Of a DNA stretch of 37,664 bases, positions 1 to 37,664 are shown one piece after another. The translations under genes were made by a program, and so were the position numbers. The first letter of the stretch is position 1, and every line of letters begins with the position of its first letter. Source of the stretch: Prevotella sp. (GTDB lineage: Bacteria > Bacteroidota > Bacteroidia > Bacteroidales > Bacteroidaceae); assembly GCA_017467535.1 (NCBI GenBank), contig JAFUST010000026.1, forward strand, positions 1 to 37,664. Reading direction: 5' to 3'. Under the pieces are notes generated by a model. The model was not told where the DNA came from. It did no database searches and was given only the letters and a program-made list of their open reading frames with translations.

Positions 1-376
1 GCTGCACCAGCAGTTTGCCGCTGAACTTCTCTATCATGCCGCCCTTGCCGTCGTGCTCGATAAACGAGTCGTGCTTCTCGGCGGTTCCCTCCGTCAGCGG
101 CTGGAACCAGTGGGTATAGTGGGTGACGCCGTTCTCTGTGGCCCACTGCTTCATGCCAGCGGCTACGGCATCGGCCACCTGACGGTCCAGACGGGCACCG
201 TTGTCGATGACGTCGATCATCTTTTCATAGACGTTCTTCGGCAGATACTTGTACATCTTCTCGCGGTTGAAGACCTTCTTGCCGAAATACTCACAAGGTC
301 TCTCAACGGGTGCTTTTACGTCGAGCGGCTTCTTCTTGAAAGCCTCGCCGACAACCTGAAATCTTAATGCTTTCAT
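1..376 (-). CDS. glnN: Glutamine synthetase type III, N-terminal part (cut by window edge)
   Basis: Only the first 125 codons are present; the start ATG is the CAT at 374-376 and the gene runs off the left edge. The protein begins MKALRFQVVGEAF and contains THWFQPLTEGTAEKHD, typical of the N-terminal region of type III glutamine synthetases, the large (about 700 residue) GS form common in Bacteroidales. The enzyme makes glutamine from glutamate, ammonia and ATP in the cytoplasm. It starts 28 bp after the dapL stop codon and is probably the last gene seen of a gltB-gltD-dapF-dapL-glnN transcript, so GS and GOGAT are likely expressed together. The active-site region lies outside the window and could not be checked. 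Confidence 0.9.
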   Translation of the reverse strand, partial: MKALRFQVVGEAFKKKPLDVKAPVERPCEYFGKKVFNREKMYKYLPKNVYEKMIDVIDNGARLDRQVADAVAAGMKQWATENGVTHYTHWFQPLTEGTAEKHDSFIEHDGKGGMIEKFSGKLLVQ

Positions 377-404
377 AATCAATTTGTGTCTGTGTTAATA
401 ATAC

Positions 405-1634
405 CTATTTATTCCAATTCTCTATTCGCTGCAAAGCCTCCTCGGTCTGCTCGTGACTGCCGAAAGCCGTAAAGCGGACGTAGCCCTCGCCGCTGGGACC
501 GAAACCGACGCCTGGGGTGCAGACCACGTTGGCACCGTAGAGCAGTTCCTCGAAGAACTGCCACGATGGCGTGCCGTTTGGTGTCTTCATCCAGATGTAT
601 GGGGCGTTCTCACCGCCATAGACCTCGTAGCCGAGGCTGCGGAAGGTGTCCAGCATCTTCCGGGCGTTCTGCATATAGTAGCCGATAGTGGTGGCCACCT
701 GCTTTTTCCCCTCAGGGGTATAGACGGCCTCGGCAGCACGCTGCGAGATGTAACTCGTGCCATTGAACTTGGTGGACTGCCGACGGTTCCACAGCGGGTT
801 CAGTGGGATGCGCTCGCCGGTCAGGGTGGCTGCCGTCAAGTCCTTGGGTACGATGGTATAGCCGCAGCGGACACCAGTGAATCCTGCCGTCTTCGAGAAT
901 GAGTGGAACTCGATGGCACACTTTCGGGCACCCCGTATCTCGTAGATGCTACGCGGAATGTCGGGATCCTGGATGTAGGCCTGATAGGCGGCATCGTAGA
1001 AGATGAGCGTGTCGTTCTTCAAGGCGTAGTTCACCCACTTGCGCAGTTCAGCCTTGGTGATCACCGTACCTGTTGGGTTGTTGGGATAGCAGAGGTAGAT
1101 GACGTCCACCCGCCGGTCGGGCAAGGCCGGCACGAAGGCGTTCTCTGCCGTGCAGGGCAGGTAGATGACGTTCGACCAGCGGCCATCCTGCTGTATGCCG
1201 GCACGGCCGATCATCACGTTCGAGTCGATATAGACAGGATAGATGGGATCGGTGACGCCGATGCTGTTGTCCCAGCGGATGAGTTCCTGGATGTTGCCCG
1301 TGTCGCTCTTGGCACCGTCGTTGATGAAAATCTCGTCGATGTCGAGATGGATGCCACGGGGCAGGAAGTCGTTCTTGAGGATAGCCTCCCGCAGGAAGTC
1401 ATAGCCCTGCTCGGGGCCGTAGCCACGGAATCCGCTGGTGCTTCCCATCTCGTCGACAGCCCTGTGCATAGCCTCGGTGACGGCAGGACAGAGCGGCTGG
1501 GTGACGTCGCCTATGCCCAGCGAGATGACGTCGGCCTTGGGGTGCATCACCCGGAAGGCATTGACCTTCTTGGCAATGTCGGCGAACAGGTAGTTGTTCG
1601 GCAGTTTAAGGAAATGATCGTTTACTAATGCCAT
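405..1634 (-). CDS. dapL: LL-diaminopimelate aminotransferase
   Basis: A 409-residue fold-type I PLP aminotransferase. It converts tetrahydrodipicolinate directly to LL-diaminopimelate with glutamate as amino donor, the short route to lysine and meso-DAP. The opening MALVNDHFLKLPNNYLFADI, the GIGDVTQPL segment and the PLP-lysine motif SFSKTAGFTGVRCGY match DapL closely, and the length is normal. It lies between dapF and glnN on one strand. Pairing with dapF gives two consecutive pathway steps, and its use of glutamate explains its place beside gltBD. An AT-rich inverted-repeat element (1643-1744) fills the gap to dapF and ends only 9 bp from this start codon. Confidence 0.95.
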   Translation of the reverse strand: MALVNDHFLKLPNNYLFADIAKKVNAFRVMHPKADVISLGIGDVTQPLCPAVTEAMHRAVDEMGSTSGFRGYGPEQGYDFLREAILKNDFLPRGIHLDIDEIFINDGAKSDTGNIQELIRWDNSIGVTDPIYPVYIDSNVMIGRAGIQQDGRWSNVIYLPCTAENAFVPALPDRRVDVIYLCYPNNPTGTVITKAELRKWVNYALKNDTLIFYDAAYQAYIQDPDIPRSIYEIRGARKCAIEFHSFSKTAGFTGVRCGYTIVPKDLTAATLTGERIPLNPLWNRRQSTKFNGTSYISQRAAEAVYTPEGKKQVATTIGYYMQNARKMLDTFRSLGYEVYGGENAPYIWMKTPNGTPSWQFFEELLYGANVVCTPGVGFGPSGEGYVRFTAFGSHEQTEEALQRIENWNK

Positions 1635-1642
1635 ATTTACTA

Positions 1643-1744
1643 ACAGAAATTATTATAATTTTTATAATTCTTTTTAAGCCGTACGGCTGACGTTGTTATT
1701 TTCTCGGTGGCAGAAAGAATTATGTTAATTATAATAATTTCTGT
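1643..1744. repeat. AT-rich MITE-like element with 30-bp terminal inverted repeats
   Basis: The arms 1643-1672 and 1715-1744 are inverted copies matching at 27 of 30 positions, with a 42-bp centre that holds the perfect palindrome AGCCGTACGGCT (1677-1688). The ends read ACAGAAATTATTATAATT, the same as the element at 24060-24178. The right arm overlaps the 3' end of dapF, so the element itself encodes the last residues and stop of DapF. No transposase is present; a non-autonomous mobile element is an inference. Confidence 0.75.
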
Positions 1745-2546
1745 CCTGATCAATCTCTCCGTCGAAGACGAAGGCGGCGGGGCCGGTCATATAGACATGA
1801 TTGTCTGTCTCGTTCCACTCGATGTGGAGTGTGCCGCCGTCCATCACGATGTCGCTCTCTCGGCCCGCTCTGCCTGTCAGACAGGCGGCCACAGCGGTGG
1901 CGCAGGCTCCAGTGCCACAGGCTTGGGTGATGCCACTGCCCCGCTCCCAGACACGGGTGCGGATGGCTCCATTCGTCTCCAGACGGGCAAACTCGATGTT
2001 GCAGCGTTGTGGGAAGGCGGGATAGTGTTCGAGTGTGCGGCCTGTCTCTGCTACCTGATCAACATTGTCGGTGAAGATGACATAGTGGGGATTGCCCATC
2101 GAGACAAACGTGCCCTGCGTCAGGCCATAGTGGGGCAGGAAGAGTGTCTCGTCGTCCAGCACCGGCTCTAACATATCAACGGACACACGGTCCACAATAT
2201 TGTCCTCCACGTGTAGACGAAGCGTCTTGATGCCCGAGAGGGTCAGCAGACGGATCTCTTCCTGATGGGTGAGACCACGCTCGTAGACGTATTTGCCGAT
2301 GCAGCGGCTGGCGTTGCCGCACATCATCGCCTCTGAGCCGTCGGCATTGAAGATGCGCATCGTGAAGTCGGCCTCCGGGATGGGCGACTGGCCTATCAGC
2401 ACCAGGCCATCAGAGCCGATGCCCTTGTGGCGGTCGCTCCAGCGGATGGCTGCCTCAGCGGGGTTCTCCACGGGCTGTTCCATCGTGTTGACATAGATGT
2501 AGTCATTGCCCGCACCATGCATCTTGGTGAAGTGGATCTTTGCCAT
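1725..2546 (-). CDS. dapF: Diaminopimelate epimerase
   Basis: A 273-residue enzyme that interconverts LL- and meso-diaminopimelate, the precursor of lysine and of peptidoglycan cross-links. The two catalytic cysteines are visible in [12 protein letters not shown] and in ACGTGACATA near residue 218, as expected for the cofactor-independent two-base mechanism. The N terminus [18 protein letters not shown] is standard. It follows gltD by 33 bp and precedes dapL. The ending DQDRNYYN is unusual: DRNYYN and the stop codon are encoded by the right arm of the inverted-repeat element at 1643-1744, so that insertion replaced or extended the native C terminus without damaging the catalytic part. Confidence 0.95.
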
Positions 2547-2579
2547 GTTGTTTCGTTATATCGTTATTACGGTATTTTG

Positions 2580-3992
2580 CTATTTCGAAAGGAAACTATG
2601 AACTTTCTTCGCCGTTTCGATGCCACTGGCCATCGCACGGACAACGAGGCTGGCACCGCTCGCGGCATCGCCACACACAAAGACATTCTCAGGATACTGC
2701 GGATGCTCCGGCTTCAGGAATCCCATAGCCAGCAGGACAAGTTCGGCTTTGATAACCTCGGGCTGCCCCTTCTCGACCATCAGTGGACGCCCGCCTTCTG
2801 GGTTGGGCTTCCAGTCGATTTCCTGCACTTTCACGCCGGTCAGTTTGCCGTCCTTGCCGAGGAACTCGAGGGTGTTGATGTTCCAACGACGGGCGCAGCC
2901 CTCCTCGTGCGATGAGGTGGTCTTGAGGGTGCGCGGCCAGTTAGGCCATGGGTTCTGCGGGTCTTCAGGGCCCTCGACGGGACGGGGCATGATCTCTATC
3001 TGCGTGACGCTCTTGCAGCCCTGGCGGTGTGCCGTGCCGATGCAGTCAGAGCCGGTGTCACCACCGCCGATGACCAACACGTCCTTACCCTTGGCTGTGA
3101 TGCGTTCGTCCTTCGGGAATTCCATCCCGGCCAGCACGCGGTTCTGCTGAGAGAGTAGTTCGAGGGCGAAGTGGACGCCCTTCAGTTCGCGACCGGGGAT
3201 CTTGAGGTCACGTGCCGTCGGAGTGCCAGTGGCAATGACGATGGCCCCCCACCCAGCCTCCCCCGAGGGGGAGGAGTTGCTACCCTGCTCACTGACAGCC
3301 GCCATCAAGCCATCCACGCCCTCCCCTCGGGGAGGGATGGGGAGGGGGCTGTTGTATCTGAACTCGATGCCCTCCTGCACCAGCAACTTGATGCGGCGGT
3401 CGATGATTGCCTTGTTCAGTTTAAAGTTGGGGATGCCGTAGCGCAGGAGACCGCCGGCGGCTTCGTTCTTTTCGAAGACCGTCACCGTGTAGCCCATCAG
3501 GTTAAGGGCGTTGGCGGTGGCCAAACCGGCAGGGCCGGCACCAATGACGGCCACCTTTTTTCCATTACGAACGATGTTGGTATGGGGCTGGATGTAGCCC
3601 TCGCGGAAGGCGGCCTCGGTGATGGCAGCCTCGTCTTCGCGGTTGGTGGTCGGCTCGTGGTTGAAGCGGTTCAGCACGCAGGCCTTTTCGCACAATGCCG
3701 GACAGATGCGGCCAGTGAACTCGGGGAAAGGATTAGTGCTGTTGAGCAGCCGATAGGCCTGTTCCCACTCACCCTTATACAAGGCATCGTTCCACTCTGG
3801 CGGCTTGTTGCCCAGCGGACAGGCCCAGTGGCAGAAGGGTACGCCGCAATCCATGCAGCGGCTTGCCTGCAACTTCCGTTCGCGGGTGTTCAGTGTCTGC
3901 TCTACCTCGCCGAAGTCGTGTATTCTATCGTGTATCGGACGATACCCGGCCTCCTGCCGGTGTATCTCCAGGAATGCTTTTGGATTTCCCAT
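2580..3992 (-). CDS. gltD: Glutamate synthase, small (beta) subunit, with in-frame repeat insertion
   Basis: A 470-residue NAD(P)H-oxidising FAD/Fe-S subunit of GOGAT that passes electrons to GltB. Cysteine motifs RCMDCGVPFCHWACP and RICPALCEKAC lie within the first 110 residues. A GxGxxG FAD motif (VIGAGPAGLATANA) and a second dinucleotide motif (VIGGGDTGSDCIG) follow, and GDAASGASLVVRA ends the protein. Residues about 215-251 do not look like GltD: they read SPLPIPPRGEG...SSPSGEAGWGA and are encoded by two GC-rich palindromic repeats in inverted orientation (3241-3350). The frame stays open through them and conserved sequence resumes at IVIATG. It follows gltB by 36 bp. Confidence 0.95.
   Translation of the reverse strand: MGNPKAFLEIHRQEAGYRPIHDRIHDFGEVEQTLNTRERKLQASRCMDCGVPFCHWACPLGNKPPEWNDALYKGEWEQAYRLLNSTNPFPEFTGRICPALCEKACVLNRFNHEPTTNREDEAAITEAAFREGYIQPHTNIVRNGKKVAVIGAGPAGLATANALNLMGYTVTVFEKNEAAGGLLRYGIPNFKLNKAIIDRRIKLLVQEGIEFRYNSPLPIPPRGEGVDGLMAAVSEQGSNSSPSGEAGWGAIVIATGTPTARDLKIPGRELKGVHFALELLSQQNRVLAGMEFPKDERITAKGKDVLVIGGGDTGSDCIGTAHRQGCKSVTQIEIMPRPVEGPEDPQNPWPNWPRTLKTTSSHEEGCARRWNINTLEFLGKDGKLTGVKVQEIDWKPNPEGGRPLMVEKGQPEVIKAELVLLAMGFLKPEHPQYPENVFVCGDAASGASLVVRAMASGIETAKKVHSFLSK
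3241..3350. repeat. Paired GC-rich palindromic element inside gltD
   Basis: Two copies of a unit made of a run of C, a short spacer and a G/C palindrome face each other: 3245-3274 (palindrome CCCCCGAGGGGG) and about 3319-3349 (palindrome CCCTCCCCTCGGGGAGGG), about 44 bp apart. The whole reads in frame as about 37 residues of GltD. The plan is the same as the pairs at 7914-7998 in gltB and 36095-36226 before gyrA. Confidence 0.8.
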
Positions 3993-3998
3993 TTTATT

Positions 3999-4030
3999 TA
4001 TTGAACATTGAACATTGAGGATTGAACATT
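3999..4030. repeat. ATTGAAC heptanucleotide tandem repeat in gltB-gltD gap
   Basis: The gap between gltB and gltD consists largely of four tandem heptamers, ATTGAAC, ATTGAAC, ATTGAGG, ATTGAAC, from 4000, ending inside the gltB stop codon region (4029-4031). The same heptamer in both orientations makes up the insertion in purF at 24480-24571. Confidence 0.8.
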
Positions 4031-7000
4031 AGTAATCGCGCTGGATGTCTGCGATCTTGCTTTGCAATTTCTTGAACTGCTCCTCCTGCAGCACACGTTT
4101 GTATTCGATGGGCACCACCTGGATGAAGTCGTCCACATAGTGCGGCCAGTCGTCGAGCATTGTGCGGGCCAGTTTCGAGCCGGTGTAGAGGTAGTGTTGG
4201 CGAATGAGTTCGTGCAGTTCCTTGCGGCTGACGCTGTCCTCCACGAGGTTGATCTCCACCATGTCCATATTGCAGAAGTAGTCGAAGGTGTGCTTCTTGT
4301 CCCATACATAAGCCACGCCGCCCGACATACCGGCAGCGAAGTTGCGGCCCGTCTCGCCGAGCACCACCACACGACCGCCGGTCATGTATTCGCAGCAGTG
4401 GTCACCGGCACCTTCGATGACGGCAATGGCACCACTGTTACGCACGCCGAAACGCTCTCCCACCTTGCCATTGATGTAGAGTTCGCCAGATGTGGCACCG
4501 TAGAGACCGGTGTTGCCGGCGATGATGTTGTCCTCGGCACGGAAGTCCTCGCCACTACGTGTTGGTGGCAGAATGCTGATGCGGCCACCGCTGAGGCCCT
4601 TACCGAAATAGTCGTTGCATTCGCCTTCAAGTCTTAGGTTGAGTCCGCTGACAGCAAATGCACCAAAACTCTGGCCTGCTGAGCCTTTGAACTTGATGTT
4701 GATAGTGCCTTCAGGCAGGCCTGCCTCACCGTATTTCTTGGCGATGACACCACTCAGCATGGTGGTGACGGCACGGTCGGTATTCTTGATGGCGTAGTCG
4801 AGTGTAAGTTCCTCGCCATTTTCGATGGCTTTCTCAGCAGCACGTATGATTTCTTCGTCTTTCACACCGCTGACCTTGGTGAAGGCCCCACGGTCCCAGT
4901 AGAGTGCGCGGTCGGTCTCGGGCTGATGCAGCAGACGCTCGAAGTCGATGGTCTTCTGCTTGTCGGTGGCACGGGTGGTATCCACTTCGATCAACTCCGT
5001 ATGACCGATGATCTCCTTCAGGCTATGCACACCAATCTCCTCGAGGTATTCGCGTACCTGCTGAGCCAGGAAGGTGAAGTAGTTGACCACGTAATCGGCA
5101 CGGCCTTCGAAGTGCTTGCGCAACTCCGGGTTCTGCGTGGCCACGCCCATTGGACAAGTGTTGGTGTTGCACTTGCGCATCATCACACAGCCCAGCACAA
5201 TGAGCGGCAGCGTGCCGAACGAGAACTCGTCGGCGCCGAGCATCGCCATGATGATGACATCTTTGGCGGTTTTCAGTTGTCCGTCTGTCTGCAGGCGCAC
5301 CTGGTTTCGCAGACCGTTGATGACCAGTGTCTGCTGAGTCTCAGCCAGACCAATTTCCGGCGAGATGCCTGCAAAGCGCATACTCGAAGCAGGACTGGCA
5401 CCTGTGCCGCCCTCAGCGCCACTGATGACGATGAGGTCGGCCTTGGCCTTGGCCACACCGGCAGCGATGGTGCCTACGCCACTCTCGGCTACCAGTTTTA
5501 CACTGACGGCAGCGGTCGGATTGATGTTCTTCAGGTCGAAGATGAGTTGTGCCAGATCCTCGATAGAATAGATGTCGTGATGGGGCGGGGGAGAGATGAG
5601 CGAAATGCCGGGGATGGCGTTGCGCGTCTTGGCGATGATGTCGTTGACCTTGAAGCCGGGCAACTGACCGCCCTCGCCAGGCTTGGCACCCTGAGCCACC
5701 TTAATCTGAATCTCCTCGGCATTCACCAAATACTCGGCCGTCACGCCGAAGCGACCAGAGGCTATCTGCTTAGTCTTCGATGACAGCGACACGCCGTCCA
5801 CCTCGGTATGATAGCGGGCATTGTCTTCGCCGCCCTCGCCGGTGTTACTGCGTGCACCGAGTTTGTTCATAGCCAGTGCCAGTGCTTCATGGGCCTCGAT
5901 GCTCAGTGCACCGAACGACATGGCACCCGTCACGAAGTGTTTGACGATAGACTCTACCGATTCCAGACCCTCCCCCGGCCCCTCCCTGTGAGGGAGGGGA
6001 GCAGATGCCTTCTTGAAGGTGAGGAAGTCGCGCAGGAAGATGGGCGATTCTTTCTCGTCGACTATTTTCGACCACTCCTTAAACAGTTCGTAGTTGCCTG
6101 TGCGGCAGGCCAGTTGCAGTTTGGCTATGGTTTCAGGATTCCAGGCGTGTTTGATGCCGTCCTTGCGCCAGGAGAATTGTCCGTGGTTTTTAAGTGAAGA
6201 GTGAAAGGCTACGGGTAGGCGACCATCGGTCGGGAATGGAGTGAAGAATGAAGAATTTGCTGCCGCCGAAGTTGGGACCTCGGTAGGAAATTCTTCACTC
6301 TTCACTCTAAACTCTTCACTAAAGAGTATCTGGTCGCGGGCAATCTCTTTCAAGCCAATGCCACCAATGGTGCTCACCTCCGTACCGAAGTATCTCTTCA
6401 GCAAGTCCTCGCTCAAGCCGATGCTCTCGAAAATCTTGGCACCGCGGTAGGACCGGATGGTCGAGATGCCCATCTTCGACATGATCTTTTTCAGGCCTTT
6501 GTCCACGGCCTTGATATAATGGGCTTCGGCCGTCGCATAGTCTTCTTGTATCTTGCCCCGCTTCACGAGGTCGTCGAGGATGGCGAAGGTCATATATGGG
6601 CAAAGGGCCGAGGCACCATAGCCTAAGAGTAGGGCAGCGTGCATCGTCTCGCGAATCTCTCCGCTCTCCACGATGAGTGCCGTCTGTACGCGTTTGCCGA
6701 CCGAGATGAGGTAGTGGTGGACGGCGGAGACGGCCAGGAGGCTCGGAATGAAGAAGCACCCCGACAGACCCTCCAGACCCACCCCCGGCCCCTCCCTGTG
6801 AGGGAGGGGAGTAGATAGTTCTGCATCGTCGATTTTATCGGTCAAGATGATATAGTTGTAGCCATCGTCCACGGCCTTCTCCGCGTCCTTGCACAGTTTG
6901 TCGAGAGCCGTGCGCAGAGCCTCGCCGGCCTGGGAGTAATCACTCCCCTCCCTCACAGGGAGGGGCTGGGGGGTGGGTCTGAAGGTCATTGGGAGTTTTA

Positions 7001-8798
7001 TCGTCTTGAATCCTTTATACCTTATATTACACAGTATATCGAGTTGCGTGTTGGTCAGCACGGGTTGTGGCAGGCGCACCATCTTGCAGTTCGAGGCGTC
7101 GGGCGTCAGAATGTTGGTGCCTACGGCGCCGATGTATTCCGTCAGGCTCATCACCAACTCCTCGCGGATGGGGTCGATGGCAGGATTGGTGACCTGTGCA
7201 AACTGCTGGCGGAAGTAGTTGAACAGCAACTGCGGACGGTCGCTGATGACGGCTAACGGTGTGTCGTTACCCATGGCAGCCACGGGCTCCTGGCCGGTAG
7301 TGGCCATCGGTATGATGGTCTTGTCGATATCCTCCTGGCCGAAACCAAAAGTCAGCAGTTTCCGTTCGAAGTCGGGAACGGCGTTCTCCACGTGGCGACC
7401 GCTCTTCAGTTTCTCCAACTGTACTCGGTTCTCGCTGAGCCATTCGCGGTAAGGGTGGGCCTTGGCCAGTTGTTCCTTGATCTCGCCATCGTAGTAGATG
7501 CGCCCCTCCTGCGTGTCGATGAGCAGGATCTTACCAGGTTGCAGGCGGCCTTTCGATACCACGTCGCCTGGCTCGAAGTCCATCACGCCCACCTCGGAGG
7601 CCACCACCATCATGCCCTGCTTGGTAATGGTGTAGCGGCTGGGACGCAGGCCGTTGCGGTCGAGCATACCACCGGCATAGCGGCCATCAGAGAAGAGCAG
7701 GGCTGCAGGACCATCCCACGGCTCCATCAAGATAGAGTGGTATTCGTAGAATGCTTTCAGGTCTTCCGATATGGGATTCTTGTCGTTGAACGACTCCGGT
7801 ACCAGAATGGCCATCGCCTGTGGCAGCGACAAGCCGCTCATCATCAGGAACTCGAACACGTTGTCCAGCGAGGCCGAGTCGCTCATGCCGTCCTGCACGA
7901 TGGGGCGCAGGTCGGCCCCCCATACTGCCCCCGAGGGGGCTTCATTAGTTTTGCGTGTATGGACTATAGTGTCCCCCTCGGGGGACGAAAGGGGGGCTGC
8001 CAGTAGCACGCTCTCGCGGGCTTTCATCCAGCCGCGGTTGCCCCGGATGGTGTTGATCTCGCCGTTGTGTGCCAACAAGCGGAAGGGCTGGGCCAGTTTC
8101 CATTTGGGAAATGTGTTTGTGCTGAATCGGGAATGAACCAGCGCCAATCCGCTTGTAAAGTAATCGTTCGACAGGTCAGGGAAGTAGCGACGCAGTTGCC
8201 CACTGGTCAGCATGCCCTTGTAGATGATGTTTTTGCTTGAGAGTGAGCAAATATAAAAATCCTCGTCGGCAATGCGGTTTTCTATCCGCTTGCGTACCTT
8301 ATATAATATACGCTCGAATACGGGTACGTTGTCATCCGACACGCCAGTTATGAAGATCTGCTTGATGTCAGGCTCCACTTCCCGTGCTGCCGCCCCCAGG
8401 ACCTCAGGGTTCGTGGGCACTATGCGCAGGTGCATCAGTTGCAGCCCCTCGCGCTCTGTCTCTTCTATCGTGATGGAGAGAATCTCCTGCTGCTTCTGTT
8501 CGTCGCGGGGCAGAAATATCAGTCCTGTGCCGTACTTCCCTTTCTCAGGAACGGGAATCCCCTGCAACAGGATGAACTCATGTGGTATTTGAACCATGAT
8601 GCCCGCACCGTCACCAGTCTTGTCGCGTGTCTCGGCCCCACGGTGCTCCATGTTCTCCAGCACTCGGAGCGCATTGTCCACCAGTTCGTGGCTCTTGTTG
8701 CCGTGAATATTGACAACCATGCCCACACCGCAAGCATCGTGCTCGTAGGTACTCTGGTAAAGGCCTTTGCTTTGCTCGTAATCCTTACATTTTGTCAT
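4029..8798 (-). CDS. gltB: Glutamate synthase, large (alpha) subunit, with several in-frame repeat insertions
   Basis: A 1589-residue GOGAT large subunit that makes two glutamates from glutamine and 2-oxoglutarate. The class II amidotransferase domain begins at YEHDACGVGMV, where the Cys at residue 23 would become the mature N-terminal nucleophile after propeptide cleavage. The FMN/synthase domain follows, with the 3Fe-4S motif CVMMRKCNTNTCPMG, and then the C-terminal beta-helix (GATSGELYINGKVGERFGVR). The usual length is about 1500; the excess comes from non-homologous insertions near residues 267-295, 606-620, 662-676, 825-871 and 932-946, each matching a repeat at DNA level. All keep the frame. 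It is first in its operon and divergent from glnK. Confidence 0.95.
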   Translation of the reverse strand: MTKCKDYEQSKGLYQSTYEHDACGVGMVVNIHGNKSHELVDNALRVLENMEHRGAETRDKTGDGAGIMVQIPHEFILLQGIPVPEKGKYGTGLIFLPRDEQKQQEILSITIEETEREGLQLMHLRIVPTNPEVLGAAAREVEPDIKQIFITGVSDDNVPVFERILYKVRKRIENRIADEDFYICSLSSKNIIYKGMLTSGQLRRYFPDLSNDYFTSGLALVHSRFSTNTFPKWKLAQPFRLLAHNGEINTIRGNRGWMKARESVLLAAPLSSPEGDTIVHTRKTNEAPSGAVWGADLRPIVQDGMSDSASLDNVFEFLMMSGLSLPQAMAILVPESFNDKNPISEDLKAFYEYHSILMEPWDGPAALLFSDGRYAGGMLDRNGLRPSRYTITKQGMMVVASEVGVMDFEPGDVVSKGRLQPGKILLIDTQEGRIYYDGEIKEQLAKAHPYREWLSENRVQLEKLKSGRHVENAVPDFERKLLTFGFGQEDIDKTIIPMATTGQEPVAAMGNDTPLAVISDRPQLLFNYFRQQFAQVTNPAIDPIREELVMSLTEYIGAVGTNILTPDASNCKMVRLPQPVLTNTQLDILCNIRYKGFKTIKLPMTFRPTPQPLPVREGSDYSQAGEALRTALDKLCKDAEKAVDDGYNYIILTDKIDDAELSTPLPHREGPGVGLEGLSGCFFIPSLLAVSAVHHYLISVGKRVQTALIVESGEIRETMHAALLLGYGASALCPYMTFAILDDLVKRGKIQEDYATAEAHYIKAVDKGLKKIMSKMGISTIRSYRGAKIFESIGLSEDLLKRYFGTEVSTIGGIGLKEIARDQILFSEEFRVKSEEFPTEVPTSAAANSSFFTPFPTDGRLPVAFHSSLKNHGQFSWRKDGIKHAWNPETIAKLQLACRTGNYELFKEWSKIVDEKESPIFLRDFLTFKKASAPLPHREGPGEGLESVESIVKHFVTGAMSFGALSIEAHEALALAMNKLGARSNTGEGGEDNARYHTEVDGVSLSSKTKQIASGRFGVTAEYLVNAEEIQIKVAQGAKPGEGGQLPGFKVNDIIAKTRNAIPGISLISPPPHHDIYSIEDLAQLIFDLKNINPTAAVSVKLVAESGVGTIAAGVAKAKADLIVISGAEGGTGASPASSMRFAGISPEIGLAETQQTLVINGLRNQVRLQTDGQLKTAKDVIIMAMLGADEFSFGTLPLIVLGCVMMRKCNTNTCPMGVATQNPELRKHFEGRADYVVNYFTFLAQQVREYLEEIGVHSLKEIIGHTELIEVDTTRATDKQKTIDFERLLHQPETDRALYWDRGAFTKVSGVKDEEIIRAAEKAIENGEELTLDYAIKNTDRAVTTMLSGVIAKKYGEAGLPEGTINIKFKGSAGQSFGAFAVSGLNLRLEGECNDYFGKGLSGGRISILPPTRSGEDFRAEDNIIAGNTGLYGATSGELYINGKVGERFGVRNSGAIAVIEGAGDHCCEYMTGGRVVVLGETGRNFAAGMSGGVAYVWDKKHTFDYFCNMDMVEINLVEDSVSRKELHELIRQHYLYTGSKLARTMLDDWPHYVDDFIQVVPIEYKRVLQEEQFKKLQSKIADIQRDY
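5963..6004. repeat. GC-rich palindromic element inside gltB (copy 1)
   Basis: The core is the inverted repeat CCCCTCCCT / AGGGAGGGG around a TGTG loop, preceded by CCTCCCCCGG. In the gltB frame it reads APLPHREGPGEGL. It is almost identical to the copy at 6774-6813. Confidence 0.85.
6188..6325. repeat. GAGTGAA heptanucleotide element inside gltB
   Basis: AGTGAAG/AGTGAAA-type heptamers on the left and TTCACTC, TTCACTC, TAAACTC, TTCACTA on the right face each other and flank a GC-richer centre containing AATTTGCTGCCGCC (6254-6267). In the gltB frame it encodes about 45 residues (FRVKSEEF...NSSFFTPF...FHSSLK) between two segments of normal GltB. The same 14-mer occurs at 29232-29245. Confidence 0.75.
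6774..6813. repeat. GC-rich palindromic element inside gltB (copy 2)
   Basis: A near-identical twin of 5963-6004 with the same CCCCTCCCT / AGGGAGGGG core, reading TPLPHREGPGVGL in GltB. It lies in opposite orientation to the copy at 6941-6981, with about 127 bp of ordinary gltB coding sequence between them. Confidence 0.85.
6941..6981. repeat. GC-rich palindromic element inside gltB (copy 3, inverted)
   Basis: The same core in reverse orientation relative to 6774-6813, so GltB reads it as RPTPQPLPVREGS. The element is thus tolerated in frame in either orientation, because neither strand gives a stop in the frame used. Confidence 0.85.
7914..7998. repeat. Paired GC-rich palindromic element inside gltB
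   Basis: Two inverted units, GCCCCC...GCCCCCGAGGGGGC on the left and GTCCCCCTCGGGGGAC...GGGGGGC on the right, are separated by about 25 bp of AT-richer sequence. Together they encode SPEGDTIVHTRKTNEAPSG and flanks, about 29 residues, within the amidotransferase domain of GltB just before IVQDGMSDSASLDN. Confidence 0.8.
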
Positions 8799-9110
8799 AT
8801 TACCCTAATCTTTTCTTCCTTTTGGTTTCTTTTCGGCTGCAAAGTTATAACAAAAAGAAAGAATGCAGAAGATTTTGTTGACTTTTTAAATCTTGTTTTT
8901 CTGTTAAAGTTTTAGTTTGAAAGCAAACTTTTGCAATTCTCTTTCAAATCGAAAGTAATTACTTCTTAATTCTATCGGATTGTTATAAGTATTCTACTTT
9001 CCTCATCGAAACGCTGTAAATTTCCTTCATTTTCTTGCAAAACATCGTACCTTTGCAGCCGAAAGCATTTCGGAATGTAGCACAGATGTATTATTAAAAA
9101 GGTAAAAAGT
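8799..9110. promoter_or_regulatory. Divergent gltB / glnK control region
   Basis: This 312-bp gap separates the two nitrogen operons. On the minus strand TAACTTTG (8840-8847) is a -7 box about 40 bp before gltB. On the plus strand TACCTTTG (9048-9055) is a -7 box about 55 bp before glnK. Neither has a perfect -33 TTTG at 20 bp. Between them lie nested dyads, GTTTGAAAG/CTTTCAAAT (8915-8923 and 8941-8949) and GCAAA/TTTGC (8923-8934), plus GTAATTAC (8955-8962). They are candidates for a shared nitrogen regulator site, but no known consensus was matched. Confidence 0.6.
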
Positions 9111-9458
9111 ATGAAAAGGATTGAAGCAATCATCCGCAAGACCAAGTTCGAGGATGTGAAAGAAGCACTGCTACAGTCAGACATCGACTGGTTTGAGTAC
9201 CACAACGTGCACGGCATCGGTCAGAGCCGTGAGGAGCGCATCTATCGTGGCGTGCAGTATTCCACCGACGTGATAGAGCGTGTGGCCCTGACCATCGTCT
9301 GCCGCGACCAGTTTGTGGAGCCGACGGTGCAGGTGATTCTGAAGGTGGCCCATACCGGCGAGATAGGCGATGGACGCATCTTCGTGAGCGACATGATCGA
9401 CACCTGGTCGATACGCACCGGCGAGAACGGCGACACCGTCTTGAGAGATAAGAAATAA
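9111..9458 (+). CDS. glnK: PII nitrogen regulatory protein
   Basis: A 115-residue PII signalling protein. It would bind ATP/ADP and 2-oxoglutarate and block the AmtB channel when nitrogen is plentiful. The T-loop GIGQSREERIYRGVQYSTDV keeps the tyrosine at residue 50 that corresponds to the uridylylated Tyr51 of the E. coli protein. The following VALTIVCRDQFVEPTVQVIL and the TGEIGDGRIFVSDM segment are the normal core and B-loop. It lies 34 bp upstream of amtB, the standard glnK-amtB pair. A clean promoter box precedes it at 9048-9055. I saw no uridylyltransferase gene, so whether the tyrosine is modified is open. Confidence 0.95.
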   Translation: MKRIEAIIRKTKFEDVKEALLQSDIDWFEYHNVHGIGQSREERIYRGVQYSTDVIERVALTIVCRDQFVEPTVQVILKVAHTGEIGDGRIFVSDMIDTWSIRTGENGDTVLRDKK

Positions 9459-9492
9459 GAAAAGGATAATACAAACACAAAAACTTAAGGAT

Positions 9493-10746
9493 ATGAACGA
9501 AATAGGATTATCACTCGATACTGTATGGATGTTGTTGGCAGCCATGTTGGTGTTCTGGATGCAGCCGGGCTTTGCGCTGTGTGAGGCGGGATTCACCCGC
9601 GGCAAGAACACGGCCAACATCCTGATGAAGAACTTCGTCGACTTCATGTTCGGCTCATTGCTTTTCTTCTTCCTCGGCTTCGGCTTCATGTTCGGCTCTG
9701 AGGGGGCCGGTTTCATCGGCGCACCCAACTGGGGCGACCTGAGTTTCTATGGCTGCGATCTGACCGTGGAGGGCTTCCTCATCTTCGAGACCGTCTTCTG
9801 TGCCACCTCTGCCACCATCGTCAGCGGTGCTATGGCCGAGCGCACCAAGTTCTCCATGTATCTCATCTATAGTGCCGCCATCTCGCTGTTCATCTACCCC
9901 ATAGAGGGCCACTGGACGTGGGGCGGAGGCTGGCTCTGCAACGATGCCGCCGACTCGTTTATGATGACCACCTTCGGCAGCGTGTTCCACGACTTCGCCG
10001 GATCGGCCATCGTCCACAGCGTGGGTGGAGTGCTGGCACTGATCGGTGCCCTGGCCCTCGGCCCCCGCATCGGCAAGTATAGCAGTACGGGCAAAAGTCG
10101 GGCCATCCCTGGCCACAACCTTACGTTGGCCGCGCTGGGTGTTTTTATCCTGTGGCTTGGGTGGTTCGGCTTCAACCCCGGTAGTCAGTTGGCCGCCTCT
10201 GGCGAGGTGAACCGTCTGGCCATCTCCCATGTGTTCCTGACCACCAATCTTGCCGCTGTGGCAGGTGGCACGGCCACGATGTTCCTCACCTGGTTCAAGT
10301 ATGACAAGCCCTCGCTCTCGCTGACCCTCAACGGCGTGCTGGCCGGACTTGTGGGCATCACGGCAGGCTGCGATATGGTGTCGCCCGTCGGAGCCGTCGT
10401 CATCGGCTTCATCTGCGGACTCGTGTTGGTTTATGCCATCGAGTTCATCGACCACAAGTTGCACATCGACGACCCCGTGGGTGCTTCCAGCGTGCATGGC
10501 GTCTGCGGCATTCTGGGCACGCTGCTGACGGGCCTGCTCTCCACGTCCGACGGCGCACTCTACGGTCACGGCTGGGGATTCTTCGGTGCTCAGGCCTTCG
10601 GCATCCTGGTCATCGACCTCTGGGCAGCCGCCTGTGGCTTCGCCCTGTTCTATGGCATCAAGAAGGTCCACGGCCTGCGCGTTGAGTCCCGCATCGAAGA
10701 GGAAGGCCTCGACATCTACGAACACGGAGAGAGTTGCTACAACTGA
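9493..10746 (+). CDS. amtB: Ammonium transporter
   Basis: A 417-residue Amt/Rh channel for ammonium uptake across the inner membrane, with about 11 hydrophobic segments. The first segment begins directly at the N terminus, which suggests no long cleaved signal. The twin pore histidines are visible in FAGSAIVHSVGG and in GASSVHGVCGILGT. FALCEAGFTRGKNTANIL is the conserved first periplasmic/TM1 region. It forms an operon with glnK (34 bp upstream) and an outer membrane protein (45 bp downstream). A strong hairpin spans its stop codon (10726-10759) and may protect or partly end the message. Confidence 0.95.
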   Translation: MNEIGLSLDTVWMLLAAMLVFWMQPGFALCEAGFTRGKNTANILMKNFVDFMFGSLLFFFLGFGFMFGSEGAGFIGAPNWGDLSFYGCDLTVEGFLIFETVFCATSATIVSGAMAERTKFSMYLIYSAAISLFIYPIEGHWTWGGGWLCNDAADSFMMTTFGSVFHDFAGSAIVHSVGGVLALIGALALGPRIGKYSSTGKSRAIPGHNLTLAALGVFILWLGWFGFNPGSQLAASGEVNRLAISHVFLTTNLAAVAGGTATMFLTWFKYDKPSLSLTLNGVLAGLVGITAGCDMVSPVGAVVIGFICGLVLVYAIEFIDHKLHIDDPVGASSVHGVCGILGTLLTGLLSTSDGALYGHGWGFFGAQAFGILVIDLWAAACGFALFYGIKKVHGLRVESRIEEEGLDIYEHGESCYN

Positions 10747-10759
10747 GCAACTCCTCTCC
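10726..10759 (+). terminator. Hairpin across the amtB stop codon
   Basis: GGAGAGAGTTGCT and AGCAACTCCTCTCC can pair over about 13 bp with one extra base, enclosing the stop codon at 10744-10746. No U-run follows directly, so it may be an mRNA-stabilising hairpin or partial attenuator rather than a full terminator. Confidence 0.45.
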
Positions 10760-10791
10760 AGAATAACTAACCCTTTAAAAAAAACAGAACG

Positions 10792-11514
10792 ATGATGAAG
10801 AAGAAGATATTACTTGTTGCTGCATGGGCAGCGGCAGCGGGCATCAGTGCCCAGGAAATCTCCACCAAGGAGAAAGTGAGTCTAACCCTCAGTGCCGACC
10901 TCGTGAACCAGTATATCTGGCGTGGTCAGGATCTGGGAAGCGTGGCCCTGCAGCCCTCGTTCGGCGTTGCCTACAAGGGCTTGAGCCTCACGGCGTGGGG
11001 CAGTTACGCCCTGACCGATGCCGCTGACACCAAGGAGTTTGACCTGACCCTCGGCTACACCGCCGGCGGCCTTAGCATCGGCATCACCGACTACTGGTTC
11101 AGCGACGGCCTCGACCCTCGTGGCCGCTACTTCAAGTACGATGCCCACGGCACCAACCATGTGCTTGAGGCCACCGTCGGCTACGACTTCGGTCCTGTGG
11201 CCCTTGTCTGGAACACCAACTTTGCCGGCAACGATGGCATCAACGCAGATGGCGACCGTGCCTACAGCAGTTACTTCGAGGTGTCGGCCCCCTTCCAACT
11301 GGCAGGCGCCGATTGGACGGCCGCGGCCGGAGCCGTACCCTATGCTACCACGGCGTATGGCACCACCGGGTTTGCCGTGACCAACCTTGCTCTGAAAGCC
11401 TCTATAGACATCAAAGTGACCGACTCGTTCTCGATTCCCGTCTTCGGACAGGTCGCAGCCAACCCCTGCGCTCAGAAGGCCTACCTGGTCTTCGGCTTCA
11501 CTCTCCAGCCGTGA
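10792..11514 (+). CDS. Putative outer membrane channel protein (TorF/Gcw_chp-like) of the glnK-amtB operon
   Basis: A 240-residue protein with a signal peptide (MMKKKILLVAAWAAAAGISAQE, likely cut after SAQ or ISA). The rest is made of alternating-residue beta strands rich in Gly, Tyr and Ala, ending in the aromatic/hydrophobic strand AYLVFGFTLQP, as in small outer membrane beta-barrels. SADLVNQYIWRGQDLG resembles the start of the Gcw_chp/TorF family of putative porins. Its position right after amtB suggests an outer membrane route for ammonium or small nitrogen compounds; that is inference from context. The start is the first ATG of an ATGATG pair 45 bp after amtB. Confidence 0.75.
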   Translation: MMKKKILLVAAWAAAAGISAQEISTKEKVSLTLSADLVNQYIWRGQDLGSVALQPSFGVAYKGLSLTAWGSYALTDAADTKEFDLTLGYTAGGLSIGITDYWFSDGLDPRGRYFKYDAHGTNHVLEATVGYDFGPVALVWNTNFAGNDGINADGDRAYSSYFEVSAPFQLAGADWTAAAGAVPYATTAYGTTGFAVTNLALKASIDIKVTDSFSIPVFGQVAANPCAQKAYLVFGFTLQP

Positions 11515-12057
11515 GCCTTCCTGCAAAGTGTAAAGATTCATTGCTTGAAAAAGCATCGCTGGAAGTGAACGAAATAGCGAATAATCAGGACTGGATAGGG
11601 GCTTTTGGTAGTTTAAAGGTAGTAAACTGTGAGTTTGCTTACGGGAAAGTAGGAGTTTGCTTACGGTAAACTATCGCAAAACAAGTTGTTTTGTTACGGC
11701 TTAGATGGCATTTTCGGGGCGTTCGGATAGTCTCTTCGACACCAAAACAAGTTGTTTTGCTTCAGAAAGAGGCATCTTTTCTTTGACAGAAGATGCCTCT
11801 TTCCTGTAACATTCAATATCTCAACAACTTACGGAAACGCCTCAAAACTCGGCTATTTCTGGTCTCATCCCGTTGTCCTGACCGCTGCGCGATTCTCAGA
11901 GGCCGCTTTGTCCGCATTATTCATTCTGGCTTGAAATGGCATGCTTTAGAAGTCATGTTTAGGAGCCTACGGTTATTTTTTGTTATATAAAAGAAAAGAG
12001 TTAATGCTTTTTTTATTTTTTTAAATGAAAAAAGTATCAACTATGTAGATTTTGTTG
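11515..12057. other. Intergenic region with short repeats, no protein gene recognised
   Basis: Nothing here looks like a real protein gene. It contains a 14-bp direct repeat GAGTTTGCTTACGG (11631-11644 and 11653-11666), two identical near-palindromes CAAAACAAGTTGTTTTG (11677-11693 and 11743-11759) 66 bp apart, and a strong hairpin (11765-11803). The last 60 bases are very AT-rich and lead into the promoter of the structured RNA. Confidence 0.6.
11765..11803. terminator. Strong hairpin, likely terminator
   Basis: GAAAGAGGCATCTT (11765-11778) and AAGATGCCTCTTTC (11790-11803) form a perfect 14-bp stem with an 11-nt loop. The A-rich 5' and U-rich 3' side of the stem resembles the other terminators in this window (27733-27768, 35137-35180). 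It may end the glnK-amtB-porin transcript, although it lies 250 bp after the last gene. Confidence 0.6.
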
Positions 12058-12065
12058 TACCTTTG
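12058..12065 (+). promoter_or_regulatory. -7 promoter box of the structured RNA
   Basis: TACCTTTG matches the Bacteroidota TAnnTTTG box in an AT-rich setting, predicting transcription from about 12072. No TTTG lies at the ideal -33 distance. Confidence 0.6.
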
Positions 12066-12069
12066 CACC

Positions 12070-12326
12070 CAACTTGGGATATAACCCAGGTCATTGATGC
12101 ATGGCTTATTGAACGCACTTAACTGAATTGGCGTAGGAAACCTTATTTGGGGATAGTTCGTTCTGAAGCGGAGAATGGCATGGAAACATGACGATTCCCC
12201 TTGAAACACGTTATAGCCTTGCACACGCCTTGGCGTGTTGCATTCTTATATGTGTTTGGGGGCCTCCAAGTTTCCTACGCCAGCCCCTCAGGTTAAGTGC
12301 ATAAGGATGGCTTCACGCCATTTTTG
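12070..12326 (+). ncRNA. Structured non-coding RNA, about 255 nt, family not identified
   Basis: A promoter box, nested long-range pairing and a terminator define a unit. A 5' hairpin ACTTGGG/CCCAGGT lies at about 12072-12091. A 9-bp closing stem pairs 12115-12123 with 12292-12300. A perfect 12-bp stem pairs 12130-12141 (GGCGTAGGAAAC) with 12270-12281. Inside are a GGGGA/TCCCC arm (12149-12153 with 12196-12200) capped by CATG-GAAA-CATG, and an AAACAC/GTGTTT arm (12204-12209 with 12252-12257) capped by ACACGCC/GGCGTGT. The hairpin ATGGC/GCCAT plus TTTT (12307-12325) ends it. A roughly 190-nt rod closed by a long stem recalls 6S RNA or the Bacteroidales-1 motif, but I cannot assign it. A leader of the downstream regulator is the alternative. 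Confidence 0.65.
12307..12325 (+). terminator. Intrinsic terminator of the structured RNA
   Basis: ATGGC-TTCAC-GCCAT is followed at once by TTTT. The stem is short, but its position directly after the closing stem of the RNA supports it. Confidence 0.6.
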
Positions 12327-12383
12327 TGTATCCTTAAACACCCTGTGCTATGATGAGTGAAATACAAAAACAATATAATATAT

Positions 12384-13922
12384 ATGAATAAGATTTTCGC
12401 TTACGTCACAGCACTTGTGTTCCTAACTTTACCCTGTTATGGACAGACATCATTCGAGCAGGCCATACATCAAGCCGACTCGTTGTATAACAACATGCGC
12501 TTCCGCGAAGCATACGACATCTATGTCAGCCAACTCGACAGTCGTGAGGTGAAACAGGATGCTCAGAAAAGGATGAAGTTGCTCAACGACCTATGTGACG
12601 TATGTGATCTGGTAGGACAAATGAACAACCAGATGGTTTACCTGCATCAGTTGCTCGACCTGAGCCAACAACAGGGTGATAAATACTATCACTCACTGGC
12701 CCTGATGATGACGGGCAAACGCCTGTTCTATGAAGGTGATCAACAAAAGGGCCTCGAATACGTGGAAAAGGCGGTTGACATGATGGCAGAGACAGACCGT
12801 CCAGATACAGACCACCTGATTCATTCGCAGTTGAACGTGCTCATTACGCTATGCAACACGGCTAAAGAGGTACAAAAAGCCCTTGCCGCCTGTGAGCGTA
12901 ACGTCAGGCTGACAAATGAAGGCACACGATGGAGTGCAACCCCGCAAATTCAACAGCATGACAAGCGGGTGGCACTGAGCAAACTGGCCCTTACGGCCAT
13001 CCGCATGGGGCTGACAGCCAAGGCTGACTCAGCCTACGCCCAATGGCAGGAGGTGCCCTACGAGGGATATGACGCCAAGGGCTACTTCATCGTGGACTAT
13101 CTGCGCGAACGGGGCCGATATGAGGAAGCCAGCAAGATTTATGAGGGGCTGATCAGTCAAATCCGTTCACACGGCGATACGTTGGGGCGAATGATGCAGT
13201 TTGCCAAATGGGGACTGGCTGAAGTGCGTCAGAAGATGGGTGACAGCCGACGTGCAGCCAACCTTTACGTAGAGGTGCTTGAGATCAGTGACACACTGCT
13301 GGTCAGGCAAGCGAGCAGCAATGCACAAGAGTTGGCGGCACTCTATGAGGCACAAGAGAAAGAACGACAGATACACAAGCGCGAATTGTGGATTAATGTA
13401 CTTGTTGCCGTCTCTGCAATACTGTTGCTTGTCATTGGAGGTATGATATTCTATTCCAGGAAGATACACATGAAGAACCGTCTGATGAGACAGGCAGTCG
13501 ACGAGATGGTGGACTATCGTGAAACGGTGCTTCTTTCATCTGAATCAAAGACCATGTCACAGAGTGAAGGATCCCATGAGTATGATGCCGACCATAGGCT
13601 TTTCCTGCGTTTGAACCGTATGATTGACGAGCAACAACTCTATTTGAATCCCAACCTGAACCGTGATGACCTGTGCGCCCTTATCGTTGTAGACAAAAAC
13701 CGCCTTAGTTTCATATTGAAGCAATATAGCAGCGAGGTGAACTTGAAAGCATACATCAATCGCAAGCGCATGCTCCACGCCCTGCAACAGATGCGCAGAC
13801 ATCCCGATTGGACCATCCTGGCCGTGGCGCAGTCGAGCGGTATCACCAACACCGCGACCTTCAACCGCATCTTCCGCCAGAACTTTGGAATGTCGCCTAC
13901 TGAGTACCAGAAGTCCATATAA
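12384..13922 (+). CDS. Membrane-anchored TPR sensor with AraC-type DNA-binding domain
   Basis: Start chosen at the ATG at 12384 (MNKIFAYVTALVFLTLPCYGQ), which gives a proper signal peptide; an earlier in-frame ATG at 12357 would put charged and polar residues before it. Residues about 22-330 are helical and TPR-like (ADSLYNNMRFREAYDIY, RYEEASKIYEGL) and should lie in the periplasm. One membrane segment follows (INVLVAVSAILLLVIGGMIF, about residue 340-360). The C-terminal 100 residues form two helix-turn-helix units of an AraC domain ending FNRIFRQNFGMSPTEYQ. This architecture is common beside Bacteroidales surface-structure loci. It probably controls the fimbrial operon that follows, through the repeats at 13936-14043. 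Confidence 0.8.
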   Translation: MNKIFAYVTALVFLTLPCYGQTSFEQAIHQADSLYNNMRFREAYDIYVSQLDSREVKQDAQKRMKLLNDLCDVCDLVGQMNNQMVYLHQLLDLSQQQGDKYYHSLALMMTGKRLFYEGDQQKGLEYVEKAVDMMAETDRPDTDHLIHSQLNVLITLCNTAKEVQKALAACERNVRLTNEGTRWSATPQIQQHDKRVALSKLALTAIRMGLTAKADSAYAQWQEVPYEGYDAKGYFIVDYLRERGRYEEASKIYEGLISQIRSHGDTLGRMMQFAKWGLAEVRQKMGDSRRAANLYVEVLEISDTLLVRQASSNAQELAALYEAQEKERQIHKRELWINVLVAVSAILLLVIGGMIFYSRKIHMKNRLMRQAVDEMVDYRETVLLSSESKTMSQSEGSHEYDADHRLFLRLNRMIDEQQLYLNPNLNRDDLCALIVVDKNRLSFILKQYSSEVNLKAYINRKRMLHALQQMRRHPDWTILAVAQSSGITNTATFNRIFRQNFGMSPTEYQKSI

Positions 13923-13935
13923 CAAAGCATGTCTG

Positions 13936-14043
13936 GACAAAACGAGAAGACAATCTGAGAAGCAAATGACAATTTAAGAAATGAAGAAATGACAATTTGA
14001 GAGGCACTTGACAAAGTGAGAAAACTACTTTGACCTTTTGAGG
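13936..14043 (+). promoter_or_regulatory. Array of six GACAATTTGAGA-type direct repeats (likely activator sites)
   Basis: Copies start at 13936, 13949, 13968, 13991, 14010 and 14032. They range from the best copy GACAATTTGAGA (13991) to weaker ones such as GACCTTTTGAGG (14032). Most are 19-23 bp apart, about two helical turns, so they would face the same side of the DNA. They lie between the AraC-type regulator and the promoter box at 14087 of the fimbrial genes. Binding by the upstream regulator is inferred from position. Confidence 0.65.
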
Positions 14044-14086
14044 CAAACCCACGGCAAAAGGTAAGAACCGATTCGAGGAAAAGTCT

Positions 14087-14094
14087 TACCTTTG
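14087..14094 (+). promoter_or_regulatory. -7 promoter box of the fimbrial operon
   Basis: TACCTTTG ends only five bases before the GTG start at 14100, so transcription would begin at or next to the start codon. No TTTG at -33, which fits a promoter that needs an activator. Confidence 0.6.
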
Positions 14095-14099
14095 CTGCC

Positions 14100-15368
14100 G
14101 TGAAACAAAAAACAGCACATATCGTCGCATGGATGCTCATGTTGCTGCCGATGGTAGTTGCAGCACAAGAGGCTACTGTCCTCAATCGAATGGAGGACAC
14201 GCTTCGGGTGCAGTTCCGCGTGGGCCAAAGCGACCTTGACCTCAAATATAGTGATAACGAGCACCGCATCGATGCCTTCGTGAAGCGGGCGTGGCGACAC
14301 TATGTCAGTAGGAATGCCGCTGATCTGCAACTGAACATCTTTACAGGAAGTTCGCCTGAGGGTCCTGCCGAACTGAACCGTCGACTGGGTGAGCAGCGTG
14401 GCATCGCCTTGAGAAGCGAACTTCTGAAGCGACTCGACGGACTGGTGGGCAACATCACCGTTGTCAACGAGGGTGCACGATGGGGTGCGCTGTACCATCG
14501 CATAGAGGCCAGCAATGAGCCGTGGAAAGAGGAAGTGCTCAACATTATAGGCCGCCAGCAGGACACCGACGACTGGGCGAGCGACGAGCGTGAGCGGCGA
14601 CTGCGCAAGGTTCGTGGCGGTGCTGTATGGCGCACACTTAACGAACGCTACCTGCCGGCGTTGCGCAGCAGTGGCTCAGCCATCATCGCTTCTGCCAAGG
14701 AACCCGTGCGCGACACGCTGGTCATCCGCGACACCATCATCTATCTGCCTGTGCCCTATCCAGAAACCTATATCGACCACCGTAAACTTTGGGCCGTCAA
14801 AACCAATCTGCTGTTGTGGGGCGTCATCGCTCCGAATGTGCAGATGGAGATCCCCTTGGGCGACTGCTACCGCTGGAGCATTGAGGGCGAGGTGTTCTTC
14901 CCCTGGTGGACGTGGAGTCATAATGCCCACGCCGAGCAGTTCCTGAACGTGGGTGCTGAACTGCGCTATTGGTTGGGTGACCGTGCCCTTCAGCACACCC
15001 TCGACGGCTGGCACGTAGGCATGGGCCTGGGGCTGGGCTACTACGACTTCGAGTGGAAGCGCAGCGAAGGGTGGCAGGGCGAGTACCTCAACCTATATTG
15101 CAATATTGGCTATCAGCACCGGTTCGGTCGACAGAAGGAGTGGCTCGTTGACGGTGGGCTCGCCCTGGGCTACATACCCACTAAGTACCGTCACTATCTA
15201 GGTAGTTCAACTTTTCCCAAAGGGCATGAGGAAGAGCATGATGACCACCTGATGTGGCAAGACAATGGTTGGAAGCATATCATTGGCGCCACCCATGTGA
15301 ACGTGACCCTCGGTTACCTGTTTGATGCAAAGACGGTATATGCTAAAATCTTCAAGAAGGAACGATGA
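14100..15368 (+). CDS. OmpA-like / DUF3575 outer membrane protein of the fimbrial locus
   Basis: A 422-residue exported protein, from the GTG at 14100 (MKQKTAHIVAWMLMLLPMVVAAQ, signal peptide cut after AAQ or VAA). Residues about 35-125 look like an OmpA C-terminal-type domain (VQFRVGQSDLDL, NIFTGSSPEGP, RRLGEQRGIAL). Residues about 220-420 match DUF3575, with WAVKTNLLLWGVIAPN and alternating beta strands ending VNVTLGYLFDAKTVYAKI. DUF3575 proteins usually open FimA/Mfa-like loci in Bacteroidales and may help anchor the pilus in the outer membrane; that role is inferred. It overlaps the next gene by 4 bp (ATGA). The start codon is nearly on top of the predicted transcription start. Confidence 0.8.
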   Translation: MKQKTAHIVAWMLMLLPMVVAAQEATVLNRMEDTLRVQFRVGQSDLDLKYSDNEHRIDAFVKRAWRHYVSRNAADLQLNIFTGSSPEGPAELNRRLGEQRGIALRSELLKRLDGLVGNITVVNEGARWGALYHRIEASNEPWKEEVLNIIGRQQDTDDWASDERERRLRKVRGGAVWRTLNERYLPALRSSGSAIIASAKEPVRDTLVIRDTIIYLPVPYPETYIDHRKLWAVKTNLLLWGVIAPNVQMEIPLGDCYRWSIEGEVFFPWWTWSHNAHAEQFLNVGAELRYWLGDRALQHTLDGWHVGMGLGLGYYDFEWKRSEGWQGEYLNLYCNIGYQHRFGRQKEWLVDGGLALGYIPTKYRHYLGSSTFPKGHEEEHDDHLMWQDNGWKHIIGATHVNVTLGYLFDAKTVYAKIFKKER

Positions 15369-16552
15369 AAGGCTTTCACTATATATACGGCATACGGATG
15401 AAGACGACTGTCGGCACGGTGCTGGCACTCGTGGCGGTCATCGTGGTGCTTGCTGGCTGTCGGCGCGATCTGTGGCTCTATAGTGACCAGTTCAAGCAGG
15501 TGGAGATAGACGTGGACTGGCGCAACTATTTCCGCGACCAGCAACTCTATCCCAACGAGCCCGATCCCGACGGCATGACCCTGTGGTTCTTTCCCAAGGA
15601 TGGACGCACGTCCTACAGTGTCACCACCAGTGAGGTGCGTCATTACGAAACCTATCTCAGTCGGGGAGACTACGAAGGACTGGTCATCGACTATTCGCCT
15701 GCAGAGTATGGTCGTCAGGAGTTCGTGGGTATGGACTATGCCCAGACAGCCAAGGTGCAGACTACGGCCACTGCCTACCAGCCGGACTCTCTCTCCGAAC
15801 TTTACGGTCCTGCATGTTATGCCCATGCGTTGCCATCTGTAGAGCCGATAGGGCTCTATACTGTTTCCTGGGAACCAGAAAACATGGCTAGCGACACCGT
15901 CCACATGCACATCGACACTGGCGAATACGAAGAATATATCCCCTACAAGGAGCGCGACAGTTATCAGCAGACGCTCGTCCACCAACTCTACCGGATGGAG
16001 CCGCTCATCGTGCCTTGGCGCATGCGTGTGCGTGTCTATATCAAAGGTATCTACTACCTCTATCAGGTCAAAGGCAGCATTGCCGGACTGGCCGACGGCT
16101 ATTACCTGATGCAAGATCGTACCAGCAGTACCCCTTGTCTGTTAGCACTTGATAACTGGGAAACAGTGGTCACTGGCGATAATGTAGGCTATATTGCTAT
16201 GACGTTTATGACCTGGGGCGTGCAGGATACCAGCGTGCGCTATCAGGGACGCCACATGGAACAAGGTGAGAAAGCCGAGAATGTGCCCGATAACCTCATC
16301 AATCATCCTGCCGACGAGATACGCCTGAACCTGCGTCTGCTGCTACGCGACAGAAGGACTGTGTGCAACTATCACTTCGATGTGGGCAACATGGTCCGGG
16401 AGTACTGGAACGAATATGCCCTACGTATCGACTTGGAGGACGGCTTTGAAGGTCAGCCCGATCTCCCTTACGTGGATGCCTACAATGGGTTGGGCTTCGA
16501 CGGTGTGGTCGTGCCTTGGGAAGAAGGTGGCAATGCCGATGTGAAGTTCTAA
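15365..16552 (+). CDS. DUF5119 lipoprotein of the fimbrial locus
   Basis: A 395-residue lipoprotein. The ATG at 15365 overlaps the previous stop, but the ATG at 15398 (MKTTVGTVLALVAVIVVLAGC) gives the cleaner signal peptide and may be the real start. The lipobox LAGC puts the mature Cys right before RRDLWLYSDQ. EIDVDWRNYF...GMTLWFFPKDG and the C-terminal VDAYNGLGFDGVVVPWEEGG suggest the DUF5119 family, found next to DUF3575 and fimbrillins. The WFFP and VVPW segments recall fimbrillin beta-sandwich strands, so it may be an anchor or accessory pilin. This is inference from family context. Confidence 0.75.
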   Translation: MKGFHYIYGIRMKTTVGTVLALVAVIVVLAGCRRDLWLYSDQFKQVEIDVDWRNYFRDQQLYPNEPDPDGMTLWFFPKDGRTSYSVTTSEVRHYETYLSRGDYEGLVIDYSPAEYGRQEFVGMDYAQTAKVQTTATAYQPDSLSELYGPACYAHALPSVEPIGLYTVSWEPENMASDTVHMHIDTGEYEEYIPYKERDSYQQTLVHQLYRMEPLIVPWRMRVRVYIKGIYYLYQVKGSIAGLADGYYLMQDRTSSTPCLLALDNWETVVTGDNVGYIAMTFMTWGVQDTSVRYQGRHMEQGEKAENVPDNLINHPADEIRLNLRLLLRDRRTVCNYHFDVGNMVREYWNEYALRIDLEDGFEGQPDLPYVDAYNGLGFDGVVVPWEEGGNADVKF

Positions 16553-16576
16553 ATGCTATCAAGCAAGTAAAACTTG

Positions 16577-16604
16577 TAATATTTTTAAACTTAATATTTT
16601 TAAA
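16577..16604 (+). repeat. AU-rich tandem leader before the first fimbrillin gene
   Basis: TAATATTTTTAAA occurs at 16577-16589 and 16592-16604, ending two bases before the start codon at 16607. There is no Shine-Dalgarno sequence; an unstructured AU-rich leader is known to favour translation in Bacteroidota, so this may boost the main pilin. Confidence 0.5.
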
Positions 16605-16606
16605 GT

Positions 16607-18076
16607 ATGAAGAAAGTGTTATTATTTTTGGCGATTGCCACCATGTTGGCCGCTTGCTCTGGTGAAGAACTTACAGATCAGAGCACAACATTGGAAAGTT
16701 CTCTTGCAAATGCAGTGAACTTCAGCATTTACACACAACGTGCAACCCGTGCTGGTTATGGTACCGAAATCACTACTGACGTACTGAAAAACGGGGACTT
16801 TGGCTTCGGTGTTTTCGGCTTCTATAGTAACAACGATGACTACTCTCAGTTCCTACAGCCTAACTTCATGTACAATCAGCAGGTGAAGTGGGATGGCAGC
16901 AACTGGACATACGAACCCGTGAAATATTGGCCGAACGAGTACGGAAATGCTGCAGAGAGTGACGATGTTGACAAGGTGACGTTCTTTGCCTATGCTCCCT
17001 GGGTTGAAGTGAATCCTTCAACAGGCGTACCTGTTGGCACTCCTGCTACAGAATATGAGAAGGCTTTGCTTCAGTCAAAGAACATCACTTCTGTGAACAA
17101 GAACACTGCAATCGGAGACCCTATTATTAAATATGTGGTTGACACAGACCCAAAGACTTCGGTAGACCTGCTATGGGGTGTCGTGCCCATGGGAGGTCAG
17201 GAACCCAGTACGACGAATTATACCGACATCACCGGTAGCACATCGTTGACAGGCGGTTGGCCTTACATGAATCTTATTAAAGAGCAGGCGGCCAGCAATG
17301 GTAAAGTCAATTTCAACTTCATGCATGCCACTGCCAAACTGAACGTGCAGATTGACGCAGACGTGGACGAGGCTACCATTTCAGGTGGTCATTCTAAAGA
17401 AGTTGATGCCAAGACCCGCATTTATGTACGGTCCGTCTCGTTCACGGGATTTGCCATGAAGGGTGCCTTAAACCTGAACAATTCTGACGTTGTTGCGGGA
17501 ATGCCAAACTGGCTTGACTTTGACAGTTCCAAGGAGTTGTCGTTCGACGGTGTCACATTCTACGATGGCCGTAAAGACGGGAAAGAGGCCACAAAGAACG
17601 GTGCACAAGACAATGAAAGGCCGGCGGGCTTGAATCCACGCATCACTCAGGATGAGAACTGTACCAGTACTGATGGTAAAACCTGGGACAGCCAGGCTAA
17701 TGCAGGTGTCACCCATGCTCCCGTGTTCCTTTGGGGCTCTTGGAATACAAACGCACTGGTAGACCCTGCTAATGCCGACAGTTATATCTACGTGATTCCT
17801 CAGCAGAACGAGCCCGTCACCGTAACCATCGTCTATGATGTGGAGACCATAGACCCGAATCTGCCTGGATACTTGTCGGATGGCATCACTCATGGTAGCA
17901 CGATTGAGAATACGATCACCTCTTCGAACATCTTTGGTGCCTCCGTAGGAATTGAGTCTGGCAAGTCCTACGTCATCAAGATGCACCTCGGTATGACAAG
18001 CGTCAAGTTCGATGCAAGCGTTGTGCCTTGGGCTAATGGTGGGGCTACAACGCCGGTGTTCCCTGCAAATATGTAA
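16607..18076 (+). CDS. Fimbrillin family lipoprotein (probable major pilin)
   Basis: A 489-residue lipoprotein: signal MKKVLLFLAIATMLAAC with lipobox LAAC. It shows the fimbrillin pattern: NFSIYTQRATRAGYG near residue 45, then FGVFGFYSNND, a QPNFMYNQQVKW / EPVKYWPNE / VTFFAYAPW series, KVNFNFMHATAKLNVQ, and a last strand VKFDASVVPWANGG. In type V pili such proteins are lipidated, exported and cut after an Arg before polymerising; the TRA site here could serve. It shares the QPDF/QPNF...NQQVKW...EPVKYWPN block with the next gene, so the two are paralogues. The strong AU-rich leader before it and the terminator after it suggest it is made in larger amounts than the genes behind. Confidence 0.85.
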   Translation: MKKVLLFLAIATMLAACSGEELTDQSTTLESSLANAVNFSIYTQRATRAGYGTEITTDVLKNGDFGFGVFGFYSNNDDYSQFLQPNFMYNQQVKWDGSNWTYEPVKYWPNEYGNAAESDDVDKVTFFAYAPWVEVNPSTGVPVGTPATEYEKALLQSKNITSVNKNTAIGDPIIKYVVDTDPKTSVDLLWGVVPMGGQEPSTTNYTDITGSTSLTGGWPYMNLIKEQAASNGKVNFNFMHATAKLNVQIDADVDEATISGGHSKEVDAKTRIYVRSVSFTGFAMKGALNLNNSDVVAGMPNWLDFDSSKELSFDGVTFYDGRKDGKEATKNGAQDNERPAGLNPRITQDENCTSTDGKTWDSQANAGVTHAPVFLWGSWNTNALVDPANADSYIYVIPQQNEPVTVTIVYDVETIDPNLPGYLSDGITHGSTIENTITSSNIFGASVGIESGKSYVIKMHLGMTSVKFDASVVPWANGGATTPVFPANM

Positions 18077-18090
18077 TCACCGACCCACGA

Positions 18091-18130
18091 AAGGGAAACC
18101 GCTGCATGGATATGGTGTGCGGTTTCTCTT
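18091..18130 (+). terminator. Hairpin terminator between the two fimbrillin genes
   Basis: AAGGGAAACCGC (18091-18102) pairs with GCGGTTTCTCTT (18119-18130) through 12 positions with one G-U pair, followed by TGATACTTGT. It lies inside the presumed operon and could reduce downstream expression. Confidence 0.65.
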
Positions 18131-18154
18131 TGATACTTGTTGAATTTGTACTGC

Positions 18155-19375
18155 ATGAAGATGATGAGACGATGCATTCTGCTACTGGTGAGCGTAGCCA
18201 CGCTGCTGTGTGCCTGTAGCAACGAGGCAGACGAGGTGGCTTGTGGCTGTCAGCCGTCGACGGTGCCTGTCGCCTTTGACGTAGCGACAGACTCCGCAGT
18301 CACCAGGGCCGTTGGCGACATAAATAACACTGATGCTCTGCAGAACGGCACGGGTTTCGGTGTGTTTGCCTGCTATACGGGAAACCTCAAGTATGAATAC
18401 ACCAGCGTGCAGCCTGACTTCATGTGCAATCAGCAGGTGAAGTGGGCTGCGTCGGCCTGGATCTACGAGCCCGTGAAGTACTGGCCCAACCAGGCTTCGG
18501 ACTATGTCACCTTCTTTGCCTATGCGCCCTACGAACAGTCGCCCGACGGCACGAAGTGCATTGCCGAGTTCTCGAAGACTGACGACCTGGGTGACCCTTG
18601 GCTTGTCTACAAGTTGGCGCAGAATCCTTGGAGCACCACCAACGGACAAGTAGATTTGCTTTATGGCATCAACGAGGGCTCTACGACCGATGCCACTGAC
18701 GACCAGCCTTGGTACGACCAGCAAAAGTCTGGTTACGACATTGGCAGCAAACTGAAATTTACTTTCAAGCATGCACTGGCCTGTATAGGCGACCAAATGC
18801 AAATCAGTATCGACGATGACCTGTCTGCCCTGCTTGACGGAGGTGCATACGCCAAACTCTACATTGAACGGGTGGAAATCAACTACACTAATCTGACCAG
18901 TAAGGCACGCCTGATTCTGAACAGCAAGGGACAACCCAACTGGCGAGCCATTGTGTCGGGCGACGTGACGGTCAGCCGTACGCTCACCATAACCCGGAGT
19001 GCTGTGCCGGAAGAATTCCGCGCTGCCGACAGCGGTCTCACCGTCGAGGCTTATAAGACCTATTACGGAGCACACACAGGTCTGACGGAATATCTGCAAG
19101 AGATAGTCGAAGGCAAAGGTCTATACTATATCCCCCTGAATGTGGCTGGCGAGCAACTCTACGCTGTCACGCTCGACTACCAAATCATCAACAATGTCGG
19201 ACAGGTCTTTGTCGGTAGCGTTACCTCGAAGGACAACGTATTGGCAATTACCACTGATGCCATCGGCAAGAAGAGCGGCATCAACCTGATACTCACCAAG
19301 GACTTGGACCTGAAACACAATGTCTATGTCATAGACGACTCTGCTACCGAACCGTCATACGCACGACAACAATAA
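18155..19375 (+). CDS. Fimbrillin family lipoprotein (probable minor pilin)
   Basis: A 406-residue paralogue of the preceding gene. Start set at the ATG at 18155 (MKMMRRCILLLVSVATLLCAC, lipobox LCAC); a TTG further upstream at 18137 has nothing to favour it. The mature part shows VPVAFDVATDSAVTRAVGD, with a possible Arg processing site, then GFGVFACYTGN, QPDFMCNQQVKW, EPVKYWPNQ, VTFFAYAPYEQ and KLKFTFKHALACIGDQM. It lacks the VVPW last strand of its neighbour and ends in a long tail, which would fit a tip or accessory subunit. That role is a guess from gene order. The next gene starts 12 bp after its stop. Confidence 0.8.
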   Translation: MKMMRRCILLLVSVATLLCACSNEADEVACGCQPSTVPVAFDVATDSAVTRAVGDINNTDALQNGTGFGVFACYTGNLKYEYTSVQPDFMCNQQVKWAASAWIYEPVKYWPNQASDYVTFFAYAPYEQSPDGTKCIAEFSKTDDLGDPWLVYKLAQNPWSTTNGQVDLLYGINEGSTTDATDDQPWYDQQKSGYDIGSKLKFTFKHALACIGDQMQISIDDDLSALLDGGAYAKLYIERVEINYTNLTSKARLILNSKGQPNWRAIVSGDVTVSRTLTITRSAVPEEFRAADSGLTVEAYKTYYGAHTGLTEYLQEIVEGKGLYYIPLNVAGEQLYAVTLDYQIINNVGQVFVGSVTSKDNVLAITTDAIGKKSGINLILTKDLDLKHNVYVIDDSATEPSYARQQ

Positions 19376-19387
19376 CACCGCAGAACA

Positions 19388-22279
19388 ATGAGAAGAATTA
19401 CTTGCATCCTGTTATCAGTCTTCAGCCTGTGTCTCTGCCCTGCGACGGCGTGGGCGGATACGGAGGTCAGTACATGGAGTGAGTTGCAGACGGCACTGAA
19501 CAGCAGCGGCACAGTAAAACTGACTGCTGACATCACGGCGAGCAGCAGTGAGTCGAGGCTAAGCATCACCTCTGCCGTTACTGTGACGCTGGACCTGAAT
19601 GGGCATATCCTGAGCCGAGGGCTAACTGAGTCAACAAAGAAAGACGAAGGACAAGTCATCAATATCAACAACAGCGGTGCAAGCCTTACTATCACCGACA
19701 GCAATCCATCTGCTTCACATAGCGAATCCTTTACCAATCCCAACGGCGGTACATTCTCTGTAACTGGCGGCGTGATTACTGGCGGATATACGCATGGCTC
19801 TTCCAACGATTCTAATGGCGGCGCCATACGCGTTGGGGCTGGAACACTGACCATTCAGCGTGGCACCATCTGCGGCAATCAGGCTTCTGGCGGCTCGGGC
19901 GAGAGTTCGAGTTTTGGTATCGGCGGTGCCATATATCTGCAGGATGGCTGCACGTTCACGATGACAGGCGGCAGCATCTGCTACAACAAGGCGCATATCA
20001 CTGGAGGCGTGCATTGTCGCAAGGACTGCGATATCAACCTGAGTGGAGGCCGCATCGAGAACAATGTTTCTACATATAAGGCCGGTGGACTGGCCGTTAA
20101 CAGTGCGTCTGGCGACACGGGCTCTTTCAATCTCTCTGGTTCTGTAGCCATCAGCAACAATTCCAACGGCAGCGGGGCCAACAACCTGTATCTTTATAAC
20201 ATTGAATATAAGAAAATTCAGATTCAAGGCAGCCTGGAGGGAAGCAACATCGGCGTGTCTTGGGCCGACAGCGACCCCTACGTTGTCTTCACCAATGGCT
20301 ATGGGACGTATAACAGCGGCATCATGCCCACCACTTATTTCTCAGCCGACAATTCCGCCAATTACAGCATCGGTTTGCAGGGTGGTGAGGTGAAGATTAC
20401 CAACAAGACCTTGCAAAACGCCTATGCCGTGCTGAACTCGGATGGAACGACGCTGACTTTCTATTTCGACAATAATCAAACCAGTCATACTGGCACTATC
20501 TATGACGTAGTGGCGCGAACTTGGATTACACCTGGCACGGGTGTTGTTGTTGACGCAGTGAAAAACATTACCACGGTTGTGTTCCACAGTTCTTTTAGCA
20601 GTTACACCTTTACAGCGGGCGACAACTGGTTTCATGGTTGTTCGAATTTGACGACCATCACCGGTATCAGTAACTTAGACGTTAGTCTGGCCACGAACCT
20701 CAGTTGGATGTTTGCTGGCTGCAGCAGTCTCGCCAGCGTGGACTTGAGTAACTGGAACACCAGTAATGCCTACCACTTTAATAATATGTTCAACGGGTGC
20801 AGCAGTCTGACCAACGTAACGATTGGCCCTAACTTCAAGGTTGATGCTTCACGTATCAGTGCGAACAACGGTACCTACGGCAATATGTTTACCGGCTGCA
20901 CGCACTATACTAACGGCAGCGGCACCATCACCATTAGTGGTTCGACGGTGCCTACTATTGGCATGAACATTTTTGGCGATATTACCGACGGCCTCTTAGT
21001 GGCCAGTGGTCTCACGGCCGACCAACTGGGATTGACCAGCAACGAAGATGCCTTTTGGCTCTACAAGGGTGGTAAGTTTAGAAAGTTCAACGGTCAGCGG
21101 GGTTACATCGTGATTGACGGTAACCAGTACGCTTTTTACAATAACACCGACACCCAATTGGCCTTGAGAAAGTATAACTATAGCAGTGGGCTGTCAACCG
21201 TACGCGCTGCCATCAGCAATACTCTCACTAAAAACAGTACAAACTATCAGATGGTCGCAGTGCAGGCTTCTGCCTTCGACGGACAGAGCACACTGCTATC
21301 TATTTCGCTACCTGCCAGCGTGGAAAGCATAGCCGACAATTCTTTTGAAGACTGCACAAGCCTTCGGTGGTTGGACTTGTCGACGGCTGACGGCTACTCA
21401 CCCACCAGTCTCAGCAGGGGCGCGGGCGGCACAGCACCTTTTGCCAACGTGCCTAAACAGGCGCTGGTGTTTCTATATGGTCCTACACCTGAGGGCGAAA
21501 ACTACGTCTACTACGATGGCACAAACTACACATGCGACCGCATGGTCATCTACGACGACACGTCAGGCAGCCAGACAAACTTTACTGAGACCGACGGCTA
21601 CTGCTGGAACTACGAGAATCCTCACGCGTTTACGGCAAGTTTGCTTCAGAACACCCGGCAGTTCACGGAGGGACAGCACTACACCGTCTGCCTGCCCTAC
21701 AGTCTGCCACTTCCCGCTTTGTTGAAAGCCTATACCATGACAGCCGCCTCGGCAAACGTCGTAGGCTTTATGGAGACTGCGGGCCCGCTGGCAGCCTTTA
21801 CGCCGTACGTCGTCGTGCCGTCTGCCACAAGACAGTTGCTCAGCACAACGAACGTCACAGTGCCTTTATTCCTTGAAGATGAAGAAACAGACGCCAAGAA
21901 TCTTAATCCGGTAACTGCTGGTACATTCACTATGAACGGCACAATGCGCTACATGGAAAAAGCCGAGGCGAACGGACTATATATCATGCAGGGTAACAAA
22001 ACCTGGGCAAAGATTGCTGACTCAGGTGGCTCTTATACAGATATCTCAAAGAAATACTGCATACTTCCCATGCGCGCCTATCTCAGAAACTCGTCAGCAG
22101 GGGCACGCCCCTATCTGTCGGCTACGTTTACAGCACTCGACGGCACCACACATACTCAACTCCTACAGTTGGACGAGGACAGTCAAGACGAGGTGCTATA
22201 TGACTTGATGGGCCGTCGCGTAGATAATCCCCGTAGAGGGAACTTATATGTTAATAGGCATGGGAAGATGCTAAAATAA
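19388..22279 (+). CDS. Large BspA-like surface protein with beta-helix, DUF285 and leucine-rich repeats
   Basis: A 963-residue exported protein with signal MRRITCILLSVFSLCLCPATAWA. Residues about 30-300 are Gly/Ser-rich beta-helix repeats (GGAIRVGAGTLTIQRGTICGN, GGAIYLQDGCTFTMTGGSICYN). Residues about 415-500 carry BspA/DUF285 repeats (LSWMFAGCSSLASVDLSNWN, NNMFNGCSSLTNV). Residues about 640-690 carry a leucine-rich repeat (SLPASVESIADNSFEDCTSL). The C terminus DLMGRRVDNP...GNLYVNRHGKMLK resembles the sorting domains of type IX secretion cargo. BspA proteins bind host or bacterial surfaces. It starts 12 bp after the second fimbrillin, so it may be a pilus-linked adhesin, or a separate surface protein on the same message. 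Confidence 0.8.
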   Translation: MRRITCILLSVFSLCLCPATAWADTEVSTWSELQTALNSSGTVKLTADITASSSESRLSITSAVTVTLDLNGHILSRGLTESTKKDEGQVININNSGASLTITDSNPSASHSESFTNPNGGTFSVTGGVITGGYTHGSSNDSNGGAIRVGAGTLTIQRGTICGNQASGGSGESSSFGIGGAIYLQDGCTFTMTGGSICYNKAHITGGVHCRKDCDINLSGGRIENNVSTYKAGGLAVNSASGDTGSFNLSGSVAISNNSNGSGANNLYLYNIEYKKIQIQGSLEGSNIGVSWADSDPYVVFTNGYGTYNSGIMPTTYFSADNSANYSIGLQGGEVKITNKTLQNAYAVLNSDGTTLTFYFDNNQTSHTGTIYDVVARTWITPGTGVVVDAVKNITTVVFHSSFSSYTFTAGDNWFHGCSNLTTITGISNLDVSLATNLSWMFAGCSSLASVDLSNWNTSNAYHFNNMFNGCSSLTNVTIGPNFKVDASRISANNGTYGNMFTGCTHYTNGSGTITISGSTVPTIGMNIFGDITDGLLVASGLTADQLGLTSNEDAFWLYKGGKFRKFNGQRGYIVIDGNQYAFYNNTDTQLALRKYNYSSGLSTVRAAISNTLTKNSTNYQMVAVQASAFDGQSTLLSISLPASVESIADNSFEDCTSLRWLDLSTADGYSPTSLSRGAGGTAPFANVPKQALVFLYGPTPEGENYVYYDGTNYTCDRMVIYDDTSGSQTNFTETDGYCWNYENPHAFTASLLQNTRQFTEGQHYTVCLPYSLPLPALLKAYTMTAASANVVGFMETAGPLAAFTPYVVVPSATRQLLSTTNVTVPLFLEDEETDAKNLNPVTAGTFTMNGTMRYMEKAEANGLYIMQGNKTWAKIADSGGSYTDISKKYCILPMRAYLRNSSAGARPYLSATFTALDGTTHTQLLQLDEDSQDEVLYDLMGRRVDNPRRGNLYVNRHGKMLK

Positions 22280-22427
22280 TCACGAAAAGTTTCAAAGTCT
22301 AAGGCTGGCAATACGAAAAGACTGCAAATCGTCAGTTTTTAAACCGAAACCCTAACAAATTGACACTTTCGGCGATTTTTAACAAATAAACAGAGAAGGG
22401 TGATTCGCAGGTATTTTGTTTTTTCCT

Positions 22428-22435
22428 TAACTTTG
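22428..22435 (+). promoter_or_regulatory. -7 promoter box of pyrG
   Basis: TAACTTTG lies 23 bp before the pyrG ATG in an AT-rich stretch. The 178-bp gap after the BspA-like gene holds no other clear signal. Confidence 0.6.
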
Positions 22436-22457
22436 CAGTCCATAAATGCGTTAGTTT

Positions 22458-24044
22458 ATGGAAACGAAGTATATCTTTATTACAGGAGGCGTAGCCTCAT
22501 CGCTTGGGAAGGGTATCATCTCGGCTTCGCTGGGCAAACTGCTGCAGGCACGGGGCTACAAGATCACCATCCAGAAGTTTGACCCCTACATCAATATAGA
22601 TCCCGGAACGCTGAACCCCTACGAGCACGGCGAGTGCTACGTGACGGCCGACGGCATGGAGACGGATCTCGACCTGGGACACTACGAGCGGTTTACGGGC
22701 ATCGAGACGACACGCAACAACAGCGTGACGACGGGGCGCATCTACCTCAGCGTGATAGAGCGCGAGCGGCGGGGCGACTATCTGGGCAAGACCATCCAGG
22801 TGGTGCCCCACATCACGGACGAGATCAAGCGTCGCATCACGATGCAGGAGGGCTTTGACTTTGTGATCACGGAGATTGGCGGCACCATCGGCGACATAGA
22901 GAGCCAGCCGTTTCTGGAGGCCATCCGCCAACTGCGGTGGGAACTGGGGCGGCGGGCGCTGAACGTGCACCTGACCTACGTGCCCTATCTGGCGGCGGCG
23001 GGCGAACTGAAGACGAAGCCCACGCAAACCAGTGTGAAGCAACTGCAGGGGCTGGGCATACAGCCCGAGGTGCTGGTGCTGCGCACGGAGCACACGCTGA
23101 GCGACGAACTGCGGCAGAAGGTGGCCCACTTCTGCAATGTGGACGTGACGGCCGTCATCCAGAGTCAGGATCTGCCGAGCATCTACGAGGTGCCGCTCAA
23201 CATGCAGCGGCAGGGCCTCGACGCCATCATCCTCAAGAAGATGGGGCAGGAGGTGGGGCCAATGCCCGAACTGGGCCCTTGGCGCGACTTCCTGGAGCGG
23301 CGCAAGCGGGCTACGAAGGTGGTGGACATCGCCCTCGTGGGCAAGTACGACCTGCAGGATGCCTACAAGAGCATTCTGGAAAGCCTCGCGCATGCAGGTA
23401 CCTATAATAATAGAAAGGTGAAGACCCACTTCGTCAACAGCGAGTTTCTGACCCGCGAGAACGTGGCCGACAAACTGAGCGGTATGGCGGGTGTGGTCAT
23501 CTGTCCGGGCTTCGGGCAGCGCGGCATCGAGGGCAAGATCATTGCTGCCGAATACACGCGGACGCACGACATTCCCACTTTCGGCATCTGTCTGGGCATG
23601 CAGATGATGGTCATCGAGTTCGCTCGTAACGTGCTGGGTTACCGTGATGCCACGAGCAGCGAGATGGATGCTGGCACGACGCATCCCGTCATCGACCTGA
23701 TGGAGGAGCAGAAGAATGTCACCCGGATGGGCGGCACCATGCGACTGGGTGCCTACGACTGTGAGTTGGTCAAGGGCAGCCGCACCTGGCTGGCCTATGG
23801 TAAGGAGACGCTCATCAAGGAGCGCCACCGTCACCGCTATGAGTTCAACAACCATTACCAAAACGAGTTCGAGCAGCATGGCATGAAGTGTGTAGGTGTC
23901 AACCCCGCCTCCGGCTTGGTCGAAATCGTTGAACTGCCCTCCCTCCGCTGGTACATCGGCACGCAGTTCCATCCCGAGTACTCGTCGACGGTGCTGCATC
24001 CCCATCCGCTCTTCATGTCGTTCATCAAGGCCTGCATCGACTGA
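22458..24044 (+). CDS. pyrG: CTP synthase
   Basis: A 528-residue enzyme that makes CTP from UTP, ATP and glutamine. The synthetase domain opens with KYIFITGGVASSLGKGI and carries KFDPYINIDPGTL, EHGECYVTADG and EIGGTIGDIES. The glutaminase domain has the nucleophile-elbow motif FGICLGMQMM and the catalytic histidine and glutamate in GTQFHPEY. Length is normal. It is transcribed from its own promoter (22428-22435). The next two genes, purF and asnB, also use glutamine, so the three form a run of glutamine-dependent biosynthetic enzymes that fits the nitrogen theme of the window. An inverted-repeat element lies between pyrG and purF. Confidence 0.97.
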   Translation: METKYIFITGGVASSLGKGIISASLGKLLQARGYKITIQKFDPYINIDPGTLNPYEHGECYVTADGMETDLDLGHYERFTGIETTRNNSVTTGRIYLSVIERERRGDYLGKTIQVVPHITDEIKRRITMQEGFDFVITEIGGTIGDIESQPFLEAIRQLRWELGRRALNVHLTYVPYLAAAGELKTKPTQTSVKQLQGLGIQPEVLVLRTEHTLSDELRQKVAHFCNVDVTAVIQSQDLPSIYEVPLNMQRQGLDAIILKKMGQEVGPMPELGPWRDFLERRKRATKVVDIALVGKYDLQDAYKSILESLAHAGTYNNRKVKTHFVNSEFLTRENVADKLSGMAGVVICPGFGQRGIEGKIIAAEYTRTHDIPTFGICLGMQMMVIEFARNVLGYRDATSSEMDAGTTHPVIDLMEEQKNVTRMGGTMRLGAYDCELVKGSRTWLAYGKETLIKERHRHRYEFNNHYQNEFEQHGMKCVGVNPASGLVEIVELPSLRWYIGTQFHPEYSSTVLHPHPLFMSFIKACID

Positions 24045-24059
24045 ACTAAAGATTTATGA

Positions 24060-24178
24060 ACAGAAATTATTATAATTATTATAATTTTTTTCTATGATAC
24101 GAGCGTGGAATTAAGATTTAGGTGAGAGGGAGAGGTTAAAGGGCAGAGAGAAATTATAATAATTATAATAATTTCTGT
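24060..24178. repeat. AT-rich MITE-like element with perfect 28-bp terminal inverted repeats
   Basis: The arms 24060-24087 and 24151-24178 are perfect inverted copies built from ATTATAATT units, with a 63-bp centre. The first 18 bases (ACAGAAATTATTATAATT) and the outer TCC on the right are shared with the element at 1643-1744. It sits between pyrG and purF, 50 bp before purF, and would form a very stable RNA hairpin. Confidence 0.8.
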
Positions 24179-24227
24179 CCAGAGAAAGAACGAAAATCAC
24201 GTTAATTTCTTTCCAAAGAGAAGAAGA

Positions 24228-26024
24228 ATGGAAGAACTGAAGCATGAATGTGGAGTGGCGATGATTCGCCTGCTGAAGCCGGCAGCCTACTACGAAGAGA
24301 AGTACGGCACGAGGGCTTACGGACTGAATAAACTCTATCTGATGATGGAGAAACAGCACAACCGCGGCCAGGAGGGAGCCGGCATCGCTGCCGTCAACCT
24401 GCACACCGAGCCGGGCACGGAGTATATGTTTCGCGAGAAGGCCGAGGGCAAGGAGGCCATCACGGAGATCTTTAAGCGCATTGAACATTCAATATTGAAC
24501 AAGGAGGCGGCAGTAAATAATGTTCAATGTTCAATGTTGAATGTTCAATGTTCAATGCTCAACGCTCAATTGTTCATGGGTCATCTGCGCTACTCCACCA
24601 CGGGCAAGAGCGGGTTGACCTTCGTGCACCCCTTCTTGCGCCGCAACAACTGGCGCGCCAAGAACCTCTGTCTCTGCGGCAACTTCAACATGACCAACAT
24701 CGACGAGGTGTTCCGCTTCCTGACCAGTCAGGGGCAGTCGCCGCGCATCTATGGCGACTCCTATATCACGCTCGAACTGATGGGGCATCGGCTGGATCGC
24801 GAGGTGGAGCGGCTCTACGCCGAGGCTAAGGCGCAGGGGTTGGAGGGCATCGACATCACGGCCTATATAGACGACCATGTGGAGATGGCCAATGTGCTGC
24901 GCACCACGATGCCCCACTTCGACGGCGGCTACGTGATGTGCGGCCTCACCGGTAGCGGCGAGATGTTTGCCGTGCGAGACCCCTGGGGCATCCGGCCCGC
25001 CTTCTACTATCAGGATGACGAGGTGATAGTGCTTGCCTCCGAGCGCCCTGTCATACAGACCTGCTTCAATCTGGAGGCCGATGTCATCAGTGAACTGCAG
25101 CCCGGACAGGCCCTCATCGTCAATCGCCACGGCCAGGTGTCGCTGCCGCAAATCTTGGAACCCCGCCAGAACAGCCGATGCTCGTTCGAGCGTATTTACT
25201 TCAGTCGTGGCTCCGACCGCGACATCTACCGCGAGCGCAAACTGCTGGGTGAGCAACTGGTGGGGCAGGTGCAGCAGGCTGTTGACGGTGACTTGGAGCA
25301 CACCGTCTTTTCCTATGTGCCTAACACGGCCGAGGTGGCCTACTATGGTATGGTGGAGGGCTTCCGCCATTGCCATCACGACGTGCGTACCGAGAAGGTG
25401 GTGTGGAAGGACATCAAACTGCGCACCTTCATCACCGAGGGCGCCGAGCGCAACGACCTGGCCGCCCACGTCTACGACATCAGTTACGGCTCGCTGCAGC
25501 CCTACGTCGACAACCTCGTCATCATCGACGACTCCATCGTTCGCGGCACGACGCTCCGCGAGAGCATCTTCAAGATTCTCGACCGCCTGCATCCCCGGAA
25601 GATCGTGATGGTCAGCAGTTCGCCGCAGATCCGATACCCCGACTACTACGGCATCGACATGTCGCGACTGGAGGAACTCTGTGCCTTCCGTGCCGCCATC
25701 GCCCTGCTGCAGGAGCGCGGCATGCAGTCGGTCATCGACGATGTCTACCGGTTGTGCCGCCAAGACCCGAGCCAGAATCACGTCCGCCGGATCTACGCCC
25801 CCTTCACGGTCGACGAGATCAACCGCAAGATCGTGGATATGCTTCGCCCAGAGGGTATGCAGGCACCCATCGAACTGGTGTTCCAGAGCATCGAAGGTCT
25901 GCACCATGCCTGTCCCAATCATCCCGGCGACTGGTACTTTACAGGTCATTATCCCACCCCCGGCGGCATCCGTCAGGTCAACCAGGCCTTCGTCAACTAT
26001 GTAGAATCATCAAAACAAGTATAG
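24228..26024 (+). CDS. purF: Amidophosphoribosyltransferase-like enzyme (long form) with heptamer-repeat insertion
   Basis: A 598-residue enzyme resembling the long PurF form of Bacteroidales, which transfers glutamine nitrogen to PRPP, the first step of purine synthesis. The class II amidotransferase nucleophile is Cys8 in LKHECGVAMI, followed by EKQHNRGQEGAG and MGHLRYSTTGKSG. The PRPP loop is VIIDDSIVRGTT near residue 430. Residues about 85-116 (NNVQCSMLNVQCSML and flanks) are encoded by tandem ATTGAAC/ATGTTCA heptamers (24480-24571) in a place where relatives have an ordinary helical segment. Frame and flanking motifs are intact, so the enzyme may still work. asnB starts 5 bp later, an operon. 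A second, canonical purF elsewhere in the genome cannot be excluded. Confidence 0.85.
   Translation: MEELKHECGVAMIRLLKPAAYYEEKYGTRAYGLNKLYLMMEKQHNRGQEGAGIAAVNLHTEPGTEYMFREKAEGKEAITEIFKRIEHSILNKEAAVNNVQCSMLNVQCSMLNAQLFMGHLRYSTTGKSGLTFVHPFLRRNNWRAKNLCLCGNFNMTNIDEVFRFLTSQGQSPRIYGDSYITLELMGHRLDREVERLYAEAKAQGLEGIDITAYIDDHVEMANVLRTTMPHFDGGYVMCGLTGSGEMFAVRDPWGIRPAFYYQDDEVIVLASERPVIQTCFNLEADVISELQPGQALIVNRHGQVSLPQILEPRQNSRCSFERIYFSRGSDRDIYRERKLLGEQLVGQVQQAVDGDLEHTVFSYVPNTAEVAYYGMVEGFRHCHHDVRTEKVVWKDIKLRTFITEGAERNDLAAHVYDISYGSLQPYVDNLVIIDDSIVRGTTLRESIFKILDRLHPRKIVMVSSSPQIRYPDYYGIDMSRLEELCAFRAAIALLQERGMQSVIDDVYRLCRQDPSQNHVRRIYAPFTVDEINRKIVDMLRPEGMQAPIELVFQSIEGLHHACPNHPGDWYFTGHYPTPGGIRQVNQAFVNYVESSKQV
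24480..24571. repeat. Heptanucleotide repeat insertion inside purF
   Basis: The left part is ATTGAAC-ATTCAAT-ATTGAAC (24480-24500). The right part from 24520 is ATGTTCA, ATGTTCA, ATGTTGA, ATGTTCA, ATGTTCA, ATGCTCA, ACGCTCA, the complement of the same unit. Three heptamers make 21 bp, so the protein shows a seven-residue repeat NVQCSML. The same unit fills the gltB-gltD gap at 3999-4030. Confidence 0.85.
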
Positions 26025-26028
26025 AATT

Positions 26029-27726
26029 ATGTGTGGAATCGTATCTATCCTAAACATCAAGGAACAGACGCCGGAGTTGCGTCAGAAGGCATTACGCATG
26101 AGTCAGAAGATCCGTCACCGCGGACCTGACTGGAGTGGCATCTATTGCGGCGGCTCTGCCATCCTGGCTCACGAGCGACTGAGCATTGTCGACCCTGAGT
26201 CGGGCGGTCAGCCGCTGTATTCGCCTGACCATAAGCAGGTGCTGGCCGTGAATGGCGAGATATATAACCATCAGGACATCCGCAAGCAGTATGCCGGCAA
26301 GTATGACTTCCAGACGGGTAGCGACTGCGAGGTCATCCTCGCCCTCTATCGCGACAAGGGCATCGACTTTCTGGAAGATCTCAGCGGCATCTTTGCCTTC
26401 GTACTCTACGATGAGGAGCGCGACGAGTTCCTCATTGCCCGCGACCCCATCGGTGTCATTCCTCTTTACATCGGCTATGACAACGACGGCACCGTCTATG
26501 TGGCCTCTGAACTAAAGGCCCTCGAAGGACAGTGCGAGACATACGAACCGTTCCTGCCAGGCTTTTATTATTGGAGCAAAGAGCCCGGCATGAAGCGTTA
26601 TTATCAGAGGGACTGGATGCAGTACGATGCAGTGAAGGATAATCCGGCTTCTGTCTCCGCCATCCACGATGCGCTGGAGGCGGCCGTCAAGCGCCAACTC
26701 ATGAGCGACGTGCCCTACGGCGTGCTCCTCTCCGGCGGTCTCGACTCTTCGGTCATTTCCGCCATTGCCGAGAAATACAGCGAGATGCGCATCGAGAACG
26801 ACTCCAAGACTAAGGCCTACTGGCCGCGCCTCCACTCTTTCGCCGTAGGTCTGAAGGGTGCCCCCGACTTGGCCAAGGCCCGTCTTGTGGCTGACCATAT
26901 CGGTACCGTTCACCATGAGATCAACTATACCATCCAAGAAGGTCTCGACGCCATTCGCGATGTCATCTACTTCATTGAGACCTACGACGTCACCACCGTC
27001 CGTGCCTCCACGCCGATGTACCTGTTGGCTCGCGTCATCAAATCGATGGGCATCAAGATGGTGCTCAGCGGTGAGGGTGCCGACGAGATATTTGGTGGCT
27101 ACCTCTACTTCCACAAGGCTCCGACGGCCAAGGACTTCCATGAAGAGACCGTGCGCAAACTCTCCAAACTGCATCTCTACGACTGTCTGCGTGCCAACAA
27201 AAGTCTGTCTGCCTGGGGTGTCGAGGGCCGCGTGCCTTTCCTCGACAAGGAGTTCCTTGATGTTGCCATGCGCACCAATCCGGAGGCTAAGATGTGTGGT
27301 CTCAACCCCAATCCCTCTCCTAAGGGCGAGGAGAGTTTCATCATAGAGAAGCGCATCGTCCGCGAGGCCTTCGCCGACATGTTGCCTGCCGAGGTGGCAT
27401 GGCGGCAGAAGGAGCAGTTCAGCGATGGTGTGGGCTACTCGTGGATTGACACGCTCAAGGAGATGACGTCAAAAGCCGTCACTGACGAACAGATGGCACA
27501 CGCCGCAGAGCGATTCCCTATCAATCCGCCGAAGAACAAGGAGGAATACTACTACCGCTCCATCTTTGCCGAGCACTTCCCCAGCGACTCCGCTGCGCGC
27601 AGTGTTCCCAGTGAGGCCAGCGTGGCCTGTAGCACAGCCATTGCCCTGGAGTGGGACGAGGCCTTCCGCAACCTCAACGACCCCAGTGGTCGGGCTGTGA
27701 AGGGCGTGCATCAGCAGGCCTACTGA
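26029..27726 (+). CDS. asnB: Asparagine synthetase B (glutamine-hydrolysing)
   Basis: A 565-residue enzyme that makes asparagine from aspartate, ATP and glutamine. The N-terminal nucleophile is Cys2 (MCGIVSIL), followed by KIRHRGPDWSG and the glutaminase domain. The synthetase domain has the ATP-pyrophosphatase loop LLSGGLDSSVISAI and VLSGEGADEIFGGY. Near residues 426-436 the sequence LNPNPSPKGEE replaces the short turn expected between MCG and the EK.IVREAF helix, and it matches a GC-rich palindromic repeat (27305-27333). It starts 5 bp after purF and is followed by a strong terminator. Confidence 0.96.
   Translation: MCGIVSILNIKEQTPELRQKALRMSQKIRHRGPDWSGIYCGGSAILAHERLSIVDPESGGQPLYSPDHKQVLAVNGEIYNHQDIRKQYAGKYDFQTGSDCEVILALYRDKGIDFLEDLSGIFAFVLYDEERDEFLIARDPIGVIPLYIGYDNDGTVYVASELKALEGQCETYEPFLPGFYYWSKEPGMKRYYQRDWMQYDAVKDNPASVSAIHDALEAAVKRQLMSDVPYGVLLSGGLDSSVISAIAEKYSEMRIENDSKTKAYWPRLHSFAVGLKGAPDLAKARLVADHIGTVHHEINYTIQEGLDAIRDVIYFIETYDVTTVRASTPMYLLARVIKSMGIKMVLSGEGADEIFGGYLYFHKAPTAKDFHEETVRKLSKLHLYDCLRANKSLSAWGVEGRVPFLDKEFLDVAMRTNPEAKMCGLNPNPSPKGEESFIIEKRIVREAFADMLPAEVAWRQKEQFSDGVGYSWIDTLKEMTSKAVTDEQMAHAAERFPINPPKNKEEYYYRSIFAEHFPSDSAARSVPSEASVACSTAIALEWDEAFRNLNDPSGRAVKGVHQQAY
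27305..27333. repeat. Single GC-rich palindromic element inside asnB
   Basis: ACCCCAATCCCTCTCC-TAA-GGGCGAGGAG has the same plan (C-run, spacer, palindrome) as the elements in gltB and gltD, but is unpaired and more diverged. It reads NPNPSPKGEE in AsnB. Confidence 0.6.
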
Positions 27727-27732
27727 TAAGAT

Positions 27733-27768
27733 AAAGAGGTACAGCGGCTTTCCGCGCTGTACCTCTTT
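27733..27768. terminator. Bidirectional terminator between asnB and the TrpB2 gene
   Basis: AAAGAGGTACAGCG (27733-27746) and CGCTGTACCTCTTT (27755-27768) form a perfect 14-bp stem with A and T at its two ends. It lies between two converging genes and can serve both. Confidence 0.85.
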
Positions 27769-27790
27769 GTTTCAGACTTTTCCGCAGGAC

Positions 27791-29152
27791 TTATTGCTTG
27801 TCCAGTTCAGCCAAGTTTTCTGCAATCATCTCGTCGGTGACGGTGTAGTTCTGCAGGTCGCCCTTGATGAATGCCTCGTAGGAAGGCATGTCGATGAGTC
27901 CGTGGCCGGAGAGGTTGAAGAGGATGACCTTCTCTTCACCGGTCTCCTTGCATTTGTTGGCCTCGCGGATGGTGGCGGCGATGGCGTGGCACGACTCGGG
28001 GGCGGGGATGATGCCCTCGGTGCGGGCGAAGAGCATACCGGCCTCGAAGGTCTCCAGTTGTGGGATGTCGACACCGTGCATCAGGCCGTCCTTGATGAGT
28101 TGTGAGATGATCATGCCGGCACCGTGGTAGCGCAGGCCACCGGCGTGGATGTTCGACGGCTTGAAGTTGTGGCCCAGCGTGAACATGGGCAGCAGGGGCG
28201 TGTAGCCGGCCTCGTCGCCGAAGTCGTAGCGGAACTGGCCGCGAGTCAGTTTCGGGCAGGAGTCAGGCTCGGCAGCGATGAATTCGGTATTCTTGCCGTC
28301 CTTCAGGTTGTGGCGCATGAAGGGGAAGGCGATGCCGCCGAAGTTGGAGCCGCCGCCGAAGCAGCCGATGACGATGTCGGGATATTCGCCAGCCATCTGC
28401 ATCTGCTTCTCAGCCTCCAGGCCGATGATGGTCTGGTGCAGCCCCACGTGGTTGAGCACCGAGCCCAGCACATACTTGCAGTGCGGCGTGGTGGTGGCCA
28501 GTTCGACAGCCTCACTGATGGCCGTGCCGAGTGAGCCGCTGTGGGTAGGATCCTTGGTCAGGATGTCCTTGCCGGCGCGGGTCGACATAGAGGGACTGCC
28601 CTCAACTACGGCCCCGAAAGTGCGCATGATACTGGAGCGGTAAGGCTTCTGCTGCATGGTGATCTTCACCTGATAGACCGCGCAGTCGAGTCCAAAGATC
28701 TTGGCGGCATAGGAGAGGGCGGCGCCCCACTGGCCGGCACCGGTCTCGGTGGTCACGTTGGTGGTTCCCTCCTGCTTGGCGTAGTAGCACTGGGGCAGGG
28801 CAGAGTTAATCTTATGCGAGCCGAGGGGATTGGTGCTCTCGTTCTTGAAGTAGATATGGGCGGGTGTGCCGAGGGCTTTCTCCAGTTCGTAGGCACGGAC
28901 AAGGGGTGTGCTGCGATAGAACTTGTACTTCTCGAGCACCTCTTCGGGGATGTCTATCCAGGCGTGCTCGGTGTCCAGTTCCTGCACACAGCACTCTCGG
29001 GGGAAGATGTGTGCCAGGTCGTCTACGCCCAACGGCTGCTTGGTGGCCGGATGGATGGGCGGCATGGGCTTGTTAGGCATATCGGCCTGAATGTTGTACC
29101 ACTGTGTAGGGATTTCGCTCTCGGGGAGAATGAATTTCTTTTGTTTAGTCAT
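27791..29152 (-). CDS. trpB: TrpB2-type tryptophan synthase beta-like PLP enzyme
   Basis: A 453-residue PLP enzyme of the TrpB2 branch: it has the longer N-terminal region (QWYNIQADMPNKPMPPIHPATKQPL) missing from ordinary TrpB. The PLP lysine lies in NPLGSHKINSALPQCYYA and the phosphate-binding loop is GCFGGGSNFGGIA. TrpB2 enzymes condense indole and serine to tryptophan and often stand apart from the trp operon, as here, with no trpA nearby. It may salvage free indole. It has its own promoter box (29187-29194, minus strand) and converges on asnB across a shared terminator. Confidence 0.9.
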   Translation of the reverse strand: MTKQKKFILPESEIPTQWYNIQADMPNKPMPPIHPATKQPLGVDDLAHIFPRECCVQELDTEHAWIDIPEEVLEKYKFYRSTPLVRAYELEKALGTPAHIYFKNESTNPLGSHKINSALPQCYYAKQEGTTNVTTETGAGQWGAALSYAAKIFGLDCAVYQVKITMQQKPYRSSIMRTFGAVVEGSPSMSTRAGKDILTKDPTHSGSLGTAISEAVELATTTPHCKYVLGSVLNHVGLHQTIIGLEAEKQMQMAGEYPDIVIGCFGGGSNFGGIAFPFMRHNLKDGKNTEFIAAEPDSCPKLTRGQFRYDFGDEAGYTPLLPMFTLGHNFKPSNIHAGGLRYHGAGMIISQLIKDGLMHGVDIPQLETFEAGMLFARTEGIIPAPESCHAIAATIREANKCKETGEEKVILFNLSGHGLIDMPSYEAFIKGDLQNYTVTDEMIAENLAELDKQ

Positions 29153-29186
29153 AATAAATAAGTTTAGGATTGGTAATCTCCGCCTG

Positions 29187-29194
29187 CAAAGTTA
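29187..29194 (-). promoter_or_regulatory. -7 promoter box of the TrpB2 gene
   Basis: On the minus strand this reads TAACTTTG, 34 bp before the start codon. No TTTG was found at the usual -33 distance. Confidence 0.55.
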
Positions 29195-29233
29195 ACAAAT
29201 TAAAGTGAAAGGGGAAAGTGTAGCGTGAAAAAA

Positions 29234-29265
29234 TTTGCTGCCGCCGTCAAAAATGTGTACCTTTG
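29234..29265 (+). promoter_or_regulatory. Promoter of the sodium:solute symporter gene
   Basis: TTTG (29234-29237), exactly 20 bp, then TACCTTTG (29258-29265): a full Bacteroidota promoter. Transcription is expected at about 29271-29275, at or just before the ATG at 29275. The -33 box lies in the sequence AATTTGCTGCCGCC that also occurs in the gltB insertion. Confidence 0.75.
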
Positions 29266-29274
29266 CACGCGATT

Positions 29275-30696
29275 ATGTGGATTCTTGCAACAATATTGAT
29301 TTATTTTGCAGCCCTGATGGGCATCAGCAGGCTGACACAGCGACGGGCCACCAACGAGACGTTTTTCCGGGCCGACCGTCGTTCGCCCTGGTATATGGTG
29401 GCCTTCGGCATGGTGGGGGCGAGCATCTCGGGTGTCACCTTTGTCAGCGTGCCGGGCATGGTGCTGTCGTCTCAGATGACCTATCTGCAGGTCTGCCTGG
29501 GCTTCATCGTGGGCTATCTGGCCGTGGCCTTCGTGCTGTTGCCAGTGTACTATCGGCTGAACCTCACCTCTATCTATACCTATCTGGGGCAGCGGCTGGG
29601 GCGGCAGTCCTATAAGACGGGCTCCTGGTTCTTCCTGCTGTCGAAGATGGTGGGGGCAGCGGTGAAGTTCTATGTGGTGTGCATCATCCTGCAGCAGTTT
29701 GTGCTCGATGCTATGGGCATCCCTTTTGCCGTGACCGTGGTGGTCATGGTGGCGCTCATCTGGCTCTACACCCATCGGGGCGGCGTGCGTACGCTGGTAT
29801 ATACCGACACCTTCCAGACGCTCTGCCTCTTCTCGGCGCTCCTCCTTATTATATATATGGTAATGCGGCAGATGAATTTCTCACTTGCCGAGGTCGTGAG
29901 TGCCATAGCCGGTGACGAGCGGAGCCGCATCTTCGTGATGGACGACTGGGCCTCGCCGCACAATTTCTGGAAGCAGTTCCTGAGCGGCGCATTCATCGTG
30001 GTGGTGATGACGGGGCTGGATCAGGACATGATGCAGAAAAACCTGACCTGCCGCACGCTGCGGGAGGCACAGAAGGATATGTGCTCGTATGGTGTGGCCT
30101 TCGTGCCGGCCAACCTGCTCTTCCTTTCCCTGGGCGTACTGTTGGCACAACTCTTTGAGAGTCAGGGCGTCGCATTGCCCGCCAAGGGCGACGAACTGCT
30201 GCCGATGTTCGTCGGCCAGTCGGGCATGCTGGTGGCTGTGCTCTTCACAATAGGCATCGTGGCCGCCTCGTTCTCATCGGCCGACTCGGCCTTGACCTCG
30301 CTGACCACCAGTTTCTGTGTGGACATCTGCAACCGGCCGGCTGACGAACGGCTGCGCAAGCGGGCGCATCTGGTCATCTGTCTGCTCTTCGTGGTCTTCA
30401 TTCTGCTGTTCGATGCCGTCAACAGCAAGTCGCTCATCGACGCCATCTATACTATTGTATCCTATACCTACGGCCCGTTGCTGGGTCTGTTTGCCTTCGG
30501 TCTGTTCACCAGGCGACGTGTATGCGACCGGCTGGTGCCCCTCGTGTGTATTGCCTCCCCGTTCATCTGCTACGCCGTCGATATCCTCTCGCAGTCACTC
30601 TGGGGATACCGTTTCGGCTACGAACTGCTGATGCTCAACGGCTTGCTGACATTCGCGGGGCTGTGGTTTACTTCCCGGCGTGAACTTGGTCGATGA
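29275..30696 (+). CDS. Sodium:solute symporter family transporter
   Basis: A 473-residue inner membrane protein with about 13 hydrophobic segments. Start chosen at the ATG at 29275 (MWILATILIYFAALMGISRL); a TTG at 29263 lies inside the promoter box. Features of the SSS/PutP family include ADRRSPWYMVAFGMVGASISGVTFVS in the first helices and AASFSSADSALTSLTTSFCVDI near residue 345, which should hold the second sodium site. The substrate cannot be told from sequence. The 3' end overlaps the converging hybrid kinase gene by 29 bp. Confidence 0.88.
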   Translation: MWILATILIYFAALMGISRLTQRRATNETFFRADRRSPWYMVAFGMVGASISGVTFVSVPGMVLSSQMTYLQVCLGFIVGYLAVAFVLLPVYYRLNLTSIYTYLGQRLGRQSYKTGSWFFLLSKMVGAAVKFYVVCIILQQFVLDAMGIPFAVTVVVMVALIWLYTHRGGVRTLVYTDTFQTLCLFSALLLIIYMVMRQMNFSLAEVVSAIAGDERSRIFVMDDWASPHNFWKQFLSGAFIVVVMTGLDQDMMQKNLTCRTLREAQKDMCSYGVAFVPANLLFLSLGVLLAQLFESQGVALPAKGDELLPMFVGQSGMLVAVLFTIGIVAASFSSADSALTSLTTSFCVDICNRPADERLRKRAHLVICLLFVVFILLFDAVNSKSLIDAIYTIVSYTYGPLLGLFAFGLFTRRRVCDRLVPLVCIASPFICYAVDILSQSLWGYRFGYELLMLNGLLTFAGLWFTSRRELGR

Positions 30697-32353
30697 ATTC
30701 GCTGGGCTGGATGCCAAACTCCTTCTTGAAGCAAGTCGCAAAATACTTGGGGTCCTTGAAGCCCACCTTGTAGGCCAGGTCGCTGACGCGGATGTCGCGT
30801 TGCGTCTCTGCCAGCCGCTTGGCCTCCTTCATGCGGATGTCGCGGATATAGGTCGAGACATTCTGACCCGTCAGTGCCCGCAGTTTGTTGTAGAGTGTCG
30901 ATGCCGAGGCCCCCATCTCTACGGCAAAGGCATCGCGGTCGAACTCGCTGTCAGACAGGTGGTTCATCACGCAGGTGTAGGCTTTCTGCAGGAACTCCTC
31001 ATCGGGTGTCAGAGGGCGGGCCTCTGCCGTTTCCGCCGCAGCCTGACGCTGTTCGCCCAGGATGCGCTTGCGGTTCTCAATGATGTTGTCGATGCGCAAC
31101 TTCAGGTCGCTCAGCCGGAAGGGCTTGGTCACATAGTCGTCGGCACCTATCAGCATGGAGTGCTTGCGGTCTTCCTCGGCCGTCTTGGCCGAAACGAGAA
31201 TCACGGGCAGGTGGCTCAACTCCGGCGTGCCCTTGATGTGGCGGGTCAGTTCGTTGCCGTCCATCTCCGGCATCACCACGTCGGCAACGATGATGTCCAG
31301 GTCCTGCTTGTTGATAACCTTCAGGGCCTCGAGGCCGTTGGCAGCCGTCAGCACGTTGTACTTGTAACTCAGCAGCGTCTTCATCAGCATCAGTAGTTCC
31401 TCGTTGTCCTCCACCAGCAGGATGCTGTAGAGCGGCTTGGCGGGTTCCTTCTCTGCCGGCTTGCTGGGTGGCGTGAGCATCTCCAGCGCGCTCACGTCGA
31501 TGATGTTGGTGTGAGGCTTGGTGAGGTCGATGGGGTGTTTGGTGTCAATCTGTTGGGCGGAGAAGGCATCCTTGGTGATGGGGATGGTCACCGTGAACAC
31601 TGTTCCCTGTCCCTCCTTGCTCTTGCAGTCGATGGTGCCGCCGTGCAGATATGTCAGTTCGCGTGTCAGGGCGAGTCCCAGTCCTGTGCCGCTCACCTTC
31701 ATCCGCCTGTAGTCTCCGTCGTAGAAGCGCTGGAACAGGTGCTTCATCTTGTGTGCAGGGATGCCGATGCCGTTGTCGCGTACCTCTATGATAATATGGT
31801 CATAGTTCTCGTTGGTTTGGGCAACGAGGTCCACCTGTCCCGGCGTGCTGGTATATTTGGCCGCATTGGAGAGCAGGTTGTAGATGATCTTGTCCAACTT
31901 GTCGGGATCAATCCAGCCCATCATCGACTTGGGGTTGCACTGCACATTGAACGTCAGGCCCTTCTTGCGCAGCAGCGGGGCGATGCTCAAGGCCGTCCGG
32001 CGGATGTACTCCATCGCGTCACCCTGCGACACCAGCAACTTCAGGCCGCCTGACTGCGACTTGCTGGTCTCCAGAATCTCCTGCAGCAGGCGCGTCATGC
32101 GCTCCACGTTGAGTTCTATCATGGCATACTCAGCAGCATGACTGGAGTCCTGTCCGTGATCCTGGTCGCGCAGCCGCTCGATGGAGGCCGAGATGACGGT
32201 CAGTGGTGTCAGCAACTCGTGGGAGATATTGGTGAAGGCTCGGTCCATCTGCAGCCGATTGCGGATGCGGACACTGCGGTTGTAGAGCCACCGCCCCACG
32301 ATGAGCAGGACAGCGAGGAGCAGAATGCCGATGATAATGACAGATACCTTCAT
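30668..32353 (-). CDS. Short hybrid histidine kinase with receiver and AraC output domain
   Basis: A 561-residue one-protein two-component system. It has a single N-terminal membrane segment (VSVIIIGILLLAVLLIVG, residues 3-20) and then directly a HisKA domain with phospho-accepting His45 in FTNISHELLTPLTV. The ATPase domain has VRDNGIGIPAHK and GTGLGLALT. A receiver domain follows (ILLVEDNEELL, phospho-Asp in IIVADVVMPEMDG, Lys in DDYVTKPF), then an AraC domain (VSDLAYKVGFKDPKYFATCF). Classical Bacteroidales hybrid regulators carry a large periplasmic sensor in front; here there is none, so a partner or the membrane must supply the signal. A promoter lies at 32390-32421. Target unknown; the converging symporter is a candidate. 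Confidence 0.9.
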   Translation of the reverse strand: MKVSVIIIGILLLAVLLIVGRWLYNRSVRIRNRLQMDRAFTNISHELLTPLTVISASIERLRDQDHGQDSSHAAEYAMIELNVERMTRLLQEILETSKSQSGGLKLLVSQGDAMEYIRRTALSIAPLLRKKGLTFNVQCNPKSMMGWIDPDKLDKIIYNLLSNAAKYTSTPGQVDLVAQTNENYDHIIIEVRDNGIGIPAHKMKHLFQRFYDGDYRRMKVSGTGLGLALTRELTYLHGGTIDCKSKEGQGTVFTVTIPITKDAFSAQQIDTKHPIDLTKPHTNIIDVSALEMLTPPSKPAEKEPAKPLYSILLVEDNEELLMLMKTLLSYKYNVLTAANGLEALKVINKQDLDIIVADVVMPEMDGNELTRHIKGTPELSHLPVILVSAKTAEEDRKHSMLIGADDYVTKPFRLSDLKLRIDNIIENRKRILGEQRQAAAETAEARPLTPDEEFLQKAYTCVMNHLSDSEFDRDAFAVEMGASASTLYNKLRALTGQNVSTYIRDIRMKEAKRLAETQRDIRVSDLAYKVGFKDPKYFATCFKKEFGIQPSEFIDQVHAGK

Positions 32354-32389
32354 GATAGGCGTTAGTAGTTTTGGTTTGAAATTCGTGAG

Positions 32390-32421
32390 CGAAGGTACGG
32401 CTTTTTTGTCAAATACGCAAA
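32390..32421 (-). promoter_or_regulatory. Promoter of the hybrid kinase gene, with flanking 16-bp direct repeat
   Basis: Read on the minus strand: TTTG (32421-32418), 20 bp, TACCTTCG (32397-32390), a near-consensus promoter with start about 30 bp before the gene. The plus-strand word GGTTTGAAATTCGTGA occurs at 32373-32388 (at the predicted transcription start) and again at 32448-32463, 75 bp apart; the pair could be a regulator site. Confidence 0.6.
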
Positions 32422-32543
32422 TATTTTGCAGGAAAAGTGCGAAAAGGGGTTTGAAATTCGTGATATTTGGTTTAGAATGCGATAATTATCGTATTTTAAA
32501 CCTTAAATAATGATTGTTGAACGTCCTTTTGCATGAATTGCAC

Positions 32544-32637
32544 TACCTTTGCGCCATCAAAAGATTTTAATGGTTAAGGTTTATGGTTGATTAATTTTTA
32601 GTAAGAGAAAAGCCTCGCTGGGAAGCGAGGCTTTTTT
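32544..32637 (+). ncRNA. Candidate small RNA of about 80 nt
   Basis: A -7 box TACCTTTG (32544-32551) faces an intrinsic terminator 60 bp downstream, with no gene between. The predicted transcript runs from about 32558 to 32636. It contains a six-codon reading frame starting ATGGTTAAGG (32570, MVKVYG), probably fortuitous. No TTTG lies at the ideal -33 distance. The alternative is that this is just the tail region of trxB with a chance promoter box. Confidence 0.4.
32608..32635. terminator. Strong intrinsic terminator downstream of trxB
   Basis: AAAAGCCTCGC and GCGAGGCTTTT form an 11-bp stem with loop TGGGAA, followed by TT on the plus strand and a T-rich tract on the minus strand. It can end both the nuclease-gpx-trxB transcript and the small RNA from 32544. 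Confidence 0.85.
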
Positions 32638-32656
32638 CGTGGGGTGCGGCTGCTCC

Positions 32657-33586
32657 TTAGTGCAACAGATGGCGCTCGGCCTCGATGGCGGCCTGACAGC
32701 CCGTGCCAGCCGCGCTGATGGCCTGGCGGTAGGTGGGGTCGGCGCAGTCGCCGGCCACGAAGACGCCGGGAATCTTGGTGCGGGGCGTGCCGTCGATCTT
32801 CTTCAGATAGCCCACCTCGTCGGTGTCGAGCCACTCCTTGAAGATGCCGGTGTTGGGCTTATGGCCAATGGCCAGGAAGAATCCGTCAATCTGGATGTCG
32901 ACCAGCGTCTCGTCGGGCTCGCCCTTGCGCTTCACCAGATGGGCACCCTCCACGCCGTCTTCGCCAAACAGGCCCAGCGTGTTGTGCTCGAACAGAATCT
33001 CGATGTTCTCACGCTCCATCACGCGCTGCTGCATCACCTTCGAGGCACGCAGGAAGGGCTTGCGCACAATCATGTACACCTTCTTGGCCAGTCCGCTCAG
33101 GTAGAGGGCATCCTCGCAGGCCGTGTCGCCGCCGCCCACCACGGCCACGGTTTTCTTGCGGTAGAAGAAACCGTCGCAGGTGGCACATGCCGACACGCCC
33201 ATACCGTTGTATTTCTGCTCGTCGGGCAGTCCCAGGTATTTGGCCGATGCGCCCGTGGCGATGATCACCGTGTCGGCCTCGATCTCCGTGCCGGCATCGT
33301 CCCATGCCTTATAGGGGGCAGCAGAGAAGTCCACCTTGACAATCTCGCCGTCGCGGATGTCGGTGCCGAACCGTTCGGCCTGCTGGCGCAGGTCCATCAT
33401 CATCTGGTTGCCGTCCACGCCCTCGGGATAGCCGGGGAAGTTCTCCACCTCAGTGGTCTGCGTCAGTTGTCCGCCTGGCTGCAGGCCACAGTACTCGATG
33501 GGGCTCAGGTTGGCCCTGCTGGCATAGATGGCGGCAGTGTAGCCCGCAGGCCCGCTGCCGATGATCAGACATTTCGTGTGTTCCAT
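32657..33586 (-). CDS. trxB: Thioredoxin reductase
   Basis: A 309-residue NADPH-dependent flavoprotein that keeps thioredoxin reduced. It has the FAD motif LIIGSGPAGYTAAIYASRAN at the N terminus, the redox-active pair in SACATCDGFFY near residue 136, the NADPH motif VAVVGGGDTACEDALYL and the C-terminal VFVAGDCADPTYRQAI. It starts 3 bp after the gpx stop codon, so both belong to one oxidative-stress transcript in which TrxB can supply electrons, through thioredoxin, to the peroxidase. Confidence 0.96.
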   Translation of the reverse strand: MEHTKCLIIGSGPAGYTAAIYASRANLSPIEYCGLQPGGQLTQTTEVENFPGYPEGVDGNQMMMDLRQQAERFGTDIRDGEIVKVDFSAAPYKAWDDAGTEIEADTVIIATGASAKYLGLPDEQKYNGMGVSACATCDGFFYRKKTVAVVGGGDTACEDALYLSGLAKKVYMIVRKPFLRASKVMQQRVMERENIEILFEHNTLGLFGEDGVEGAHLVKRKGEPDETLVDIQIDGFFLAIGHKPNTGIFKEWLDTDEVGYLKKIDGTPRTKIPGVFVAGDCADPTYRQAISAAGTGCQAAIEAERHLLH

Positions 33587-33589
33587 ACG

Positions 33590-34144
33590 CTATTTTGCTA
33601 ATTCAGCCTTGATTTGCTTCTCGATAGCATCGGTGCTGGTGGTCGGCTCGAAGCGTGCCACTACCTGGCCTTTCTTGTTGATGAGGAACTTGGTGAAGTT
33701 CCACTTGATGTCGGGCTTCTGCCTGTAGTCGGGGTCAGCCTTGGTCAGCATATCATCCAGGATGTGTGCGATGGGGTGGGCCATATCCCATCCGGCGAAG
33801 CCTTTCTCTGTCTGCAGGAACTTGAAGAGCGGGTCGGCGTCTTCGCCGTTCACCTTCACCTTCTTGAAGCGGGGGAACTCGGTGCCGAAGTTCATCTTGC
33901 AGAACTCATGGATGCTCTCGTCGGTGCCGGGGGCCTGCTGGCCAAACTGGTTGCAGGGGAAGTCGAGTATCTCGAAGCCCTGGCTGTGGTAGTGCTTGTA
34001 GAGTCCTTCCAGTTCGTCGTACTGCGGGGTGAAACCGCACTTGGTTGCCGTGTTGACGATGAGAAGCACCTCGTTGGCATACTCCTTCAGCGATACATCC
34101 TTACCTTTTCTGTCCTTGACAGTGAAATCGTAAATGGTTTTCAT
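33590..34144 (-). CDS. Glutathione peroxidase family protein (thioredoxin-type peroxidase)
   Basis: A 184-residue cytoplasmic peroxidase. Start set at the ATG at 34144 (MKTIYDFTVKDRKGKDVSL); the longer frame would run into the upstream gene. The active-site cysteine is in NTATKCGFTPQYDELEG, replacing the selenocysteine of animal enzymes; the conserved Gln is in DFPCNQFGQQAPG and the Trp/Asn in KWNFTKFLI. Bacterial enzymes of this type usually take electrons from thioredoxin rather than glutathione, which fits trxB 3 bp downstream. The second cysteine in EFCKMNFGTEFP is in the position of a resolving cysteine. Confidence 0.92.
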   Translation of the reverse strand: MKTIYDFTVKDRKGKDVSLKEYANEVLLIVNTATKCGFTPQYDELEGLYKHYHSQGFEILDFPCNQFGQQAPGTDESIHEFCKMNFGTEFPRFKKVKVNGEDADPLFKFLQTEKGFAGWDMAHPIAHILDDMLTKADPDYRQKPDIKWNFTKFLINKKGQVVARFEPTTSTDAIEKQIKAELAK

Positions 34145-34173
34145 TGTTGTGTTTTTGTTATTAATAGTATGAA

Positions 34174-35115
34174 TTATTTGTTGTTCAAGTTCCACAGGCG
34201 CTTGATGGTGGCCACGTCCTGCGTCTCCACGCTCTGCTCGATGTCGTCGGGCAGGTTGCAGAAGAAGTCGATGCCGTCGTTGCGGCCGGCATAACTGCAG
34301 GTCTTCTCCTCCAGTTCGCGGATGTTGACCACGTAGTCGCCCAGTTTGTCGTTAGAGTGGTCGGCGCTGAGGTGTTCCACCCAGAAGCCCATGGCCTGGT
34401 AACTGCCGTTGCGCTTCAGCAGCAGTGCCATGAAGAAATAGCGGGGCACGATGAAGCCGCTGCGCGTGCGGCAGAGAATCTGCGACTCGTGGTCGATGGT
34501 GCCGCCCTTCACGACGAAGAGCGTGTCGTTGGCACCGGTGATCTTGCGCCCCCAGTCGTCGCGCACGAAGGCCTCCATCTTCGACCAGATGCCGCTATTG
34601 AAGTTGCCTCCCTGCGGAAACATATTGCTCATGTAGAATGTCTGCCCATTGGCTTCCTGTGAGTAGACACGATCCTCCGAGGCGCAGATGTGTCCGCGCT
34701 GGAAATAGGAAAAGCCTTTGTCGGGGTAACTGCTGCCGCTGAACTCTCCCGTCACGCTGGGTTGCTCGTTGGCCGGAATGTCGGGGTCTTTCTGGAACGG
34801 GTCTCCGTTGGGCCAGTTGCTGCGCGACCATTTCTTCACCTTGTTGTCCTTGGTGAAGTAGAAGCAAGTCCATCGCTGTGCCCTTAGGTCGTGGTCCCAC
34901 TCCAGTGAATAGGTGGTGCCGAATGTGCTGGTGGTGTGGGTGACGACGGTGCTGTTGCCCTCGCGCAGACGCGGAAATTCCAGTGCCGCATAGCGTTCGG
35001 TGTTCTTGTTCTTGTTGGCAGTGCCCGCCGATCCTCCGCCTCCGTTGTCGTCGTCGCCGCAGGCGGCCATTGTCAGGACAACGGTCATCAGGACGAGGAT
35101 TCTTAGTTGTTTCAT
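34174..35115 (-). CDS. Lipoprotein DNA/RNA non-specific endonuclease
   Basis: A 313-residue lipoprotein (MKQLRILVLMTVVLTMAAC, lipobox MAAC) followed by a Gly/Asp/Asn-rich linker and a nuclease domain of the NucA/Serratia type. The catalytic region reads YFQRGHICASEDR instead of the usual DRGH: Gly and His are kept but the Asp is Gln. The metal-binding Asn region is MSNMFPQGGNFNSGIWSKME, as in the family. It should act on the cell surface or in the periplasm, for nucleic acid scavenging. It lies 29 bp before gpx and may be co-transcribed with it. Activity with the altered motif needs testing. Confidence 0.85.
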   Translation of the reverse strand: MKQLRILVLMTVVLTMAACGDDDNGGGGSAGTANKNKNTERYAALEFPRLREGNSTVVTHTTSTFGTTYSLEWDHDLRAQRWTCFYFTKDNKVKKWSRSNWPNGDPFQKDPDIPANEQPSVTGEFSGSSYPDKGFSYFQRGHICASEDRVYSQEANGQTFYMSNMFPQGGNFNSGIWSKMEAFVRDDWGRKITGANDTLFVVKGGTIDHESQILCRTRSGFIVPRYFFMALLLKRNGSYQAMGFWVEHLSADHSNDKLGDYVVNIRELEEKTCSYAGRNDGIDFFCNLPDDIEQSVETQDVATIKRLWNLNNK

Positions 35116-35136
35116 TTGTTTTTGTGGTTAGTCAAA

Positions 35137-35180
35137 GAAGGTGCGCACAAGGCATATGCAACTACCCTGGACGCACCTTC
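35137..35180 (-). terminator. Hairpin terminator after rpmE2
   Basis: GAAGGTGCG (35137-35145) and CGCACCTTC (35172-35180) form a 9-bp stem with a 26-nt loop. On the minus strand the stem is followed by TTTG. Confidence 0.6.
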
Positions 35181-35207
35181 AGTAAGTGTCATTTCGTGAA
35201 ATCTATC

Positions 35208-35462
35208 TTACTTCTTCGAAGCCTTACCGTAGCGGCTCATGAACTTATCGACGCGACCAGCGGTGTCGACGAGTTTGCTCTTACCCGTATAGAAGGGGTG
35301 AGAACTGCTGGAGATTTCTACTTTTACCACAGGGTAGGTTTCGCCTTCGAATTCTACGGTGTCATTGGTCTTTGCGGTAGACTTCGTAAGGAACATATCG
35401 CCGTTGGACATGTCCTTGAACACGACGGGGCGATAGTTTTCGGGATGAATTCCTTGTTTCAT
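35208..35462 (-). CDS. rpmE2: 50S ribosomal protein L31 type B
   Basis: An 84-residue ribosomal protein: [20 protein letters not shown], then [30 protein letters not shown]. It has no cysteines, so it is the zinc-free type B form. The start is the ATG at 35462; the frame is open further upstream but that part lies across the promoter and has no similarity. A full promoter lies at 35522-35553 on the minus strand and a hairpin follows the stop. It stands alone. Confidence 0.95.
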
Positions 35463-35521
35463 TGTTGTTTTTATAAAATGTTTGATAAATACTATTCGGC
35501 CATTATGCGCCAATTTGGCTG

Positions 35522-35553
35522 CAAAGGTACTAACTTTTTCCCGAACCCGCAAA
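35522..35553 (-). promoter_or_regulatory. Promoter of rpmE2
   Basis: Minus strand: TTTG (35553-35550), 20 bp, TACCTTTG (35529-35522). This is a perfect Bacteroidota promoter, giving a leader of about 50 nt. Confidence 0.8.
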
Positions 35554-35569
35554 CTTTTATGCTGAAAAA

Positions 35570-35601
35570 TTTGGATTTCGCCCGAAAATGTTGTATCTTT
35601 G
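35570..35601 (+). promoter_or_regulatory. Promoter pointing towards gyrA, 640 bp upstream
   Basis: TTTG (35570-35573), 20 bp, TATCTTTG (35594-35601). It is back-to-back with the rpmE2 promoter and transcribes into a structured region without a protein gene. Confidence 0.7.
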
Positions 35602-35634
35602 CACCTGCGTTCTTTGAACTGATGACCGTCCTGT

Positions 35635-35771
35635 GGACAGAATACAGTAGAATACAGTATTTTTGAAACTTTTCCCCCGCGTACTGCGGGCACGCACGGG
35701 CGTGTAAAGATATGTACGCGGTACGCGGGATAACATTTTCTAAAATATACTGTATTTACTGTATTCTGTCC
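35635..35771. repeat. Inverted-repeat element with GGACAGAATACAGTA ends
   Basis: The arms 35635-35664 and 35742-35771 match over about 28 of 30 bases with a 1-nt indel and are built from AATACAGTA units. The centre holds CCCGCGTAC/GTACGCGGG, a second strong stem. The outer GGACAGAA is shared with the elements at 1643 and 24060, so it may be a distant relative. In RNA it would fold into a long rod directly downstream of the promoter at 35594. Confidence 0.65.
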
Positions 35772-36019
35772 TTCGTCATTAAAAGAAACGTCATCTAAGG
35801 GTCGTTCCGATATTATCTTCGGGTGGAAAGTATGGCACTTTAGGGAGTAAGGAAGCATACTTTACTATAGTAAAGTCCTATCGGAAGCCCCCTGACTTGG
35901 CCTACCTTCGGGAGCAAGATGATACTGCGACGACCCGCAGACAGCACCCCTCGTTTCCGATATGTGCAAAGAGAGGGTTAAAAATTGCTTAAATCTTTTT
36001 TTATTCCACGAAAAAGTAG
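35772..36019. other. Intergenic region with nested palindromes, no protein gene recognised
   Basis: TTCCGATA (35805-35812) and TATCGGAA (35879-35886) enclose the perfect 18-bp palindrome ACTTTACTATAGTAAAGT (35859-35876). The rest is unremarkable until the AT-rich stretch from 35980 leading to the gyrA promoter box. It may be part of a long gyrA leader or of an RNA begun at 35594. Confidence 0.5.
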
Positions 36020-36027
36020 TACCTTTG
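36020..36027 (+). promoter_or_regulatory. -7 promoter box of gyrA
   Basis: TACCTTTG preceded by a T-rich tract; predicted leader about 200 nt. A 13-bp direct repeat AAAAATGGCCTTA lies in that leader at 36067-36079 and 36085-36097. Confidence 0.6.
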
Positions 36028-36094
36028 TAGGCTGAAACGAAAAGGGCGAATTGCGTCAGCGGGCTTAAAAATGGCCTTATGCGCAAAAATGGCC

Positions 36095-36226
36095 TTAGCC
36101 CCCTGAGTCAGGGGGATGGGGGTCTGAACAAGCGCAGACTCCTGCCTGATGGAATTGTGAAATAAGTAAAACGCGGGGAATGACAACGCTTGTTCAGACC
36201 CCCAACCCCCTAACTTAGGGGGCTCA
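36095..36226. repeat. Paired GC-rich palindromic element just before gyrA
   Basis: Arms 36095-36134 and 36187-36226 are inverted copies identical at 36 of 40 positions, 52 bp apart. Each contains a C-run, spacer and CCCCCT-(4 nt)-AGGGGG palindrome followed outwards by unique-looking GTTCAGA. The second arm ends 9 bp before the gyrA start codon, so the transcript can fold into a long hairpin over the ribosome entry region. Confidence 0.85.
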
Positions 36227-36235
36227 GAAAAGAGA

Positions 36236-37664
36236 ATGGATCAGACGTTTGACAACGACAGAATTTTGAAGATTAACATTGAGGAGGAGATGAAGTCCTC
36301 GTACATCGACTACAGTATGTCGGTGATTGTGGCTCGTGCCCTCCCTGATGTTCGTGATGGATTCAAGCCCGTGCATCGCCGTATATTATATGGTATGATG
36401 GGCATTGGAAATACAAGCGACAAGCCGCACAAGAAGTGTGCCCGCGTCGTGGGTGAGGTGCTCGGTAAGTATCACCCCCACGGCGACTCCTCCGTATATG
36501 GCGCCCTGGTGCGCATGGGACAGGAGTGGAACATGCGCTACACGCTCGTAGACGGACAGGGTAACTTCGGCTCCGTTGACGGCGACTCGCCCGCAGCCAT
36601 GCGTTACACCGAGTGCCGCCTCTCGAAGATGGGCGAGCACATCATGGACGACCTGGACAAGGAGACCGTCGACATGGACCCCAACTTCGACAACACGCTG
36701 CTCGAACCGAGCGTGATGCCGACGAAGGTGCCCAACCTGCTGGTCAACGGCGGCAACGGTATTGCCGTGGGTATGGCCACCAACATGCCGACCCATAACC
36801 TGGGCGAGGTGATCGACGGCTGCTGTGCCTTCATCGACAACCCCGACATCGACACCGACGGGCTGATGCAGTACATCCCCGGCCCCGACTTCCCCACAGG
36901 CGCCTACATCTATGGTCTGCAGGGCGTGCGCGATGCCTATGAGACCGGTCGCGGCCGCATCGTGATGAGGGCCAAGGCCGAGATCGAGACCGGCGAAACT
37001 CACGACAAGATCGTGGTCAACGAGATTCCCTACGGCGTGAACAAGGCCGACCTCGTGGCCTACATCGCCGACCTGGCCACCCAGCACAAGATTGAGGGCA
37101 TTGCCAACGTGAACGACGAGTCGGGCCGTCAGGGCATGCGCATCGTGGTGGACTGCAAGCGCGATGCCAACGCCAACGTGATTCTGAACAAACTGTTCAA
37201 GATGACCGCCCTGCAGAGTTCGTTCTCTGTCAACAATATCGCCCTGGTGCCCATCAAGACGTCCGACGGCGTGCGTCTGCGCCCCCGTCTGCTGTCGCTC
37301 CGTGAGTGCATCCGCTACTTCATCGAGCACCGCCACGACGTGACCATCCGCCGTACGCAGTACGACCTGCGCAAGGCTCGCGAGCGTGCCCACATCCTGG
37401 AGGGCTTGATCATCGCCGTGAACAACATCGACGAGGTGGTGCACATCATCCGCCAGAGTCAGACGCCCACCGATGCCCAGCGCAACCTGGAGAAACGCTT
37501 CGAACTGGACGAACTGCAGTCGAAGGCCATCGTCGATATGCGCCTGAGCCAACTGACTGGCCTGCGTGTCGACCAGTTGCACCAGGAGTATGACGACCTG
37601 ATGAAACTGATTGCCGACCTGGAGGAGATCCTGAACAACCCCGAGCGCTGCAAGGAGGTGATGA
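36236..37664 (+). CDS. gyrA: DNA gyrase subunit A, N-terminal part (cut by window edge)
   Basis: 476 codons are present. It starts [20 protein letters not shown] and has [20 protein letters not shown], the catalytic tyrosine at residue 124 in AAMRYTE, and [13 protein letters not shown], which marks GyrA rather than ParC. The enzyme cuts and rejoins DNA to introduce negative supercoils, together with GyrB. In the quinolone-binding region it has Ser85 (E. coli Ser83) and Gly89 (E. coli Asp87) in [13 protein letters not shown]. No Shine-Dalgarno is seen; instead a palindromic repeat pair ends 9 bp before the ATG. Confidence 0.96.

Follow-up and report, generated by a model that had tools for sequence, protein, structure and literature searches.

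The glutamate synthase locus and its inserts

The window, i.e. the whole stretch of DNA analysed (37,664 nucleotides), is contig C89 of a Prevotella sp. genome, hereafter G000, which comprises 2.39 Mb in 108 contigs and is 79% complete; most of the genomes compared with it are drafts. It carries the genes of the two chains of glutamate synthase, both interrupted in frame by palindromic sequences. The identity of GltB and GltD is given by Pfam, the glutamate synthase (GOGAT) domains scoring far above the Pfam cut-off, and the other gene names used below were recognised by eye from translations, without search. In what follows, two halves are "tails-out" when they form a mirror-image pair with their C-run tails outward, and they form a "bracket" when they enclose native coding DNA. 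The features are:

2580..3992, minus strand: gltD (small chain of glutamate synthase, 470 aa), containing a single palindromic pair in frame
3241..3350, no strand: palindromic pair of gltD, tails-out, CCTCCCCCGAGGGGGAGG + CCCTCCCCTCGGGGAGGG, its C/G-run tails facing outward and a short spacer lying between; in relatives the place is taken by a short variable loop
4029..8798, minus strand: gltB, glutamate synthase large chain, 1589 aa, holding the remaining listed elements
5963..6004, plus strand: type-1 half in gltB, about GltB residues 932-946; end of region B, downstream on the coding strand
about 6186..6320, no strand: composite insert of other repeats in gltB, about GltB residues 827-871; TTCACTCTTCACT type and GGCTACGGGTAGGCGA...TCGGGAATGG type
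6774..6813, plus strand: type-1 half, downstream end of the bracket (coding strand), about GltB residues 662-675; inserted residues extend to about 683
6814..6940, minus strand: native gltB segment between the halves, about GltB residues 620-661 including the ends of the halves; phylogeny unlike that of the remaining gene
6941..6981, minus strand: type-1 half, upstream end of the bracket (coding strand), about GltB residues 606-619
7914..7998, no strand: type-2 palindromic unit in gltB, CCCCCGAGGGGG / CCCCCTCGGGGG plus spacer, about GltB residues 267-295

The first-pass annotation had described five palindromic places in gltD and gltB as in-frame insertions of one element family. All five are in the sequence, in the open frame of proteins with well-scoring GOGAT domains; the composite at about 6186-6320, made of other repeats with many partial copies elsewhere in G000, had been missed. 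Of the three gltB copies described as single, 5963-6004 is single here, but 6774-6813 (+) and 6941-6981 (-) are one tails-out pair with native coding DNA between them. These three copies are type-1 halves. The idea of a common family does not hold for 7914-7998, which belongs to another family: almost the entire unit, spacer included, recurs at 82-83% in contigs C88 and C48.

The gltD pair and the five gltB inserts are absent from the first-aligned relatives, with two exceptions. The gltB paralog of the same genome (G000b; contig C107, locus L039) encodes inserted residues at the two ends of region B, and genome G008 has a different repeat at one site. Conservation of the segments in distant Bacteroidales, which the annotation would have read as a sign of native loops, was not seen, since none of the seven order-level GltB rows aligned carries them. 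In the alignment with a solved GOGAT (PDB 7mfm), the inserts are gapped where it aligns, the composite region falling between the two aligned stretches. The roughly 40 GltB residues between 6774-6813 and 6941-6981 align to native GltB of relatives.

Several further observations concern the same genes. Contig C107 holds a second gltB-gltD copy, whose GltB is about 90% identical to that of the window and whose insert set differs in part; at the position of the region B left half, the C107 gene has a left half and the window gene has another repeat. In a record of Prevotella sp. RGIG1522 (goat abomasum; L131), GltB is 84% identical to that of the window over 1253 columns, and its gene carries an element half at the same site as the window gltB; G000 is on this ground probably a ruminant Prevotella. 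A relative of the GGCTACGGGTAGGCGA...TCGGGAATGG element of the window composite (about 6207-6240) is nested in both bracket halves of genome G139 (L360). The gap between gltD and gltB is occupied at 4000-4033 by the AT-rich tandem TTGAACATTGAACATTGAGGATTGAACATTA.

Anatomy and dispersal of the elements

The type-1 half measures about 46 bp, has sharp edges and reads AGACTCTCCCCCRG + CCCCTCCCTGTGAGGGAGGGG + AGTAGATAG. Its consensus, built from 40 G000 copies and only from copies with a 5-base loop, is aGACtCTCCCCC-.g-CCCCTCCCTGTGAGGGAGGGG-AGTagatAg, with aGACtCTC at the outside end and AGTagatAg at the inside end; that of genome G050, from 17 copies, is similar. A terminal GTAG or CGTC tetranucleotide, used as a superfamily tag, is not present in the type-1 consensus. 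Strong hairpin folding is found in the five stretches folded (z from -6.75 to -11.03). By eye, two of the three reading frames of the consensus left half are open, the third being closed by a TGA in the loop; all three are open for the right half.

The supposition of a dispersed family is borne out by genome searches. A 201-base query from the window matches 54 places in its own genome, counting itself, and the pattern CYCCCCNNCCCCTCCCTNNNAGGGAGGGGAG, with up to two mismatches, has 39 copies in G000 and none for the reversed control. The tolerant pattern is present in 13 of 35 other genomes of the genus and in none of 24 genomes of other genera; with a looser pattern required to match exactly, other Prevotella and Bacteroidaceae (many of them ruminant), Sphingomonas, Smithella, Tannerella and others are among the matches listed.

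The halves are arranged in a nearly constant way. Among close neighbours in the loci retrieved (separation below 500 bp), 37 are tails-out, 4 tandem and 1 tails-in; the unpaired rows of the half finder still include chance matches, such as that at window position 27312. G000 has about 20 tails-out pairs, and those examined, in a gene-context survey of element loci other than L078, L100 and L101, are mostly intragenic or span a gene start. The spacer measures 44-45 bp in 7 of 10 pairs of G050. In G000 it measures 19-57 bp in 14 of 21 pairs and 66-436 bp in the other 7; the 21 include L076, which has the same gene as L075 but lies on a different contig. No target-site duplication was detected around 36 pairs: the mean direct-repeat score was 0.44 against 0.66 after shuffling, and 416 of 500 shuffles scored as high. 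A MITE moved by a DDE transposase is therefore disfavoured. The pair flanks show slightly elevated inverted similarity (reached by 6 of 500 shuffles), which fits the mirrored tail duplications seen at several pairs. As a separate case, a Bacteroidales record (L120:6071-6251) shows four same-strand palindrome copies in tight succession.

Insertions in other genes

Counted on mechanical ORFs and in loci selected around copies, 30 of 37 strict palindromes of G000 loci lie in ORFs of at least 200 aa, versus 86% of random positions. The corresponding counts are 13 of 27 (80% random) in named Prevotella records and 5 of 11 (67% random) in genomes G045, G042 and G011. Indifference to genes is thus not a general property of the elements. 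A count for Sphingomonas was discarded because GC-rich antisense ORFs inflate it.

In G000, whole pairs lie inside genes like dnaG, recG, miaB, pyrK, cobQ, dsbD, porX and sufS, as well as in ADP-forming acyl-CoA synthetase-like and helicase-like genes. In ilvH-, rnhB-, argB-, patB-, tsaE- and susD-like genes, and in a lipoprotein gene adjoining the susD-like gene, one half precedes the start codon and the other is intragenic. Pairs of this start-straddling kind, with a leader half and a coding half, were noted at L068, L072, L074, L071, L066 and L073, and might influence where translation begins. The clearest further in-frame inserts are those of the RecG-, MiaB-, TsaE- and IlvH-like proteins, with clean insertions relative to aligned relatives of 36 residues in the RecG-like and about 24 in the MiaB-like protein. 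Native coding DNA separates the halves in the TsaE- and PatB-like genes. No empty site could be demonstrated for L059 (radical-SAM-like), for which the search gave no matches, for L071, with a single weak match, or for L062, for which there were matches; the same applies to L060, the DnaG-like L061 and the RnhB-like L072, whose relatives vary too much at the insert or are too short there. In the alignments, the elements occupy length-variable positions. At the tsaE-like loop where G000 has its palindromic half, G007 (L294) has a tandem ACTCAAC array and G022 (L295) another C-run palindrome. A pair is also inserted in a PriA-like helicase gene (by eye) of the named Prevotellaceae records L123 and L161.

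A bracketed gltB segment with a history of its own

The two gltB sites that form the bracket of G000 (site 1) are also occupied by halves in G050, where they belong to another family. Outside the bracket, two groupings are recovered: G050 with G007 and G022 (support 1.0), and G000 with G000b, its paralog (0.985). The tree of the 153-nt interior joins G000 and G050 (0.979), apart from those relatives. Vertical descent of a bracket common to G000 and G050 is disfavoured by these two conflicting trees. The site counts, from which the halves are excluded, agree: G050 matches G000 against G007, G022 and G000b at 20 sites inside and 32 outside, and it matches these three against G000 at 3 sites inside and 244 outside (Fisher 2e-14). 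With a looser definition (codons 597-683), 22 sites go with G000 and 8 with G007/G022, four of these eight being located at 659-682.

The upstream switch falls between codons 596 and 600, bar one site at 595, i.e. 7-10 codons ahead of the left half, which begins at about 606. The downstream switch is blurred: sites 659, 660 and 682 go with G007/G022, two at 683 go with G000, and all those from 684 to 701 go with G007/G022. This pattern places the downstream switch inside the right half or at its end.

A larger sample was then assembled. A GltB piece is present in 172 of 249 genomes of the genus; 81 gltB copies, a non-random set picked by match and availability, were tried, of which 74 were parsed and 7 missed. 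According to a length rule, 38 of the 74 have inserts at both sites. Both halves could be assigned to a family in 20 of the 38, with typing patterns drawn up after the sequences had been seen; six families occur, and the two halves belong to the same family in 18 of the 20. Shuffles, which ignore relatedness, averaged 4.0 matches and went no higher than 11, so that none of 20,000 reached 18. Similarly, the left half scores 41.7 against the reverse-complemented right half within species and 22.8 between species (0 of 20,000 shuffles as high), with the same outcome after dereplication to 35 copies (40.6 versus 22.8). The partner of a half ranks first in only 7 of 38 cases, and in the TGTGA family the halves of one bracket resemble each other no more closely than do halves taken from different species (58.2 versus 59.4, n=5), so the matching is at family level. 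At the second gltB site pair (region A), the halves also match within species (39.4 versus 28.8, n=13; 0 of 20,000 shuffles). In G139, the left half bears an additional insert, about 35 bp long and palindromic, whose exact reverse complement is found in the right half, the two halves aligning over 65 columns with 3 mismatches.

The presence of the bracket was next used as a label on trees. On the flank tree, which retains 71 of the 74 copies, 35 of them with a bracket, it changes at least 16 times, against a shuffled mean of about 24, with none of 500 shuffles as low; the label is thus partly clustered on this tree, whose starred branches force only 6 changes. On the tree of the 81-nt interior, 7 or 8 changes suffice (8 with FastTree), versus a mean of 19.9 and a minimum of 14 in 29 flank windows of equal length. 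Third codon positions give 9 changes for the interior and a mean of 21.8, with a minimum of 17, for the flank windows. The two windows that touch the bracket give 19 and 17 changes; at third positions both give 17, the same as the flank minimum. Since flank and touching windows remain high, and third positions agree, the strong linkage of the label is confined to the interior. In region B (14 of 70 copies labelled, 69 used), the interior gives 4 changes versus 10-14 in 53 windows, with a weak result at third positions (9 versus a minimum of 10). In region A (13 of 61 labelled), where the interior has only 36 nt, the result is weak, with 9 changes versus 10-13 in 27 windows; third positions give 7 versus a minimum of 9.

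Identical cassettes in different genomes

In region A, genomes G236, G129 and G050 share 203-221 identical nucleotides, in runs that span the left half, the interior, the right half and about 9-26 nt beyond the halves. Among the 24 bins of 60 nt adjoining these runs, 20 are at 72-95% identity and one at 100%, and the three outermost upstream bins read 0, having run off the data; some low values are due to register lost in this unaligned comparison. In region B, G129, G050 and G141, the latter a single-contig genome, share 169-179 identical nucleotides reaching about 20 nt beyond the right half. This tract begins within the interior, some 90-100 nt ahead of the point where the conserved RDF motif ends; a left half is lacking there in G050 and G141, and 88 nt of the tract are also present in G162. 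Over the 450 nt upstream of site 1, identity to G050 is 89.8% for G236, 86.0% for G129 and 82.0% for G141. The two halves go with the intervening DNA, and such pieces are common to several species.

Search for a transposase

The first-pass annotation had suggested looking for a RAYT-type transposase gene; no such neighbour of the element was found, none of the 25 Y1 loci listed with hairpins having its gene directly flanked by the element. The one Y1 transposase-like gene of G000 is likewise unflanked in this 79% complete genome. It is a 434-residue frame that scores 24 bits against a cut-off of 23 and has the motifs DHVH, WQ and YVKDNP. The nearest similar palindrome to a Y1 gene lies 1.4 kb away, at L326, and some Y1 genes carry other palindromes. 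Y1-related genes occur in 10 of 13 element-bearing and 8 of 22 element-free genomes of the genus, as a tally without a statistical test. One Y1-like family (L099:7013-8314, with homologs in L106 and L341) has a variable tandem insert of HGEV or QKNAA repeats after the HUH motif, and several copies per genome in some relatives.

Possible origin of the bracketed segments

Family-matched halves, the distinct history of the interior and the identical cassettes, taken together, indicate that the pairs appear to mark exchanged segments. The explanation that we hold to be probable is that several families of hairpin elements, arranged tails-out, inhabit these genomes and that the gltB bracket was acquired whole from other species by short-tract recombination ending at or near the hairpins. 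Several such families live in this Prevotella-like lineage, mostly as mirror-image pairs with their C-run tails outward. As the main frames are free of stops, an insertion whose length is a multiple of three, falling in a loop or linker or at a terminus, would be tolerated and the protein would survive with an additional segment rich in Pro, Gly, Arg and Glu. The pairs take two forms: compact units, whose short spacer measures 45 bp in most G050 pairs, and brackets around native coding DNA. In gltB, the left half, the gene segment and the right half would have been imported together by short-tract recombination, with tract ends falling at or near hairpins.

Import by recombination, with ends at or near the hairpins, is the best-supported route; the steps around it are more conjectural. 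Entry would occur through homologous recombination of incoming DNA. The hairpins themselves may set the tract ends, for instance by stalling replication or by being cut. As for the first placement of the elements, a Y1/HUH-type reaction on single-stranded DNA may be envisaged. Random independent insertion would also yield other orientations, unlike the near-constant tails-out arrangement. Mirrored insertions could result from insertion of a double-stranded stem into a hairpin of the target DNA, or from mirror copying by template switching.

A more far-reaching proposal, which we put forward tentatively and with more doubt than confidence, is that pairs form the ends of about 60-300 bp of native coding DNA that is replaced or moved between species as a unit with both its ends. 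If so, parts of essential enzymes would be exchanged horizontally, independently of the remaining gene.

Other explanations have to be weighed against acquisition of the bracket by recombination. The brackets might be old, and polymerase template switching between their inverted arms might have produced the matched families and the mirrored inserts. The exactly mirrored insert of about 35 bp in both G139 halves is what such homogenisation would leave, as is the excess of inverted, not direct, repeats in pair flanks, and template switching is reported to homogenise inverted-repeat arms (PMC8604942, for the part of that work considered). It would also be expected to make the arms of one bracket more alike than others of their family, but no such excess was found (n=5), and it leaves the distinct phylogeny of the interior and the cross-species identical cassettes unaccounted for. 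It is somewhat unlikely as the explanation.

Alternatively, the elements would be plain intragenic insertions comparable to REPINs or to Rickettsia palindromic elements (RPEs), sitting as passive markers at the ends of variable loops in genes that undergo ordinary interspecies homologous recombination. Their length-variable positions are consistent with this, intragenic REPs being known (PMC3733652, in the portion drawn on here), and so are the 32 sites at which G050 matches G000 outside the bracket, the partial clustering of the bracket label on the flank tree and the region B tract that G050 and G141 share without a left half. Passive markers would not explain why the link between label and phylogeny falls at the elements, the bracket-touching windows behaving like distant ones, nor why site 1 switches 7-10 codons before the left half and within the right half, nor why identity in region A stops about 9-26 nt outside halves that match in family. 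We regard this reading as unlikely.

It may also be imagined that the bracketed segment is a transposable unit, a Y1/HUH transposase moving the single-stranded half-segment-half into the homologous gene elsewhere. The tails-out orientation of 37 of 42 close neighbours, the lack of target-site duplication, the motifs of the single G000 Y1 gene and the tally of Y1-related genes would suit such a transposase. Nevertheless, the element flanks none of the listed Y1 loci, the closest similar palindrome being that of L326, and neither excision nor a bracketed segment inserted elsewhere was seen, which makes this mechanism very improbable. Finally, native variable loops of GltB and GltD, without any insertion, have practically no chance of being the answer: loop length does vary among species, but the same DNA occurs in many unrelated genes, is missing from all seven order-level relatives aligned and is gapped against the solved structure, and the repeat copies elsewhere in the genome refute this reading.

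Acquisition of bracketed segments by recombination would have several consequences. These genomes would provide a natural system, densely sampled, for following how small selfish repeats add new segments to essential enzymes, as well as a concrete route by which gene pieces with defined ends, rather than whole genes, cross between species. Should the tract be set by these ends, the origin of sub-gene recombination boundaries becomes testable, and ruminant Prevotella proteins may be viewed as natural insertion libraries. Such mosaics can also mislead the annotation and the phylogeny of these genomes.

Comparison with known systems

The sources cited in this section are used for the parts of their text that bear on the comparison. 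REPINs are REP doublets that form hairpins and are associated with RAYT transposases (Bertels and Rainey, 2011, PMC3116915). The present elements resemble them, as there described, by their inverted doublets, conserved ends, less conserved spacer and strong single-stranded hairpin; spacer length is fairly constant in G050 (44-45 bp in 7 of 10 pairs) and runs from 19 to 436 bp in G000. They differ in that the G000 elements are mostly intragenic and translated, whereas REPINs are described as extragenic, in that the spacer may be native coding DNA, and in that no element-flanked RAYT gene was found.

RPEs, which the first-pass annotation named as the parallel, are a good functional one: judged by their description, they too are palindromic, lie in frame in unrelated proteins and form several families (PMC10969869). 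The halves studied here differ from them by being paired and able to bracket native sequence, and the portion of PMC10969869 drawn on does not describe exchange of bracketed segments for RPEs. The parallel is incomplete, since intragenic REPs with GTAG or CGTC tags are described from Opitutus terrae and Thauera as well as R. conorii, often as dimers coding for about 20-30 residues (PMC3733652). These families differ from the present ones by their tags and, according to the same excerpts, by copies that are mostly intergenic. The annotation was aware of no description for this lineage; none was found for Prevotella, a word absent from PMC3733652, and CGTC REPs are reported there from Bacteroidetes.

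In Bacteroidetes, TnpA-REP proteins of Y1 subclass 2.6 are flanked by atypical hairpins (PMC6006769, in the part concerned with this subclass); that paper contains no Prevotella. The HUH, WQ and Y..NP motifs of the G000 Y1 gene resemble those tabulated for the subclasses, but the gene is unflanked by the element. Inverted repeats subject to template switching, studied in coding sequences for the homogenisation of their arms (PMC8604942), share with the present pairs their location in coding DNA and their matching arms; from the passages used of PMC8604942 and PMC6649704, they apparently involve neither dispersed families nor interspecies exchange of cassettes.

In the open-licence PMC literature, no description of such elements in Prevotella, or of bracketed segment exchange, was found. 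Intragenic REPs, REP dimers, REPINs and RPEs are already known (PMC3733652, PMC3116915 and PMC10969869, as far as the parts cited extend), and a dispersed family inserted in frame had been recognised in the first-pass annotation, which had missed the REPIN-like tails-out pairing and the bracket around a native, apparently exchanged gltB segment. The anatomy of the elements is REPIN-like and their translation RPE-like. What appears to be new is the bracketed gltB segment, with a history of its own and apparently exchanged between species as a unit.
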